This document shows, piece after piece, positions 1-64,000 of a DNA stretch of 64,000 nucleotides. Source of the DNA: Mesorhizobium sp. (GTDB lineage Bacteria > Pseudomonadota > Alphaproteobacteria > Rhizobiales > Rhizobiaceae); assembly GCA_004017535.1 (NCBI GenBank), contig SAJS01000001.1:682001-746000 (forward strand), read 5' to 3'. The notes under the pieces are model-generated. The model was not told the origin of the DNA and did no database searches. It was given only the letters and a program-made list of their open reading frames with translations. Made by a program: the position numbers and the translations under genes. Within the stretch, counting starts at the first letter, position 1. Every line of letters starts with the position of its first letter.

Positions 1-1
1 G

Positions 2-229
2 CGTCCATCGTCGCTGCAGATGCTGGAAGAGAACTACGGTCACCACCACCCGGATTGGCAGAGGAAAGCGGTCGAGGGTTTAGGGTTGCCCTTGCACTTC
101 TGCGCGCTGTCGGCAATCGGCGTTAAGTTGAAGCGAAACATCAGGAGGTTTCTGTGGTTCGGGATCGATCTTCCCCTGAGCGTAAGCCGGTCTGTAGAAG
201 CACGTAGATCGTGCGAGGCGATCGGCTAA
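2..229 (+). CDS. Site-specific tyrosine recombinase (integrase), C-terminal fragment cut by the window edge
   Basis: The open frame enters from the left edge and carries a segment MLEENYGHHHPDWQRKAV, which matches the extreme C-terminus of phage-type integrases common in rhizobial islands (catalytic Tyr followed by GHHHPD). The nucleophile would be the Tyr in ENYGHHHP. Everything upstream of residue 1 of this fragment lies outside the window, so it cannot be told whether the gene is intact. The roughly 50 residues after the motif are rich in Arg and do not resemble a conserved domain; a late frameshift is possible. The gene ends 12 bases from the 3' end of a tRNA on the other strand, the usual arrangement of an integrase at its attachment site. 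Function is inferred from the short motif and the context. Confidence 0.6.
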   Translation, partial: RPSSLQMLEENYGHHHPDWQRKAVEGLGLPLHFCALSAIGVKLKRNIRRFLWFGIDLPLSVSRSVEARRSCEAIG

Positions 230-241
230 GTGCTTGAATTT

Positions 242-317
242 TGGTGCCGCTTGCGTGACTCGAACACGCGACCCCATCATTACGAATGATGTGCTCTACC
301 AACTGAGCTAAAGCGGC
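242..317 (-). tRNA. tRNA-Thr (anticodon CGT)
   Basis: Read on the minus strand, a complete cloverleaf is visible. The acceptor arms are GCCGCTT and AAGCGGC, followed by an encoded ACCA. The D-arm is TAGCTCAGTTGGTAGAGCA, the anticodon loop TTCGTAA sits on the stem CATCA/TGATG, and the T-loop is GTTCGAGTC. Anticodon CGT reads ACG codons, giving threonine. The 3' end faces the integrase fragment, so it is a candidate attachment site for an integrated element lying to the left. Confidence 0.95.
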
Positions 318-350
318 CCGGGAAGCGTCAGGCTTCCAGAATGGGCTGCG

Positions 351-379
351 TGATAGACTCAACCGCTCGCTAATTCAAG
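351..379 (-). promoter_or_regulatory. Promoter of tRNA-Thr
   Basis: On the minus strand CTTGAA (374-379) and CTATCA (351-356) are separated by exactly 17 bases, a close match to the rhizobial vegetative consensus CTTGAC-N17-CTATAT. The -10 element is 33 bases upstream of the first tRNA base, a sensible leader for a processed tRNA. Confidence 0.6.
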
Positions 380-621
380 ATGGGGAGCGGCGAATTCCGG
401 CCTCTTTGCCGGCAATTCCCATCTACGGTTACCGCGCCACGGGCGCGGCCATGGCGCGCGGTGCCGTCCAAGCCGGCTGCTCCACGGCCGCATCGTCCGG
501 AGTGTTCGCGACGAAAAATGTTGATTCTCCAGCAAAAAACGCCGAAATGCTTGGATACGCCGGCAAGGCAGCCGCTCGCCCGTTGATCGATTGGCCGCCT
601 GCGGCTAACGATCAGGGAACT
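380..621. other. Spacer between tRNA-Thr promoter and next gene
   Basis: An in-frame open stretch precedes the chosen start of the next gene (ATG codons are present from 406), but its predicted residues look like non-coding translation, with no conserved or hydrophobic pattern. No RNA gene or clear terminator was found. It presumably holds the promoter of the downstream membrane protein. Confidence 0.3.
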
Positions 622-1845
622 GTGAGCGAACGCGCAGAGGGAGCTCGCTTGGACCCCATCGAGAAAGCTATCCGCAATGCCTTCGAGAAAGGCAATGCCG
701 AGGACCGGGCGTTCCGAGAGAAGGTCTATCGATCGGCATTTGCCGCGCTGGACCGCGTCCTGCAGGCCAATCCGAACATCACGGTCGAGGCCGCCATCGG
801 CCGCCGCAAGGCGGTGCAAGCCAAGATCACCGAAATCGAATCAGAGTTCCTGCCGGCCGTCCCCGATGTGACGTTGCCGCCGGAAAATGTCGTGCCGGCC
901 GGCAATGGCGCGCCGGCGCCCCGCGTCGATGCGCCGGCCGTTTCGGCCGCGCCTTCGATCGACGCGCCGCTGCCGCCGTCGCAATCAGCACGATCGCCCT
1001 CGATCACCGTCGACGGGCCGGTGCAGCCAGATGCCTCGGACCAGCCGCGTTCGCGCGTGCTGCCGCGTGTGCCCGACATCATGCCGGACGAGACGGCGCT
1101 GCCCGATGCGCCGTCGCTCGACGATTCGCCGGGTGCCCCCGTCGGCAACGGCGCCGAGGTCGCGCCCGATCGTGACGAGCGGCGGGTAAGGGGCCGGCGC
1201 CTGCCGCTGACCGCGATCTTCGTCGTCGCGACATTGCTCGCCGCCGCCGGCATCGGTCTCTACTTCGCCAAGCAGACCGGCGTCTTCAAGACGGCGGCCG
1301 AGCTCGACACCGGCCCGCCGGAACCGACGCCGACCCTTGACAGCGAGGACTCCTCGCAGCCGGGGGACACCGGCTCGCCGCAGAAGCCGGGCGAGGCGGA
1401 CCAGTCGAAGAACTGGATCAACGTCTTCTCGCCCGCCGACCCGACCCATGTCAGCACGCCGTCCGACGCCGGCGCCGAGGTGATGAAGGACGACACCGGC
1501 CAGTTCCTGCGCATCCGCTCCGGCGCTTCCGGTTCGGCCATTGCCTTCGATGTCGGCCAGGGCGTGCTGGAGAAGCTTGTCGGCAAGCACGCCATGTTCG
1601 ACGTCGTCGCCCGTTCGGAAGAGGGCAAGGAGACGCAGATATCGGTCGACTGCAATTTCGGCGATCTCGGCGATTGCGGCCGCAAGCGCTACGCCGTCGG
1701 CCATGAACGCAACGAATATCTGTTCGACGTGCAGTTCCCGGACAAGCATCCGGGCGCCGCCGGCACCATCGCCATCAACTCCGACATCGACCAGAAGGGC
1801 AAATCGGTCGATATCTACGAGATACGCGTTTCGATCGCGCAGTGA
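622..1845 (+). CDS. Single-pass membrane protein of unknown function
   Basis: About 407 residues from a GTG preceded by AGGGA; the frame is open further upstream, so the start is uncertain. The N-terminal part (about 1-70) is charged and helical and contains a segment reading EKAIRNAFEKGNAEDR. It is followed by a long Pro/Ala-rich low-complexity linker (about 80-180) and one transmembrane segment at about 194-215 preceded by basic residues (RRVRGRR), which suggests a cytoplasmic N-terminus. The periplasmic part (about 250-407) contains three Cys and looks like a compact beta-rich domain. I recognise no enzyme motif. The gene is convergent with the DNA ligase gene. Confidence 0.75.
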   Translation: MSERAEGARLDPIEKAIRNAFEKGNAEDRAFREKVYRSAFAALDRVLQANPNITVEAAIGRRKAVQAKITEIESEFLPAVPDVTLPPENVVPAGNGAPAPRVDAPAVSAAPSIDAPLPPSQSARSPSITVDGPVQPDASDQPRSRVLPRVPDIMPDETALPDAPSLDDSPGAPVGNGAEVAPDRDERRVRGRRLPLTAIFVVATLLAAAGIGLYFAKQTGVFKTAAELDTGPPEPTPTLDSEDSSQPGDTGSPQKPGEADQSKNWINVFSPADPTHVSTPSDAGAEVMKDDTGQFLRIRSGASGSAIAFDVGQGVLEKLVGKHAMFDVVARSEEGKETQISVDCNFGDLGDCGRKRYAVGHERNEYLFDVQFPDKHPGAAGTIAINSDIDQKGKSVDIYEIRVSIAQ

Positions 1846-1913
1846 TCGCGTCTGTGTAGTTATCGACGCAGGCTCAGCGGGGTGACAGCGCCGACGTCGA
1901 ATTCTGCCAACTG

Positions 1914-3512
1914 TCAGTCCAGCAGCGCTTGCAGCGTCTCGATGCGGTCGGCCTCGGCCGCCGGCTTGTCCCAGCGCAGCCGCGAGATGCGGGGAAAGCG
2001 CATCGCGACACCCGATTTATGCCGGGTCGAGCGGTTAAGGCCTTCGAACGCCACCTCCAGCACCAGGCCGTTCCTGCGGTCGGCGCGCACCGAGCGCACC
2101 GGTCCGAAACGCTCGATCGTGTTGTCGCGCACATATTTGTCGATCTCTTTCAGCTCCTCGTCGGTGAAGCCGAAATAGGCCTTGCCGACCGGCACCAGCT
2201 CTTCCGAACCCTCGGGGCCGGACCACACACCGAACGTGTAGTCTGAATAGAAGCTTGAACGCTTGCCGTGGCCACGCTGCGCATACATCAGCACCGCGTC
2301 GATCGTGTGCGGATCGCGCTTCCATTTGAACCACGGGCCCCTCGGCCGGCCGGCAAGGTAGGGCGAATCCCAGCGCTTCAGCATCACCCCTTCGATGATC
2401 GGATGCGGCGGCGCCTGGCGCAGCCGTTCCAGCGCCTCCCAATCGGGGAACTCGACCAGCGGCGAGAGATCGAAGCGGCTGGGATCGAGGGTTTGCACGA
2501 ATGCTTCGAGACGCCTGCGGCGCTCCGTGAAGGCAAGTGCGCGCAGATCCTCGCCGTCGATCTGCAGCGCGTCGTAGCAGCGCATGAAGGCCGGATAGCG
2601 CTGCTGGATCTTTGGCGAGACGCTCTTGCGGTTGAGCCGCTGCTGCAGGTCGGAGAAGGTTCCGGTCGCCTCGCGCGGATCGCCGACCAAAAGCTCGCCG
2701 TCGAGCGCCGCTTCGAAAGTCATCGCGGCGGCAAGGTCCGGGAAGGCGCCGGACACATCGTCGCCGGTGCGCGAATAGAGCCGGCGCACGCCCCCCTCGC
2801 ATACCGCCTGCACGCGGATGCCGTCCCACTTCCACTCCGCCGCATAAGCGCTGTGGTCGAGCTTTTCGAGGTCGCCATCGTCGACGGCGTTGGAGAGCAT
2901 CACCGGCCGGAACAGCGCAAGTGCCGCGCTCCTCGGCTTTTCCGCCCGGCCTTCCAGCCAGGCGAACAGCTCGGTGTAAGGCGGCGTCAGCCCGTGCCAG
3001 AGCTCCTCGATCCCGCTGACATCGACCTTGCCAAGATCGGCCAGAGCCTGTTTGGCGAGCCGCGCCGACACACCGATGCGCAGGCCCCCGGTCACCAGCT
3101 TGATGATGGCGAAGCGCGCCGAGATGTTGGCGTCGTCGAGCAGCCGCGCCAGCACCTTGGGGCCGTCCGAGCGGCTTGCCGCCTGCAGCCTGCCGACCAC
3201 CTCGGCAAGCGTCGGCATATTGTTGGGGATGTGGCCTTGCGGCTGCGGCCAGACCAGCGACACGGTCTCGGCGAGGTCGCCGACGTAGTCGTAGGAATAG
3301 CCGAACAGCACCGGATCCATGCGCTCCACCACCAGAGCGCGCAGCATCGCCGGCTTCACCGCCGCGATGTTGAGATCGCCCGTGATCGCCGCCAGCGCCA
3401 GCCCGCGATCGGGGTCCTCGACGCTGTGGAAATAGTCTCTGAGCAACGTCAACTTGCCGTTGCGCGACGGCGTCAGCACCAGACGGTCGAGGAGCTCGGC
3501 GAAGCGGTTCAT
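1914..3512 (-). CDS. ATP-dependent DNA ligase (cisplatin damage response / exonuclease-associated family)
   Basis: About 532 residues. An N-terminal ligase DNA-binding domain (about 1-190) is followed by the nucleotidyltransferase motif EWKWDGIR, in which Lys228 would be adenylylated. Later motifs include DGELLVGD, EGVMLKRWDSPY and FKWKRDPHTID, followed by an OB-fold C-terminus. The protein seals nicks during DNA repair. It matches the bacterial ligase family encoded beside a metallo-beta-lactamase exonuclease, often with an Lhr-type helicase; the helicase is not in this window. A GTG nine bases upstream is an alternative start, and neither start has a strong ribosome site. The exonuclease gene lies upstream on the same strand, separated by an inverted repeat. 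Confidence 0.92.
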   Translation of the reverse strand: MNRFAELLDRLVLTPSRNGKLTLLRDYFHSVEDPDRGLALAAITGDLNIAAVKPAMLRALVVERMDPVLFGYSYDYVGDLAETVSLVWPQPQGHIPNNMPTLAEVVGRLQAASRSDGPKVLARLLDDANISARFAIIKLVTGGLRIGVSARLAKQALADLGKVDVSGIEELWHGLTPPYTELFAWLEGRAEKPRSAALALFRPVMLSNAVDDGDLEKLDHSAYAAEWKWDGIRVQAVCEGGVRRLYSRTGDDVSGAFPDLAAAMTFEAALDGELLVGDPREATGTFSDLQQRLNRKSVSPKIQQRYPAFMRCYDALQIDGEDLRALAFTERRRRLEAFVQTLDPSRFDLSPLVEFPDWEALERLRQAPPHPIIEGVMLKRWDSPYLAGRPRGPWFKWKRDPHTIDAVLMYAQRGHGKRSSFYSDYTFGVWSGPEGSEELVPVGKAYFGFTDEELKEIDKYVRDNTIERFGPVRSVRADRRNGLVLEVAFEGLNRSTRHKSGVAMRFPRISRLRWDKPAAEADRIETLQALLD

Positions 3513-3547
3513 GCGCGCCACGCCAGGGGCAAAAGCCGGCGCGAGGC

Positions 3548-3704
3548 CCTCCTCTCTGGCCTGCCGGCCATCTCCCCCTCAAGAGAGGAGATCAGATGTC
3601 GCCACGGCTTTCGCCAATCTCCACTGTCGCGGGAGATGCGCCGGCGCCGAAACTGCCAATCTCCCCCCTTGAGGGGGAGATGCCCGGCAGGGCAGAGAGG
3701 GGGG
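3548..3704. repeat. Inverted-repeat intergenic element between exonuclease and ligase genes
   Basis: The left arm (3548-3580, containing CTGCCGGCCATCTCCCCCTC) and the right arm (3671-3704, containing GAGGGGGAGATGCCCGGCAG) are imperfect inverted copies of about 33 bases. Between them is a shorter related stretch (CCAATCTCC...GGGAGAT). The C/G-rich arms with ATCTCCCCC are typical of dispersed repeats in Mesorhizobium intergenic DNA. It sits inside what is usually a tight two-gene operon. Confidence 0.7.
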
Positions 3705-3744
3705 CCGTAGAGCGCGGCGGTGACGATTGGCGAACCCTGCATCA

Positions 3745-4755
3745 TCAATCGCCCTCGTCCTCATACCCGACGAGATGCAACGGCCTTGCCGCGATGCCCT
3801 CCAGCTCGCACCAGCGCACCAGCGCTTCCTCGCGGCCATGCGTGACCCAGATTTCCGCAGCACCCGTTTCCTTGATGGTGATGATCAGCTCGTCCCAGTC
3901 GGCGTGATCGGAAATGATCAGCGGCAGCTCGACGCCGCCCTGCTTTGCCCGCTGGCGGATGCGCATCCAGCCCGAGGCGAAACAGGAGATCGGGTCCGGG
4001 AAACGCCGCGCCCAGCGATCGGCGAAGGCCGAGGGCGGGCCGACGACGATCGCGCCGGCGAAATCGGCCTTGGCGCCGCTTTCGACCGTCGCCGGCTCGA
4101 GCTGGCCGAGATCGATCCCCTGGCTCTGATAAAATTCGCTGAGCCTGGCCAGCGCGCCGTGGATATAGATCGGCTTGTCGTAGCCGGCGTCGCGCAACAG
4201 CCGCATCACACGCTGCGCCTTGCCGAGCGCGTAGGCGCCGATCAGGTGCGAGCGCTCGGGAAACTGCTCCGCCGATTTCAGCACGCGCGCGATCTCCTCA
4301 TGGTCCGGCGGATGCCGGAACACCGGCAGGCCGAAGGTCGCCTCGGTGATGAAGACATCGCACCGGATCGGCTCGAACGGCAGGCAGGTGGCGTCCTTCT
4401 GCCGCTTGTAGTCGCCGGAAGCGACGATGCGCATGCCCCCATGCTCGACGCAGATCTGGGCCGAGCCCAGCACATGCCCGGCCGGGTGGAAGGTGACGGC
4501 GACGCCGTTTATGTCGAGTGTTTCGCCAGGCACTGCCGCCTGCGTCGTTCCGGCGAAATCCTCGCCATAGCGCAGCCCCATGATGTCGAGCGTCTCTTGG
4601 GTGGCGAGCACCGAGCGGTGGCCGGAGCGCGCATGGTCCGAATGGCCATGCGTGATCAGCGCCCGCTCGACGGGCCGCACCGGATCGATGAAGAAATCGC
4701 CGGGCGGGCAATAGAGGCCTTCCGGCCGGGGTTTGAGCAGGTCGCTGGGGCGCAT
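3745..4755 (-). CDS. Ligase-associated DNA damage response exonuclease (metallo-beta-lactamase fold)
   Basis: 336 residues, the usual length of this family. The metal-binding signature THGHSDHA gives His36, His38, Asp40 and His41. A second signature, ASGDYKRQ, supplies another metal ligand in the beta-CASP/CPSF-type fold, and a late DHADWDE together with WVTHGRE completes the site. Family members are phosphoesterases/exonucleases that work with the adjacent ATP-dependent ligase in DNA repair. It is the upstream gene of the pair and is transcribed leftward from a 108-base region shared with the divergent methyltransferase gene. Confidence 0.93.
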   Translation of the reverse strand: MRPSDLLKPRPEGLYCPPGDFFIDPVRPVERALITHGHSDHARSGHRSVLATQETLDIMGLRYGEDFAGTTQAAVPGETLDINGVAVTFHPAGHVLGSAQICVEHGGMRIVASGDYKRQKDATCLPFEPIRCDVFITEATFGLPVFRHPPDHEEIARVLKSAEQFPERSHLIGAYALGKAQRVMRLLRDAGYDKPIYIHGALARLSEFYQSQGIDLGQLEPATVESGAKADFAGAIVVGPPSAFADRWARRFPDPISCFASGWMRIRQRAKQGGVELPLIISDHADWDELIITIKETGAAEIWVTHGREEALVRWCELEGIAARPLHLVGYEDEGD

Positions 4756-4863
4756 GGCTCCAAGATAGTGGCTAAATTCAGCGTGGGAAGCCCGTTGCAG
4801 GAGACTGCTGACTCATCTTAAAGCCAGCCGCCGGCTCCGCACCCCCGGTGGGATTCTTCACGA

Positions 4864-5787
4864 ATGAAACCGCTCCAGGCCTCGTCGGGCGATTTGACTG
4901 CCGACCGTCGCGCCGATTTCGCCGAGATGCTGCTCGCTTCGGGCGAGCCGGCGCAAGCGGCGGAGCTCCTGCTCGCCGCGCTGGAACTGGCGCCGCGATG
5001 GGCCGCCGGCTGGTTTCGCCTCGGCGAGATGCAGGAGGCGGCTGGCCGGCTCGATCAGGCCGCGCAGGCCTGGGCCACGGCGCTGAAGCTGGACCCCGTG
5101 GATCGCCTTGGCGCCGCCCTCAAGCTGCAACTGATCGGCAAGGCGTCCGCGGCGCCGGCGCCTCCCAGCGCCTTTGTCGAGACCTTGTTCGATCACTACG
5201 CCGACAGTTTCGAGGACTCGCTTGTCGGGAAGCTCGGCTATCGGCTGCCGGACTTCCTCGGCAAGGCCATTCGCAAGGCAAGGCCCGGCCGGTTCCGGCT
5301 GGCCATCGACCTCGGCTGCGGCACCGGCCTGATGGGCGAAAGGCTGCGCCCGTTCGTCGACCGGCTGGAGGGCTACGACATCTCGGCCGCCATGCTGAGG
5401 AAAGCGAAAGCCAAGGGCATCTATGACCTGCTGGCCAAGGCCGACCTTCAGCGTTTTTCTCATCCCGGAGCGGGGGCCGACCTTGTGGTCGCGGCCGATG
5501 TATTCATCTATCTGGGCGCCCTCGAACGGATCGTCGGCGCGGTGGCCGGCACGCTTGCCGAGGATGGCCTGTTCGCCTTTTCGCTCGAGACGCTTGCCAG
5601 CGGCAGTGATTTCGCCCTTTTGCCCTCGCGGCGCTACGCCCATTCCGAGGCGTATGCGCAGCGCGTGCTCTCCGCCAACGGGCTTGCGGTCCTCTCTCTG
5701 GAAAGCATGGTTATCCGGCACGACCGGCGCGATCCGGTCGAGGGTCTGGCCATCGTGGCCGGCTTCCCTGCCACATCTGCCGGATGA
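4864..5787 (+). CDS. TPR-containing SAM-dependent methyltransferase
   Basis: 307 residues. The N-terminal 80 residues form two tetratricopeptide-like helical pairs (ELAPRWAAGWFRLGEMQEAA and following). The class I methyltransferase fold follows, with motif I AIDLGCGTG at about 147-155, GYDIS as the ribose-binding acid region, and VVAADVFIYLG as motif IV. This arrangement matches a rhizobial methyltransferase family with unknown substrate; the TPR part suggests a protein substrate or partner. It is divergent from the exonuclease gene. Confidence 0.85.
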   Translation: MKPLQASSGDLTADRRADFAEMLLASGEPAQAAELLLAALELAPRWAAGWFRLGEMQEAAGRLDQAAQAWATALKLDPVDRLGAALKLQLIGKASAAPAPPSAFVETLFDHYADSFEDSLVGKLGYRLPDFLGKAIRKARPGRFRLAIDLGCGTGLMGERLRPFVDRLEGYDISAAMLRKAKAKGIYDLLAKADLQRFSHPGAGADLVVAADVFIYLGALERIVGAVAGTLAEDGLFAFSLETLASGSDFALLPSRRYAHSEAYAQRVLSANGLAVLSLESMVIRHDRRDPVEGLAIVAGFPATSAG

Positions 5788-5881
5788 GCAATCCGGCACC
5801 CGCATGAGCCCGGCCTTGCTGCGAAAAAGCCTGAATGGCATGGTCGGGGTAGCGCGGGGCAGACATCACGAGGAGAAATCC

Positions 5882-6256
5882 ATGCGCTGGACCATGGTTG
5901 TGTTGGCGTCCTGCCTGACGGTCGCCGGCTGTGTCGGCGGCACGTCGATGGCCGAGCGCCAGGACGAGGACGTCCAATCCTCACTGCAATATGACGATGT
6001 GCCTTGCGATCAATTGCTGGCACAGCGCAATCAGCTGGCGCAGCAGAACAGTCTGCCGATCACGGCCAAGCCGAGCTTCTCCAATCCGGCGATGGGCTTC
6101 GGCCCGTTCACGCCGGACATGCGCTCCAAGGCGCAGCGCGCCAGCAACAAGGCGAGCGGCGAGATCGACGCCATGAACCGCTCGATCGAGCGCCGCGACT
6201 GCGGCAAGCCGAAGAAGAAGGAGACGTTCGGGCTGCCCGGCTCGCAGCCTTCCTGA
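5882..6256 (+). CDS. Small lipoprotein, unknown function
   Basis: 124 residues from an ATG with a clear AGGAG 8 bases upstream. The signal peptide ends in the lipobox VAGC (Cys17), so the mature protein should be a lipid-anchored periplasmic or outer-membrane protein. The rest is hydrophilic, with a Gln-rich stretch and a pair of Cys (in DDVPCDQL and RRDCGK) that could form a disulfide. No domain is recognised. It follows the methyltransferase on the same strand after 94 bases. Confidence 0.75.
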   Translation: MRWTMVVLASCLTVAGCVGGTSMAERQDEDVQSSLQYDDVPCDQLLAQRNQLAQQNSLPITAKPSFSNPAMGFGPFTPDMRSKAQRASNKASGEIDAMNRSIERRDCGKPKKKETFGLPGSQPS

Positions 6257-6308
6257 GCGTTCGCGGCAGGCGATCAGGCGGCGATTTTCGGGCCGGGTTG
6301 ACCCTGAA

Positions 6309-7250
6309 CTAATATCCGGCCTTGCGGTCCACCAGGTTTTCGAGCTTCTCGCCGCGCTCGAACGCATCCATCTGCCGCAGCATGGCCGGCACCAGATGAG
6401 CCGGGTCCGAGGTCGCCGCCGCATGCGGCGTGATAAAGACTTTCGGATGGCTCCACAGCGGGCTGGTCTTGGGCAGCGGTTCGACCTCGAACACGTCGAG
6501 GCTCGCTTCCTTCAGCGTGCCGTCATCCAGCGCGCGCACGATGTCGGCGTCCTTCTGCAGGCGTCCGCGACCGGCGTTGATCAGGACCGCGCCGCCAAGC
6601 CCGTTGCGCCGACGCAGTTCCTTCAGCAGGCCGTGGTTTATGATCCCTTGCGTTTGCGGCGTCAGCGGCAACAGCACGACGAGAATATCGGTGGCGTTGA
6701 GGAAGGGGATCAGCCCCGCCTCGCCGGCATAGGTCGAAACACCTTTCATCGGCCGGTCGGTGCGCGACCAGCCATTGACGGCAAAGCCGAGCGACAAAAG
6801 CACCGAGGCCGCCGCGCGGCCGAGATGGCCGAGGCCCATGATGCCGACGGAAATGTCGCCGGCCGGGCGCTGCGGCGGCTCGTGCCAGATCTTCTTCGGC
6901 TGCTGCGCCCGGTAGAGCAGGCCGTGCCGATGGTGATCGAGTACCCGCCACACGACATATTCGGTCATGTATTGGGTGAGATTGTCGGCGACGACCCTGA
7001 CGATCGGCACGTCGGGCAGGCCAGGATCGGCGAAGATATGGTCGACCCCGGCGCCGACCGAGAAGATGGCTCGCAGGTTGGGAAGCCCGGAGAGCAGGTT
7101 CGGCTTATGCTTCCATACCACCGCGTAGGCGATCGAGGGATCGTTGGCGCCTGCCGGCTCCAGCACCACCTCGCGCTCGGCCGCCAGCAGCTGATGCCAG
7201 CGCTGCGGATGAAAGGCCGTGACGGCAAGCAGGATTTTGCCTTTTTCCAT
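6309..7250 (-). CDS. ghrA: Glyoxylate/hydroxypyruvate reductase A-like D-2-hydroxyacid dehydrogenase
   Basis: 313 residues. The NAD(P)-binding motif GIMGLGHLGRAA (Gly139, Gly141, Gly144) sits in the central Rossmann domain. The catalytic Arg is in INAGRGRLQ, the Glu in FEVEPLP and the His in ITPHAAA, as in 2-hydroxyacid dehydrogenases. The length and the short N-terminal catalytic part resemble GhrA of E. coli, which reduces glyoxylate and hydroxypyruvate with NADPH. It lies 38 bases downstream of yejF on the same strand and may be the last gene of that operon; a metabolic link with the transporter is not evident. Confidence 0.88.
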   Translation of the reverse strand: MEKGKILLAVTAFHPQRWHQLLAAEREVVLEPAGANDPSIAYAVVWKHKPNLLSGLPNLRAIFSVGAGVDHIFADPGLPDVPIVRVVADNLTQYMTEYVVWRVLDHHRHGLLYRAQQPKKIWHEPPQRPAGDISVGIMGLGHLGRAAASVLLSLGFAVNGWSRTDRPMKGVSTYAGEAGLIPFLNATDILVVLLPLTPQTQGIINHGLLKELRRRNGLGGAVLINAGRGRLQKDADIVRALDDGTLKEASLDVFEVEPLPKTSPLWSHPKVFITPHAAATSDPAHLVPAMLRQMDAFERGEKLENLVDRKAGY

Positions 7251-7288
7251 TTGCGGATTCAGTCCTTGTTATGTCAATCCGGCCAAGC

Positions 7289-8917
7289 CTATTCGCTGAC
7301 GACGCCGGTCGGCGCCGTCTCGATCTTGAAGGCCGCCGCCATCAGCGCCCGCGTGTAGTCGGTCTGCGGGTGGCTGAAAATCTGCTCGGAAGGTCCCGCT
7401 TCGACGACCTTGCCATTGCGCATGACGATGACGTCATTGGCAAGGGCGCGGACGACCTTGAGGTCGTGGCTGATGAAGAGATAGGCAAGATTGTGCTTGG
7501 CCTGCAGGTTCCGCAAAAGATCGACCACCTGCGCCTGCACGCTCATGTCGAGCGCCGAGGTCGGCTCGTCGAGCATGACGAAGCGCGGATTGAGCACCAT
7601 GGCGCGCGCGATGGCGACGCGCTGGCGCTGACCGCCGGAAAATTCATGGGGGTAGCGATGGCGCGTTTCGGGATCGAGGCCGACCTCCTTCAGCACGGCG
7701 ACCACCTTGTCGTCGCGCTGGTCGGCCGAGAGCTTGGGCTCGTGGATCTTCAGCCCTTCCTCGATGATCTCGGAAACCGAAAGGCGCGGGCTGAGCGATC
7801 CGAACGGATCCTGGAAGACGATCTGCAATTCGCGCCTGAGCGGCCGCATGGCGCCGAAGGAAAGCTGGTTGATGTCGCGTCCGTTGAAGTTGATCGTGCC
7901 GGTAGAGGAGATCATCCGCGCGAGCGCCAGCCCGAGCGTCGTCTTGCCCGAGCCGGATTCGCCGACCACGCCCAGCGTCTGGCCGGCGCGCACCGTGACG
8001 TCGATACCGTCCACGGCCTTCACATGGTCGACGGTCTTGCGGAAGAAGCCCCTTTTGATCGGGAACCAGACCTTCATGTCCTTGCCCGTCATGACGGCCT
8101 TGGCGCCCGGGTCTGCCGCAGGCGGCTTGCCCTTCGGCTCGGCGGCCAAGAGATGCTTGGTGTAAGGATGTTGCGGGTTGGCGAAGATCTCCTTGGTCGG
8201 TCCGGTCTCGACGATCTTGCCCTTGGTCATCACGCAGACACGGTCGGCGATCTTCCTGACGATGCCGAGGTCATGGGTGATGAACAGCATCGACATGCCC
8301 TTGCGGCTTTTCAACTCCGCGAGCAGTTGGAGGATCTGCGCCTGCACGGTGACGTCGAGCGCCGTCGTCGGCTCGTCGGCGATCAAAAGCTCCGGCTCGT
8401 TGGCGAGCGCCATGGCGATCATGATGCGCTGGCGCTGGCCGCCGGAGAGTTGGTGCGGGTAGGCGTCGAGACGTTTTTCCGGCTCGCGGATGCCGACCTC
8501 GTTGAGCAGCTCCAGCGTGCGCGCCCTGGCCGGAGCATCGCGCAGGCCTTGATGCAGTTGCAGCACCTCGACGATCTGCTGCTCGACCGTGTGCAGCGGG
8601 TTGAGCGAGGTCATAGGCTCCTGGAAGATCATGGTGATCTTGTTGCCGCGCACGCCGCGCAAGGCCTTCTCGTTCATGGCGAGCAGGTCGGCGCCGCTGA
8701 ACAGGATTCTGCCCGAGGGATGGCTGGCGGCGGGATAGGGTAGGAGCTTCAGCACCGACAGCGCCGACACCGATTTGCCCGAGCCGGATTCCCCGACCAG
8801 GGCAACCGTCTCGCCCTTGCCGATGTCGAATGAGATATGGTCGACGGCGATGGACTGCTTGCCGCCCTGCGCGAAGGCGACGCTCAGATCTTGTACGGAC
8901 AGCAGGGCTTCGCTCAT
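7289..8917 (-). CDS. yejF: Peptide ABC transporter, duplicated ATPase subunit YejF
   Basis: 542 residues forming two complete ABC ATPase domains in one chain. The first has Walker A GESGSGKS (42-49), signature LSGGQRQR and Walker B LLIADEP. The second has GESGSGKTT, FSGGQRQR and FVMLDEP. Family-5 peptide importers of the Yej type characteristically carry this fused subunit. It powers import through YejB/YejE. Its start overlaps the yejE stop by four bases (ATGA), implying coupled translation. Confidence 0.95.
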   Translation of the reverse strand: MSEALLSVQDLSVAFAQGGKQSIAVDHISFDIGKGETVALVGESGSGKSVSALSVLKLLPYPAASHPSGRILFSGADLLAMNEKALRGVRGNKITMIFQEPMTSLNPLHTVEQQIVEVLQLHQGLRDAPARARTLELLNEVGIREPEKRLDAYPHQLSGGQRQRIMIAMALANEPELLIADEPTTALDVTVQAQILQLLAELKSRKGMSMLFITHDLGIVRKIADRVCVMTKGKIVETGPTKEIFANPQHPYTKHLLAAEPKGKPPAADPGAKAVMTGKDMKVWFPIKRGFFRKTVDHVKAVDGIDVTVRAGQTLGVVGESGSGKTTLGLALARMISSTGTINFNGRDINQLSFGAMRPLRRELQIVFQDPFGSLSPRLSVSEIIEEGLKIHEPKLSADQRDDKVVAVLKEVGLDPETRHRYPHEFSGGQRQRVAIARAMVLNPRFVMLDEPTSALDMSVQAQVVDLLRNLQAKHNLAYLFISHDLKVVRALANDVIVMRNGKVVEAGPSEQIFSHPQTDYTRALMAAAFKIETAPTGVVSE

Positions 8918-10053
8918 TTGAACGTCTTGCGCGGATCGAAGGCGTCGCGCGTCGCCTCGCCGATGAAGACCAGCAGCGACAGCATCAGCGAGATCACGAT
9001 GAAGCCGGAAATGCCGAGCCAGGGCGCGTTGAGGTTGCGTTGCGCCTGTTTCAGCAATTCGCCGAGCGAGGCCGAGCCTGGCGGCAGGCCGAAGCCGAGA
9101 TAGTCGAGCGAGGTCAGCGTCGAGATCGAGCCACTGAGCAGGAAGGGCAGGAAGGTCAGCGTCGCCACCATGGCGTTGGGCAACAGGTGCCGGAACATGA
9201 TGGTGAGGTTTGGCACGCCGAGCGCGCGCGCCGCGTTGACATATTCGAAGTTACGGGCGCGCAGGAATTCGGCCCGCACCACGCCGACCAGCGCCACCCA
9301 GGAAAACAGCAGCATCAGGCCGAGCAGGATGAAGAAGCCGGGCGGCAGGATGGCCGAGACGATAAGCAGCAGGTAGAGCACCGGGATCGCCGACCAGATC
9401 TCGATGAAACGCTGGAAGAGAAGGTCGGTCCAGCCGCCGAAATAGCCTTGCACCGCGCCGGCCGCGACGCCGATCAGCGATGATCCGAGCGTCAGGATCA
9501 GCCCGAATAGAACCGAGATGCGGAAGCCGTAAAGCACGCGCGCCAGCACGTCGCGGGCCTGGTCGTCGGTGCCCAGCCAGTTCCAGTTGCCGACAACGCA
9601 GTTCTCGTCGGCCTCTCCCTTCGGGTATTGGCCGCAGCGCTTGTTCTTGTCGTAAAGCCAGGATGGTTTTGCCGGCGCCGGCTCCGGAATGGCGTTGTTG
9701 ACGGTCTGATAGGAGTAGCGGACCGGCGGCCAGATCATCCAGCCATTGGCATTGATTTCGTCTTGGATGACCGGATCGCGATAATCGGTGACGGCGTAGA
9801 AACCGCCGAACTTTTCCTCCGGATAGGCGACCAGGACCGGAAACAGGATCTCGCCCTTGTAGGAGGCGATAATCGGCTTGTCGTTGGCGATCAGCTCGGA
9901 AAATAGCGATAGCACGAACAGGAGCAGGAAGATCCAGAGCGACCAGTAGCCCCGCCGGTTGGCCTTGAAATTCTGCAGCCGCCTCTCGTTGAGCGGCGAC
10001 AGAAATGGCCTGCGAGGCCTGGCGGGCGCGCTTTCGATCGCAGCCTCGGCCAT
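8914..10053 (-). CDS. yejE: Peptide ABC transporter permease YejE
   Basis: 379 residues, longer than ordinary DppC-type permeases because of a periplasmic insertion after the first transmembrane helix (around YPEEKFGGFYAVTDYRDPV to YDKNKRCGQYPKGEADENC), a YejE hallmark. The cytoplasmic EAA-loop region (RALGVPNLTIMFRHLLPNA) contacts the ATPase. The start shares one base with the yejB stop (TGATG). Confidence 0.93.
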   Translation of the reverse strand: MAEAAIESAPARPRRPFLSPLNERRLQNFKANRRGYWSLWIFLLLFVLSLFSELIANDKPIIASYKGEILFPVLVAYPEEKFGGFYAVTDYRDPVIQDEINANGWMIWPPVRYSYQTVNNAIPEPAPAKPSWLYDKNKRCGQYPKGEADENCVVGNWNWLGTDDQARDVLARVLYGFRISVLFGLILTLGSSLIGVAAGAVQGYFGGWTDLLFQRFIEIWSAIPVLYLLLIVSAILPPGFFILLGLMLLFSWVALVGVVRAEFLRARNFEYVNAARALGVPNLTIMFRHLLPNAMVATLTFLPFLLSGSISTLTSLDYLGFGLPPGSASLGELLKQAQRNLNAPWLGISGFIVISLMLSLLVFIGEATRDAFDPRKTFK

Positions 10054-11147
10054 CAGATGTCTCTCCGCTCGAAGTCGATGCGCGGATCGACCCAGGTGTA
10101 GATCAGGTCGGACAACAGGCCGACGAACAGGCCAAGCAGCGAGAAGATGTAGAGGGTGGCGAACACCACCGGATAGTCGCGGTCGATCACCGACTTGAAG
10201 CCGAGCAGGCCGAGGCCGTCGAGCGAGAAGATGTTCTCGATCAGCAGCGAGCCGGTGAAGAAGGCCGAGATGAAGGCGCCGGGGAAGCCGGCGATGACGA
10301 TCAGCATGGCGTTTCGGAAGATGTGGCCGTAGAGCACCTTGTGCTCCGACAGGCCCTTGGCGCGCGCCGTCACGACATATTGCTTGCGGATCTCCTCCAG
10401 GAAGGAGTTCTTGGTCAGCAGCGTCGTCGTGGCGAAGGCCGACAGCACCAGCGCCGTCAACGGCAGCGTCATATGCCAGAAATAGTCGGCGATCTTGGCG
10501 GGCCAGGACAGCTGATCCCAATTGTCGGAAACGATGCCGCGCAATGGAAACCAGTCCCAGAACGAACCGCCGGCGAACAGCACCATCAAAAGGATGCCGA
10601 ACAGGAAGCCGGGAATGGCATAGCCGACGATGACGACGCCGCTGGTCCATACGTCGAAGGTCGAGCCATCCTTCACGGCCTTGCGGATGCCGAGCGGGAT
10701 CGAGATCAAATAGGACAAAAGCGTGATCCACAGGCCGATGGAGATGGAGACCGGCATCTTCTCCAGGATCAGGTTCAGCACCGAGATGTCGCGGAAATAG
10801 CTGTCGCCGAAATCGAAGCGGATATAATTCCACAGCATCATGCCGAAGCGCTCGAGCGGCGGCTTGTCGAAGCCGAACTGCTTTTCCAGCTTCTTGATGA
10901 ATTCAGGATCGAGCCCCTGCGCGCCGCGATATTTCGAGCCGACATCGCCGGCAGCGTCGAGATTGCCGCCGCCGACGTCGCCGCCGCCGCTGCCCAGGCG
11001 ATCGTTGCCGCCCTGGTTGGTCAGCTTGGCGATCACCTGCTCGACCGGGCCGCCCGGCGCGAACTGGATGACCGCGAAGGAGATCGCCATGATGCCGAAC
11101 AGCGTCGGGATCATGAGAAGAATGCGGCGCAGGATATAGGCGCCCAT
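10053..11147 (-). CDS. yejB: Peptide ABC transporter permease YejB
   Basis: 364 residues from an ATG with GGAGG four bases upstream; a longer frame adds seven residues without a ribosome site. It has an N-terminal transmembrane helix ([17 protein letters not shown]), a periplasmic loop with a Gly/Asp-rich insert, and five further helices with the EAA-loop [21 protein letters not shown]. It forms the channel with YejE. In enteric bacteria YejABEF imports microcin C; in Sinorhizobium the homologue affects sensitivity to plant antimicrobial peptides. Confidence 0.93.
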
Positions 11148-11177
11148 CAGGCCTCCGGCCTCACGCAAAGGTTCATG

Positions 11178-13055
11178 TCAGGCTTTGCCAATCTTTGCCG
11201 CCTTGCCCTTGTCGACCCACCACAGCGCCTCGACCGGAAAGCCGAAATCGGGTTTCTGCTCTGGAAAGCCGAACATGTCCCAATAGGCGCTTCGGTGATT
11301 CGCCAGATACCAACTTGGAATCCAATCGCGCCGCGCGCGCAAGGCCCGGTCCAGTGCGCGCATGGCGGTGGTCAGGCTTTCACGGTCCTTGGCGGCGCCG
11401 ACGGCATCGATCAGCGCATCGATCGCCGGGTTTGCAATGCCCGACAGGTTGCGCGAGCCCGACACCGCGGCGCTGCGCGAGTGGAAGAAGATCTCCAGAT
11501 CGTCGCGGGTCGGCGTGGCGCTGAAATTGAAGGCGGCCGAGAGCAGGTCGAAATCGAATGTTGATTGCCTCAGCTGGTACTGCGCCGAATCCACCAGGCG
11601 GATCGAGGCGTCGATGCCGATGGCCTTCATGTTGGCGACCCAGGGCGAATAGACCTGCACGAAGGTCTCGTCGTCGACCAGAAATTCAGCCGCGAGCCGG
11701 CCGCCCTTGTCATTGAGCACGAAATCGCCTGAGCGTCTCCAGCCAGCCTGTGCGAGCAATTTCAGCGCAGCGCTCAGTTGCTTGCGGTCTCGTCCGGACC
11801 CATCCGATGGCGGTTGCGTCACCGCCTCGCCGAAGGTCTCCGGCGGCAGCTGGTCGCGCAGCGGCTCCAGCAGCGCCAGCTCCTGCGGCGACGGCATGCC
11901 CGCGGCCCGGAAGTCGGATCTTTCGAAGCAGGATTGCGAGCGCTCATAGGAGCCGTAGAAAAAGTTGCGCCGCGTCCATTCGAAATCGAAGCAGAGCGCG
12001 ATCGCCTGCCGCACGCGCGGATCCTTGAATTGCTCACGCCGCTGGTTGACGGCGGTGGCCTGCATGGACGGCGTCGTCTCGGCCGGGAACTCATGCTTGA
12101 TCACCTTGCCGCTGGTGAAGGCCGGAAAGTCGTAGGCCGTGGCCCAGACGCGCGAGGTGGCCTCTTCCCGATAGAGGATTTCACCTTTCTTGAAGGCCTC
12201 GAAGCCGGCCGTGCGATCCTGGTAGAATTCGATTCGGATACGCTCGAAATTGTTTTGCCCGCGGTTGACCGGCAGGCCGTTGCCCCAATAGTCGGCCACA
12301 CGCTCATATTCGATCCAGGCGCCCGCTGACCAGGGTCCGACCTTGTAGGCGCTTGAGCCGAGCGGCGGGTTGAGCTGGGAGGAATCGAACGGGTTGGCCG
12401 TGAAGAAGGCCTTCGAAAGGATTGGAAAACTGACCACGTTGAGGATGGTGCGGGCCGACTGCTTGCCTGAGAATTTGAGCTGCAGCGTGTGAGCGTCGAC
12501 GGCTGCCGCGTCGTCGAGGTGGGTCAGCGACAGCGCGTAGTCGGGATGCCCCTTGTCCTTCAGCAGCTTGAAGGTGAAGGCGGCGTCTTCCGCAGTCAGC
12601 GGGGAACCATCGTGGAACCGTGCCTGCGGGCGCAGCGAGAAGGTGAAACTGTTGCGGTCCTCAGAAATCGTCACGCTTTCGGCGATCAGCCCGTAAACAG
12701 CATCAGGCTCGTCGAGCGCCCTCGCCATCAGCGTATCGAAGCACATCTCAATGCGCTGCGGGGAATCGCCCTTGGGGACGAAGGAATTCAGCGTGTTGAA
12801 GGTCTGCGGACTCTGGTTGGCGCCCCAATTGGGCGGCGAGAAATTGAAGGTGCCGCCCTTCGGCGCATCGACATTGACATAGTCGAAATGCGTAAAGTCG
12901 GGCTTGTATTTCAGGTCGCCGAAGGCTGACAGTCCATGCAGCTTGACGCCGGTCGGAGTGTCGGCGAAGGCCCGGCCCGGCAACAGCGCTGCGGCAGTGG
13001 CTGCGGCGCCGAGCGCCAGGAAGTCGCGGCGAGGAAGCATTGTCTGCCGCCTCAT
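11178..13055 (-). CDS. yejA: Peptide-binding protein, YejA paralogue 1 (Tat-type signal)
   Basis: About 625 residues of the family-5 solute-binding fold. The N-terminus has a twin-arginine signal, PRRDFLALGAAATAAALLPG, ending in AFA. The segment FDYVNVDAPKGGTFNF is the YejA-type N-terminal motif. The start used overlaps the upstream paralogue's stop (TGATG); an ATG 15 bases later, preceded by GAGGCGG, is equally plausible. The mature protein should capture oligopeptides in the periplasm. It is the second of two adjacent, clearly divergent yejA copies; the other uses a Sec-type signal. Confidence 0.9.
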   Translation of the reverse strand: MRRQTMLPRRDFLALGAAATAAALLPGRAFADTPTGVKLHGLSAFGDLKYKPDFTHFDYVNVDAPKGGTFNFSPPNWGANQSPQTFNTLNSFVPKGDSPQRIEMCFDTLMARALDEPDAVYGLIAESVTISEDRNSFTFSLRPQARFHDGSPLTAEDAAFTFKLLKDKGHPDYALSLTHLDDAAAVDAHTLQLKFSGKQSARTILNVVSFPILSKAFFTANPFDSSQLNPPLGSSAYKVGPWSAGAWIEYERVADYWGNGLPVNRGQNNFERIRIEFYQDRTAGFEAFKKGEILYREEATSRVWATAYDFPAFTSGKVIKHEFPAETTPSMQATAVNQRREQFKDPRVRQAIALCFDFEWTRRNFFYGSYERSQSCFERSDFRAAGMPSPQELALLEPLRDQLPPETFGEAVTQPPSDGSGRDRKQLSAALKLLAQAGWRRSGDFVLNDKGGRLAAEFLVDDETFVQVYSPWVANMKAIGIDASIRLVDSAQYQLRQSTFDFDLLSAAFNFSATPTRDDLEIFFHSRSAAVSGSRNLSGIANPAIDALIDAVGAAKDRESLTTAMRALDRALRARRDWIPSWYLANHRSAYWDMFGFPEQKPDFGFPVEALWWVDKGKAAKIGKA

Positions 13056-14935
13056 CAATTGAGGCCCTTGTATTTGGCGGCCAGCGCCTTTTCCTTCGCG
13101 GGGTCGATCCACCAGGAATCGATGTCGGCGCCGAGATACGCCGGCTGCTTTTCCGGCATGCCGAACTTGTTCCAATAGGCATACCAGACAGCCGATCGAT
13201 AGTACTGCGGCAGAACGTAGAAGTTCCACAAAAGCACCCGGTCAAGGGCATGGGTGGCGGCGACAAGGTCGGCGCGATCGGTGGCGAAAATGATCCGATC
13301 GATCAGGGCGTCGACGACCGGGTCCTGGATGCCCATCAGATTACGCGATCCCGGGGTTTGTGCTGCCTTAGAACTCCAGAATTCGCGCTGCTCGTTGCCG
13401 GGCGATTCAGATTGCTGAAGCACCGTCGTCACCACGTCGAAGTCGAAATGATTGATACGGCTGATATATTGGGTCTGGTCGATGATGCGTAGGGTGGCGT
13501 CAACCCCAATCTTGCGCAGGTTGGCGATGTAAGGGCTGGAGATGATCTGGTCGGTATCGTTCGAACCCAGTATCTCGAACTTAAGCGGCGCGCCGGTCTT
13601 CGCGTTGACCATCTTGCCGCCTTTTATCTGCCAGCCGGCCTGAGCAAGAAGATCAACTGCCTGTTTGAGGTATTTCCGCTCAGCCTGAGGCGAGTCGTAG
13701 ACAGGCAGCTTGAACTCTTGCGTAAACAGTTCGGGGGGCAGCTTATCGCGATACTTCTCCAGGATATCCAGCTCCTTGCCTTGCGGCAGCCCGCTTGACG
13801 CCAGTTCGGTGCCCTGGAAATAGCTCGATGTTCTGGTGTTGAAACCGAAAAATAACGTCCTGTTCATCGTCTCGAAGTCGAAGGGCAGGGTCAGCGCCTC
13901 ACGCACCCTGCGGTCCTGGAAAAGCGGTCGCCGCTGGTTGAATACGAAGCCCTGCATGGGCTGCGCATGCTCGCTCTCGAAGGTTTTCTTGATCACGTCC
14001 CCAGCCTTGAAGGCCGGGAAGTTGTAGAACGTTGCCCATCTGCGCGAGCTCATCTCGCGATGAGTGTCGTCAAGTCCACCTTTGGTGAAGGCCTGCCAAG
14101 CGGCGTTGTCGTCGAGGATGTAAGTGAAGTGCTGCGTGTCGAAATTCTCGCGGCCGATCTTCACCGGCAGCTTGGCCCCCCAATAGTCAGGCACCCGCTG
14201 CCAGACGATCTCCGAACCGGGCTTGAAGCTGGCGATCTTATAGGCGGCGGAGCCCAGCGGCGGCTCCAACGTCGGCCTGGTGATGTCGCGCTTCTTGCCG
14301 CTTGCGTCGGTGCCTTCCCACCAATGCTTCGGCAAAACCACGAGATCGCCGAGGATCTTGGGCAGCTCCCGATTGCCCTTCTGGTTGAAATGGAACTCGA
14401 CCTCGCGATCCGAGATCGCGACCGCCTCGGCCACGTTCTCGAAATAACGGTTGTATCTGGGGCTGTTGGCCTTCAGCACCTGGAATGACCAGACCACGTC
14501 GTCGACGGTGATCGGCTTGCCGTCATGCCATTTGGCGCGCGGATCGAGCCGGTAGGTGGCCGAGGAAAAATCGGCAGGGTACCTAAAGGCGTCTGCGATC
14601 AGCGGGTGGCTGACGCTGCCTTCGTCGGTGGCCTGTTCCATCAGCGTGTCGTAAAGCAGGCCGCCACCAAAATCGGCGAAGCCGGCGGCGGGCGACCCTT
14701 GCACTATATACGGGTTGAAGCTGTCGAAGGTCCCTATAGCGACGGCATTGTAGGTGCCGCCCTTCGGCGCATCCGGATTGACGTAATCGTAATGCTGGAA
14801 GTTCTCGCCGTATTTGGAAGGTTCGATCAGTGACGACGTCGTGTGCCACTCGTCGGCGAAGCTGGCCTGCAGGCTCGAGGCGAAGGCGAGCGCCAGCGCC
14901 GATGCGAAAAGCGTGCCGAAGCGGCCGACCGTCAT
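13055..14935 (-). CDS. yejA: Peptide-binding protein, YejA paralogue 2 (Sec-type signal), first gene of the yej operon
   Basis: 626 residues. The signal peptide (TLFASALALAFASSLQASFA) has no twin arginine, so export is by Sec. The family motif HYDYVNPDAPKGGTYN follows at about 50. The C-terminal half contains the usual family-5 elements (DFDVVTTVLQQSESPGNEQ). It has a strong ribosome site, GAGGAGAA. It heads the leftward run yejA-yejA-yejB-yejE-yejF. The two paralogues are recognisably similar from end to end but diverged, so they may bind different peptides. Confidence 0.92.
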   Translation of the reverse strand: MTVGRFGTLFASALALAFASSLQASFADEWHTTSSLIEPSKYGENFQHYDYVNPDAPKGGTYNAVAIGTFDSFNPYIVQGSPAAGFADFGGGLLYDTLMEQATDEGSVSHPLIADAFRYPADFSSATYRLDPRAKWHDGKPITVDDVVWSFQVLKANSPRYNRYFENVAEAVAISDREVEFHFNQKGNRELPKILGDLVVLPKHWWEGTDASGKKRDITRPTLEPPLGSAAYKIASFKPGSEIVWQRVPDYWGAKLPVKIGRENFDTQHFTYILDDNAAWQAFTKGGLDDTHREMSSRRWATFYNFPAFKAGDVIKKTFESEHAQPMQGFVFNQRRPLFQDRRVREALTLPFDFETMNRTLFFGFNTRTSSYFQGTELASSGLPQGKELDILEKYRDKLPPELFTQEFKLPVYDSPQAERKYLKQAVDLLAQAGWQIKGGKMVNAKTGAPLKFEILGSNDTDQIISSPYIANLRKIGVDATLRIIDQTQYISRINHFDFDVVTTVLQQSESPGNEQREFWSSKAAQTPGSRNLMGIQDPVVDALIDRIIFATDRADLVAATHALDRVLLWNFYVLPQYYRSAVWYAYWNKFGMPEKQPAYLGADIDSWWIDPAKEKALAAKYKGLN

Positions 14936-15039
14936 GCGTTCTCCTCGTCGCTAGTTCCAACCACCCGCAATCTAGATCATTTGACGCCGGTGGAAACCGC
15001 AAGTGCCGGCTTTGTAGCGGTCCATGCAGGTTTCCTAAC

Positions 15040-15068
15040 AGAAAAGCCGGGACGAACCCGGCTTTTCT
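15040..15068 (-). terminator. Rho-independent terminator of cycM
   Basis: A perfect 12-base inverted repeat AGAAAAGCCGGG / CCCGGCTTTTCT with loop ACGAA lies 24 bases past the cycM stop codon. On the minus strand the descending arm ends in a T-rich stretch. Confidence 0.75.
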
Positions 15069-15092
15069 GAGGATATCTCGATTACAAATTGT

Positions 15093-15755
15093 TTATTGAG
15101 CAGGCGCCGCGGGCTTGGCCGGGGCGGTTCCCTCAGCCGGCTTGGCAGCGCCATCGGCGGGCTTGGCGGCTTCGGCCGGCTTTGCCGAGGCGTCGGCGGC
15201 GGCGCCCGGCTGCGGCAGCGGCTTCGGATTGTCCGACAGCGTGCGCAGATAGGCGATCACATTGGCGCGGTCTTCTTCCTTCGGCAGGCCGGCGAAACCC
15301 ATCGCCGTGCCCTTCACGAACTTCTTCGGCGAGGTGATGAAGTGATTGAGGTTGTCGTAGGTCCAGTGCTCCTGGCCGCCCTTGGAGAAATCCTTCATGC
15401 CGGACGAATAGGCAAAGCCCTGATGCTCGGCGACGGGGCGGTCGACGATGTCCCAGAGATCCGGACCGACCTTGTTCGGACCGCCCTTTTCGCCGGAATG
15501 GCAGGCCTGGCACTTTTTGAAGATGGCGGCGCCCGCCTCGGCATTGGCGGTGGCGAGCAGGTCGGCGATTGGCTTTTCGGCCGCGGCCGGCGCGGCCGCG
15601 CCGCCTTCGGTCGGCTCCTGCGCTTCGATGGCGAAGCCGGGCTTTTCGGGGGCGGGCGAGGCGAACAGCGCGTCAGAGACGAGGCCTATCGAAAAGACGA
15701 TGAAGCAGGTTCCCAGAAATCCGCCGAGCAGCTTGTTGACTTCGTTGGAATCCAT
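15093..15755 (-). CDS. cycM: Membrane-anchored c-type cytochrome CycM
   Basis: 220 residues. An uncleaved N-terminal anchor (LLGGFLGTCFIVFSIGLVSDALF) is followed by an Ala/Pro linker and a class I cytochrome c domain with haem motif CQACH (82-86). The distal ligand is probably Met152 in GTAMGFAG. The C-terminal 45 residues are an Ala/Lys/Pro-rich tail. In Bradyrhizobium and Agrobacterium CycM carries electrons from the bc1 complex to aa3 oxidase. The place beside kdsB-pheA is conserved in rhizobia. Confidence 0.92.
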   Translation of the reverse strand: MDSNEVNKLLGGFLGTCFIVFSIGLVSDALFASPAPEKPGFAIEAQEPTEGGAAAPAAAEKPIADLLATANAEAGAAIFKKCQACHSGEKGGPNKVGPDLWDIVDRPVAEHQGFAYSSGMKDFSKGGQEHWTYDNLNHFITSPKKFVKGTAMGFAGLPKEEDRANVIAYLRTLSDNPKPLPQPGAAADASAKPAEAAKPADGAAKPAEGTAPAKPAAPAQ

Positions 15756-15855
15756 ACGCCCCTTGCTCCCTTTTCCGGCGGACCGTCCCGTCCACTCCGT
15801 CCGTCGGTATCGCCAACTGCCCTGAAAGGCCAGTCAAATCGGGCGGAAACTAGGT

Positions 15856-15884
15856 CTTTTGCTCTGGCGTTGCAACACCTATAA
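15856..15884 (+). promoter_or_regulatory. Probable kdsB promoter
   Basis: CTTTTG (15856-15861) and CTATAA (15879-15884) are separated by 17 bases, giving a fair -35 and a good -10 about 65 bases before the kdsB start codon. Confidence 0.4.
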
Positions 15885-15948
15885 GGGCGCTTCCAGTGAG
15901 ACCTTTTGCCACTTTTCCATCCCTGTTTTTCGACCGCTCCAAAATCCG

Positions 15949-16677
15949 ATGTCAACCTTGATCCTGATCCCCGCCCGCATGGCCTCGACGCGTCTGCCGG
16001 GCAAGCCGCTGGCCGACATCGCGGGCGCACCGATGATCGTCCATGTCGCCCGCCGCGCAGCCGAGGCCGGGCTTGGCCGCGTCGTGGTGGCGACCGACAC
16101 CCAAGCGGTCGCGGAGGCCGTGCGGGCGCATGGCTTCGAGGCGGTCATGACCCGCATGGATCACGAATCGGGTTCCGACCGCATCTTCGAGGCGCTGACG
16201 GCCCTCGACCCTGAAAAGCAGGTGGAAACGATCGTCAATGTCCAGGGCGACCTGCCGACCATCGATCCCGAGATCATCGGCGCGTCGCTGCGGCCTTTTG
16301 AGGACAGATCGGTCGACATCGCCACGCTCGGCGTCGAGATCGTGCGCGACGAGGAGAAGACCAACCCGAATGTGGTCAAGATCGTCGGCTCGCCGCGGTC
16401 CGCGACACGGCTGAAAGCACTTTATTTCACCCGCGCCACCGCGCCCTGGGGCGAGGGGCCGCTCTACCATCACATCGGCCTCTACGCCTACCGCCGCGCC
16501 GCGCTCGAACGCTTCGTGGCGCTCAAGCCGTCGCCGCTGGAGCGCCGCGAGCGGCTGGAGCAATTGCGCGCGCTGGAAGCCGGCATGCGCATCGACGCCG
16601 AGATCGTCAAATCGCTGCCGCTTGGCGTCGACACGCCGCACGACCTGGAACGCGCCAGGCAGATCCTTTCAAGCTGA
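15949..16677 (+). CDS. kdsB: 3-deoxy-manno-octulosonate cytidylyltransferase
   Basis: 242 residues. The nucleotide-binding N-terminus [17 protein letters not shown] is diagnostic, followed by [10 protein letters not shown] (the family usually has NVQGDEP). It activates Kdo as CMP-Kdo for lipopolysaccharide inner-core synthesis in the cytoplasm. An upstream in-frame TTG extends the frame by 30 non-conserved residues, so the ATG was chosen. pheA follows after 10 bases and is probably co-transcribed. Confidence 0.95.
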
Positions 16678-16687
16678 GACCATCCGC

Positions 16688-17551
16688 ATGACCGCAAAGA
16701 CCAACAGAATCTCCTTCCAGGGCGAACCCGGCGCCAATTCCGACACGGCCTGCCGCAACATGTTCCCCACCATGGACCCTTTGCCCTGCCCGACCTTCGA
16801 GGACGCTTTCAATGCGGTCGAGACCGGCAAGGCCGAGCTCGCCATGATTCCGATCGAGAACACGATCGCCGGCCGGGTCGCCGACATCCATCACCTGTTG
16901 CCGGAATCGAAGCTGCACATCGTCGGCGAGTATTTCCTGCCGATCCACTTCCAACTGATGGTGCTGCCCGGGGTGAAGCGCGAAGAGATCAAGACAGTGC
17001 ACAGCCACATCCACGCGCTGGGACAGTGCCGCAAATACATTCGCAAGAACGGCTGGAAGCCTGTGATCGCCGGTGACACGGCGGGTTCGGCCAAGATGGT
17101 ATCGGAGATCAAGGACCGCACCATGGCCTCGCTGGCGCCGGCTCTGGCCGCCGAGCTCTATGGGCTCGACATCATCGAGAAGAATGTCGAGGACACTGAT
17201 TCCAACGTCACCCGCTTCGTCGTGCTGACCAAGAACAAGCAATGGGTGGAGCGGCCCACTCCGGACGCCAAGATGATGACGACCTTCATCTTCCGCGTCC
17301 GCAATGTGCCGGCCGCGCTCTACAAGGCGATGGGCGGCTTTGCCACCAACGGCATCAACATGACCAAGCTCGAGAGCTATCAGCTCGGCGCCTTCACCGC
17401 GACGCTGTTCTACGCCGACATCGAAGGCCATCCGGACGATCCGCTGGTCAAGCTGGCACTGGACGAGCTGCGCTTCTTCTCGCGCGAGATGCGCATCCTC
17501 GGCGTCTATCCGGCAAGCGCCTCGCGCGAGCAGTGGAAGGTGGCGGATTAG
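16688..17551 (+). CDS. pheA: Prephenate dehydratase
   Basis: 287 residues. The catalytic dehydratase domain (about 5-185) has ISFQGEPGANSD, IPIENTIAGRVADIHHLL and the TRF motif in NVTRFVVL. A C-terminal ACT domain (about 200-280) has the phenylalanine-sensing region TKLESYQLG. It converts prephenate to phenylpyruvate in phenylalanine synthesis and is normally feedback-inhibited by Phe. It has no chorismate mutase domain, as is usual in alphaproteobacteria. Confidence 0.95.
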   Translation: MTAKTNRISFQGEPGANSDTACRNMFPTMDPLPCPTFEDAFNAVETGKAELAMIPIENTIAGRVADIHHLLPESKLHIVGEYFLPIHFQLMVLPGVKREEIKTVHSHIHALGQCRKYIRKNGWKPVIAGDTAGSAKMVSEIKDRTMASLAPALAAELYGLDIIEKNVEDTDSNVTRFVVLTKNKQWVERPTPDAKMMTTFIFRVRNVPAALYKAMGGFATNGINMTKLESYQLGAFTATLFYADIEGHPDDPLVKLALDELRFFSREMRILGVYPASASREQWKVAD

Positions 17552-17554
17552 AGT

Positions 17555-17926
17555 TTACTGCTTACAGTTCCGTTGTATCTCACTAAGGAAAAGTGCAAAT
17601 TTCCCTCGCACAAATTCTGATTTAGCTTTTCTTGTTTGAAAAGCATAGTAATTGTATGATTTATTATTTATTAAGTCCTGTATCATCTTGACAGTTAGGT
17701 TTACGTCTCGTGCATGTAAAAAAATATCGAGAATTTTGTCGTTATCTTCCAAAAAATTAGATATACGAATGGCGCAGCTGCAATAAGCTTCAGACTCTGT
17801 GTTTGTGCATATGGCGTACCGAGGGTCTTTCGTGTAGTCCGCGAGGATGTAGTTGGCCTGCGGTATCTGAAGACCGATATACAAAAGCGACCAAAAAATC
17901 TTTAGAGGCATATCGGTCTCCACCAT
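17555..17926 (-). CDS. AT-rich orphan gene, small exported protein of unknown function
   Basis: 123 residues (118 from an inner ATG). The N-terminus MPLKIFWSLLYIGLQIPQA looks like a Sec signal peptide. The remainder has three Cys close together (AICTN, YCSCAI) and one near the end, and is rich in Asn, Lys, Phe and Tyr. Base composition is far lower in GC than both neighbours, and codon use is correspondingly unlike the window, so recent transfer is likely. It ends three bases past the pheA stop on the opposite strand. No domain is recognised; coding status rests on the uninterrupted frame and plausible signal peptide. Confidence 0.6.
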   Translation of the reverse strand: MVETDMPLKIFWSLLYIGLQIPQANYILADYTKDPRYAICTNTESEAYCSCAIRISNFLEDNDKILDIFLHARDVNLTVKMIQDLINNKSYNYYAFQTRKAKSEFVRGKFALFLSEIQRNCKQ

Positions 17927-18022
17927 CCCTTTGTGAGCAATAACATCCGTATCACGCCCGTTGTTCGTCGGAAAACCGCGTGTCAGATGGAAAGCTCTAC
18001 TTGCTGCTTCGGGTAGGCGGAC

Positions 18023-18328
18023 CTAGATCACCGCGCCCAGCGGCACGTAGTCGATCTCCAAAAAAGTCTCGACCTCCGGCACCCAGCGATCGCGCACGAA
18101 GGCGACGTGGTCGGGATGCTCGTTGTAGCGCGTGTAGGCCGCCTGGTCGGCGAACTCCATCGAGAAGCCGAACTGATAGTCGTTCTTGGGGCTCACCTGC
18201 CGCAATTGCTCGAAATGCGTGACGCCTTTGATCCCGGTCAGGATCTTCTTGGCGTCGTGGAGGAAGCGCTTCGTCTCCAGCGAATGCGGCTCGTGCTTCA
18301 AGGTGAACACCACGGTATGACGGATCAT
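18023..18328 (-). CDS. Dabb-family (stress-responsive alpha/beta barrel) protein
   Basis: 101 residues. It begins MIRHTVVFTLKHEP and contains YQFGFSMEFADQAAYTRYNEHPDHVAF, the typical Dabb ferredoxin-like half-barrel in which two subunits dimerise. The family is small and functionally varied; no catalytic role can be assigned. AGGAG precedes the start. It lies 10 bases after the nudC stop and is probably co-transcribed with it. Confidence 0.85.
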   Translation of the reverse strand: MIRHTVVFTLKHEPHSLETKRFLHDAKKILTGIKGVTHFEQLRQVSPKNDYQFGFSMEFADQAAYTRYNEHPDHVAFVRDRWVPEVETFLEIDYVPLGAVI

Positions 18329-18338
18329 TCTTGCGCTC

Positions 18339-19280
18339 CTATTCGCTGTCGACCCAGGCGCGGATGAGGTGATGGGCGATTGCCCCTTTCGGCGGCGTGA
18401 TCAGGCCGCCGGCATGCGTTCTGTCCAGCATCGTTCGCACCTCGTCGCGGTTAAACCAGCGGCAGTCCTCCAACTCGTTGAGATCGGCCTGGATATCCTC
18501 ATTCAGCGGCTCGCCGAAGCAGCCGATCATCAGCGAATAGGGGAACGGCCAGGGCTGGCTGGCGTGGTAGACGACGCGGCCGAGCCTAATGCCGGCCTCT
18601 TCCAGCGTCTCGCGCCGCACCGCCGCCTCGATCGTCTCGCCCGGCTCGATGAAGCCGGCAAGCGCCGAATACATGCCCGGCGCGAAATGCCGGCCGCGCC
18701 CCAGCAGGCATTTCTCGTGGGTGGCCGTCAGCATGATCGCCACCGGGTCGGTGCGCGGGAAATGGTCGGTGCCGCAGGCCGGGCAGTGGCGCCTGTAGCC
18801 GCCGGCGCGCATCTCAGAGCGGTTGCCGCATTTCGAGCAGAAGGCGTGGCTGGCGTGCCAGGCGAGCAGCGCCGCCCCTTGCGCCAGCGCGCCGGCCGCC
18901 GCCTCGTCGATCAGCCCCTGCATATAGACGGAACGATAGTCGATCGCCTTGACCGTCTCGGGGAGATTTTCCGGCTCAATGCCCGCCGGCACGGCCAGCA
19001 CCGGGCCTTCCTCGGAGAAGCCGAGCAGCACGCCACGGTCGAGCGAGACATCGAAGGCCTCGCTCTCGGCCACGTTGAACCAGGGGTCGAATTTGCCGTC
19101 ATCGAGTTTGAGGTAAAGTCGGCCGGCATGCATCAGCATCAGCCGCGTAGTCTGGTCGGCAAGCGCCTTTTCGACCGCGTCGTCGGCACGGTTCTCGGAT
19201 TGCCGGTCGATCCGGTTGCCGGCGAAACCGACAAACTGGCTCGGCTCGCGCAAGGGCGCGTCAAACAGGCGGAAGCTCAT
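18339..19280 (-). CDS. nudC: NAD+ (NADH) diphosphatase NudC
   Basis: 313 residues. A zinc ribbon CSKCG...CPACG is followed by the Nudix box GFIEPGETIEAAVRRETLEEAG, whose Glu residues bind the catalytic metals. The SQPWPFPYSLM region after the Nudix box is the NudC signature. It hydrolyses NADH to NMNH and AMP and can remove NAD caps from RNA. A GTG 27 bases upstream is an alternative start; neither site has a strong ribosome-binding sequence. Confidence 0.93.
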   Translation of the reverse strand: MSFRLFDAPLREPSQFVGFAGNRIDRQSENRADDAVEKALADQTTRLMLMHAGRLYLKLDDGKFDPWFNVAESEAFDVSLDRGVLLGFSEEGPVLAVPAGIEPENLPETVKAIDYRSVYMQGLIDEAAAGALAQGAALLAWHASHAFCSKCGNRSEMRAGGYRRHCPACGTDHFPRTDPVAIMLTATHEKCLLGRGRHFAPGMYSALAGFIEPGETIEAAVRRETLEEAGIRLGRVVYHASQPWPFPYSLMIGCFGEPLNEDIQADLNELEDCRWFNRDEVRTMLDRTHAGGLITPPKGAIAHHLIRAWVDSE

Positions 19281-19315
19281 GGGGAACTCAGGTATGCTGG
19301 TGGACACTGGTCAGC

Positions 19316-19735
19316 TTATAGCGCCGCCTTGATCGTTTCGGCAAACCGCCTGATGTCGGAGCGCTGATAGGGTTCGCGTATGCCGTGCCCCCAGACCGGA
19401 CCCGGCCAGCCGGCATCGCCCTCGGAGCGGGCGACGACATGGACATGCAGCTGGCGCACGATGTTGCCCAAAGCGCCGGTGTTTATCTTGGTGCAGCCGG
19501 TCACCCGCTTCAGCGCCTGCGCTACCATATTGGTCTCGAAGGTCAGCATCGCCTGGTCGAGCGGCGTCATCTCGTGCAGTTCCTCGATGCCCGGACGCTG
19601 CGGCACCAGCACCAGCCACGGCCAGCGGCGATCATTCATCAATCTGAGTTCGCAGAGGCCAAGCCACATAAGCTGCTCGCTGTCCGCCTCCAGACGGGCG
19701 TCCAGCGTGAAACCGGCCTTGAGGCCAGGCAGCAT
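19316..19735 (-). CDS. HIT-domain protein
   Basis: 139 residues from an ATG preceded by AAGGAAA. The histidine-triad region reads RQLHVHVVAR, preceded by NTGALGNIV. Members hydrolyse or transfer nucleotidyl groups, for example on diadenosine polyphosphates. The last His of the classical HxHxH is replaced by Val, common in this alphaproteobacterial subgroup, so substrate and activity are uncertain. It is placed 35 bases upstream of nudC on the same strand, which fits a shared nucleotide-cleaning role. Confidence 0.85.
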   Translation of the reverse strand: MLPGLKAGFTLDARLEADSEQLMWLGLCELRLMNDRRWPWLVLVPQRPGIEELHEMTPLDQAMLTFETNMVAQALKRVTGCTKINTGALGNIVRQLHVHVVARSEGDAGWPGPVWGHGIREPYQRSDIRRFAETIKAAL

Positions 19736-19880
19736 GGGCGTTTCCTTTGTTTCTTGTAGCATTCTTCAAACCAACGAACGCTAGAGCGGTGGCAAGGTGG
19801 CTGCAAGCGATTCATTGACCGCTCTTGGCGATTTGAAGGACTTTCCGGTCTCCATATGGCCGCAGGCTGCGGCTCTGCCC

Positions 19881-19909
19881 TTGCATTTCGCCGCTGAATT
19901 GCCGATATG
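19881..19909 (+). promoter_or_regulatory. Possible SRP RNA promoter
   Basis: TTGCAT (19881-19886) and GATATG (19904-19909), 17 bases apart, place a start at about 19916, exactly where the SRP RNA fold begins. The -10 match is weak. Confidence 0.35.
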
Positions 19910-19915
19910 GAGCGC

Positions 19916-20013
19916 GGGAGGTTGGTGGTGGACGATCCACTCGCCAACCGGGTCAGGTCCGGAAGGAAGCAGCCCTAACGAGCCCGGAACGGGTCATTGT
20001 TCCAGCCTCCCAC
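19916..20013 (+). ncRNA. ffs: Signal recognition particle RNA (4.5S type)
   Basis: The universally conserved domain IV GGTCAGGTCCGGAAGGAAGC, with following AGCCCTAACGA, is present. The ends GGGAGGTTGG and CCAGCCTCCC pair to close the long hairpin. The RNA binds Ffh and targets nascent membrane proteins. It lies upstream of dnaX, a common location in alphaproteobacteria. Ends are estimated to within a few bases. Confidence 0.93.
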
Positions 20014-20119
20014 CTCTTCGCCTTTCTCCCGCGACATTGACGGCGCCAAGCCGTGCGGGCGAGACTATGCGCAGGAATCGGCCGCCTTCCGTCGCGGTCC
20101 TGGGAGCTTTTGACGGCGA

Positions 20120-21937
20120 ATGAGCGAAGCCGGAAATTGGGGGACGAAAAGCCTGGAGACCGGTAAGGCCGGCGCCTATCGCGTCCTGGCGCGCAAATAT
20201 CGTCCCTCGAATTTCTCCGAGTTGATCGGCCAGGAGCCGATGGTCCGCACGCTGACCAATGCCTTTGCCACCGGCCGCATCGCCCAGGCCTGGATGCTGA
20301 CCGGCGTGCGCGGTGTCGGCAAGACGACGACAGCGCGCATCCTCGCGCGTGCCCTCAACTACAAGACCGCGACCGTCGACCAGCCCTCCGTCGACCTTTC
20401 GGTCCCCGGCGAGCATTGCCAGGCGATCATGGAAGGCCGCCATGTCGACGTCATCGAGATGGACGCCGCCTCCCACACCGGCATCGATGACATCAGGGAC
20501 ATCATCGACCGAGTTCGCTATGCGCCGGTCTCGGCCCGCTACAAGGTCTATATCATCGACGAAGTGCACATGCTCTCCACCCAGGCCTTCAACGGCCTGT
20601 TGAAGACGCTGGAAGAGCCGCCGCCGCACGTCAAATTCATCTTCGCCACCACCGAGATCCGCAAGGTGCCGATCACGGTCCTGTCGCGCTGCCAGCGCTT
20701 CGATTTGAGGCGCATCGATGCCGGCGCGCTGGTCGGCCATCTGTTCTCGATTGCCGCCAAGGAAGGCATTTCCGTCGACGATGAGGCGCTCGCCATGATC
20801 GCGCGGGCCGCCGAGGGCTCGGCGCGCGATTCGCTCTCCATCCTCGATCAGGCGATCGCCCATGGCAGCGGCACCGTCAGCGCCGATGCGGTGCGCGCAA
20901 TGCTCGGCCTCGCTGATCGCGCCCGCATCATCGACCTGTTCGAGCATGTCATGAAGGGCGACGTGGCGGCGGCGCTTGCCGAATTCCGCGCGCAATACGA
21001 CACCGGCGCCGATCCGGCCGCCGTGCTCACCGACCTTGCCGAGTTCAACCACCTCGTCACCCGCCTGCGCTTCGTGCCGGCCGCGGCCGACGACGCGTCG
21101 CTTTCCGAGGACGAGCGCCGGCGCGGCGCCGAATTCGCCGGCACGCTTTCGGTGCGCGTGCTGTCGCGAACCTGGCAGATGCTGCTCAAGGGCATTCCCG
21201 AGGTGCAGTCCTCCAACCGGCCGGTCAGTGCCGCTGAGATGGTGCTGATCAGGCTGGCGCATGCCGCCGATCTGCCGACGCTGGACGAGGCGCTGAAATC
21301 GCTGGAAGGCGCAGGCCCGCTGCCGAACGGCGCGCCGCGCGCCAATGGCGCATCGGCAAGTCCAGGCAATGGCGGCGGCGCCAGTGCCGTGGCGCAGGCG
21401 CGGATGCCAAGTTCAAATGGCGGCGCCCAGACCATGCGGCTGGTCGAGGCGCAGCCTGTGCCGGAGGCCTACGTTCCGCAACCGGCGCCGGTCGCCGAAG
21501 CGCCTGTCGTTCCGGTGAAATCGCTGGCCGACATCGTCGCGCTCGCCGACGCCAATCGCGACATCGCTTTCAAGGTGCTGCTGAAACGCTGCGTGCGGCC
21601 GGTGCGCATCGAGCCTGGCCGCCTCGACGTCACCCTGACCGACGACGCGCCGAAGATGCTGCTCAACGACCTGACCGCCAAGCTGCGCGCCTGGACCGCC
21701 CGCAACTGGCTGGTGTCGCTTTCGAAGGAGGAGGGCGGCCAGACACTGGCCGAGATGGAAACGACGAAGCGCGAGAATGCCTTCTCCGACGCCAAGGCGG
21801 ATCCGACTGTCGCGGCAATCCTCGCTCGCTTCCCCGGCGCCAAGATCATCGACGTGCGCATTCCGGATGTGCCGGACGTGGAAGAGGCCGAGGCCGAAGT
21901 GCCGGTCGAGCCCGTATCCGACGACGACGAAATCTGA
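20120..21937 (+). CDS. dnaX: DNA polymerase III subunit gamma/tau
   Basis: 605 residues. The AAA+ core begins at about 20 ([13 protein letters not shown]) with Walker [10 protein letters not shown] (62-70), Walker [10 protein letters not shown] and sensor [10 protein letters not shown]. The clamp-loader collar follows, then an Ala/Pro-rich linker (about 400-460) and a C-terminal tau-like domain. It organises the replisome and loads the sliding clamp. The zinc module of most DnaX proteins is degenerate, with only Cys100 left, a feature of rhizobial relatives. I see no obvious slippery run for a shorter gamma form. Confidence 0.96.
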
Positions 21938-21959
21938 AACAATCGTAGAGGACCACCCG

Positions 21960-22283
21960 ATGAAAGATCTTCTCGGCTTGATGGGCAAGGCGAAGGAAAT
22001 GCAGGCCAAGTTCCAGGCCATGCAGGACGAGATCGCCACGCTTGAAGCCACCGGCCAGGCCGGCGGCGGCCTCGTCAGCATCACGCTCACCGGCAAGTTC
22101 GAGATGAAGGCGCTGAAGATCGATCCGTCGCTGATCAAGGCCGATGAAGCCGAGATCCTCGAGGACCTCATCCTTGCCGCCCACAATGACGCCAAAAGTA
22201 AGGTGGAGCAGGTGATGCAGGAGAAGACCAAGGCGTTGACGGCGGGCCTGCCGATTCCCCCCGGAATGAAATTCCCGTTCTGA
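21960..22283 (+). CDS. YbaB/EbfC nucleoid-associated protein
   Basis: 107 residues beginning [19 protein letters not shown], a long amphipathic helix, with the central beta segment [19 protein letters not shown] and C-terminal [12 protein letters not shown]. The family forms a tweezer-like homodimer that binds DNA without strong sequence preference. It sits 22 bases after dnaX with AGAGGA before the ATG. The dnaX-ybaB-recR order is conserved in bacteria; here a SleB-like gene intervenes before recR. Confidence 0.95.
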
Positions 22284-22338
22284 GGCGGCCTCCGCCAGTT
22301 AATTGATTATGAACGGAAATCGAGCCCGGACGGCAATA

Positions 22339-22420
22339 TTAACCATTTTGCCGGCAATGCTCACGGGCTCATTTCGCGGCTTTCATAAAGTTTTACCCAA
22401 GTCCAGAAGTCGCTAACCAT
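22339..22420 (+). promoter_or_regulatory. Two CtrA-type half-sites upstream of the SleB-like gene
   Basis: TTAACCAT (22339-22346) and CTAACCAT (22413-22420) resemble the half-site reported for the cell-cycle regulator CtrA in Sinorhizobium. They lie 163 and 89 bases before the start of a cell-wall hydrolase gene. Short motifs occur by chance, so this is suggestive only. Confidence 0.25.
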
Positions 22421-22501
22421 CTAGCCATCTTTTTGCCCGAAAGAGTCTCATTCTTGCCACATCTCGGGGCGGGCTGGCATCTTGGACATGAGGCTTTTTT
22501 G

Positions 22502-23488
22502 GTGATCGCGACGCGATGGAAGACGCCGCTGCTGCTTATCGGCATCGTCACTTCCCCCTTGCTCCTGGCCGGCTGCAGCCAGACCACTTCCTCCCATGGC
22601 ATGTCGGTGTCGGGACTGACCGACGCGCTGACGCCGAGCTTCCTCACGCGTTCCTCCAGCCACTCGCTGAAGGACAAGGAATGCCTGCAAAGGGCGATGT
22701 TCTTCGAGTCCAACCGGTCGAGCCGCGACGGCATGATCGCCGTGGGCACGGTGGTGATGAACCGTCTGCGCTCGGGGCAGCATGGCAACACCATCTGCGA
22801 GGTCGTCGGCGAGAAAGGCCAGTTCGCACCGGGCGTGCTGACGCGGCCGATGAATTCCAGGGCGCTGCCCGATGTCGAGGAAGCCGCCGACGCCGTGCTG
22901 AGAGGCGAGCGCAAGGCCAAGCTCAAGAACACGATGTATTTCCACACCGCCGGCCTGCGCTTCCCCTACAAGAACATGCATTACACGATGGTGGCCGGCG
23001 GCAACGCCTTCTATGAGAAGCGCGGCCGCAACTGGCAGCCGCTGCCGGATGAGCCGATGGTGGCCATGGCCTCCGGCAAACAGCAGAAGATCGACCCAAC
23101 CGCGCCCGTGCTGGTGGCTTCCGCCGAGCCGGTGGTCAAGACGATCGTGCGGCCTGATCCTGCCAAGCAGGCCGTCATGGCCGCTGCCGAACCGCCGCTT
23201 CCGGCCAAGGCGGCAATCGTTCCGGCCGAAGAGACCTATGTGACGGCCGCTGCTGCGCCGTCGCAGAAATCCGGCCGCCTCGTGCAGAAGCCGACGGTTG
23301 TGGCGATGCAGGAGTCGATGGCCGAGCCGGACGCCTCGCGTTTCGGCGGCACGCTCAAGGGCCGCTACATTACATCGGTGCCCAAAGCGACGCAGGAAGC
23401 GGCGATGGGCTTCCAGTCGACGCCTGAGAACACCGACGCCATAGGCGCGATGATCGCCAGCCAGGACCGGCCGCTGGAAACCAACTGA
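22502..23488 (+). CDS. Cell wall hydrolase, SleB-like, lipoprotein
   Basis: 328 residues from GTG, or slightly longer from an upstream TTG. The signal ends in the lipobox LLAGC, so the protein is probably lipid-anchored. The hydrolase_2 (SleB) domain spans about 55-190, with ECLQRAMFFESNRSSRDGMIAVGTVVMNRL containing the presumed catalytic Glu, and FSPG-like QFAPGV. The C-terminal 130 residues are Ala/Pro-rich and low in complexity. It should cleave peptidoglycan glycan strands in the periplasm. Confidence 0.85.
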   Translation: MIATRWKTPLLLIGIVTSPLLLAGCSQTTSSHGMSVSGLTDALTPSFLTRSSSHSLKDKECLQRAMFFESNRSSRDGMIAVGTVVMNRLRSGQHGNTICEVVGEKGQFAPGVLTRPMNSRALPDVEEAADAVLRGERKAKLKNTMYFHTAGLRFPYKNMHYTMVAGGNAFYEKRGRNWQPLPDEPMVAMASGKQQKIDPTAPVLVASAEPVVKTIVRPDPAKQAVMAAAEPPLPAKAAIVPAEETYVTAAAAPSQKSGRLVQKPTVVAMQESMAEPDASRFGGTLKGRYITSVPKATQEAAMGFQSTPENTDAIGAMIASQDRPLETN

Positions 23489-23506
23489 ACCCGATTGCAT
23501 CCGACG

Positions 23507-23538
23507 CAGGGCCCGTCATGGCAGCATGGCGGGCCCTG
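23507..23538 (+). terminator. Terminator-like hairpin after the SleB-like gene
   Basis: Arms CAGGGCCCGTCATG and CATGGCGGGCCCTG pair over 14 positions with one wobble and loop GCAG, followed by a weak T/G run (TGTTGTTG). Confidence 0.55.
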
Positions 23539-23587
23539 TGTTGTTGCGGCTGTTCCAAACCGCTCGGAAAAATCCTAGATCAAGGCG

Positions 23588-24193
23588 ATGTCGAAGAGAA
23601 TCGCCGGTCCGGAAATCGAACGCCTGATCCAGCTCCTGGCCAAGGTGCCGGGGCTTGGGCCGCGCTCGGCCAGGCGCGCCGCGCTTCATCTCATCAAGAA
23701 GAAGGAGCAGCTGCTCGAGCCTTTGGCCGCCGCCATGGGCGAGGCGGTCGACAAGGTGCGCATCTGCTCGACCTGCGGCAATGTCGACACCTCCGACCCT
23801 TGCATGATCTGCACCGATCCGCGCCGCGACGCAGGCACGCTGATCGTCGTCGAGGATGTCTCCGACCTCTGGGCGCTGGAGCGCGCGGCCGCCATGAACG
23901 CGCGCTACCATGTGCTCGGCGGCACGCTGTCGCCGCTCGACGGCATCGGTCCCGACCAGCTCAACATCCGCTCGCTGGTTGACCGGGTCGCCGGCGGCGA
24001 GGTGAAGGAAGTCATCCTTGCAGTCAACGCCACCGTCGAGGGGCAGACAACTGCGCATTATTTGACGGATCAGTTGTCGGGCTTCGATGTGAAGGTGACG
24101 AGGCTGGCGCATGGCGTGCCGGTCGGCGGCGAGCTGGATTATCTCGACGAAGGCACGCTGGCCGCGGCGCTGCGATCGAGGACGGCGTTCTGA
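23588..24193 (+). CDS. recR: Recombination mediator protein RecR
   Basis: 201 residues. A helix-hairpin-helix ([17 protein letters not shown]), a zinc finger with Cys60, Cys63, Cys72 and Cys75, and a Toprim domain beginning [14 protein letters not shown] are all present. With RecF/RecO it helps RecA load on gapped DNA. Its length equals the family norm. Confidence 0.97.
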
Positions 24194-24209
24194 GGGAATT
24201 GGGGGTAGC

Positions 24210-25469
24210 ATGGAAATGACGGCATTCCTTCGCGGCTTTTCCAACTTCGCATTTCTTCTGCTCACGCTTCTCCCTCTCTTCCTCGCCATCCCCTCTCGCG
24301 CCGCCCCCATCGACGACCAGTTCCAGGCCTGGCTGCAGACCGATCTCTGGCCCGAAGCCAAATCCAAAGGCATCTCGAAAAAGACCTTCGACGAGGCCTT
24401 TCTCGGCGTGAAGCCGAACCTCGAGCTGCCAGATCTCGTCCTGCCCGGCGAAAAGCCCACGACACCTGAGAAGCAGCATCAGGCCGAGTTCGGCCCGCCA
24501 GCCAACTATTTCGCCGAAAAGATCATCCGCGCCGTCACCACGGGCGGGCGGGCGCGCGAGAGCACCAATTCAAGAGTGCTCCGGCTGATCGAGAAGCGCT
24601 ACGGCGTTCCGGGCGAGATCGTTCTGGCGATCTGGGGCCGCGAGACCGGCTTCGGCGCGGCCAAGATGCCTTACGATGCCTTCGAGGTGCTGGGCACCAA
24701 GGCGTTCATGTCGACCAAGAAAGACTTCTTCCGCACCGAGGTGCTGGCGGCGCTCGACATCGTCGAGCGCGGGCTGGCGCCGGTCAACGCGATGAAGTCG
24801 TCCTGGGCCGGCGCGCTCGGCCAGCCGCAATTCATGCCGAGCTCTTTCTTGAAGCACGCCGTCGACTTCGACGGCGACGGCCGGCCCGACATCTGGAATT
24901 CGACGCCCGACGTGCTCGCCTCGATCGCCAACTACCTCGTCCACTATGGCTGGGTGAGGGGGCGCGGCTGGGGCGTCGAGGTGACGGTGCCGGCAAACGT
25001 TTCCTGTGCGCTCGAAGGCCCCGACCAGGGCAAGAAGATATCCGACTGGGTGGCGATGGGCATCAGGCGCGCCGACAACAAGGCGTTTCAGGCAGGCGAA
25101 TTGAAGGCCGAGGGCCTTCTGCTGATGCCGGCCGGGCGCAGCGGACCTGCCTTCATCGTCACGCCGAACTTCTATGTCATCAAGCAATACAACAACAGCG
25201 ATCTCTACGGCCTGTTCATCGGCCATGCCGCCGACCGCATCGCCAAGGGCGACGCCGGCTTTGCCGGCAGTTGGGGGCCGGTCGGCGATCTGCACCGCTC
25301 CGACATAGCCGCCTTGCAGCGGGCGCTGGAAGCCAAGGGCTACGACGTTGGCAGCGCCGACGGCCTGCCCGGCTTCAAGACGCGCCGCTCGATCGGCATC
25401 TGGCAGGCCAAGAACGGCAAGCCCGCCACCTGCTTTCCAGATGACGGCCTGGTCGCGCAGTTGAAATAG
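24210..25469 (+). CDS. Lytic murein transglycosylase, MltB type, with peptidoglycan-binding domain
   Basis: 419 residues. The hydrophobic N-terminal segment (FAFLLLTLLPLFLAIPSRA) is a signal peptide without lipobox. The catalytic Glu is Glu145 in AIWGRETGFG; ALGQPQFMPSSF and DFDGDGRPDIW are family signatures. The C-terminal 65 residues form a peptidoglycan-binding domain (DIAALQRALEAKGYDVGSAD). It cleaves glycan strands to 1,6-anhydro products in the periplasm. It lies close behind recR. Confidence 0.93.
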   Translation: MEMTAFLRGFSNFAFLLLTLLPLFLAIPSRAAPIDDQFQAWLQTDLWPEAKSKGISKKTFDEAFLGVKPNLELPDLVLPGEKPTTPEKQHQAEFGPPANYFAEKIIRAVTTGGRARESTNSRVLRLIEKRYGVPGEIVLAIWGRETGFGAAKMPYDAFEVLGTKAFMSTKKDFFRTEVLAALDIVERGLAPVNAMKSSWAGALGQPQFMPSSFLKHAVDFDGDGRPDIWNSTPDVLASIANYLVHYGWVRGRGWGVEVTVPANVSCALEGPDQGKKISDWVAMGIRRADNKAFQAGELKAEGLLLMPAGRSGPAFIVTPNFYVIKQYNNSDLYGLFIGHAADRIAKGDAGFAGSWGPVGDLHRSDIAALQRALEAKGYDVGSADGLPGFKTRRSIGIWQAKNGKPATCFPDDGLVAQLK

Positions 25470-25736
25470 CGGCGACTTCCAGGGCTCGAACAAGGGCAGA
25501 TTTTTCTCGATCGGCGGCTGCAATTAGCCGGCGCATGAGTCGACGGATCGCCGCCCATTTGGTCCGATATGCGTCTGGCAAAAATTCCATGCGGCCGAGC
25601 GGACGGCAACGAATAGGGAGTTGACCAACTGGACAAAAAACACGACGGTAAGCGGTCAGGGCCGTTGCCGGCCTTGCAAAGAACAATACGCCCTGAGCCG
25701 GGAACTCGGGTCAGACAAGAACAGGGAACGATCACC

Positions 25737-27368
25737 ATGATGCTGGAAAAGTTTGCCGTCCGTAGCTTGCTTGCAGGTGTAGCGATGACCGCGCTGCTCG
25801 CGACACCTGCCTTCGCCGTCACCCCCGCCGATACGCTGGTCGAGGGCTTCGCCATCGACGACATCATCTCGATGGATCCGGGCGAGGCGTTCGAGCTGTC
25901 GACCGCTGAGGTCACCGGCAACACCTATGATCTGCTGGTCCGTCTCGATCTCAGCGACACCTCGAAGGTCAGGCCCGACCTCGCCGATAGCTGGACGGTG
26001 TCCGACGACGGCCTGACCTACACCTTCAAGCTCAAGCCAGGGATGAAGTTCGCGTCCGGCAATCCAATCACCGCCGCCGATGTCGCCTATTCTTTCGAAC
26101 GCGCCATCAAGCTCGACAAGAGCCCGGCCTTCATCATCAACCAGTTCGGCATCAGCGGCGACAATGTCACCGAGAAAGCCAAGGCGGTCGATGACACCAC
26201 CTTCCAGTTCGTCGTCGACAAGGCATACGCACCGAGCTTCGTGCTCAACTGCCTGTCCGCCACCGTGGCCTCCGTCGTCGACTCGAAGCTGGTGAAGGAG
26301 CATGTCGCCGCCGTCACGCCGAGCGCCGACTACAAATGGGACAACGACTTCGGCAACGCCTGGCTGAAGACCGGCTATGCCGGTTCGGGCCAGTACAAGC
26401 TGCGCGAATGGCGCGCGAATGAAGCCGTCGTTCTGGAGCGCAACGACAATTACAACGGCGAGAAGGCCAAGCTCGCCCGCGTCATCTACCGCAACATGAA
26501 GGAAAGCTCGGCCCAGCGCCTGGCGCTGGAGGCGGGCGATATCGACGTCGCCCGCAACCTCGAGCCGAACGACCTCGACGCCATCGCCAAGAACGCCGAC
26601 CTCACCACCACAAGCGCGCCGAAGGGCACGGTCTATTACATCAGCCTCAACCAGAAGAACCCGAATCTCGCCAAGCCGGAAGTTCGCCAGGCGTTCAAAT
26701 ATCTGGTCGACTATGACGCGCTGAGCACCACCATTCTCAAGGGCATCGGCGAGATACATCAGTCCTTCCTGCCCAAGGGCGACCTTGGCGCCATCGACGA
26801 CAATCCCTTCAAACTCGACGTCGCCAAGGCCAAGGAATTGCTTGCCAAGGCCGGCCTGGCGGATGGTTTCAAGGTGACGATGGACGTTCGCACCGGCCAG
26901 CCGACCACCGGGATGGCGGAATCGATCCAGCAGACGCTCGGCCAGGCCGGCATCCAGTTGGAGATCATCCCAGGCGATGGTAAGCAGACGCTTACCAAAT
27001 ATCGCGCCCGCAACCACGACATCTATATCGGCAACTGGGGCCAGGACTATTTCGATCCCAATTCGAACGCCCAGACCTTCGCCTCGAATCCGGACAATTC
27101 CGACGCCGCCAAGATCAAGACATTGGCCTGGCGCAACGCCTGGGACATCCCGGACCTGACCAAGCAGACCGAGGCGGCGCTTCTGGAAAAGGATTCGGGC
27201 AAGCGCGCCGATATGTACAAGGATCTGCAGAAGAAGATCCTCGACACCAGCCCCTTCGTCATCATCCACCAGCAGCTGGAAGTGGCGGGCCTGCGCAAGA
27301 ACCTCAAGGGCTTTAAGCTCGGCCCCAGCTTCGACACCAACTTCGTCGGCCCGGTCTCGAAGGAATAG
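25737..27368 (+). CDS. Peptide/oligopeptide ABC transporter substrate-binding protein
   Basis: 543 residues from an ATG preceded by AGGGAA, after a 267-base non-coding leader in which I see no RNA gene. The Sec signal peptide ends in ATPAFA. The family-5 binding fold is shown by DLADSWTVSDDGLTYTFKLKPGMKF and AADVAYSFERA. It starts a five-gene importer operon; the ligand (di- or oligopeptide, opine or similar) cannot be read from the sequence. Confidence 0.92.
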   Translation: MMLEKFAVRSLLAGVAMTALLATPAFAVTPADTLVEGFAIDDIISMDPGEAFELSTAEVTGNTYDLLVRLDLSDTSKVRPDLADSWTVSDDGLTYTFKLKPGMKFASGNPITAADVAYSFERAIKLDKSPAFIINQFGISGDNVTEKAKAVDDTTFQFVVDKAYAPSFVLNCLSATVASVVDSKLVKEHVAAVTPSADYKWDNDFGNAWLKTGYAGSGQYKLREWRANEAVVLERNDNYNGEKAKLARVIYRNMKESSAQRLALEAGDIDVARNLEPNDLDAIAKNADLTTTSAPKGTVYYISLNQKNPNLAKPEVRQAFKYLVDYDALSTTILKGIGEIHQSFLPKGDLGAIDDNPFKLDVAKAKELLAKAGLADGFKVTMDVRTGQPTTGMAESIQQTLGQAGIQLEIIPGDGKQTLTKYRARNHDIYIGNWGQDYFDPNSNAQTFASNPDNSDAAKIKTLAWRNAWDIPDLTKQTEAALLEKDSGKRADMYKDLQKKILDTSPFVIIHQQLEVAGLRKNLKGFKLGPSFDTNFVGPVSKE

Positions 27369-27386
27369 CGTTCTCGGACGCCCCGC

Positions 27387-28454
27387 GTGAGCGTAGCTGA
27401 AAACCAGGCGGCGGCCGGGCGCGGCAGCACTCGCACCGTCGCCATTCTATCCTCGCTCGGCCGCTTCCTGGTCGTTGCCGTGACGACTTATCTCGGCCTG
27501 CTCGCGGTGACCTTCTTCATCGGCCGCGTCATCCCGATCGATCCGGTGCTGGCCGTGCTGGGCGACAGGGCTCCCACCGCCGTCGTCGAGCGCACGCGCC
27601 GCGAGATGGGGCTCGATCTGCCCTGGATCGAGCAATTCTACCTCTATGTCAAAGCAGCGTTGAGGGGCGACTTCGGCACCTCGGTGCTGACCACCAATCC
27701 GGTGATGTCCGATATCCGCCGCGTCTTTCCGGCGACCATCGAGCTGGCGACGCTGGGCACGATCATCGGTGCCGTCATCGGCGTGCCGCTAGGCGTGCTG
27801 GCCGCCGTCAAGCGCGGCAGCCTGATCGACCAGATCGCCCGCGTCGTCGGCCTGATCGGCTATTCCGTGCCGATCTTCTGGCTGGGACTGCTCGGCCTGG
27901 TGCTGTTCTACGCTAAGCTGCAATGGATCGCTTTCCCGGCGCGGCTCGACGTCGTCTACGAGTACACCTTCACGCCGATTACCGGCTTCTATCTGCTCGA
28001 TGCCGCGATCCAGGGCCAGTGGGACGTTTTCCACGACGCCTGGCGTCATATCGTCCTGCCGGCCGCGCTGCTCGGCTATCTGTCGCTCGCCTATATCAGC
28101 CGCATGACCCGCTCCTTCATGCTGAACGAGCTGGCGCAGGAATATATCGTCGCGGCGCGTGCCAAGGGCCTGTCGGAGACGCGCGTCATCTGGGGCCATG
28201 CGCTGCGCAACGCCGCCGTGCCGATGGTGACGGTGATCGCGCTTTCCTATGCCAACCTGCTCGAAGGCTCGGTGCTGACCGAGACCGTCTTCTCCTGGCC
28301 GGGCATAGGCCTCTACATCACCAATTCGCTGCAGAATGCCGACATGAATGCCGTGCTCGGCGGCACCATCGCCATCGGCTCGGTCTTCATCGCCATCAAC
28401 CTCCTGTCCGATCTGCTCTACCGGCTGCTCGATCCCAGGACGAAGATCGGATGA
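27387..28454 (+). CDS. Peptide ABC transporter permease, DppB type
   Basis: 355 residues from GTG. Six transmembrane helices are visible, the first being FLVVAVTTYLGLLAVTFFIG. The family motif RREMGLDLPWIEQF follows it, and the EAA loop reads [21 protein letters not shown]. It begins 18 bases after the binding-protein gene and overlaps the next permease gene by four bases. Confidence 0.92.
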   Translation: MSVAENQAAAGRGSTRTVAILSSLGRFLVVAVTTYLGLLAVTFFIGRVIPIDPVLAVLGDRAPTAVVERTRREMGLDLPWIEQFYLYVKAALRGDFGTSVLTTNPVMSDIRRVFPATIELATLGTIIGAVIGVPLGVLAAVKRGSLIDQIARVVGLIGYSVPIFWLGLLGLVLFYAKLQWIAFPARLDVVYEYTFTPITGFYLLDAAIQGQWDVFHDAWRHIVLPAALLGYLSLAYISRMTRSFMLNELAQEYIVAARAKGLSETRVIWGHALRNAAVPMVTVIALSYANLLEGSVLTETVFSWPGIGLYITNSLQNADMNAVLGGTIAIGSVFIAINLLSDLLYRLLDPRTKIG

Positions 28455-29371
28455 GCGCTGAAACCATCCAATCCAGGCGCGAATGGCTGCTCAGCGACCA
28501 GCCGGCCTCGCGCCTGCAGGCAAGGCTCGGCCGCGCCTATGTGTCCTGGCGGCGCTTTTCCGCCAACCGGCTGGCCCTGGTCGGCATGCTCATCATCATT
28601 GCGCTGTTGGTGGTCGCGGCTTTCGCCGATGTGCTGGCGCCCTATTCGCCGACCGTGGGCGACCTGAAGAACGCCCGCCTGCTGGCACCAAGCGCCGCGC
28701 ATTGGTTCGGGACCGACGACCTTGGCCGCGACATCTATTCGCGCATCGTCTACGGCGCGCGCTGGACGCTTTATGTGGTCATCCTCGTCGCCATCATCGC
28801 CGCGCCCATCGGGCTGCTGGTCGGCACTGTCGCCGGTTACGCCGGCGGCTGGACCGACACTATCCTGATGCGCGTCACCGACATCTTCCTTGCCTTTCCG
28901 AAGCTGGTGCTGGCGCTCGCCTTCGTGGCCGCGCTCGGTCCCGGCATCGAGAACGCGGTGCTGGCGATCGCCATCACCTCCTGGCCGCCCTATGCGCGCA
29001 TCGCCCGCGCCGAAACGCTGACGGTGCGCAACTCCGATTACATCAAGGCGGTGCAACTGATGGGTGCCTCGCCTGTCCGCATCGTGCTGCGCCACATCAT
29101 GCCGCTCTGCATCTCCTCGTTGATCATCCGCGTGACGCTGGACATGGCGGGCATCATCCTGACCGCCGCCGGCCTCGGCTTCCTAGGTCTCGGGGCGCAG
29201 CCGCCGCTGCCCGAATGGGGCGCGATGATCGCGTCCGGCCGTCGCTTCATCCTCGACCAGTGGTGGGTGGCCGCGGCCCCAGGTGCCGCGATCCTTATCG
29301 TCAGCCTCGGCTTCAACCTCCTCGGCGACGGCCTGCGCGACGCGCTCGATCCACGGAGCGGCGACCAATGA
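28451..29371 (+). CDS. Peptide ABC transporter permease, DppC type
   Basis: 306 residues. The N-terminal cytoplasmic segment leads into the OppC-type first helix (NRLALVGMLIIIALLVVAAFA). The motif HWFGTDDLGRDIYSRIVYG is characteristic. The EAA loop is VQLMGASPVRIVLRHIMP. The start ATGA overlaps the previous stop. Confidence 0.92.
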   Translation: MSAETIQSRREWLLSDQPASRLQARLGRAYVSWRRFSANRLALVGMLIIIALLVVAAFADVLAPYSPTVGDLKNARLLAPSAAHWFGTDDLGRDIYSRIVYGARWTLYVVILVAIIAAPIGLLVGTVAGYAGGWTDTILMRVTDIFLAFPKLVLALAFVAALGPGIENAVLAIAITSWPPYARIARAETLTVRNSDYIKAVQLMGASPVRIVLRHIMPLCISSLIIRVTLDMAGIILTAAGLGFLGLGAQPPLPEWGAMIASGRRFILDQWWVAAAPGAAILIVSLGFNLLGDGLRDALDPRSGDQ

Positions 29372-29381
29372 GCGGTGACCA

Positions 29382-30218
29382 ATGAACGACACGCTCCTTG
29401 AAGTCGACGACCTGCGCGTCACCTTCCCGACCCGCACAGGTCTTGTGCAGGCCGTGCGGGGCGTTTCCTTCTCGCTCGGCCGCGAGCGGTTGGGCATTGT
29501 CGGCGAGAGCGGCTCCGGCAAATCGCAGACCGGCCGCGCCATCATGGGGCTGACCCCGCCGCAGGCCGAGGTGTCGGCGAAGAAGCTCGCCTTCGATGGC
29601 ATCGACCTGCTCTCGATCTCGCCTCGCCAGCGCCGGTCGCTGCGAGGAAACCGTATCGCGATGATCCTGCAAGACCCGAAATATTCGCTGGATCCGGTCA
29701 TGACCATCGGCCGCCAGATCATCGAAACGTTGCGCACCCACGAAAAAGTCTGCAAGGCCGAGGCGCGCGAACGGGCTCTGGCCATGCTGCAGGCGGTGCA
29801 GATCCGCGACCCGGCCCGCGTCTTCGACCTTTATCCCCATGAGGTCTCGGGCGGCATGGGCCAGCGCGCCATGATCGCCATGATGCTGGTCACCGGACCC
29901 GAGCTAATGATCGCCGATGAGCCGACCTCGGCGCTCGACGTCACCGTGCAGCTCGACGTGCTCAAGATACTCGACAAGCTGGTCGCCGAGCGCGGCATGG
30001 GCCTGATCTTCATCTCGCATGATCTGCGCCTGGTCTCGTCCTTCTGCGACCGTGTCGTCGTCATGTATGCCGGCAAGGTTGTCGAGCAGATCAAGGCTTC
30101 CGAACTGCGTGATGCCCAGCACCCCTATACGCGCGGTCTGCTCAACTGCATGCCGAGGATCGGCTTCGAGCGCCATCCGCTGCCGGTGCTCGACCGCAAG
30201 CCGGAGTGGGCGGCATGA
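29382..30218 (+). CDS. Peptide ABC transporter ATPase, DppD type
   Basis: 278 residues with one ABC ATPase domain: Walker A GESGSGKS, Q-loop LQDPKYSLDP, signature SGGMGQRAM, Walker B LMIADEPTSALD and H-loop ISHDL. The signature has an unusual Met-Gly in place of the common Gln-Arg pair (GGMGQR), seen in some Dpp/Opp ATPases. It pairs with the following ATPase to drive import. Confidence 0.93.
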   Translation: MNDTLLEVDDLRVTFPTRTGLVQAVRGVSFSLGRERLGIVGESGSGKSQTGRAIMGLTPPQAEVSAKKLAFDGIDLLSISPRQRRSLRGNRIAMILQDPKYSLDPVMTIGRQIIETLRTHEKVCKAEARERALAMLQAVQIRDPARVFDLYPHEVSGGMGQRAMIAMMLVTGPELMIADEPTSALDVTVQLDVLKILDKLVAERGMGLIFISHDLRLVSSFCDRVVVMYAGKVVEQIKASELRDAQHPYTRGLLNCMPRIGFERHPLPVLDRKPEWAA

Positions 30219-30964
30219 CGGCCAAAATCGCCATCCAAGGGCTGGAAGTGGTCTTCGACCGTTTTCGCGCGCTGAAGGGCGTGGATCTCGACGTGAGGGA
30301 AGGCGAATCCTATGGCTTGGTCGGCGAAAGCGGTTCCGGCAAGTCGACGCTGCTGAGGGCCATCACCGGCCTTGCGCCTGCCGCCTCGGGCACCATCACC
30401 GTCAACGGCAAGCCCCTCGGCAAAACCCGCGACAAGGCCTTCTACCGCGAAGTGCAGATGGTGTTCCAGGATCCCTACGGCTCGCTGCATCCGCGCCAGA
30501 CCGTCGACCGCCTGCTGCAGGAGCCCCTCGCGATCCATGGCATTGCCGATGGCGAGAAGCGTATCGAGCGCGCGCTGGACGAGGTCGGCCTCGGCAAGGG
30601 CTTCCGCTTCCGCTATGCGCACCAGCTCTCCGGCGGCCAACGCCAGCGCGTCGCCATCGCGCGTGCGCTGATCCTCGAACCCTCGATCCTTCTGCTCGAC
30701 GAGCCGACCTCGGCGCTCGACGCCTCTGTGCAGGCCGAAGTGCTGAACCTTCTGGAAGAGGTCCGTCGCCGCCGCAAGCTCACCTTCCTGATGGTCAGCC
30801 ACGACCTCGCCATCATCACCCATATGTGCGAGCGGCTGATGGTGATGCAGAATGGCGAGGCGGTGGAGACGCTGACCGCGAGCCAGCTGATCGGCCATCG
30901 GGTGAGCGAGGATTATACGCGCAATCTGCTGAGGGCGAGCGAGGGGTTCTTGCGGACAGCTTGA
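30215..30964 (+). CDS. Peptide ABC transporter ATPase, DppF type
   Basis: 249 residues from an ATG overlapping the previous stop (ATGA); a GTG nine bases earlier is possible. Walker A GESGSGKST, Q-loop FQDPYGSLHPRQ, signature LSGGQRQRVAIARAL and Walker B LLLDEPTSALD are intact. It is the last transporter gene of the operon. Confidence 0.93.
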   Translation: MTAKIAIQGLEVVFDRFRALKGVDLDVREGESYGLVGESGSGKSTLLRAITGLAPAASGTITVNGKPLGKTRDKAFYREVQMVFQDPYGSLHPRQTVDRLLQEPLAIHGIADGEKRIERALDEVGLGKGFRFRYAHQLSGGQRQRVAIARALILEPSILLLDEPTSALDASVQAEVLNLLEEVRRRRKLTFLMVSHDLAIITHMCERLMVMQNGEAVETLTASQLIGHRVSEDYTRNLLRASEGFLRTA

Positions 30965-31004
30965 TATGGTCCTGTTGACGCATGGCCAATTTAGGAGATT
31001 TCGC

Positions 31005-31343
31005 ATGGAGCGATGGGACTTTGAAGACCCACCGAACGTCGCGGTCTTATCGGCCAAGGACATATTCAGCCACGGCGACTGGATCGCATACGTTGTGCAC
31101 GAAAATGACGATGACGACGACGATAATGATGAAGGGGGCAGTTGGCAGTTCTACAGCAGCGACACGCGGGATCGGAATGAAAGCGACATGATGCTCGTAG
31201 GCTTGCAAGAGGTGGTTGACCGGGACAAAAGCATCCTGGAATTGGCCGATTTGCCAAAGGGTTGGCACGCTTGGCGCAGCTCAAGGTCATCACCGTGGCA
31301 GCGCGCCAAGTCGCGTCCTCTCGGCCTTCGCGATGACGAATGA
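31005..31343 (+). CDS. DUF2185/Imm33-like small acidic protein
   Basis: 112 residues from an ATG preceded by AGGAG. It has an acidic run, NDDDDDDNDE, in the middle, then GSWQFYSSDTRDRNESDMM and a region ending SILELADLPKGWHAW. This order (VLSxK...WxFxSxD...DPSIxxLLDxPxG) recalls the DUF2185/Imm33 family, whose members include immunity proteins of polymorphic toxin systems. The match is by eye. GC is a little lower than in the preceding operon. It is convergent with the RND pump gene, five bases away. No toxin gene is adjacent. Confidence 0.6.
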   Translation: MERWDFEDPPNVAVLSAKDIFSHGDWIAYVVHENDDDDDDNDEGGSWQFYSSDTRDRNESDMMLVGLQEVVDRDKSILELADLPKGWHAWRSSRSSPWQRAKSRPLGLRDDE

Positions 31344-31348
31344 CGGCC

Positions 31349-34300
31349 TTAGGTTGGGGTGGCCTGCGCCAGATCTCCGGTCTCTGAAACAGCCACGCTT
31401 TCCCTATCTTTCGGCTCCTTGATCCTGAACCACGTCACGTAAAGTGCCGGCAGGAACAGCAGCGTGATCGCCGTGCCGGCGATGATGCCGCCCATCATGG
31501 CGTAGGCCATCGGCCCCCAGAACACTTCGCGCGCGATCGGGATCAGCGCGAGACTTGCCGCCGCGGCCGTCAGCGCGATGGGCCGCATGCGGTGCTCGGT
31601 CGCTTCGATCACGGCCGCCCAGCGGTCCTTGCCTTCGGCGACGAGGTCCTCGATCTGCACGATCAGGATAACCGAGTTGCGGATCAGGATGCCGATCAGC
31701 GCCAGCACGCCGAGTATGGCGACGAAGCCCAACGGCGCGCCGCTGGGAACGAGCGCCGCCACCACGCCGATCAGGCCGAGCGGCGCCACCGCCACCACCA
31801 GGAACAGGCGCTGGAAGCTCTGCAACTGCACCATCAGGATGGTCGCCATGATGAACAGCATCAACGGCACCACGGCCGCGATCGGGCCCTGGCTCTTGGC
31901 GCTTTCCTCGACCGAACCCGCCGTCTCGACCGAATAGCCGGGCGGCAGCTTGGCGATGAAGGCATCGACCGACGGCTTCAGCTCGTTGACGACGGTCGCC
32001 GGCAGCACGTCGCCGACCAGGCCGGCGCGCACCGTGATCGTCGGCGTGCGGTTGCGCCGCCAGACCGTCGGCTGTTCAAGGTCGTAGCGGAAATTGGCGA
32101 CCGCGGCGAGCGGGATCGACTCGCCGTTTCCGGTCGGCAGTTGCATGTTCTGCAGCGTCTCGATCGAGCCGCGCTCGGCCTCGCGCGACCGCGCCACGAC
32201 GTCGATGAGATAGATCGCGTCGCGCACCTGCGTGATCGTCGAGCCGCCCACCGTGCTGTTCAGCGCGCTGGCGATTTCGGAAGAGGTGATGCCGAGCTGG
32301 CGCGCCTTGTCCTGCAGCACGTCGACCCTCAGCACGCGCTGCGGTTCGTTCCAGTCGAAGGTGGGGGCGGCGAGCTTCGGATTGGCCGAGATCACGCCGG
32401 CAAACTGCTGCGCCAGTTCCCGCACCGCCTGGATATCGGGACCGCCGACGCGGTACTGCACCGGCCTGCCGACCGGCGGGCCGAGCTCCAGCAATTTGAC
32501 GAACGCGTCGGTGCCGACGAATTCCTCGCGCAGCAGCTTCTCCAGCGCCGGCTTCACCCGGTTGCGCGCCTCGATGTTCTTGGTGACGATGACGGTCTGG
32601 CCGAAATAGGGATTGGCCGGCTGCACGTCATAGGCCAGCACGAAGCGCACGGCACCCTCGCCGATATAGGAGGAGAAGTGGTCGATGTCGGGATTGCCGG
32701 CCAGCGCCCGCTGCTCGAAGCGCTCCATCTGGTCGCGCGTCTCGGTGATCGAGGAATTCTGCGGCAGGTTCCAGTCGACGATCAGCTCCGGCCGGTCGGA
32801 GGGCGGGAAGAACTGCTGCTGCACGAGGCCGAAGCCGGCGACCGAGGCGGCGAACACAAGCACCGTCACGATGATCGTCAGCCAGTGCCGGCGCACGGAG
32901 AAGACAAGCACGCGCCGGAACAGCGAGGTGAAGCGTCCTGGCTGGTCGTGATGCTTCTCCTTCATCGTCGCCGGCAGGATGGTGACGCCGAGCAGCGGCG
33001 CGAACAGCACCGCCACGATCCATGACACCAGCAGCGACACCGCGATGACGACGAACAGCGTGAAGGTGTACTCGCCCGCCGCGCTGGAGTTGAGGCCGAT
33101 CGGGATGAAGCCGGCGACCGTCACCAGCGTGCCGGTCAGCATCGGAAAGGCGGTCGAGGTGTAGACGTAGGTTGCCGCCTTGCGCAGATTGTCGCCGACT
33201 TCCAGCCGCGCCACCATCATCTCGACCGCGATCATTGCGTCGTCGACCAAAAGGCCGAGTGCGATGATCAGCGCGCCAAGCGAAATGCGCTGCAGCGAGA
33301 TGCCGAGATAGGCCATCACCGTGAAGGTGATGGCCAGCACCAGCGGGATCGACAGCGCGACGACGAAGCCGGCGCGCAGGCCGAGGCTGATGAAGGACAC
33401 CGCAAGCACGATGGCCACCGCCTCGAACAGCGCCCGCGTGAAGCCTGAGACCGCCTCCTCGACGATCACAGGCTGGTCGGCCACCAGATGCACGCCGACG
33501 CCAACCGGCAGGTCGGCCAGCACCTTCTGCATCTCCTCGTGCACCGCCTCGCCGAATTTCAGCAGATTGGCGTTGGGCTTCATGCCGATGGCAAGCCCGA
33601 TCGCGTCCTGCCCGTTGAAGCGGAACAGGGCCGTCGGCGGGTCCACATAGCCGCGCCGGATCGTCGCTACGTCGCTCAGCCGGAAGAAGCGATCGTTGAC
33701 GCGCAAATTGATGGCCTGCAGGCTTTCCTCGGAGGTGAACTGGCCGCCGACGCGCACGCTGATCCGCTCCGGGCCGGACTGGATGACGCCGGACGGCGTG
33801 ATCGCGTTCTGCGCCTGCAGGCTGGCCACGATTTGCTGCTGATTGAGGCCGAGCGCCGCGATCTGGCGCGTCGAGAACTCGAGATAGATGGCCTCGTCCT
33901 GCGCGCCGACCAGATCGACCTTGCCGGCATTCGGCACGGTCAGGATCTTGGTGCGGACATCCTCCACGTAATCGCGCAATTGGCGCGGCGTCAGCCCCTC
34001 GGCGGTGAAGGCATAGATGTTGCCGTAGACGTCGCCGAAGCGGTCGTTGAAGAACGGTCCCTGCACGCCCTGCGGAAGCTGCGCCTTGATGTCGTTGACC
34101 ATGTTGCGCACCTGAAGCCAGTTCGGCACGACGTCGCGCGCCTTGGTGGTGTCCTTCAGGTTGACGAAGACGACCGTTTGGCCGGCAGTGGTGACCGATT
34201 TGGTGTAGTCGAGGCTGTCGAGCTCCTCGAGCTTCTTCTCGATGCGGTCGGTCACCTGCTGCACCGTCTCCTTGACCGATGCGCCTGGCCAGTTGGCCTG

Positions 34301-34450
34301 GATGATCATGGTCTTGATGGTGAAGGCGGGATCTTCCTCGCGGCCAAGATCGAGATAGGAGAAGATGCCAGCCACCACGAAGACCAGCATGGAATACCAG
34401 ACCATGGATCGGTGACTGAGCGCCCAGTCAGAGAGGTTGAAGCCCTTCAT
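31349..34450 (-). CDS. RND efflux transporter permease
   Basis: 1033 residues with the twelve-helix RND layout. The N-terminal helix begins NLSDWALSHRSMVWYS, two large periplasmic loops are present, and helix 4 carries the proton-relay pair in LGLLVDDAMIAVEMM. The sequence is of the AcrB/MexF-like hydrophobe-amphiphile efflux superfamily; the substrate is unknown. Its start overlaps the stop of the adaptor gene by one base (TGATG). No outer-membrane channel gene is present in this operon, so a shared one is likely used. Confidence 0.93.
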   Translation of the reverse strand: MKGFNLSDWALSHRSMVWYSMLVFVVAGIFSYLDLGREEDPAFTIKTMIIQANWPGASVKETVQQVTDRIEKKLEELDSLDYTKSVTTAGQTVVFVNLKDTTKARDVVPNWLQVRNMVNDIKAQLPQGVQGPFFNDRFGDVYGNIYAFTAEGLTPRQLRDYVEDVRTKILTVPNAGKVDLVGAQDEAIYLEFSTRQIAALGLNQQQIVASLQAQNAITPSGVIQSGPERISVRVGGQFTSEESLQAINLRVNDRFFRLSDVATIRRGYVDPPTALFRFNGQDAIGLAIGMKPNANLLKFGEAVHEEMQKVLADLPVGVGVHLVADQPVIVEEAVSGFTRALFEAVAIVLAVSFISLGLRAGFVVALSIPLVLAITFTVMAYLGISLQRISLGALIIALGLLVDDAMIAVEMMVARLEVGDNLRKAATYVYTSTAFPMLTGTLVTVAGFIPIGLNSSAAGEYTFTLFVVIAVSLLVSWIVAVLFAPLLGVTILPATMKEKHHDQPGRFTSLFRRVLVFSVRRHWLTIIVTVLVFAASVAGFGLVQQQFFPPSDRPELIVDWNLPQNSSITETRDQMERFEQRALAGNPDIDHFSSYIGEGAVRFVLAYDVQPANPYFGQTVIVTKNIEARNRVKPALEKLLREEFVGTDAFVKLLELGPPVGRPVQYRVGGPDIQAVRELAQQFAGVISANPKLAAPTFDWNEPQRVLRVDVLQDKARQLGITSSEIASALNSTVGGSTITQVRDAIYLIDVVARSREAERGSIETLQNMQLPTGNGESIPLAAVANFRYDLEQPTVWRRNRTPTITVRAGLVGDVLPATVVNELKPSVDAFIAKLPPGYSVETAGSVEESAKSQGPIAAVVPLMLFIMATILMVQLQSFQRLFLVVAVAPLGLIGVVAALVPSGAPLGFVAILGVLALIGILIRNSVILIVQIEDLVAEGKDRWAAVIEATEHRMRPIALTAAAASLALIPIAREVFWGPMAYAMMGGIIAGTAITLLFLPALYVTWFRIKEPKDRESVAVSETGDLAQATPT

Positions 34451-35523
34451 CAGACGCCGCCCTCGGGCACTTTGACCTTCTGGCCTTCGCTCAGGCTGTG
34501 GACGCCGGCGGTGACGACGCGCATGCCTGCCTCGAGCCCTCCGGCCACCGTGAAGCTGCCGCCGTTCTTCGACGCGACCTTGATCTCGCGCGTGCTCACG
34601 CTGGAGGATTGCGGATCGACGATCCAGACTTTCTCCGAGCCGTCTTTTTCGAGCAGCGCCGATATCGGCAGTTCGATCGTCGGGTTGACCTCGGCCACGC
34701 GCGTCGCCGTGATCGTCGAGCCCAGCCGGAATGCCGTCGGCGGATCGATGAGCGTCAGCTTCACGCGCCGTGTGCGGGTGGCGCCTTCCGACTGCGGCGC
34801 GATCTCGCGCAGCTTGGCCTGTGTCTTGATCGTCGGCAGCGATTGCAGGACGATCTCGAAGGGCATGCCGACGGTGAGAGCGCCGGTCAGCTGGTCGGGG
34901 ATGTCGACCACCGCCTCGCGCGGGTCGGTGCGTGCCACGGTGACGACGATCTGCCCGGCCGAAACGGTCTGGCCGACCTCGGCGCCGACCGCGGTGACGA
35001 CGCCGTCGAAATCGGAGAACAGCCGGGCATAGCCAAGCTGCTCCTGCGACTTGGCCAAGGCGGCATTAGCGCGCTCGACGCCGGCTTCCGCTGCTTGCCG
35101 CGCCTGTTTCGCGGCGTCGAATGTCGCCTGCGATGTGTTGGCCGAGGCAAGCAGCTGGCGCTGGCGATCCTCGCTGGCGGCGGCGTTGATGAACTGCGCC
35201 TGGGCGTTCGACAGATCGGCCTTCGAGGCCTGGACGGCAAGCTCCAGCGCCGTCGGATCCAGCGCCGCGATCGTCGTGCCCTTGGTGACGAGGTCGCCGA
35301 CCTTGACGTCGCGCGAGACGACGCGGCCGAGCAGGCGGAAGGCGAGGTCGGCACTGTATTGCGGCTCGACCGAACCGGCGAAGCCGAAGGCTTCGACGGT
35401 CTTCGGCTCGACCACCACCGAAAGCACCGGCCGGATGACCTCCGGCGGCTTCTCTTCCGAGCGCGAGCAGGCGGCGAGCGCGGCAAGGACGACCAGGGGA
35501 GCGACGTGCCGCAACCGGTTCAT
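34450..35523 (-). CDS. RND efflux periplasmic adaptor subunit (second of two)
   Basis: 357 residues. The N-terminus has a lipoprotein-type signal (PLVVLAALAACS), so it is probably lipid-anchored. The membrane-fusion architecture is clear: barrel-sandwich halves around GRVVSRDVKVGDLVTKG and SDFDGVVTAVGAEVGQTV flanking a coiled coil (about 95-160), then a beta-barrel. It links the inner-membrane pump to an outer-membrane channel. ATGA overlaps the upstream adaptor stop. Confidence 0.92.
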   Translation of the reverse strand: MNRLRHVAPLVVLAALAACSRSEEKPPEVIRPVLSVVVEPKTVEAFGFAGSVEPQYSADLAFRLLGRVVSRDVKVGDLVTKGTTIAALDPTALELAVQASKADLSNAQAQFINAAASEDRQRQLLASANTSQATFDAAKQARQAAEAGVERANAALAKSQEQLGYARLFSDFDGVVTAVGAEVGQTVSAGQIVVTVARTDPREAVVDIPDQLTGALTVGMPFEIVLQSLPTIKTQAKLREIAPQSEGATRTRRVKLTLIDPPTAFRLGSTITATRVAEVNPTIELPISALLEKDGSEKVWIVDPQSSSVSTREIKVASKNGGSFTVAGGLEAGMRVVTAGVHSLSEGQKVKVPEGGV

Positions 35524-36656
35524 TGGCTGGCTCCAGCGATCTCGACCGTCTGTCCGGGGCTGAGCAACTGTCCGCCGGCGGTGACGACGCTCTGGCCTTC
35601 CTGCAATCCCTTGTCGACGGCGATGATGCCTGAATCGAAGGCGAGCACCTCGACCGGCGTTTCCGTCACCGCCTTGCTCGACGGGTCGACGATCCAGACG
35701 GCGGGCTTGCCGGCGGCGGATGTCAGCGCCTGCCATGGCAAAAGGATGGCCCTGACCGGCTTGGCGCTGACCGTGCCGATCACGGCTGCGCCAAGCGGCA
35801 TGCCGGCCGGCGTGTCAGGGATGCCGACCTTGACCCGGATCGATCCGGACTGGGTGTCGACCGCCGGCGAAATCTCGCGCACCTTGCCCACCGCGCGCAC
35901 CTGCGGGTCCGACAGCAGCGTGATCGTCACCGCAGGCGAGGGCGGGGTCTGGGCAACCAGCGTCTCGTGCACGTTGAAGACAGCGTCGCGGTCGCCGTCC
36001 TCGGCAATGGTGAACACGGTCTGCGCCGCCTGCATCACCTGTCCGGCCTCGACCTGGCGTGCCGTGATGACGCCGGGGGCCCCGGCCTTGAGTTCGGTGT
36101 AGGACAGGTTTTCCTTGGCATTGGCCAAGGCGCTTAGCGCCGCGTCGACGCTGCCTTGCGCCACTTTCAGGGCCTGGTCCGCGCTGTCGAAATCCCGCCT
36201 CGTCGTGAAACCCTGCGAAAGCAGCGTCTTTTGCCGCTGATAGGTGGCCTCGGCCTGGGTGAGTTGCGCCTGCGCGGCGTCGAGATCGGCCTGGGCCGAG
36301 CGCAGGTCCGACTCCTGTTCCTGCGGGTCGATGCGGGCAAGCACAGCTCCCTGGTCGACATGCTGGCCGACATCGACCAGACGCTCGGCGACCCGGCCGC
36401 CGACGCGGAACGACAGATTGTTGAGCGTGCGGGCTGCGATCACCCCGGTCAGCGAGGTTCGCGGCGCGTAGTCGGCGAGGGCGACCGTTTGGGTCGTCAC
36501 CACCACCGGCAATTTCTTTTCCGCCGCCTGCCGTTCCTGGCAGCCGGACATCGATATCGCAGCGCCGGCGCAGACGAGCAGCAACAGCGTTTTTGAACGA
36601 AAAGGATGGCGGTGTGGCGAAGACGGCAAGGCGGACGATGTCGCTTTCCTGCTCAT
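35520..36656 (-). CDS. RND efflux periplasmic adaptor subunit (first of two)
   Basis: 378 residues from an ATG with GAGGGAA upstream. The lipobox-like ISMSGC follows a hydrophobic segment, so it is likely a lipoprotein. The lipoyl/coiled-coil/barrel order is the same as in the next gene but the sequences differ. Two adaptors feeding one pump occur in several rhizobial RND operons and may form a mixed ring. It heads the leftward efflux operon. Confidence 0.91.
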   Translation of the reverse strand: MSRKATSSALPSSPHRHPFRSKTLLLLVCAGAAISMSGCQERQAAEKKLPVVVTTQTVALADYAPRTSLTGVIAARTLNNLSFRVGGRVAERLVDVGQHVDQGAVLARIDPQEQESDLRSAQADLDAAQAQLTQAEATYQRQKTLLSQGFTTRRDFDSADQALKVAQGSVDAALSALANAKENLSYTELKAGAPGVITARQVEAGQVMQAAQTVFTIAEDGDRDAVFNVHETLVAQTPPSPAVTITLLSDPQVRAVGKVREISPAVDTQSGSIRVKVGIPDTPAGMPLGAAVIGTVSAKPVRAILLPWQALTSAAGKPAVWIVDPSSKAVTETPVEVLAFDSGIIAVDKGLQEGQSVVTAGGQLLSPGQTVEIAGASQ

Positions 36657-36786
36657 GGTTCCCTCAAGCCGTGGGGGCCGCTGCTGACGGCGGCACGTCG
36701 CGGATGAAATGAGATTAATCGATCGACTGGAAAAGGAAACTCTTTCCGGGGCGTGTTTCGTCAGCCTGGTTAAGGGCATTCTCGCA

Positions 36787-36804
36787 GGCCCAATCGACTG
36801 GGCC
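36787..36804. promoter_or_regulatory. Perfect small palindrome in the efflux/gabT divergent region
   Basis: GGCCCA-ATCGAC-TGGGCC is a six-base perfect stem in the 253-base region between the divergent efflux and gabT genes. It could be an operator or a hairpin in the gabT leader. Nothing else distinct was found there. Confidence 0.3.
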
Positions 36805-36909
36805 ATGGTGCCGACTTGAGCAAAACATGAAATAAGGCCAGAAGGGATTTCAACGGCATCAAACGAGAACGGGCCGATCTCGATGAGGGATGGCCCGATG
36901 AGGGACAAG

Positions 36910-38187
36910 ATGAAGAATTCAGCCATTTCCGAACGCAAGAACCAGTCGATCTCGCGCGGCGTCGGCATGACGACGCAGATCTACGCCGATCGCGCCGAGA
37001 ATTCGGAAATCTGGGATGTCGAGGGCCGCCGCTATATCGACTTCTCTTCCGGCATCGCCGTGGTCAACACCGGCCATCGCCACCCGAAGGTGATCGAGGC
37101 GGTCAAGGCACAGCTCGATCGCTTCACCCACACCTGCCACCAGGTCGTGCCCTATGAGAGCTACGTTCATCTCGCCGAGCGGCTGAACGGCATGCTGCCC
37201 GGCAAGTTCGACAAGAAGACCGTCTTCGTCACAACCGGCGCCGAGGCGGTTGAGAACGCGATCAAGATTGCCCGCAACGCCACCGGTCGCCAGGCGGTCA
37301 TCGCCTTTTCCGGCGGTTTCCACGGCCGCACCTTCATGGGCATGGCGCTGACCGGCAAGGTCGTGCCCTACAAGGTCGGCTTCGGCGCGATGCCGGCCGA
37401 TGTCTTCCATGCGCCGTTCCCGGTCGCGCTGCATGGCGTTTCGGTCGCCGATTCGCTTGCCGCGCTCGACAAGCTGTTCAAGGCCGATGTCGATCCGAAC
37501 CGCGTTGCCGCCATCATCGTCGAGCCGGTCCAGGGCGAGGGCGGCTTCTACGAAGCGCCGCGCGATTTCATGGCAGCACTGCGCAAGATCTGCGACCAGC
37601 ATGGCATCCTGCTCGTCGCCGACGAGGTGCAGACCGGCTTTGCCCGTACCGGCAAGATGTTCGCCATGGATCATCATGACGTGGCGCCCGATCTCACCAC
37701 CATGGCCAAGAGCCTCGCCGGCGGCTTCCCGCTGTCGGCCGTCACCGGCCGCGCCGAGATCATGGACGCGCCTGGCCCCGGCGGTCTCGGCGGCACCTAT
37801 GGCGGCAGCCCGATCGGCGTCGCCGCCGCCCACGCCGTGCTCGACGTCATCGAGGAGGAAAGGCTCTGTGACCGCGCCAATGCGCTGGGCGCCAGGCTGA
37901 AGCAACGGCTGGAATCGATCCGCGAGGACGTGCCGGAGATCGTCGACATCCGCGGCCCGGGCTTCATGAACGCCGTCGAGTTCAACGACGTGAAGAAGGG
38001 CCTGCCGTCGGCCGAATTCGCCAATGCGGTGCGGCTGAAGGCGCTGGACAAGGGCCTCATCCTGCTCACCTGCGGCGTTTACGGAAACGTCATCCGTTTC
38101 CTGTCGCCGATCACCATCCAGGACGGCGTCATGACAGAGGCGCTGGATATTCTGGAAAGCTCGATCCGCGACGCGCGGGCGGCCTAA
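36910..38187 (+). CDS. gabT: 4-aminobutyrate aminotransferase family enzyme
   Basis: 425 residues from an ATG with GAGGGA six bases upstream. It is a class III PLP transaminase: cofactor phosphate-binding TTGAEAVENAIKIAR, Asp238 in LVADEVQTGFARTG, and Schiff-base Lys267 in TMAKSLAGGFP. The closest recognised pattern is GabT, which moves the amino group of GABA to 2-oxoglutarate, but related omega-transaminases share these motifs. The 3' end overlaps that of the convergent flavoprotein gene by four bases. Confidence 0.88.
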   Translation: MKNSAISERKNQSISRGVGMTTQIYADRAENSEIWDVEGRRYIDFSSGIAVVNTGHRHPKVIEAVKAQLDRFTHTCHQVVPYESYVHLAERLNGMLPGKFDKKTVFVTTGAEAVENAIKIARNATGRQAVIAFSGGFHGRTFMGMALTGKVVPYKVGFGAMPADVFHAPFPVALHGVSVADSLAALDKLFKADVDPNRVAAIIVEPVQGEGGFYEAPRDFMAALRKICDQHGILLVADEVQTGFARTGKMFAMDHHDVAPDLTTMAKSLAGGFPLSAVTGRAEIMDAPGPGGLGGTYGGSPIGVAAAHAVLDVIEEERLCDRANALGARLKQRLESIREDVPEIVDIRGPGFMNAVEFNDVKKGLPSAEFANAVRLKALDKGLILLTCGVYGNVIRFLSPITIQDGVMTEALDILESSIRDARAA

Positions 38188-39437
38188 CCAGCGGCTCTTG
38201 CCGGCTCGTTTTCGCTGAAAGCCGCAAGCGCCGCCTTCAGCGCATCCGGCCCGCCCGCCACCGTCTGCGGCGTCGGCGAGAAGCCGGCGCCGAGCATCTT
38301 GCGGCCAAGCATGTGGTCGGCCGGGCGGTTGACGGATTCGATGCCGAGCAGCCGGTCGCCGGCATAGTGGTAGATCGAGAACTTGTTCTCGGCCAGATCG
38401 CCGAGCACCACATGGCTGTCCCCGCCTTGCGTCAGCCCCACCATCTGCAGCTTCATGTCGCCGATATCCGACCAGAACCACGGCACCGCAGTAAAGGGCT
38501 CGGCATGTCCGAGAATGGTGCGCGCGGCGAGCCGCGCCTGGTCGGTGGCGTTCTGCACCGATTCCAGCCGCACGTCGCCGCCGGTGAACCAGTGCCGGTA
38601 GGCGGCGGCGTCGCCGATGGCGAGGATTTCGGGGATCGTGCTCTGCATATGCTGGTCGACGCGGATACCGTTGCCGATGGCCAAGCCGGCGGCTTCGGCC
38701 AGCTCGACATTGGGCGCCACGCCGATGCCGATGATCACCATCTGCGCCGGCAGACGTTCGCCACTTGAGGTGATCGCTGCCGAGACGCGGCCGTTGTCGC
38801 CCTCCAGCCGGGCGACGGTGGTGCCGGTCAGGATGCGCACGCCGATCGCTTCCAGGCGCTGGCGCACATGCGCGGCGATGATCGGCGCCACGGCGCGGCC
38901 GAGCAGCCGGTCGACCGCCTCGACGACGGTGACGTTGCGGCCGGCGGCCCTCAGCGTCGCCGCGATCTCCAGCCCGATGAAGCCGCCGCCGAGAATGACC
39001 ACGTCCTCGCTTTGCGCGCTGAGCTCGCGGATCAGGCGCGCGTCGGCCAGCGAGCGCAGCGAGACCACGCCGGCAAGGCCGGCGCCATCGAGCTTGAGCA
39101 GGCGCGGCCGCGAGCCGGTCGCAAGCACCAGTCGGTCGAAGCCGAGCGTTCCGCCGCCTGCGACATTCAACCGGCCCGCGCGGGCATCGATGCTGTCAAT
39201 GCGCACGCCCGGCCGGTAGTCGATGGTGTTGCCCGAGTAAAAGGCCTCGCCGCGCAGCGGCTGCGGCTTGGCTTCGGGATCCTTGATGAAGGTCTTGGAC
39301 AGCGGCGGTTTGTGATAAGGCAGTTCCCGCTCGTCGCCGATCAGGACGACGGGCCCTTCATAGCCCTCTTCGCGCAGGCTGGCGGCGGCCTGCACGCCGG
39401 CATGGCCCGCACCGACAATCACAACCCCGTTCGTCAT
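38184..39437 (-). CDS. FAD-dependent ferredoxin-reductase-like oxidoreductase
   Basis: 417 residues. The FAD-binding GAGHAGVQAAASLRE at the N-terminus, the NAD-binding GGGFIGLEIAATLRAAGRNVTVVE at about 150, and a C-terminal reductase domain (FWSDIGDMKLQMVG) match the putidaredoxin/rubredoxin reductase family of dioxygenase and P450 electron chains. No ferredoxin, oxygenase or P450 gene is adjacent, so the partner is unknown. Confidence 0.9.
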   Translation of the reverse strand: MTNGVVIVGAGHAGVQAAASLREEGYEGPVVLIGDERELPYHKPPLSKTFIKDPEAKPQPLRGEAFYSGNTIDYRPGVRIDSIDARAGRLNVAGGGTLGFDRLVLATGSRPRLLKLDGAGLAGVVSLRSLADARLIRELSAQSEDVVILGGGFIGLEIAATLRAAGRNVTVVEAVDRLLGRAVAPIIAAHVRQRLEAIGVRILTGTTVARLEGDNGRVSAAITSSGERLPAQMVIIGIGVAPNVELAEAAGLAIGNGIRVDQHMQSTIPEILAIGDAAAYRHWFTGGDVRLESVQNATDQARLAARTILGHAEPFTAVPWFWSDIGDMKLQMVGLTQGGDSHVVLGDLAENKFSIYHYAGDRLLGIESVNRPADHMLGRKMLGAGFSPTPQTVAGGPDALKAALAAFSENEPARAAG

Positions 39438-39576
39438 CGCAATCCTTTTTTGTTTGCAAATCTAGGCCCTTGCGCCAAGTGGCGATTGTCTGGCGCCGCC
39501 GCAAGAGCCGAGGATCGGGTCGCACCCAGAATGGCTGTCTGTCAATCGAGTCAGCGATGCACTGCTGGCTTAAAAG

Positions 39577-39607
39577 TTGACATTTGTAGTTTAGAATAAT
39601 TCTAAAC
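39577..39607 (+). promoter_or_regulatory. Iron-responsive promoter with perfect Irr (ICE) box
   Basis: GTTTAGAATAATTCTAAAC (39589-39607) is a perfect 8-3-8 palindrome containing TTTAGAA-N3-TTCTAAA, the iron control element bound by Irr in rhizobia. TTGACA (39577-39582) and TCTAAA (39601-39606, spacing 18) form a promoter, so the box covers the -10 region, as expected for repression. The whole gene-free stretch 39438-39852 contains this promoter and then a 245-base leader in which I see no other gene or conserved RNA. Confidence 0.8.
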
Positions 39608-39852
39608 TATTGTTTCAATTGAATTTTTTCCGTCGCCCCAGTTGACTCCCGGCCTCTCCCTCGCTTTATGGAGGGCTGCGCGCAAAGCGCATCCCTTTGA
39701 TGTCTGGGCCTTGAACCCGTTCGATTGGAGGCAAGTGGGTGTCTTTTTATCGCGAACCGCGCATCGGCGCGGCCACCATTTTCCCCGGCGTGCTCATGCC
39801 TCGGCGCGGGTGGGCGCCACCTATTGAATTTCCAAAGAACTGGAGAAGGATA

Positions 39853-41142
39853 ATGACGGCACGTAACGGCGGCAGGCTGGCTGCGATCTGCGCCACGGCT
39901 GCACTGACGGCGGCGGTGTTCGTGTTGCCGGCGAAAGCCGGGACCGACGCCAAGGCGGTGATCAAGACCTATGCCGACATCGCTCTGGCCAAATACGAGG
40001 ATTCGCTGACCACGGCGCAGGCGCTGGACAAGGCTGTCGATGCGCTTATCGCCAGTCCCTCCGCCGATACGCTGAACGCCGCGCGCGAAGCCTGGAAGGC
40101 GGCGCGAATCCCTTACCAGCAGACCGAGGTCTATCGCTTCGGCAACAAGATCGTCGACGACTGGGAAGGCCGCGTGAATTCCTGGCCGCTGGATGAGGGG
40201 CTGATCGATTATGTCGCCAAGAGCTACGGCACCGAGTCGGACGAGAATGCGCTCTACACGGCCAACGTCATCGCCAACAAGGAAATCGAGATCAACGGCA
40301 AGAAGGTCGACGCCTCGAAGCTGACGCCGGAATTCCTGTCCGGCACGCTGCAGGAAGCCGGGGGCGTCGAGGCCAATGTCGCGACCGGCTATCACGCGAT
40401 CGAATTCCTGCTCTGGGGCCAGGACCTGCACCGCACCGGCCCGGGCGCCGGCGAGCGGCCCTATACGGATTACGACCTCAAGAACTGCACGGGCGGCAAT
40501 TGCGACCGCCGCGCCGAATATCTGAAATCGGCGAGCGACCTTCTGGTGTCCGACCTGCAGGAGATGGTCGACAACTGGAAGGAAGACGGCGCCGCGCGCA
40601 AGAACCTCACGGACGGTGACGCGAATACCGGCATCTCCACCATCTTCACGGGCATGGGCTCGCTCTCCTACGGCGAACTGGCGGGCGAGCGCATGAAGCT
40701 TGGCCTTTTGCTGCACGATCCGGAGGAGGAGCACGACTGCTTCTCCGACAACACCTACAACTCGCATCTCTATGACGCCGTCGGCATCCGCGACGCCTAC
40801 CATGCCAGCTACAAGCGGCTCGACGGTTCCGTGGTTTCGGGTCCGTCGGTGTCCGACATGGTGAAGGCCGCCGATCCGGCGATCGACAAGGAGCTGTTGG
40901 GCAAGCTCGACACCACCGTCGCCAAGATGGAGGCCATCAAGGCGCGCGCGCTGGCCGGCGAGGCCTATGACCAGCAGATCGCCGAGGGCAACACTGAAGG
41001 CAACGCCACCGTGCAGGCGGCGATCGACGCGCTGATCGACCAGACCAAGTCGATCGAGCGCGCCGTCGGCTCGCTAAAGCTGAACCAGATCGCCTTCGAG
41101 GGTTCGGACAGCCTCGACGCCCCGGACAAGGTGTTCAAGTAG
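39853..41142 (+). CDS. Imelysin-family (peptidase M75-like) periplasmic protein
   Basis: 429 residues from an ATG with AGAAGGA upstream. The signal peptide ends in LPAKAG. The mature protein is helical and carries the imelysin motif GYHAIEFLLWG (GxHxxE, 179-184). The family includes IrpA-like, EfeO-like and insulin-cleaving membrane protease proteins, and several members are iron-regulated; metal binding is likelier than proteolysis. It is the first gene after the Irr box and heads a six-gene run. Confidence 0.92.
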   Translation: MTARNGGRLAAICATAALTAAVFVLPAKAGTDAKAVIKTYADIALAKYEDSLTTAQALDKAVDALIASPSADTLNAAREAWKAARIPYQQTEVYRFGNKIVDDWEGRVNSWPLDEGLIDYVAKSYGTESDENALYTANVIANKEIEINGKKVDASKLTPEFLSGTLQEAGGVEANVATGYHAIEFLLWGQDLHRTGPGAGERPYTDYDLKNCTGGNCDRRAEYLKSASDLLVSDLQEMVDNWKEDGAARKNLTDGDANTGISTIFTGMGSLSYGELAGERMKLGLLLHDPEEEHDCFSDNTYNSHLYDAVGIRDAYHASYKRLDGSVVSGPSVSDMVKAADPAIDKELLGKLDTTVAKMEAIKARALAGEAYDQQIAEGNTEGNATVQAAIDALIDQTKSIERAVGSLKLNQIAFEGSDSLDAPDKVFK

Positions 41143-41204
41143 GGTTTAGACGTGACCACCAGCCGAGCGGCGTCGGACCGGCGCCGTCAGCCAGAGCAAG
41201 TGAA

Positions 41205-41516
41205 ATGCTGATATGCCATTGCAACATCATCACCGAGAAGGAGATCGAGCAGACGATCGTCGGCCTGCTGGATGAGGATCCCTGGCAGTTGATCGTGCCC
41301 GCGAAGGTCTACCACGCGATGCGCAAGCGCGGCCGCTGTTGCGGCTGTTTCCCGAATGTGGTGGAAACGATCATTCGGGTCACCGAGAACTACCACGCCC
41401 GCTCACAGGTGGGCGGCGCGGACATCGTTTCACACCTGGATCGCGTGCGAGGCTTGCGCGGCCAATACGGGAGCAGAGCCCATGAAAGGCGAACCGCAGA
41501 TCATCGAGCGGCTTAA
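41205..41516 (+). CDS. bfd: Bacterioferritin-associated ferredoxin (Bfd-like)
   Basis: 103 residues, longer than the usual 64-75. The [2Fe-2S] ligands are Cys4, Cys6, Cys45 and Cys48 (CHC...CCGC), with a spacing six residues longer than in E. coli Bfd. It passes electrons to bacterioferritin haem to release stored iron. The C-terminal 35-40 residues are Arg-rich and partly encoded over the bfr start (35-base overlap), so the tail may have little function. Confidence 0.88.
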
Positions 41517-41967
41517 TGAAGCTCTGTTTCTGGAGCTCGGGGCCGTCAACCAGTACTGGGTGCATTATCGCCTGCTCGAGGATTGGGGCTACACCAAGCT
41601 GGCAAAGAAGGAGCGGGCGGAATCGATCGAGGAAATGCATCACGCCGACCGGTTGATCGCGCGCATCATCTTCCTCGAAGGCCACCCGAACCTGCAGTCC
41701 GTCGCGCCGCTGCGCATCGGCCAGAACGTCAAGGAAGTGCTCGAATCCGATCTGGCCGGCGAATATGACGCGCGCACCGCCTACAAGCGCTCGCGCGAGA
41801 TCTGCCACGACGAAGGCGATTTCGTCTCGATGAAGCTGTTCGAGGACCTTTTGACCGACGAGGAAGGCCATATCGACTTCCTGGAAACGCAGCTCGACCT
41901 GCTCGCCTCGATCGGCGAGGAGAAGTACGGCCTGCTCAATGCCGACTCGGCCAACGAGGCGGAGTAA
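41482..41967 (+). CDS. bfr: Bacterioferritin
   Basis: 161 residues. All ferroxidase ligands are present at canonical numbers: Glu18, Glu51, His54, Glu94, Glu127 and His130. The haem ligand Met52 is also present. The 24-subunit shell oxidises and stores iron in the cytoplasm. The start lies inside the end of bfd, implying coupled translation. Irr-dependent repression of iron storage in low iron would fit the upstream box. Confidence 0.96.
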
Positions 41968-41979
41968 GGACATGCGGGA

Positions 41980-43587
41980 ATGCGGCGCCCCGTAGAGTTT
42001 TCGTGCCGCGCGCGGCGGGCCGCAATCGACGGCTTGCCGCTTCAGAAGAGCCCGCGATACCGGACCGGTCGCGGTCGGGGGGCGTCGCTTTTGCTGGCGA
42101 TCATGCTTTCCGCACCCACGCTGGCCGGCGAGCCGGCCGCCCTGCCGACGGGCCGCACCGACCTGACGCCGAAGGACCAGGCGCGGGTTCTGGCCGTCAC
42201 CAGGCCGACGACCGACTTCACCAGACCTGAGCCGTTCGAGCTGATGCAGGGCGGCGCCGGCACGTCGCGCAAGGACGTCAACCCCGATGCCTTCTCGCAG
42301 TCCTCCGCCAACATCACTTTCGAGGACGAGGGCAATTTCAAGCTCGGCAATGCGCTTTTCCGCAAGAACTGGGTGTCGTCGCCGTCGTCGACCCAGGCTT
42401 CCGACGGTCTTGGCCCGCTGTTCAACGAGCGCGCTTGCCAGAACTGCCATTTGAAGGACGGCCGCGGCCGCCCGCCGCAAGGTGATGCCGGATCGACATC
42501 GATGTTCCTCAGGCTCGCGCGCGGCGCAAGCAACGCCGAGGAAAAGGCCGCGCTCGCCGACCGCAAGGTGCTGAATTTTCCTGATCCGGTCTATGGCGCG
42601 CAATTGCAGGATTTGGCAGTTCCGGGCCTCAAGGGCGAAGGCCGCATGCGTGTCGAGTACTCCGAGGAGAAGGTGACGCTCGGCGACGGCACCGTCGTTG
42701 CGCTGCGCAAGCCGAACTATTCCGTTGAAAATCTCGGCTATGGCCCGCTCGATGCGCGAACCACGCTGTCGCCGCGCCTGACGCCGCCGATGATCGGGCT
42801 CGGCCTGATTGAGCAGATCGCGCCGGCCGATATCCTCGCCCATGCCGATCCGGACGATCGCGACGGCGATGGCATTTCGGGGCGGCCGAACATCGTGCGC
42901 GACGAGCTGAGCGGTGCGTTGACCCTTGGCCGCTTCGGCTGGAAGGCGCAGACCGCCTCGATCCGCCAGCAGGCGGCCGATGCTTTTGCCGGCGATATCG
43001 GCATCTCGACCCCTGAAATGCCGAAGCCTTGGGGCGACTGCACGGAGGCCGAGAAGGACTGCCTGGCTATGCCGAACGGCGTGCAACAGCGGCTGGGCAC
43101 GGCCGAAGCCCCGCCGCCGGTGATGGACCTCGTCACCTTCTATTCGCAGAATCTGGCCGTGCCGGCTCGGCGCGACATCGCCACACCGCAAGTGCTCGCC
43201 GGCAAAAAGCAGTTCTACGACATGGGCTGCATTTCCTGCCACACGCCAAAATTCGTGACCATGCGCGGCACGCCCAACAAGGCGCAGGCCTTCCAGCTGA
43301 TCTGGCCCTATTCCGATTTCCTGCTGCACGACATGGGCGAGGGCCTTGCGGACGGACAACGGGTTGGAGAAGCCACGGGGAGCGAGTGGCGCACCCCGCC
43401 GCTCTGGGGTATTGGGCTCACCGCGACAGTCAACGGCAATGCCTTTTATCTGCATGACGGCCGCGCCCGCACGCTTGCCGAGGCGATACTGTGGCATGGC
43501 GGCGAGGGGCAGAAGGCCCGCGACCGCTTTGCCGGGGCGGCCGTGGCCGATCGCGATGCGCTGATCAAATTCCTGGAGTCCCTCTGA
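41980..43587 (+). CDS. Di-haem c-type oxidoreductase (DUF1111, 'thiol oxidoreductase' family)
   Basis: 535 residues. A long basic N-terminus leads to a signal segment (SLLLAIMLSAPTLAG). Two haem motifs, CQNCH (153-157) and CISCH (417-421), resemble the di-haem peroxidase layout, with a Ca-binding-like PDDRDGDGISGRPN between them. The family is periplasmic and regularly encoded between two imelysin genes; its reaction is not established. It starts 12 bases after bfr, and its stop overlaps the next start (TGATG). Confidence 0.9.
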   Translation: MRRPVEFSCRARRAAIDGLPLQKSPRYRTGRGRGASLLLAIMLSAPTLAGEPAALPTGRTDLTPKDQARVLAVTRPTTDFTRPEPFELMQGGAGTSRKDVNPDAFSQSSANITFEDEGNFKLGNALFRKNWVSSPSSTQASDGLGPLFNERACQNCHLKDGRGRPPQGDAGSTSMFLRLARGASNAEEKAALADRKVLNFPDPVYGAQLQDLAVPGLKGEGRMRVEYSEEKVTLGDGTVVALRKPNYSVENLGYGPLDARTTLSPRLTPPMIGLGLIEQIAPADILAHADPDDRDGDGISGRPNIVRDELSGALTLGRFGWKAQTASIRQQAADAFAGDIGISTPEMPKPWGDCTEAEKDCLAMPNGVQQRLGTAEAPPPVMDLVTFYSQNLAVPARRDIATPQVLAGKKQFYDMGCISCHTPKFVTMRGTPNKAQAFQLIWPYSDFLLHDMGEGLADGQRVGEATGSEWRTPPLWGIGLTATVNGNAFYLHDGRARTLAEAILWHGGEGQKARDRFAGAAVADRDALIKFLESL

Positions 43588-44684
43588 TGTTGAAACGCGT
43601 CGCTCTGGTGTCGAAACGCCTGGCCCTTGCTCTTCCATTGCTTCTGGCCGCCGCCGTGCTGCCGGCATCGGCCGCGGTCAAGGCTTCCGACGTCATCGGC
43701 CGCGCGATCGACGGTTTCGTCCGCCCGGCCTATGCCAGCCTCGACGAGCATGCGGCGGGCCTCACCAAGGCGATGCACCAGCTTTGCGAAACGCCGTCCG
43801 GTCAAGACCTCGAAGCGGCGCGCGCGGCATTTTCAGGCACCGTGGAGGCCTGGTCTGTGGCCGAGATCATCGCCTTCGGGCCGATCAAGGAAAACAACCG
43901 GCTGGAGCGTATGCTCTATTGGCCGGACCGCAAGAGCATCGGCCTGAGACAAGTGCAGGCCACGCTCGCATCGAAGGACCCCTCGGCCACCGATCCGGTG
44001 CAACTGGCGCAAAAGAGCGTCGCCATGCAGGGCCTCGGCGCGCTCGAATATGTGCTCTATGGCGACGGCGCCGAAACGCTTGCAGGGAGGGACGAGCCCT
44101 ATCGTTGCGCCTATGGCGAGGCGGTCGCCGGCAACGTCGAAACCATGGCCGGCGAGGTGCGCGATGCCTGGCAAAAGCCCGACGGCTTCGCGTCGCTCTG
44201 GGCTAATCCCGGCCCGAAGAACCCGCTCTACCGCGACGGCAACGAAGCGGTGACGGAACTGGTCGGCGTCTTCATCAACGAGCTGGACATGATCCGCGAC
44301 GTGCGGCTCAAGGGCTTCCTTGGCGCTAAGCCGGACGCCGACAAGCCAAAGCAGGCGATCTACTGGCGCTCGCGGAACACGGCGGCCTCGCTGGCCGGAA
44401 ATCTCTCCGGCATCGACCAGCTGTTCCAGGCTTCCAAGCTGGGCGATGCGCTGCCCGCCAACGCGCAGTGGATGGCCGAGTCCATCCACATCCAGCTCGG
44501 TAACGGCGTCACAACAGCGAAATCGATCCCCGGCCCGATCGACAAGGCCCTCGCCGACCCCGCGCTGCGCGACAAGTTCGAACATTTCGCGCTGATCACC
44601 TCGAGCCTGTCGACCTTGATCGGCACCAGGATGACCGCCGAGTTCGGCCTTACCGCCGGTTTCTCGTCGCTGGATGGGGACTGA
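43587..44684 (+). CDS. Second imelysin-family periplasmic protein, with degenerate motif
   Basis: 365 residues with a signal peptide ending in PASAA. The region matching the imelysin motif reads GLGALEYVLYG (149-159), in which the His of GxHxxE is Gly151. The protein is otherwise helical and of family length. Together with the first imelysin and the di-haem protein it makes a periplasmic set. A palindromic repeat begins directly after its stop codon. Confidence 0.9.
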   Translation: MLKRVALVSKRLALALPLLLAAAVLPASAAVKASDVIGRAIDGFVRPAYASLDEHAAGLTKAMHQLCETPSGQDLEAARAAFSGTVEAWSVAEIIAFGPIKENNRLERMLYWPDRKSIGLRQVQATLASKDPSATDPVQLAQKSVAMQGLGALEYVLYGDGAETLAGRDEPYRCAYGEAVAGNVETMAGEVRDAWQKPDGFASLWANPGPKNPLYRDGNEAVTELVGVFINELDMIRDVRLKGFLGAKPDADKPKQAIYWRSRNTAASLAGNLSGIDQLFQASKLGDALPANAQWMAESIHIQLGNGVTTAKSIPGPIDKALADPALRDKFEHFALITSSLSTLIGTRMTAEFGLTAGFSSLDGD

Positions 44685-44731
44685 GAGCATGACCCCAAAA
44701 AGTTGCAGACTTTTTGGACAAGGTCATGCTC
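44685..44731. repeat. Palindromic repeat, family B, single hairpin
   Basis: Outer arms GAGCATGACC and GGTCATGCTC and inner arms CCAAAAAGT and ACTTTTTGG give a near-perfect 47-base hairpin lying directly between a stop codon and the GTG of the next operon gene. It belongs to the same sequence type as the element at 47282. Confidence 0.75.
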
Positions 44732-44747
44732 CGAGGGAGATCGTCCC

Positions 44748-45854
44748 GTGAGAACTCCCCTCATCGACCGCCGCGATTTCCTGCGGGCCGCGGGCGCTGG
44801 CTTCGCCGCCGCCATGGCACCGCGCGCCTGGGCCGACACCCTTGCGGCGGACGCCGTATTTGCCACGGCCTTCGCCAAGCGCGACGGCAGTTTTGGCGCC
44901 GCCGTGCTCTCCGAGGCGGGAAAAATCCTGCATTCGCTCGATCTGCCGGATCGCGGCCATGACGTCACTTTCGATCCGGTGTCGAAACGCTCGGTCGTTT
45001 TTGCCCGGCAGCCCGGCACTTTCGCGGTCGTCTTCGACCATGCGGGCCGCGACAAGCCTTTGACCATTGCCAGCATCGCCGGGCGGCATTTCTTCGGCCA
45101 TGGCGTGTTCTCGACCGACGGCGCCTTGCTCTATGCGACAGAAAACGACTTCGACAACGCGGCAGGTGTCGTCGGCGTCTATGACGCGAAGGCCGGGTTC
45201 AACCGCGCCGGCGAGTTCCCGACCTATGGCATGGGGCCGCACGAACTGCTCCTGCTCGGCGATGGCCGCACCTTGGCCATCGCCAATGGCGGCATCGAGA
45301 CCCATCCCGACTATGGTCGCGCCGAGCTCAACATCGCGACGATGAAGCCCTCCTACACGCTGGTCGACCGCATCACCGGCGACCTGATCGAAAAGCACGA
45401 ATTGCCGCCGGCGCTGCATCAGCTTTCGATCCGCCATATGGACCGCGACCAGGCGGGCACCGTCTGGTTCGGCTGCCAGCATCGCGGGCCGGCGACAGAC
45501 CGCCCCGCGCTGGTTGGCCGTGCCGCGCGCGGCAAGGAGCTCGAACTCGTGGAGATGCCGCGAGATGTGCTCGCCGGCTTCCGCAATTATATCGGCTCGG
45601 TCGCCGCCAATGCCGCGATGGGTACTGTCGCCGTCACCTCGCCGGAAGGCAATTCGCTGGCAGTGCTCGATGCCGCCAGTGGCCGCGTGGTCGCGACCAG
45701 ATCGCTGGTCGAGGTCTGCGGCCTTGCGCCCGACGGCGCCGGCTTCATGGCGACTACCGGCGCCGGCGAGATCGTCGGCGGCGCCGGCGCCACCCGTTCC
45801 GAGCCGGATTATGTCTGGGACAACCATATGCTGCGCATTGTCGCGACGGCGTGA
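44748..45854 (+). CDS. DUF1513 protein, Tat-exported
   Basis: 368 residues from GTG preceded by GAGGGAG. A twin-arginine signal, DRRDFLRAAGAGFAAAMAP, precedes an extended beta-rich domain with repeated blade-like segments (GHDVTFDPVSKRSVVFAR, GHGVFSTDGALLYATEND), consistent with a beta-propeller. Folding before export suggests a bound cofactor or metal. It is the last gene of the iron-regulated run and typically accompanies imelysin and DUF1111 genes. No activity is known. Confidence 0.87.
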   Translation: MRTPLIDRRDFLRAAGAGFAAAMAPRAWADTLAADAVFATAFAKRDGSFGAAVLSEAGKILHSLDLPDRGHDVTFDPVSKRSVVFARQPGTFAVVFDHAGRDKPLTIASIAGRHFFGHGVFSTDGALLYATENDFDNAAGVVGVYDAKAGFNRAGEFPTYGMGPHELLLLGDGRTLAIANGGIETHPDYGRAELNIATMKPSYTLVDRITGDLIEKHELPPALHQLSIRHMDRDQAGTVWFGCQHRGPATDRPALVGRAARGKELELVEMPRDVLAGFRNYIGSVAANAAMGTVAVTSPEGNSLAVLDAASGRVVATRSLVEVCGLAPDGAGFMATTGAGEIVGGAGATRSEPDYVWDNHMLRIVATA

Positions 45855-45867
45855 CCGCCGCGCCCAG

Positions 45868-45967
45868 CGCAATTCCAGGAAAAGTGTGAGCGGTTTTCCG
45901 TCCGGAATTGCGTCAAAACAAAGAGATAGGGCGGCCTGCCGTTTCCGTGAAACGGTGAAGCGCTCTA
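45868..45967. repeat. Palindromic repeat, family A, full two-hairpin copy
   Basis: Hairpin 1 has arms CGCAATTCC (45868-45876) and GGAATTGCG (45904-45912), with inner GGAAAA/TTTTCC. Hairpin 2 follows after CAAAACAAAGAGA, with arms containing CCGTTTC and GAAACGG and ending CGCTCTAG. It occupies most of the gap before tsaB. Confidence 0.75.
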
Positions 45968-46080
45968 GAAGCAAAGCCGCTTAACATTTCTGCGCCCTGG
46001 CCCTTGCGGCGGCGGCCCATGCCGGGCAGAGGGAATTGTGTTTCGATCCAGTTCGTTAACCGGCCTATGAAGCTGCCCGT

Positions 46081-46770
46081 ATGAAGTTGCTTGGCATCGA
46101 CTGCGCCGCCAGTCTCTGCGCCGCCTGCGTTTATGACGCAGGCGCGGGGAAGGAGCTTGGCCGCGAGCTGCGCGATCTCGGCAAGGGGCACGCCGAGCAT
46201 TTGATGGCCGTTATCGAGACCGCCCTGCAAGCTGCCAGCGTCGGCTACCCTGACCTGGACGCCGTTGCCGTCTCGATCGGCCCCGGCTCCTTCACCGGCC
46301 TGCGCGTCGGCGTTTCGACCGCGCGCGGCCTGGCGTTGGCGCTGAAAATCCCGGCCGTCGGCGTGACGACGCTGGAAGCCCTGGCTGCTGAGGGCGCGAA
46401 CGCTTTTCCCGGGCGCGCGGTGCTTGCCGCGCTCGACGCCGGCCGCGAGGAAATCCATGCGGCGCTCTACGATCAAGCGTTAGCTGAAACTTACGGACCA
46501 TCGGTGGTCACGCTGGCCGAGGCAGTGACCATGGCCGTCAACGCCGACGCTGTCCTTGTTGGAACCGCCGCGCCGCATATTGCCCAAGCGGCTGGGCGTC
46601 CTTTCGACACCGGTCTGATTGCCGCCACCGCCGATATTGCCACCTATGCCAGGCTGGCCGCCGCCAAGCGACCCGGCGAGAAGCCGAAGCCGCTCTATCT
46701 GCGCGGCGCCGACGCCAAGCCGCAGGCGGGTTTCATTCTGCCAAGGCAGGACAAGGGAACCGAGCCCTGA
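46081..46770 (+). CDS. tsaB: tRNA threonylcarbamoyladenosine biosynthesis protein TsaB
   Basis: 229 residues. It begins MKLLGIDCAASLCAACVYD, an ASKHA-fold phosphate-1 loop, and has the diagnostic SIGPGSFTGLRVGVSTARGLA. It is the scaffold partner of TsaD and TsaE in making t6A37 on ANN-decoding tRNAs. The stop overlaps the rimI start by one base (TGATG), the usual rhizobial coupling. Confidence 0.95.
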   Translation: MKLLGIDCAASLCAACVYDAGAGKELGRELRDLGKGHAEHLMAVIETALQAASVGYPDLDAVAVSIGPGSFTGLRVGVSTARGLALALKIPAVGVTTLEALAAEGANAFPGRAVLAALDAGREEIHAALYDQALAETYGPSVVTLAEAVTMAVNADAVLVGTAAPHIAQAAGRPFDTGLIAATADIATYARLAAAKRPGEKPKPLYLRGADAKPQAGFILPRQDKGTEP

Positions 46771-47264
46771 TGCGCATTCCGTTCTTTCAGCCGCGCCGCA
46801 GGGATTATGCGCTGGAACCGCTGACGGTCGCCGACAGCGCCGCCATCTCGGTGCTGCATCGCGAGGATTTCGTGCGGCCCTGGACCGACGGCGAGTTTGC
46901 GGCACTACTCGAACAGGACACGGTCTTCGGCTATGCAGCTCGGGAAACAGGTCAGGGCTCCAAGCCGCCGGTCGGCTTCGTGCTGGCGCGGCTCGCGGCC
47001 GGCGAGGGCGAGATCCTGACCGTGGCCGTCGCCCGCAGCCATCGCCGCCAGGGCCTTGGCTGGCAATTGATGGACGCGGTGCTGCGCGAGCTTCATGCGC
47101 AGCGCGCCGAAGCGCTCTTCCTCGAGGTCGACGAGACCAATGCGCCCGCGATCGGGCTCTACCGCAGGCTAGGCTTCATCCAGGTCGGTCATCGCCCGAA
47201 CTATTACCGCTCGACCGAGCACGGCCCGACCGGAGCGCTTGTCATGCGCCGCGATCTTCGCTAG
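46770..47264 (+). CDS. rimI: Ribosomal protein alanine N-acetyltransferase RimI
   Basis: 164 residues with the GNAT fold. The acetyl-CoA loop is VARSHRRQGLGWQLM, followed by LFLEVDETNAPAIGLYRRLGF and GHRPNYY, as in RimI. It acetylates the N-terminus of ribosomal protein S18. It is translationally coupled to tsaB. Confidence 0.92.
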   Translation: MRIPFFQPRRRDYALEPLTVADSAAISVLHREDFVRPWTDGEFAALLEQDTVFGYAARETGQGSKPPVGFVLARLAAGEGEILTVAVARSHRRQGLGWQLMDAVLRELHAQRAEALFLEVDETNAPAIGLYRRLGFIQVGHRPNYYRSTEHGPTGALVMRRDLR

Positions 47265-47281
47265 CCAATCCGCGCGATACG

Positions 47282-47399
47282 GCATGATCCCGAAAAGTGG
47301 GAACCGGTTTTTGCTGCGCTGACCTCCGGTTCGGAAAAGATCATGCTCCACAGAGAGTTAGATCAGGACGACGATTCAACGAGGCGTCATCCTGATCTA
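47282..47399. repeat. Palindromic repeat, family B, two-hairpin copy with central insertion
   Basis: Hairpin 1 has arms GCATGATC (47282-47289) and GATCATGC (47339-47346) and contains CCGGTTTT; about 20 extra bases (TGCTGCGCTGACCTCCGGTT) interrupt it compared with a simple hairpin. Hairpin 2 has arms TAGATCAGGA (47359-47368) and TCCTGATCTA (47390-47399). It fills the gap between rimI and plsC. Confidence 0.75.
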
Positions 47400-47411
47400 G
47401 GGTCGGAGCGA

Positions 47412-48212
47412 ATGATCGAGAAATTGCGGATTTTCCTGGCGCTCTTCTATGTCGTCGTCTGTTCCCTGGTGCTGGTGCCGCTGCAGATCCTGTCGATGAA
47501 GACGGGGCTCTGGCCCGAAACTGTCATCCTGAAGATCTGGCACAGCATGATCCTGCGGGCGCTGGGCATGCGGGTGCATGTGACTGGCAGCTTGGCCAAA
47601 GACCGCCCCCTGCTGGTGGCGGCCAACCACATTTCCTGGACCGACATCATGGTGCTCGGCTCCTTCGTCGATGTGAAGTTCATCGCCAGGGCCGACATGG
47701 AGGGCTGGCCGCTGATCGGCATGCTATCCAAGCTGCAGCGCACCGTCTTCATCGAGCGCGAGCGCAAGCGCACCTCCGGCGACCAGGCCAGCGAGATCGC
47801 CAAGAGGATGGTGAAAGGCGACGCCATGGTGCTGTTCGCCGAAGGCTCGACCGGCGACGGCAACTTGGTGCTGCCGTTCAAGAGCACGCTGTTCGGCGCG
47901 GCCTCGATGGCGATTTCGGAAGGCGCGGCGGAACAGGTCTTTATCCAGCCCGTGGCGATCGCCTATACGCGTCTGCACGGCATGCCGATGGGGCGCCGCC
48001 ATCGGCCTATCACCGCCTGGATCGGCGATCAGGATCTGATGCCGCATCTCAAAACCCTGCTTGCCGAAGGCGCGATCGATGCAGAGGTGCATTTCGGCCG
48101 GCCGGTGCCATTCTCCAAGGGTTCGAACCGCAAGGAAACGGCGAGGCTGATGGAAGCCAAGGTGCGCGAGATGATGCAAGGCATCCTCGCCGACCCGGCC
48201 AAGAGCCGGTGA
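47412..48212 (+). CDS. plsC: 1-acyl-sn-glycerol-3-phosphate acyltransferase
   Basis: 266 residues from an ATG preceded by GGAGCG. An N-terminal membrane helix ([18 protein letters not shown]) is followed by the catalytic NHISWTD (His73, Asp78) and the substrate motif FAEGSTG. It makes phosphatidic acid at the inner membrane. Rhizobia also have OlsA-type paralogues that acylate lyso-ornithine lipid; the position in the tsaB-miaB chain favours a general PlsC role but does not prove it. Confidence 0.9.
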
Positions 48213-48285
48213 AGTCGAGGCGCGCGACGGGCCACACGGCAGAATCGTCTGTTTTTTGTCACGGAAAGGCGGTAGAAGCCGCCCG

Positions 48286-49695
<1,410 letters not shown>

Positions 49696-49725
49696 CCACA
49701 AGCCTCGGCAGATGAGGAGAGACGG

Positions 49726-50775
49726 TTGAGCGCTGCCGAACTGAAGAATCCGCCCCAGAACCAGGCGTCCGGGGCTTCCGACATGGCGCACATCGTACTG
49801 ACCTTCGACAACAACAAGCTTGCCAGCGCCCTCTACGGCCAGTTCGATGAGAACCTGGCCCGCCTCGAGCAGAAGCTCGGCGTGGATATCCGCTCGCGCG
49901 GCAACCAGCTTGCGATCAAGGGCTCGGCTTCGGCCGCCGAACAGGCGCGCCGCGCGCTGGATACGCTCTACGGCATCCTGCAGAAGGGTGTCGACATCGG
50001 CCAGTCGGATGTCGACGGCGCGGTGCGCATGGCGATCGCCGCCGACGACCAGTTGACGCTGCCGACCATGGAGCGCAAGGGCAAGGTTTCGGCCGCCCAG
50101 ATATCGACGCGCAAGAAGACGATCTATGCCCGTTCGCTGACGCAGGACGCCTATATGCGGGCGCTGGAGCGCTCCGAAATGGTCTTCGGCATCGGCCCGG
50201 CAGGTACCGGCAAGACCTACTTGGCGGTTGCGCATGCGGCGATGCTCTTGGAGCGCGGCATGGTCGAGCGCATCGTGCTGTCGCGCCCCGCGGTCGAGGC
50301 CGGCGAGCGGCTGGGCTTCCTGCCCGGCGACATGAAGGAGAAGGTGGACCCCTATCTGCGGCCCCTCTATGACGCGCTCTACGACATGATGCCCGCCGAC
50401 AAGGTCGAGCGGGCGATCGCGGCCGAGGTCATCGAGATCGCGCCGCTCGCCTTCATGCGCGGCCGCACGCTGGCGCATGCGGCTGTGATCCTCGACGAGG
50501 CGCAGAACACCACGCAGATGCAGATGAAGATGTTCTTGACCCGTCTCGGCGAGAACTCGCGCATGATCGTCACCGGCGATCCGACCCAGATCGACCTGCC
50601 GCCCAACACCAAGTCGGGGCTGGTCGAGGCGCTGCGCATCCTCGACGGCGTGCCTGGCATCGTCACCGTCCGCTTCAATGAAGGCGACGTGGTGCGCCAC
50701 CCGCTGGTTGCCGAGATCGTCAAGGCCTATGACCGCGACGGCAAGCTGGCGCGGGGCCTGGGCGCCGAAAGCTGA
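49726..50775 (+). CDS. phoH: PhoH family ATPase
   Basis: 349 residues from TTG, chosen because GAGGAGA lies just upstream; an ATG 57 bases later is the alternative. A KH-like N-terminal part precedes the P-loop domain with Walker A GPAGTGKTYLA and Walker B VILDEAQNTT. The PhoH/YbeZ protein works with YbeY in rRNA processing or ribosome quality control. The gene is 12 bases before ybeY. Confidence 0.93.
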   Translation: MSAAELKNPPQNQASGASDMAHIVLTFDNNKLASALYGQFDENLARLEQKLGVDIRSRGNQLAIKGSASAAEQARRALDTLYGILQKGVDIGQSDVDGAVRMAIAADDQLTLPTMERKGKVSAAQISTRKKTIYARSLTQDAYMRALERSEMVFGIGPAGTGKTYLAVAHAAMLLERGMVERIVLSRPAVEAGERLGFLPGDMKEKVDPYLRPLYDALYDMMPADKVERAIAAEVIEIAPLAFMRGRTLAHAAVILDEAQNTTQMQMKMFLTRLGENSRMIVTGDPTQIDLPPNTKSGLVEALRILDGVPGIVTVRFNEGDVVRHPLVAEIVKAYDRDGKLARGLGAES

Positions 50776-50787
50776 TCAAAAGGCTAT

Positions 50788-51285
50788 ATGGCTGACAATC
50801 CAGCATCCAGCGGCGAGACGCCGGTCGATATCGATATTTTTGTCGAGGCCGGCGATTGGCCTGCCGAAGCCGAGTTGACGCGCCTGGTCGATCGCGCCGT
50901 TGCGGCCGCCTTTGCCGAAACCGCGGCGACCGGCGTCTCCGAGCTCAGCGTCGTCTTTTCCGACGATGCTCACATCCGGACGCTCAACGCCGAATGGCGC
51001 GGCAAGGACAAGCCCACCAACGTCTTGTCTTTTCCGGCTTTTCCGTTTCCGAAAGGCGGCAAGCTGCCGCCGATGCTGGGCGACATCGTGCTGGCTTCCG
51101 AGACAGTGGCGAGCGAGGCCGCCCTGGAAGACAAGCCGGTTGAGAACCATATCACCCATCTCGTTATCCATGGCCTGCTGCACTTGCTGGGCCATGATCA
51201 CGAGACCGACGCCGAGGCGGAGGAGATGGAAGCGATCGAGCGCGCCGCGCTTGCGAGGCTTGCCATTCCCGATCCCTACGCGTAA
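50788..51285 (+). CDS. ybeY: rRNA maturation endoribonuclease YbeY
   Basis: 165 residues. The zinc site [11 protein letters not shown] gives His128, His132 and His138. The family motif [17 protein letters not shown] is present. It acts in 16S rRNA 3'-end maturation and, in Sinorhizobium, in small-RNA regulation. The C-terminus ends shortly after the zinc site, as is normal. Confidence 0.96.
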
Positions 51286-51306
51286 CAAAAAAGCTCAATT
51301 GACCTG

Positions 51307-52389
51307 ATGGCGATGAACGAAACACCAGAAACTGCCGCCCGCCCGGACGCCGGCAGTGCTGCCAAGCCTTCCGAAAAGACGGAAGAGGGCTCGAGTCCGA
51401 GTATTCCCACCGGCAGCGCGGCCGCGGAGCCGACGCATGCCGGTCCTTCGCTCTTCGACCGTGTGCTGGGCCTGTTCCGGCACCGCAACGGCACCAGCCT
51501 GCGCGAGGAGATCGCCGGCGCGCTTGCCGAAACGACGACCGATGCGGAATCCTTCTCGCCCGGCGAACGCGCCATGCTCAACAACATCCTGCGCCTGCGC
51601 GAAGTGCGGGTCGAGGACGTCATGGTGCCGCGCGCCGATATCGAGGCGGTCGAGATCAATACCACGCTTGGCGACCTGCTCGGCCTTTTCGAGCAGTCCG
51701 GCCATTCGCGCATGCCGGTCTATTTCGAGACGTTGGACGATCCGCGCGGCATGGTCCATATTCGCGATGTGCTCGCCCACATTACCAAGGTCGCCCGCGT
51801 CAAGAAGGGCCGCACCAGGGCGAAGGCGCCGGTGACGACGGCGCTCGACCTTGCGCAGGTCGATCTCGCGCGCACCATCGGCGATCTCAATCTGATCCGC
51901 CAGGTGCTGTTCGTGCCGCCCTCGATGCTGGCCTCCGACCTCATGGGCCGCATGCAGACGACGCGCACGCAGATGGCCCTGGTCATCGACGAATATGGCG
52001 GCACCGACGGCCTCGCCTCGCTGGAAGACATCGTCGAGATGGTGGTCGGCGACATCGAGGACGAGCATGACGACGACCAGCCGATGATCACGCAGACCGG
52101 CGACGGCGTCTTCGTCGTCGACGGCAAGGCCGAGATCGACGAGGTCGCCAAGATGATCGGCGAGGATTTCGCCGCCGGCGAGCATGGCGAATATGTCGAC
52201 ACGATCGGCGGCATGATCTTCAACACGCTCGGCCGGGTCCCGGCTAGGGGCGAAGTCGTGCAGGCCATTCCCGGCTTCGAGTTCCACGTGCTCGACGCCG
52301 ACCCGCGCCGCGTCAAGCGCGTGCGCATCGTGCAGAGCCCGAAGGGCGAGCGGCAGCGCCGCCGCGCCGCCCGCACCGAACAGGCCTGA
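51307..52389 (+). CDS. Hemolysin-family CBS/CorC domain protein
   Basis: 360 residues; an ATG six bases later is an alternative start. After a variable Pro/Ala-rich N-terminus, a CBS pair spans about 95-230 (VEDVMVPRADIEAVEINTTL; DLMGRMQTTRTQMALVIDEYGGTDGL). A CorC_HlyC domain follows (DGVFVVDGKAEIDEV). It has no DUF21 membrane domain, so it is the soluble TlyC/CorC (YbeX) type, linked to Mg/Co homeostasis and ribosome function. Placement between ybeY and lnt is conserved. Confidence 0.92.
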   Translation: MAMNETPETAARPDAGSAAKPSEKTEEGSSPSIPTGSAAAEPTHAGPSLFDRVLGLFRHRNGTSLREEIAGALAETTTDAESFSPGERAMLNNILRLREVRVEDVMVPRADIEAVEINTTLGDLLGLFEQSGHSRMPVYFETLDDPRGMVHIRDVLAHITKVARVKKGRTRAKAPVTTALDLAQVDLARTIGDLNLIRQVLFVPPSMLASDLMGRMQTTRTQMALVIDEYGGTDGLASLEDIVEMVVGDIEDEHDDDQPMITQTGDGVFVVDGKAEIDEVAKMIGEDFAAGEHGEYVDTIGGMIFNTLGRVPARGEVVQAIPGFEFHVLDADPRRVKRVRIVQSPKGERQRRRAARTEQA

Positions 52390-52398
52390 TCGCCCGGA

Positions 52399-52442
52399 GC
52401 AATTCCAGGAAAAGTGCGTAGCGGTTTTCCGACCGGAATTGC
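52399..52442. repeat. Palindromic repeat, family A, single-hairpin copy
   Basis: Arms GCAATTCC (52399-52406) and GGAATTGC (52435-52442), with inner GGAAAA/TTTTCC, differ from the copy at 45868 at only a few positions. The second hairpin is missing; its place is taken by GTGGAGC before the next ATG. Confidence 0.75.
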
Positions 52443-52463
52443 GTAAAAAGAACGTGGAGCGGC

Positions 52464-52934
52464 ATGCCGACCGACGATCCATTCCAGCATGCGGTCCTGG
52501 GCTCAGGCGTTTTCTACCGCGATCCGCGCGCGGCTTTGTCCTTTCTGCAGGCGGCCTTTGGTTTTGAGCCGAGCATGCTGGTGAGCGATCCCGACGGTCG
52601 GCTCGTGCATGCCGAAATGCGCTTCGGCGACGGCTATATCATCGTCGATTCCGAATGGGATGAGCGTATCGCCAGTCCCGTCTCCGTCGGCGGCAAGAAC
52701 ACGCAAGCCGTCTATGTCCGTCTGCAGCAGGATATCGACGCTCATTGCGAAAAAGCGCGCGCGGCAGGCGCGGAGATCGTCGAGGAGCCCGCGGATCATT
52801 TCTACGGCGAGCGCCAATATCGCGCCCGCGACCCCGAAGGCCATGTCTGGACATTCACCCGAACCGTACGCGTCGTGCCGAAGGACGAGGCCGAGCGACT
52901 GACCGGCCTGCGGATCGAGGGCTGGCACAGATAG
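52464..52934 (+). CDS. VOC (glyoxalase/bleomycin-resistance fold) family protein
   Basis: 156 residues. Two beta-alpha-beta-beta-beta modules are recognisable (FYRDPRAALSFLQAAFGFEP and GERQYRARDPEGHVWTFTR). The metal or ligand site residues cannot be assigned with certainty. Substrate is unknown. GGAGC immediately precedes the ATG. The gene interrupts the otherwise conserved tlyC-lnt junction. Confidence 0.85.
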   Translation: MPTDDPFQHAVLGSGVFYRDPRAALSFLQAAFGFEPSMLVSDPDGRLVHAEMRFGDGYIIVDSEWDERIASPVSVGGKNTQAVYVRLQQDIDAHCEKARAAGAEIVEEPADHFYGERQYRARDPEGHVWTFTRTVRVVPKDEAERLTGLRIEGWHR

Positions 52935-53031
52935 CGCTACGGTGTATCAGGCGGCGCTTATCTGGGTTTGGATCGCGCGGCTCGGCCTGTTAAACCTCTA
53001 ACTCCCTGATTCGCGCGACTTGGGAAGCTGG

Positions 53032-54618
53032 ATGCAGCGCTTTGCCGGCCGGATAATTCTGCTGTGGGGGTGGCGGCGGGCGCTGGTGGCCTTTGCCGCC
53101 GGAGCGCTGGCGGTGCTTGCCCAGGCGCCTTACGATTTCTTCGCGGTCTGCTTCGTCTCGTTCCCGGTTCTGGTCTGGCTGCTCGACGGCGCCACCGGCG
53201 AGGCTTCCGATGGCTGGTTCAGGCGCCTGAGGCCGGCTTTCGCCACCGGCTGGTGGTTCGGCTTCGGCTACTTCCTCGCCGGCCTGTGGTGGATCGGCCA
53301 GGCATTGCTGGTCGAGGCCGACAGCTTCGCCTGGGCCTTGCCTTTCGCCGTTGTCGGCATCCCCTTCGGGCTCGCCTTCTTCTATGGCTTCGCCGCCGTG
53401 GTGGCGCGGCTGTTCTGGAGCAGCGACATCGGCCGCATCGCCGCCCTTGCCTTCGGCTTCGGCCTTGCCGAATGGCTGCGCGATTTCGTCTTCACCGGCT
53501 TTCCCTGGAACGCCGTCGGCTATGCGGCTATGCCGGTGCCGCTGCTGATGCAGAGCGTGTCGTTGACTGGCATGATCGGCATGAACGCGCTTGCGGTCTT
53601 CCTGTTCTCGCTGCCGGCGCTGGTTGCGGCGCGCCGGCATCTGAGGCTGGGCCTTGCCCTGTTCGTCATCCTCGTCGCCGGCCATGTCGGCTTCGGCTAT
53701 GCCAGGCTCGCGGCCCCGGTCCAGCCGGCCCGCTCGATCGACGTTCGCATTGTGCAGCCGTCGGTCGATCTCAGCGAAAAATGGGACGCCTCGGTGCGCG
53801 ACCGCATCTTCGCGACTTTGCTGGGGATATCGGGGAAAGCGCCGGAAGAAGGCCATGCCAAGCCGCAGCTTATTTTGTGGCCGGAAACATCGGTGCCCTT
53901 CCTGTTCACCGAGCGTCCGGATGCGCTGACAACTCTGGGCGACATGCTGGCCAACGGCCAGATGCTGATTGCCGGCGTCGTGCGCGAGGAGGGCGGATCG
54001 GCGAGTGCCGGCAGCCGCTATTACAATTCCGTGGTGGCGATCAACGACAAGGGCGAGATCGTCGATGCCGTCGACAAGGTGCATCTGGTGCCCTTCGGCG
54101 AATACCTGCCCTTCGCCGATCTTTTCGAACGCTTCGGCATAGGCCAGCTCGTTGCCGGACCGATGAATTTCGCCGCCGGCAACGAGCGGCATCCGATCAG
54201 TCTGCCGGGCGGCCTGCGTGCCGCGCCGTTCATCTGCTACGAGGTGATCTTTCCCGACCTCGTCGCCGTCGACGCTGCGTCATCTGACGTGATTGTGAAC
54301 GTCACCAACGACGCCTGGTTTGGTGACACCCCAGGCCCGTATCAGCATTTCAGGCAAGCGCAGATTCGCGCGGTGGAGAACGGATTGCCGCTGCTGCGCG
54401 CGGCCAACAACGGCATCTCCGCAATTGTCGATTCGCGCGGGCGCATCATCGATGCGCTTGCCGTCAACGCGCGCGGCGCCATCGACGCGCATGTGCCGGT
54501 TTCTGGGCGCGCCCTCCTGTCTCCCGAACAGCGGCGTTTTAACGGATTGCTGATCATGTTGCTGTTTGCGCTGATGGCCTTCGCATTGAATGTAAGGCAG
54601 CGGCTACGGGTGAATTGA
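53032..54618 (+). CDS. lnt: Apolipoprotein N-acyltransferase
   Basis: 528 residues from an ATG preceded by GGGAAG; a TTG 12 bases upstream is possible. Several N-terminal membrane helices are followed by a periplasmic nitrilase domain with catalytic Glu285 (LWPETS), Lys349 ([14 protein letters not shown]) and Cys402 ([10 protein letters not shown]), then a final helix. It adds the third acyl chain to lipoproteins. In Sinorhizobium the homologue is actA, needed for acid tolerance, next to phrR. Confidence 0.96.
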
Positions 54619-54757
54619 CAGTCGGCACATTAGAAACTCATACTGTAACGCCTAAAATTTTTCGAAGTCGGTTGGAGGGTTCTGTTGGGGCAGGTGGCTC
54701 CGGCTTCATATGGGCGGAACAAAATAGAAAAAGCCGGAAAAATTCGGCGAGGAAAAA

Positions 54758-55180
54758 ATGACAGAAGAGAACAAGAAGAAGCCGAATCCGATCGACATTC
54801 ATGTCGGGAGTCGCATCCGGCTGCGTCGCAATATGCTTGGAATGAGCCAGGAAAAGCTGGGTGAAAATCTCGGCATCACCTTTCAGCAGATCCAGAAGTA
54901 TGAGAAGGGCACGAACAGGGTTGGCGCTAGCCGTCTGCAGGCGATCGCCTCCATCCTGAGTGTTCCCGTCGCCTTCTTTTTCGAGGATGCCCCGGGCGAG
55001 GAGACCGGTGGCGGCAATCGGGGATTTGCCGAAGACTCCTCAATGGCCTTCGCCATCGAATTCTGCGGCAGTCCCGAAGGGCTTCAGCTCAACCGGGCTT
55101 TCGTCAAGATCGGCGACGTGAAGGTGCGCCGCCGCATCATCGATCTGGTGAAGGCGCTCTCCGCCGACGACGCCGATTGA
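54758..55180 (+). CDS. praR: XRE-family transcriptional regulator PraR/PhrR
   Basis: 140 residues. A helix-turn-helix at about 18-72 (LRRNMLGMSQEKLGENLGI, QQIQKYEKGTNRVGASRL) is followed by a short C-terminal domain ending KVRRRIIDLVKALSADDAD. It matches PraR of Rhizobium/Azorhizobium and low-pH-induced PhrR of Sinorhizobium, repressors affecting biofilm, quorum sensing and symbiosis. The 139-base upstream gap is AT-richer and probably contains its autoregulated promoter. Confidence 0.87.
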   Translation: MTEENKKKPNPIDIHVGSRIRLRRNMLGMSQEKLGENLGITFQQIQKYEKGTNRVGASRLQAIASILSVPVAFFFEDAPGEETGGGNRGFAEDSSMAFAIEFCGSPEGLQLNRAFVKIGDVKVRRRIIDLVKALSADDAD

Positions 55181-55255
55181 TTTTGCCTATGCCGCCGGCG
55201 GCGCCCTGCCGCTGGTGGTATAGCCGGCCTTGCCTACATTCATGCCAGATCCGTC

Positions 55256-55330
55256 GCGCCGCTTGACGAGCGGCGCCCGGCACCGCTAACACGTGGCGCG
55301 CCAAAAATCGGCAGCCTGCCGATTTTTTTT
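55256..55330 (+). promoter_or_regulatory. metK leader with tandem hairpins, second one terminator-like
   Basis: Hairpin 1 is GCGCCGCT-TGACG-AGCGGCGC (55256-55276). Hairpin 2 is AAAAATCGGC-AGCCT-GCCGATTTTT (55303-55327), extended by TTT, a textbook intrinsic terminator. It ends only 15 bases before the metK GTG, with the ribosome site AAGAGGGG in between, so metK mRNA must pass through it. This suggests attenuation; no known SAM-riboswitch consensus was recognised. Confidence 0.55.
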
Positions 55331-55345
55331 CAAGAGGGGACACCC

Positions 55346-56611
55346 GTGACGCGGCAGAATTATCTCTTCACCTCGGAATCCGTCTCCGAGGGTCATCCCG
55401 ACAAGGTTTGTGACCGCATCTCCGACGAAATCGTCGATCTGGTCTATCGCGAAGCCAAGAAGACCGGCATGGATCCGTGGAAGGTTCGCGTCGCCTGCGA
55501 AACGCTGGCCACCACCAACCGCGTCGTCATCGCCGGCGAGGTCCGCGTCCCAGACACGCTTTTGAAGAAGGACAAGGCGGGCAACGTCCTCAAGGATGCG
55601 TCCGGCCACCCCGTGGTCAACCCGGCCAAGTTCAAGTCGGTCGCCCGCAAGGCTATCAGAGAGATCGGCTACGAGCAGTCCGGCTTCCACTGGAAGACCG
55701 CCAAGATCGACGTGCTGCTGCACGGCCAGTCGCCCGACATCGGCCAGGGCGTCGACAACGCCGCCGACCGCCAGGGCGAGGAAGGTGCCGGCGACCAGGG
55801 CATCATGTTCGGTTACGCCTGCCGCGAGACGCCCGACCTGATGCCGGCGCCGATCTATTACAGCCACAAGATCCTCGAATTGCTTGCCGCCGCGCGCCAT
55901 GAAGGCAATGGCGAGGCCGGCAAGCTCGGCCCGGACGCCAAGAGCCAGGTCACCGTGCGCTATGCCGACGGCAAGGCGGCGGAAGTCACGCAGATCGTGC
56001 TCTCCACCCAGCATCTCGATGCCAGCTGGGACTCCAAGAAGGTCCGCAAGGTCGTCGAGCCCTATATCCGCGAGGCGCTTGGCGACCTGAAGATCGCCGA
56101 GGACTGCAACTGGTACATCAACCCGACCGGCAAGTTCGTCATCGGCGGGCCTGACGGCGATGCCGGCCTCACCGGCCGCAAGATCATCGTCGACACCTAT
56201 GGCGGCGCGGCACCGCATGGCGGCGGCGCCTTCTCGGGCAAGGACACCACCAAGGTCGACCGTTCGGCGGCCTATGCGGCGCGCTACCTCGCCAAGAACG
56301 TGGTGGCGGCCAAGCTCGCCGACCGCTGCACCATCCAGCTCTCCTACGCCATCGGCGTCGCCCAGCCGCTCTCGGTCTATGTCGACCTGCACGGCACCGG
56401 CAAGGTCGAGGAATCGAAGCTCGAGGAGGCGCTGCGCAAGGTGATGGACCTGTCGCCGTCGGGCATCCGCCGTCATCTCGACCTCAACAAGCCGATCTAC
56501 GCAAAAACCTCGTCCTACGGCCATTTCGGCCGCAAGGCCGGTCGCGACGGATCCTTCTCCTGGGAGAAGACCGATCTCGCCAAGGCGCTCAAGGACGCAG
56601 TCGCCGCCTGA
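55346..56611 (+). CDS. metK: S-adenosylmethionine synthetase
   Basis: 421 residues from GTG preceded by AAGAGGGG. ATP-site [20 protein letters not shown] at the N-terminus, [12 protein letters not shown] and the phosphate loop [16 protein letters not shown] are intact. It makes AdoMet from methionine and ATP, the methyl donor used by the next gene product among others. An insert [20 protein letters not shown] is typical of alphaproteobacterial MetK. Confidence 0.97.
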
Positions 56612-57321
56612 CGCCAGCGAACGCAAAGGACAGGCCGAGCCGGGCGACCGAAGGATTCTTCGGCCGCCGGCACGGCAAGACCATACGCCCGCAGCAGGCG
56701 ATCGCCCTCGAAAGCGGCCTGCGCGAATACCGGCTCGACCTGACGGCGCAAGCGCCGGCTGACCTCAGCACCTTGTTCAAGGCAGAGGTTTCCGCGCTGC
56801 AACTGGAGATCGGTTTTGGCGGCGGCGAGCATCTGCTGCACCGCGCCAAGGAAATGCCGGGGACCGGCTTCATCGGCGTCGAGCCCTTCGTCAACGGCAT
56901 GGCCAAGATGATGACGGCGCTTGCCAAGGCGGCGCTTGGTAATCTGAGGGTCTATGACGACGACGCCACGCGCCTGCTCGACTGGCTGCCGTCGGCCTCG
57001 CTCGACGGCATCGACCTGCTCTATCCCGATCCGTGGCCGAAGAAGAAGCACTGGAAGCGCCGCTTCGTCGGTGCCGCCAATCTCGGCCGCTTCGCCCGCG
57101 TTCTGAAGCCGGGGGGCAGGTTCCGCTTCGCCTCCGACATCGACAGCTATGTGAACTGGACGCTGCTTGTCTGTCGCGCTCACGGCGCCTTCGCGTGGCA
57201 GGCTGGAGAGGCTGCGGATTGGCACCAGCCCTATGAAGGCTGGCCTGGCACGCGTTACGAGTCCAAGGCCATTCGAGAGGGACGGCGGCCGGCTTATCTG
57301 ACGTTTATCCGGAATAGGTAG
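56608..57321 (+). CDS. trmB: tRNA (guanine-N7-)-methyltransferase, probable CTG start
   Basis: 237 residues if started at CTG overlapping the metK stop (CTGA). Translation from there gives [19 protein letters not shown] and so on, the expected N-terminus of rhizobial TrmB. No ATG, GTG or TTG occurs in frame until a TTG at 56773, inside the conserved domain. Motif I is [15 protein letters not shown], and [18 protein letters not shown] is the TrmB signature. It methylates G46 of tRNAs. Confidence 0.9.
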
Positions 57322-57335
57322 CCCGAGTCTCTGTA

Positions 57336-57364
57336 TTGCATTTAGCGCTACAGGCCGCTATATT
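57336..57364 (+). promoter_or_regulatory. Promoter and probable operator of the toxin-antitoxin pair
   Basis: TTGCAT (57336-57341), a 17-base spacer and TATATT (57359-57364) form a strong promoter. An inverted repeat TAGCG-N8-CGCTA (57343-57360) lies in the spacer and -10 and could bind the ribbon-helix-helix antitoxin. Confidence 0.6.
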
Positions 57365-57382
57365 GCCGGCAAGGAGACAGCT

Positions 57383-57682
57383 ATGGCCGCCGCGGTCGAA
57401 CGCAAGGAATATCCGATCTCGATGCGCCTGCCGGAAGCGGATGTGGCGATGATCGATCGCGCCGCCAGTCTGCGCGGCCGGTCCCGCACGGATTTCGTGC
57501 GCGATGCCGCCGTGCGCGCGGCCGAGGATGTGCTCATGGACAACCGGCTTGTCCGCATGAGCCCGGACGGATTCGCGGAGTTCATGGAGATCCTGTCAGC
57601 TCCGGCTGCTCCGGTTCCCGATATGGTGGAACTGGCAAAGCGGCCCGCTCCGTGGGAAGCTGGTTACACGACGAAGCGCTGA
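57383..57682 (+). CDS. DUF1778 ribbon-helix-helix antitoxin
   Basis: 99 residues from an ATG preceded by AAGGAGA. The N-terminal ribbon-helix-helix reads EYPISMRLPEADVAMIDRAASLRGRSRTDFVRDAA. The C-terminal tail (EFMEILSAPAAPVPDMVELAKRPAPWE) is the part that would wrap the toxin. It should bind its own promoter and neutralise the acetyltransferase encoded three bases downstream. Confidence 0.9.
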   Translation: MAAAVERKEYPISMRLPEADVAMIDRAASLRGRSRTDFVRDAAVRAAEDVLMDNRLVRMSPDGFAEFMEILSAPAAPVPDMVELAKRPAPWEAGYTTKR

Positions 57683-57685
57683 CCC

Positions 57686-58195
57686 GTGGCCTTATCGGCT
57701 CCCGAGTCGCTCACCGCAATTCACGACGTGTCTGGATTTTCCTGTGGGAAGCCTGCGCTTGATCACTGGCTGAAAACCCGCGCGCTTTCCAATCAGGAAA
57801 AGGGCTTTACGGCCGTTCTAGTTGTCCACGAAGCAGGCCGGGTGGTCGGTTACTATGGTTTGGCGCCGACGGCTGTCGTGCCATCTATCTTGCCCCGGTC
57901 TATCCGCACAGGACAACCGCCCGATCCGGTACCCTGCCTCCTTATCGGCCAGCTTGCGACCGATATCGGATGGGCCGGGCGCGGCATCGGCACGGGCTTG
58001 GTGAAACATGCACTTCAGCGGTGTGTTCAAGCGGCGGACCTGATCGGCGGGCGCGCCCTTATGGTCAATGCAGTCGATGCGGAAGCGGCGCAGTTCTGGC
58101 AACGGCGGGGATTTCTCCCGACGAAGGACGATTCGCTTGTCCTGTTTTGTTCGATCGCGGCAATCGCCGCGTCGCTCTTGGAGGCCCAAAGGTAA
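57686..58195 (+). CDS. GNAT-family acetyltransferase toxin (TacT/AtaT-like)
   Basis: 169 residues from GTG. It begins with PESLTAIHDVSGFSCGKPALDHWLK and has the acetyl-CoA loop LATDIGWAGRGIGTGLVKHAL. Toxins of this family acetylate the amino acid on charged tRNAs and stop translation. At the position of the catalytic Tyr of TacT (FYxxxGF) this protein has Trp138 (FWQRRGF), so it belongs to a variant subgroup or is inactive. The pair separates trmB from rimP. Confidence 0.88.
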   Translation: MALSAPESLTAIHDVSGFSCGKPALDHWLKTRALSNQEKGFTAVLVVHEAGRVVGYYGLAPTAVVPSILPRSIRTGQPPDPVPCLLIGQLATDIGWAGRGIGTGLVKHALQRCVQAADLIGGRALMVNAVDAEAAQFWQRRGFLPTKDDSLVLFCSIAAIAASLLEAQR

Positions 58196-58222
58196 GGCGG
58201 GGCACCGCCTTTTGCCGGCAGG

Positions 58223-58252
58223 CTTGAAACACCGGCGCCAATCGTCTATATC
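58223..58252 (+). promoter_or_regulatory. Promoter of rimP-nusA-infB operon
   Basis: CTTGAA (58223-58228) and CTATAT (58246-58251) are spaced by 17 bases, almost identical to the rhizobial vegetative consensus. It would start transcription about 90 bases before rimP. Confidence 0.65.
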
Positions 58253-58279
58253 AGCCTCAAATTCTTGGTCGGTATGACG

Positions 58280-58311
58280 AAGAGTGGGTCCACCCGGTCC
58301 CGCTCTTTTTT
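58280..58311 (+). terminator. Terminator-like hairpin in the rimP leader (possible attenuator)
   Basis: Arms AAGAGTGGG (58280-58288) and CCCGCTCTT (58299-58307) pair with one wobble and are followed by TTTTT. The hairpin sits between the predicted promoter and rimP, so it would control entry into the operon that encodes the termination factor NusA. Confidence 0.55.
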
Positions 58312-58351
58312 ATTACCTGCCGGCCGGAAGCAAAAAGGCGACAGGGATCTG

Positions 58352-58978
58352 ATGACTGCAGCGGCAAGCGAGGCCGACGACCGTATCATCCGCGAAAGCG
58401 GCATCGATGCGCGCATTGCGCTGATCGTGCAGCCGGTGCTCAAGGCCATCGGCTTTCGTCTCGTGCGGGTGCAGTTGACCGGTCAGAACGGGCTGACGCT
58501 GCAGATCATGGCCGAGCGCGAGGACGGCACCATGACCGTCGAGGATTGCGAAGAGGTCAGCCGTGCGGTGTCGCCGGCGCTCGATGTCGAGGATCCGATC
58601 GAAAAGGCGTATCATCTCGAAGTGTCCTCGCCCGGCATCGACCGGCCGCTGGTGCGCAAGTCGGATTTCACCACCTGGACCGGCCATCTGGTCAAGCTGG
58701 AGACGTCCGTCCTCGTCGGCGACCGCAAGCGCTTCAAGGGCAAGATCGCCGAGGCCGACGCCGATGGCATCCTTATCGAGCGCGACAAGGCGGCCTATGG
58801 CGAGGAGCCGACGGTGCGCGTGCCTTATGACGCGATCGCCGAGGCCCGGCTGGTGCTGACCGACGATCTCATCCGCGATGCCCTGTCGAAGGACAACCGG
58901 GCGCGCAAGGAAGCAAGGAAACGCCGCGGCGAAGCGGAAGACGCCGCCGAGGAAAACGAAACCGAACAGGAAAGTTGA
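58352..58978 (+). CDS. rimP: Ribosome maturation factor RimP
   Basis: 208 residues from an ATG preceded by AGGGA. The N-terminal domain contains [23 protein letters not shown] and [30 protein letters not shown] is the family hallmark. An SH3-like C-terminal domain and a Lys/Glu-rich tail follow. It assists 30S subunit assembly. It is the first gene of the rimP-nusA-ylxR-infB operon. Confidence 0.96.
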
Positions 58979-59024
58979 TAGCGCCGCCGGACTGCAAGTC
59001 CGAGGCGAAATCGGGAGAAAGACA

Positions 59025-60620
59025 ATGGTTGTAAGCGCCAACAGGCTTGAACTGCTGCAGATCGCCGACGCGGTCGCGCGTGAAAAGTCGATCGACAAAT
59101 CGATCGTCATCGCCGCCATGGCCGATGCGATCCAGAAGGCGGCGCGCTCGCGTTACGGCCAGGAAACCAACATCCGCGCCGACATCAACCCGAACACCGG
59201 CGAGATGAAGCTGCAGCGGCTGATGGAAGTGGTCGACAAGGTCGAGGACTATGCGACGCAGATCGCGCTTTCCACGGCGCGCGAGCGCAACCCCGACGCC
59301 CAGCTCGGCGACTTCATCGCCGAGCAGCTGCCGCCGATGGATTTCGGCCGTATCGCCGCCCAGTCGGCCAAGCAGGTCATCGTGCAGAAGGTGCGCGAGG
59401 CCGAACGCGATCGCCAGTATGACGAATACAAGGATCGCATCGGCGAGATCGTCAACGGCACCGTCAAGCGCGTCGAATACGGCAACGTCATCGTCGATCT
59501 CGGGCGCGGCGAGGCGATCATCCGCCGCGACGAGCTGATCCCGCGCGAGAACTATAAGTATGGCGACCGTGTCCGCGCCTATGTCTACGACGTGCGCCGC
59601 GAGCAGCGCGGCCCGCAGATCTTCCTGTCGCGCACCCATCCGCAATTCATGGCCAAGCTCTTCACCATGGAAGTGCCGGAAATCTACGACGGCATCATCG
59701 AGATCAAGTCGGTCGCCCGCGACCCCGGCTCGCGCGCCAAGATCGCCGTCATCTCGCGCGACAGCTCGATCGATCCGGTCGGCGCCTGCGTCGGTATGCG
59801 CGGCAGCCGCGTCCAGGCGGTGGTCGGCGAATTGCAGGGCGAGAAGATCGACATCATTCCGTGGTCGCCTTCGGCCGCTTCCTTCATCGTCAACGCGCTG
59901 CAGCCGGCCGAGGTCGCCAAGGTGGTGCTGGACGAGGACGCCGAGCGCATCGAAGTGGTGGTGCCGGACGACCAGCTGTCGCTGGCCATCGGCCGCCGCG
60001 GCCAGAACGTGCGCCTGGCCTCGCAGCTCACCGGCTGGGATATCGACATCCTGACCGAGCAGGAAGAGAGCGAGCGCCGCCAGAAGGAATTCGTCGAGCG
60101 TTCGGCGCTGTTCATGGAAGCCCTCGACGTCGACGAGATGGTCGGCCAGGTGCTCGCTTCCGAAGGCTTCACCAGCGTCGAGGAAGTCGCCTATGTCGAC
60201 TCGGGCGAAATCTCCTCCATCGACGGCTTCGACGAGGACACCGCTTCGGAAATCCAGACCCGCGCCCGCGAATATCTGGAGAAGATCGAGGCCGAGCATG
60301 ACGAAAAGCGCAAGGCGCTGGGCGTCAAGGACGAGCTGCGCGAGATCCCCGGCGTCACCACCGCCATGATGGTGACGCTTGGCGAGGACGGCGTGAAGAC
60401 GGTCGAGGACTTCGCCGGCTATGCCGCCGACGACCTGATCGGCTGGAAAGAGCGCAAGGACGGCGAGACCAAGGTCTATCCGGGCGTGCTCGCCAACCAT
60501 GGCGTCTCGCGCGCCGAAGCCGAACAGATGGTGCTCGCGGCCCGCAAGCAGGCCGGCTGGATCACCGAGGAAGAACTCGCCGCCGAAGAGGCGGCAACCG
60601 GCGAAACCGTCGGTGCGTGA
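59025..60620 (+). CDS. nusA: Transcription termination/antitermination protein NusA
   Basis: 531 residues. The N-terminal RNA-polymerase-binding domain (about 1-125), S1 domain ([21 protein letters not shown]) and two KH domains ([44 protein letters not shown]) are present. A C-terminal extension of about 180 residues with acidic repeat-like segments completes it. It modulates pausing, termination and antitermination. Confidence 0.97.
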
Positions 60621-60652
60621 GGTGACCACCAATCGCAAAGCCCGTGGACGAG

Positions 60653-61303
60653 ATGAACGATCGCACTTGCATCGTTACGCGCAGGCAGGCCGAAGCGGAT
60701 GAACTGATCCGCTTCGTCGTCGGCCCGGATTCGGCCGTCGTTCCGGACATCAAGAGAAATCTGCCCGGCCGCGGTTGCTGGGTCACCGCCGATCGCCTAC
60801 ATATCGAAAAGGCAGCGGCGAAGAACCTGTTTGCGCGCGCATTCAAGGCGCAGGTGACCGTTCCGTCCGATCTCGGCGGCATGGTCGACGGGCTGCTCTC
60901 CAGATCCGCTCTGGGTATGCTTGGCCTTGCCCGCAAGGCAGGCGCCGTCGTTCTTGGCGCCGCCAAGGTCGAGGGTGCTGTGCGCGACGGGCAGGCGCTG
61001 CTCGTTCTGCATGCGGCGGAGGCGTCGGACGACGGTGTCCGCAAGATCAGTCAGGCGCGGCGGGCGACCGTCCATCTCGGCGGTCCCGCCATCCTTGCCT
61101 ACAAACTTTTCTCCGAGGCCGAGTTGAGCTTGGCATTGGGGGGTACAAATGTGATACATGCTGCCGTCCTCGCGCAGGACGCGGGACTGGCGGTTGAGAA
61201 GCGCGTTGTTGCGCTCGACCGATATCGGGGCGGTACCCCGAACGATCTGGCAATGCTTGCGGCCGTTGCCGACGAAGATGATGCCGCAGAGGATATGGAA
61301 TGA
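60653..61303 (+). CDS. YlxR-L7Ae fusion RNA-binding protein
   Basis: 216 residues from an ATG preceded by GGACGAG; a GTG nine bases earlier is possible. The N-terminal YlxR/DUF448 domain ([20 protein letters not shown] to LPGRGCWV) and C-terminal L7Ae-like domain ([26 protein letters not shown]) are separate proteins (YlxR and YlxQ) in Firmicutes. The fusion is usual in rhizobia. It probably binds structured RNA. The stop overlaps the infB start (ATGA). Confidence 0.92.
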
Positions 61304-63888
61304 ACGATACGAAATCGGGCGACGACAAGACGTTGAGCGTTACGCCGAAGAAGACCTTGACGCTGAAGCGCCCCGGCCTCGAGCAGGGCACCGTGCGCCA
61401 GAATTTCTCGCATGGCCGCACCAAGTCGGTCGTCGTCGAGACCAAGAAGCGCAAGTTCTCGCTGCCTGGCGACAAGCCGGAGCCGGTGGCGCCGTCCGTG
61501 TTCACGCCGAAGCCCGCCGCGGCAGCCCCTGTCGCCGCCGCGCCTGTCGTGCAGGAAGCGCCGAAGGCGTCGCCTCCGCCGCCGGAACGTTCGGGTATGG
61601 TCCTGAACGAGCTGTCACGCGGCGAGATGGAAGCGCGCCGCAGGGCGCTGGAAGGCTCCAAGGCCCGCGAGGCCGAGGATCGCCTGCGCGCCCAGGAAGA
61701 TGCCAAGCGCCGGGCCGAGGAAGAGGAACGCCGCAAGCGCGAGCGCGACGAATCCGCGCGCCGTCAGGCGGAGGAAGAGGCGCGCCTGCAGGCCGAGGCC
61801 GAGTCGCGGCGTCGTGCCGAGGAAGAGGCTCGCCGCCGCGCGCCGCAGGCAGCCGATGTCGCTACGGCCGATGACGAGGAAGAGGCCAAGCCGAGGCGCA
61901 CAGGTGCCGGCGGTGGCGCAGGCGCCAGCGCGCCTGCCCGGCGCCTTGCAACCCCGGAAGTGGCCCGCCCGGCCAAGCCGACCAAGGGCGAGGAAGATCG
62001 CCGCCGTGGCAAGCTGACGCTGAACTCCGCACTGTCGGATGACGACGCGCGCGGCCGTTCGCTGTCGTCGATGCGCCGCCGCCAGGAAAAATTCAAACGC
62101 GCGCTTCACAATGAGCCGCGCGAGAAAGTCATGCGCGAAGTGATCCTGCCCGAAACCATCACCATCCAGGAACTGGCGCAGCGCATGTCCGAGCGCGCCG
62201 TGGATGTGGTCAAGTTCTTCATGAAGCAGGGCCAGATCCTGAAGCCGGGCGACGTCATCGACGCCGACACGGCCGAGCTGGTCGCTTCCGAATTTGGCCA
62301 TACGGTCCGCCGCGTTGCGGAATCCGACATCGAGGAAGGCCTGTTCAACATCGCCGATCGTCCCGAGGACCTCGTGTCGCGTCCGCCGGTCGTGACCATC
62401 ATGGGCCATGTCGACCACGGCAAGACCTCGCTGCTCGACGCCATCCGCAACGCCAATGTCGTTTCCGGCGAGGCCGGCGGCATCACTCAGCATATCGGCG
62501 CCTACCAGATCGAGAAGAACGGTCAGAAGATCACCTTCATCGACACGCCCGGCCACGCCGCCTTCACGGCCATGCGCGCCCGCGGCGCCCAGGTCACCGA
62601 CATCGCCGTGCTGGTGGTGGCGGCAGACGACAGCGTGATGCCGCAGACGATCGAATCGATCAACCACGCGAAGGCGGCCGGTGTGCCGATCATCGTGGCG
62701 ATCAACAAGATCGACAAGCGCGACGCCGATCCGCAGAAGGTGCGGACCGAACTGCTGCGCCACGAGGTGTTCGTGGAATCGATGGGCGGCGAGGTGCTGG
62801 ACGTCGAGGTTTCGGCGACCAAGGGCACCAATCTCGACAAGCTGCTCGAAGCGATCCTGCTGCAGGCCGAAGTTCTCGACCTCAAGGCCAATCCTGACCG
62901 CACCGCCGAAGGCGCGGTGATCGAAGCCAAGCTCGACAAGGGCCGCGGTCCGGTCGCCACCGTTCTGGTGCAGACCGGCACGCTGATGCCGGGCGACATC
63001 ATTGTCGCCGGCAACGAGTGGGGCCGTGTGCGCGCGCTTGTCGATGACCGCGGCGAGCACGTGCCGGAAGCGCCGCCGGCGATGCCGGTCGAGGTGCTTG
63101 GCCTTCAGGGCACGCCGCAGGCCGGCGACCGTTTCGCCGTCGTCAACAACGAGGCCCGCGCCCGCGAGATCACCGAATACCGTCAGCGCCTGGCGCGCGA
63201 CAAGGCGGTGGCCAAGCATGCCGGCCAGCGCGGCTCGCTCGAACAGATGATGTCGCAGCTGCAGACGAGCGGGCTGAAGGAATTCCCGCTGGTCATCAAG
63301 GGCGACGTGCAGGGCTCCATCGAAGCGATCAACGCCGCTCTCGAAAAGCTCGGCAACGACGAGGTCAGGGTGCGGATCGTCCATTCGGGCGCCGGCGGCA
63401 TCACCGAGAGCGACGTCTCGCTGGCGGAGACGTCGGGTGCCGCGATCATCGGCTTCAACGTCCGCGCCAACTCGCAGGCGCGCACCGCGGCAGCGGCCGC
63501 GGGCATCGAGATCCGCTACTACTCGATCATCTACAACCTCGTCGACGACGTGAAGGCCGCCCTTTCCGGCATGCTTTCGCCGGAACGGCGCGAGACCTTC
63601 ATCGGCAATGCCGAGATCCTCGAGATCTTCGACATCTCCAAGGTCGGCAAGATCGCCGGCTGCCGCGTCACCGAAGGCAAGGTCGAGCGTGGTGCGGGCG
63701 TGCGCCTGATCCGCGACAACGTTGTCGTCCACGAAGGCACGTTGAAGACGCTCAAGCGCTTCAAGGATGAGGTTTCGGAAGTGCCGGGCGGCCAGGAATG
63801 CGGCATGGCCTTCCAGAACTACGAGGACATGCGCGTCGGCGACGTCATCGAGTGCTTCCGCGTCGAGATGGTGAGCAGGACGCTCTAA
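61300..63888 (+). CDS. infB: Translation initiation factor IF-2
   Basis: 862 residues. The N-terminal third is a highly charged Glu/Arg/Ala coiled coil (about 100-190) typical of this factor. The G domain begins with GHVDHGKT (369-376), followed by DTPGHAAF and NKIDK. Beta-barrel domains follow, and C-terminal domain C2 ([18 protein letters not shown]) binds initiator tRNA. It places fMet-tRNA on the 30S subunit. It is intact within the window. Confidence 0.98.
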
Positions 63889-63915
63889 ATTCGGGTATAC
63901 TTGCCGAAATGAAAC

Positions 63916-63941
63916 GGGCGGCGGCCGCAAGGCTGCCGCCC
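63916..63941 (+). terminator. Strong hairpin after infB
   Basis: GGGCGGCGGCC-GCAA-GGCTGCCGCCC is an 11-base stem with one wobble and a GNRA-type tetraloop, 27 bases past the stop. It has no T-run, so it may only stabilise the mRNA end or work with Rho. Confidence 0.4.
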
Positions 63942-64000
63942 AGACCGCTCATGCATTTGAGACATGTGGCGTGGTCCCATCCCGCGCTTCACGATTTCAG

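Follow-up and report, generated by a model that had tools for sequence, protein, structure and literature searches.

A described counterpart of the locus studied here is the operon hemP-irpA-bfd-bfr-RSP_1545-1543 of Rhodobacter sphaeroides, whose last genes code for a di-haem protein, a signal-peptide protein and a hypothetical protein. In the accessible text of the published accounts, this operon is induced by iron starvation, and dRNA-seq "strongly suggests" its co-transcription (PMC4618611, PMC3413700, PMC4176601). An imelysin/DUF1111 set is also present in Pseudomonas aeruginosa (PA4370-PA4373), where, as here, two imelysin-like proteins accompany one DUF1111 protein; that set differs in being Fur-regulated, and the accessible part of its description does not mention bfd-bfr (PMC3143127). 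The EfeUOB ferrous transporter likewise combines an M75 imelysin-domain protein with a haem enzyme. Our locus is unlike it in that the haem protein is of the DHOR type and the operon has no permease, a domain search of the six genes giving no Ftr1-type EfeU.

The locus lies in a stretch of 64,000 nucleotides of Mesorhizobium sp. DNA, hereafter the window. A preliminary description had claimed six genes in a single direction with overlaps or gaps of at most about 63 nt, and domain and profile matches, together with the coordinates, bear this out (Table 1); the successive junctions are a gap of 62 nt, an overlap of 35, a gap of 12, an overlap of 1 and a gap of 63. As far as the accessible text of its description goes, the Rhodobacter operon shares the order irpA-bfd-bfr-di-haem-imelysin/signal-peptide-hypothetical on one strand, as well as iron regulation, but it uses IscR and an Iron-Rhodo-box, not Irr, and begins with hemP. 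In the Mesorhizobium operon hemP is absent from the head, and the genome's hemP match is on another contig (C22). Given the published Rhodobacter operon, the linkage of the six genes is not new. The preliminary description had overlooked two features listed in Table 1, the hairpin in the leader and the promoter element downstream of the box.

Table 1. Regulatory features and genes of the operon, with positions counted from the first letter of the window
Feature	Position	Strand	Basis
Upstream -35-like TTGACA, 13 nt before the 17-mer ICE core	39577..39582	+	TTGAC at that spacing in 22/53 relatives
Irr box (ICE), perfect palindrome GTTTAGAATAATTCTAAAC	39589..39607		Exact; shuffling expectation 0.01 in the window
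Conserved -35-like TTGACT, ICE upstream	39642..39647	+	TTGAC 33-36 nt past the ICE core in 53/53 relatives
Putative -10-like TTTATG, 17 nt after the -35-like element	39665..39670	+	Read from sequence
Conserved leader RNA hairpin, 38 nt, CCUUGAA loop, Shine-Dalgarno (SD) in 3' flank	39694..39731	+	Models R1/R2, stem-free searches
GGAGG Shine-Dalgarno inside the hairpin element	39727..39731	+	Start-codon spacing 5-8 nt in 108/139 listed places
Leader reading frame from a GTG start, in the imelysin A frame in the window	39739..39852	+	54-locus comparison
Imelysin A (IrpA/ICMP type, GxHxxE)	39853..41142	+	PF09375 1.4e-91; PDB 7xrx 1e-124
bfd, bacterioferritin-associated ferredoxin	41205..41516	+	Sub-threshold PF04324, cysteines, context
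bfr, bacterioferritin	41482..41967	+	TIGR00754
DHOR/DUF1111 di-haem protein	41980..43587	+	PF06537 3.8e-95; two CxxCH
Imelysin B (GxxxxE variant)	43587..44684	+	PF09375 5.7e-48
DUF1513	44748..45854	+	PF07433 1.3e-109; Tat-type RRDFL start; predicted beta-propeller

From what is known of their families, the imelysins and the di-haem protein would act on iron in the periplasm, and Bfd would free iron from Bfr. Bfd matches Fer2_BFD weakly (17.5 bits, cut-off 26) and has the CxC...CxxC cysteines. Bfr, the sole PF00210 match in the whole genome, carries E18, E51, M52, H54, E94, E127 and H130, residues with roles in this family. Sequence searches of the PDB gave no match for the DHOR protein up to E 0.1 and a best E of only 0.17 for DUF1513. 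The predicted structure of the latter (AF2, pLDDT 92.3) is a beta-propeller, which Foldseek likens to many propellers, including the heavy chains of methylamine and aromatic amine dehydrogenases and the MauG complex, a likeness too general for assignment. The chemistry put forward earlier, in which the di-haem protein would oxidise or reduce periplasmic iron held by the imelysins, is a guess.

The Irr box and the direction of Irr action

The ICE consensus is TTTAGAA-N3-TTCTAAA, and it is found in the operon's regulatory region, where the perfect palindrome reported earlier is present and exact. Its 17-mer core has two exact sites in the 6.86 Mb genome, one at the operon and one at an mbfA-like gene, and boxes are also found at SufS-like and NfuA-like genes (all three names given by eye). 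The genome encodes a FUR-family gene (L343) that we take to be Irr-like, by eye against an Irr sequence. The exact ICE and the Irr-like gene are thus as in the rhizobial Irr/ICE regulon, but the operon differs from it in that its ICE lies upstream of a conserved -35 element, an activator-type geometry.

For the comparison with relatives, 60 of the 66 other genomes matching imelysin A were fetched (G007, G063, G070, G087, G106 and G120 being left out). In the Mesorhizobium clade the ICE is present at 53 of 53 loci (L095-L147; 44 exact, 8 with one mismatch and 1 with two), and bfd-bfr at 52 of them. The 25 loci of the Rhizobium group contain neither bfd-bfr (0/25) nor a box within 2 mismatches (0/25); 19 of the 25 have an ICE-like site with 3 mismatches. 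Box and bfd-bfr go together in the Mesorhizobium clade and are both missing from the Rhizobium-group loci. This joint conservation supports two claims of the preliminary description, that Irr controls the operon and that bfd-bfr is co-regulated with the periplasmic genes. The linkage itself had already been published for Rhodobacter.

The preliminary description also had the box overlapping the promoter. This claim holds up less well: it agrees only with the upstream TTGACA, which is kept in 22 of the 53 relatives, while the downstream TTGAC is kept in all of them (Table 1); a motif similar to the -10-like element, GCTTTATGG, occurs in many relatives. As the conserved TTGAC sits 33-36 nt downstream of the ICE, Irr is more likely to activate the operon than to repress it. 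According to the accessible text of a review and of a Brucella paper, the position of the ICE decides whether Irr acts as activator or repressor. Five loci (L050, L066, L067, L147 and L170) have TTGAC 24-25 nt after the ICE, one helical turn off the 33-36 nt spacing, and L147 has it at both 25 and 35; the helical-turn argument is built on these five. Among 17 loci of the order sample with an ICE-like site (at most 2 mismatches), TTGAC is missing from the 90 nt downstream of the site in 9, and the spacing is different in L048 (46 nt), L063 (48 nt) and L073 (18 nt). The exact ICE of the mbfA-like gene offers an internal contrast, with TTGAC 26 nt upstream and none downstream.

An Irr-repressed promoter is nevertheless possible, because the upstream TTGACA is present in the window and in part of the relatives, and because, as stated in the accessible part of a review, Irr represses bfr in other rhizobia. 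In the classical form of this explanation, the ICE would overlap the TTGACA promoter at 39577, Irr would block the operon at low iron, and the bfr-led set would serve iron storage and peroxide handling when iron is plentiful, much like mbfA; the second exact ICE precedes an mbfA-like gene. We consider this doubtful: it is the downstream TTGAC that has been kept throughout, not the upstream element, and the homologous Rhodobacter operon is induced by iron limitation, though by another regulator.

A leader hairpin before iron genes of the order

The hairpin has a nearly invariant 7-nt CCUUGAA loop on an inner stem, mostly of 4-6 bp, that covaries. A model of the element recovered it from 111 genomes among the 397 sampled in the order Rhizobiales and from none of 288 other genomes sampled from the class; in the class samples searched with R1 (190 genomes) and R2 (289 genomes), our own genome was the sole match. 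Within the samples searched, the hairpin was found in one order only. The analysis that follows rests on 139 places among the matches listed, made up of 41 classified of the 50 from the first search (leaving out G010:C9, G018, G029:C21, G048, G050, G061, G072, G075:C14:58734 and G075:C8) and 98 added from the 397-genome search (leaving out the same-genus places G323, G396, G435, G452 and G496).

In these 139 places (113 distinct rows), 95.9% of inner-stem cells are paired, and double changes number 62, against a mean of 14.0 and a maximum of 23 in 500 shuffles, a significance that is overstated in that many of the sequences are close kin. The places were found by models that contain the inner stem, which biases the pair counts towards it, and stem-free searches serve as a check. 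A stem-free pattern matched upstream 66 times in 140 loci, each match having 3 bp or more, and once elsewhere, where only 1 bp could form; a stem-free pattern run on the 397 genomes gave 83 matches, 78 with at least 3 bp, against 0 for the reversed-pattern control. The outer stem is 91.1% paired (90.4% in shuffles), with 8 double changes against 3.8 (maximum 9). The hairpin abuts the SD, mostly 5-8 nt before the start codon, as in translational leaders that hide it (riboswitches, thermometers, protein-bound leaders), but it differs from the known ones in its confinement to one order in our samples and in matching no Rfam 15 covariance model (window stretch and 9 loci, E up to 1). As the outer stem shows almost no covariation, hiding of the SD is compatible with these data but conjectural. 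In the window's own copy the minimum-energy structure is not the hairpin (z 1.08 for 56 nt, 0.07 for 184 nt) and pairs the loop with the SD, and many Mesorhizobium copies have just 3-5 bp directly at the loop.

The first recognised gene after the hairpin, classed with reference proteins partly drawn from the hits themselves, is fbpA in 62 of the listed places, an uncharacterised gene here called gene X in 40, imelysin A in 18, bfd in 11, a cupredoxin in 4, DUF2325 in 2 and a TonB receptor in 1, with none in 1. A recognised iron gene (fbpA, imelysin A, bfd, cupredoxin or TonB) thus comes first in 96 of 139, and where gene X does, imelysin A is next in 22. An fbpA representative matches the ferric-binding FbpA 1q35 at 7.6e-105; for gene X the best Foldseek E is 1.0. 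An ICE-like site (at most 2 mismatches) lies within 145 nt upstream of the hairpin in 63 places, against a rate of 0.25% in a mononucleotide-shuffled control, and is absent at the other 76. Since the same element precedes iron genes order-wide, and 63 of the 139 places also have the ICE-like box, the hairpin, as judged from gene context, marks an iron regulon across the order. Its presence before the operon and other iron genes suggests an undescribed layer of iron control. In the literature searched, including the accessible text of the M. huakuii sRNA and 104-RNA papers, we found no described hairpin of this kind.

Could the segment be coding sequence, a leader peptide ...FDVWALNPFDWR, rather than an RNA structure? 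In the window it lies within an open frame (ORF 39642-39827), and third positions account for some of the variable sites. This reading is weakened, and in our view improbable: in 95 of the 139 listed places, the frame read upstream runs into a stop or the end of the stretch without passing an ATG or GTG, the segment differs in length by a single base in L229, L300, L306, L307, L315 and L317, and the inner stem covaries. The GTG-started leader frame is itself in frame with imelysin A in 24 of 54 loci and stopped in 25, the hairpin being absent within 420 nt in the other 5. A passive aid to translation initiation or an insulator, with no regulatory partner, would suit the SD-like distance to the start codon, the simplicity of the structure and the folding of single copies, which is hardly if at all better than that of shuffled sequences (z 1.08 to -2.17). 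We think it unlikely, as a generic aid would not be expected to keep a nearly invariant loop, nor to stand so consistently before iron genes and gene X. As to partners, HmuP/HemP is a post-transcriptional activator of haem receptor mRNAs (through the HPRE), and the accessible text on Ensifer has it acting on conserved 5'UTR motifs of shmR, which makes it a candidate reader of the hairpin. HemP is, however, encoded in 10 of 35 element-bearing genomes (23 of 86 others), which makes it unlikely as an obligatory partner, and Chromobacterium HPRE sequences, in the part of the source available, look different; we regard the hairpin as very improbable as an HmuP target. Gene X is found in 26 of 35 element genomes and 21 of 86 others, and is excluded as an obligatory partner by our own genome, which carries the element without a match to X.

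Two proposed stacked controls and their meaning

We therefore favour, at a probability of roughly 0.55, an operon for iron acquisition and mobilisation under two stacked controls, Irr activation on DNA and the leader hairpin on RNA. Irr, active at low iron, would bind the ICE some 70-80 bp upstream of the start site and, to go by the geometry, activate the promoter with the -35 element TTGACT. In the transcript, the covarying stem would present the CCUUGAA loop; the SD lies in the 3' flank of the element, where an outer pairing of 6 bp (UCYGAU/AUUGGA) could mask it. We infer that translation of the first gene is set either by a trans factor reading the loop, an RNA-binding protein or sRNA, or by the RNA acting as its own sensor. 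Periplasmic iron would be handled by the imelysins and the di-haem protein, with Bfd releasing the iron of Bfr. Across the order the same element stands before genes for ferric-binding proteins, imelysins, bfd-bfr, cupredoxins and a TonB receptor, as well as before gene X.

To our knowledge, iron control in the order has been described as transcriptional (Irr, RirA), HmuP excepted. One might tentatively speculate that an undescribed iron regulon acts after transcription throughout the order, with the CCUUGAA hairpin as its cis element. A single iron-sensing factor, an RNA-binding protein or sRNA, would recognise this loop before ferric transporter, imelysin, bfd-bfr, ferrous-uptake and TonB genes, on top of Irr control, and the hairpin would be in function a bacterial counterpart of the eukaryotic IRE. 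The IRE has a short upper stem with a conserved apical loop (CAGUGN), an internal loop and a lower stem, and stands before iron mRNAs. The resemblance is in how the elements would work only: the loops differ (CCUUGAA vs CAGUGN), and we set the hairpin beside the IRE by description, not as having an IRP-type partner.

Where an Irr box lies relative to the -35 element may tell an activating box from a repressing one. If the speculation on the hairpin is true, a small fixed-loop RNA element would add a translational layer over ferric uptake, imelysin and bacterioferritin genes in many genera, and the hairpin would be a handle for finding its sensor, a protein or sRNA that binds such hairpins. Through the hairpin, moreover, gene X, the DUF2325 proteins and the imelysin/DUF1111/DUF1513 set, which is poorly understood, come to share an iron context.

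Occurrence and known counterparts of the operon

All six genes of the preliminary description are present as it described them; bfd was assigned on a Pfam match below threshold, on its cysteines and on where it lies in the operon, and the bfr product is the sole PF00210 match in this genome. Imelysin A occurs in 67 of 121 genomes of the order (Rhizobiales) sample. Sixty of its neighbourhoods were fetched, and by reading gene order, imelysin A, DHOR, imelysin B and DUF1513 are consecutive in 49; several of the other 11 run into the end of their contig. Nine of the 60 have bfd, bfr or both behind imelysin A (L035, L036, L045, L046, L055, L059, L063, L066, L068), and 4 have bfd, usually together with bfr, in divergent orientation upstream (L073, L078, L080, L081). 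The best 80 named loci comprised 53 from the Mesorhizobium clade (L095-L147), 25 from the Rhizobium/Agrobacterium/Sinorhizobium group and 2 others. Surveyed across these imelysin-DUF1111 loci, the bfr linkage holds in the Mesorhizobium clade (after imelysin A, bfd in 53/53 and bfr in 52/53, one bfr being cut by a contig end) but not in the Rhizobium group, where bfd-bfr and an ICE (the Irr box palindrome, up to 2 mismatches) were each found in 0/25 loci and a 3-mismatch ICE-like site in 19/25. L121 (Mesorhizobium sp. B2-4-15), apparently on the same contig as L036 and the same locus, keeps bfd, and its bfr matches over the first 16 codons only. The 2 others are L170 and L173; both have bfr, and L170 also bfd and a one-mismatch ICE.

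The six-gene linkage is already known, and so not novel, because the same set has been described in R. sphaeroides, and its two-imelysin/DUF1111 part in Pseudomonas. According to excerpts of two reports (PMC3413700, PMC4618611), R. sphaeroides carries the same gene set behind hemP, dRNA-seq "strongly suggests" its co-transcription, IscR is its repressor, and iron limitation raises irpA 4.05-, bfd 2.71- and bfr 1.99-fold in the wild type; an excerpt of PMC3143127 describes a two-imelysin/DUF1111 operon in Pseudomonas. On these excerpts the gene linkage is alike in R. sphaeroides, but the regulator differs (IscR there, a link to Irr here).

Coordinates of the features discussed
Feature	Position	Strand
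Divergent FAD reductase gene	38184-39437	
Upstream TTGACA	39577-39582	
ICE, exact palindrome	39589-39607	
Downstream TTGACT	39642-39647	
Leader hairpin (38 nt)	39694-39731	+
Six-gene operon	39853-45854	+
Sub-threshold Rfam match to Brucella sRNA CI27	44675-44754	
Inverted repeat, imelysin B/DUF1513	44685-44731	
Second exact ICE, same genome	L002:1137-1153	
bfd with partial bfr	L121:8397-8721	

Irr box and promoter geometry

The perfect palindrome reported at the promoter is exact and beyond chance, and its attribution to Irr is well supported by conservation. A TTGAC (-35-like) element lies 33-36 nt downstream of the ICE core in 53/53 Mesorhizobium-clade loci and 24 or 25 nt after it in five other or divergent loci (L050, L066, L067, L170 and L147, the last with TTGAC at both 25 and 35 nt); the two spacings are one helical turn apart, which fits a site obliged to face the polymerase. 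The spacing is not universal across the order sample: of the 17 loci whose ICE-like site has no more than 2 mismatches, 9 lack a TTGAC in the 90 nt downstream, and in three its distance is 46, 48 and 18 nt. In L136, L137 and L139 the ICE precedes an extra gene, here called gene X.

A review and a Brucella paper state that Irr activates or represses according to ICE position. We favour, at a probability of roughly 0.6, activation of the operon promoter by Irr under low iron, because of this rule, the position of TTGAC after the ICE, and the contrast with the genome's other exact ICE. That site stands 17 nt ahead of an mbfA-like gene and has TTGAC 26 nt upstream and none downstream, a repressor-site geometry. 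Repression of the operon by Irr seems less likely than activation. TTGACA also precedes the ICE in the window and 22/53 relatives, and two promoters are therefore possible. One-mismatch ICE sites occur in this genome at SufS-like (L003) and NfuA-like (L004) genes, named by eye.

A conserved leader hairpin

Besides the ICE, the upstream-region alignment contains a second strongly conserved block, CCTTTGATGTCTGGGCCTTGAACCCTTTCGATTGGAGG. The leader hairpin has a CCUUGAA loop and a Shine-Dalgarno sequence (SD) in its 3' flank. A search for loop and tail that required no stem covered 140 loci (1.93 Mb, with L036 and L121 apparently one locus) on the strand of imelysin A and gave 67 matches: 66 upstream of imelysin A, whose stems all reach 3 bp or more, and one elsewhere with a 1 bp stem; loop and tail were absent from 74/140 loci, including 24 of at least 25 Rhizobium-group loci listed and many from other families. 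Model R1, built from these matches, found 50 places in 35/121 order genomes, many distant from imelysins, and the wider model R2 matched 111/397. In samples of the class Alphaproteobacteria (190 genomes for R1, 289 for R2, holding respectively 2 and 3 other order genomes, these without a match) the genome of the window was the sole match. A stem-free pattern gave 83 matches in 74 of the 397 order genomes, the reversed-pattern control 0, and the stem directly at the loop reaches at least 3 bp in 78 and at least 5 bp in 59. Within the Rfam and literature searched, this order-wide hairpin is undescribed.

Among the matches listed, 139 classified places (113 distinct rows) were used for covariation. 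Of the inner-stem cells, 95.9% are paired, and double changes number 62 against a mean of 14.0 and a maximum of 23 in 500 shuffles that ignore relatedness. By the same shuffles, the outer pairing UCYGAU/AUUGGA (91.1% paired vs 90.4%; 8 double changes vs 3.8, maximum 9) gives no more than a faint signal, as neither side varies much. The loop is nearly invariant (C102, C97, T104, T104, G91 or T11, A103, A85 or C19 in 104 distinct loop-and-tail sequences). The minimum-energy fold contains the modelled hairpin for copies before fbpA, cupredoxin and bfd (z -0.90 to -2.17, shuffles ignoring relatedness) and lacks it for the window copy.

Genes behind the hairpin and the periplasmic set

First recognised gene in the 1.8 kb following each of the 139 places among the matches listed, and ICE-like sites (up to 2 mismatches) within 145 nt upstream
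Gene	Places	With ICE-like site	Further genes
fbpA	62	28	gene X further on in 28
Gene X	40	18	then imelysin A in 22, bfd in 1
Imelysin A	18	13	
bfd	11	3	
Cupredoxin	4	0	
DUF2325	2	0	
TonB receptor	1	1	
None recognised (L340)	1	0	

Promoter box and hairpin travel together often, not always, since an ICE-like site stands upstream of 63 of the 139 places among the matches listed; such sites have a frequency of 0.25% in mononucleotide-shuffled sequence. The SD precedes the first start codon by 5-8 nt at 108 of these places. Mesorhizobium loci have a GTG, ATG or TTG behind the hairpin: this start shares the imelysin A frame in 24/54 loci and opens a frame ending in a stop in 25/54; 5/54 have no hairpin within 420 nt. 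By sequence, one fbpA representative encodes a ferric-binding protein (1q35, 7.6e-105). Two DUF2325 proteins behind the hairpin (L209, L231) share a similar N(I/V)HCS(I/V)(I/V)GTCAS stretch.

Gene X, which on gene context appears to belong to the hairpin regulon, occurs in 47/121 order genomes, with no match in the genome of the window; its product (roughly 170-200 aa, CRDEC motif) is predicted to be all-helical and has no Pfam match and no confident PDB match. It follows fbpA or precedes imelysin A in many genera (including L136, L137, L139, L198 and L204), and in genus g34 (L226, L228, L274, L278, L282) two hairpins some 190-410 nt apart point away from each other, each preceding its own X gene. 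The hairpin may be read by an sRNA or another RNA-binding protein, or may itself be the sensor; HemP, present in 10/35 hairpin-bearing genomes, is unlikely as an obligatory partner.

The FAD reductase gene adjoining the operon (Pyr_redox_2, Reductase_C; matched in 48/53 Mesorhizobium-clade loci) could supply electrons to Bfd. The inverted repeat GAGCATGACC...GGTCATGCTC between imelysin B and DUF1513, overlain by a sub-threshold CI27 match (E 0.017, 26 of 59.8 bits), could be a repeat element or an attenuator. The closest structure named for imelysin A is the ICMP of Pseudomonas (7xrx), to which it is near; the di-haem protein might act on imelysin-bound iron, a conjecture of the preliminary description. 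DUF1513 has a Tat-type start and a predicted beta-propeller fold whose best structural matches are seven-bladed. As the homologous Rhodobacter set is regulated by iron starvation, uptake or re-mobilisation of iron would be a likelier role for the periplasmic set than storage alone.
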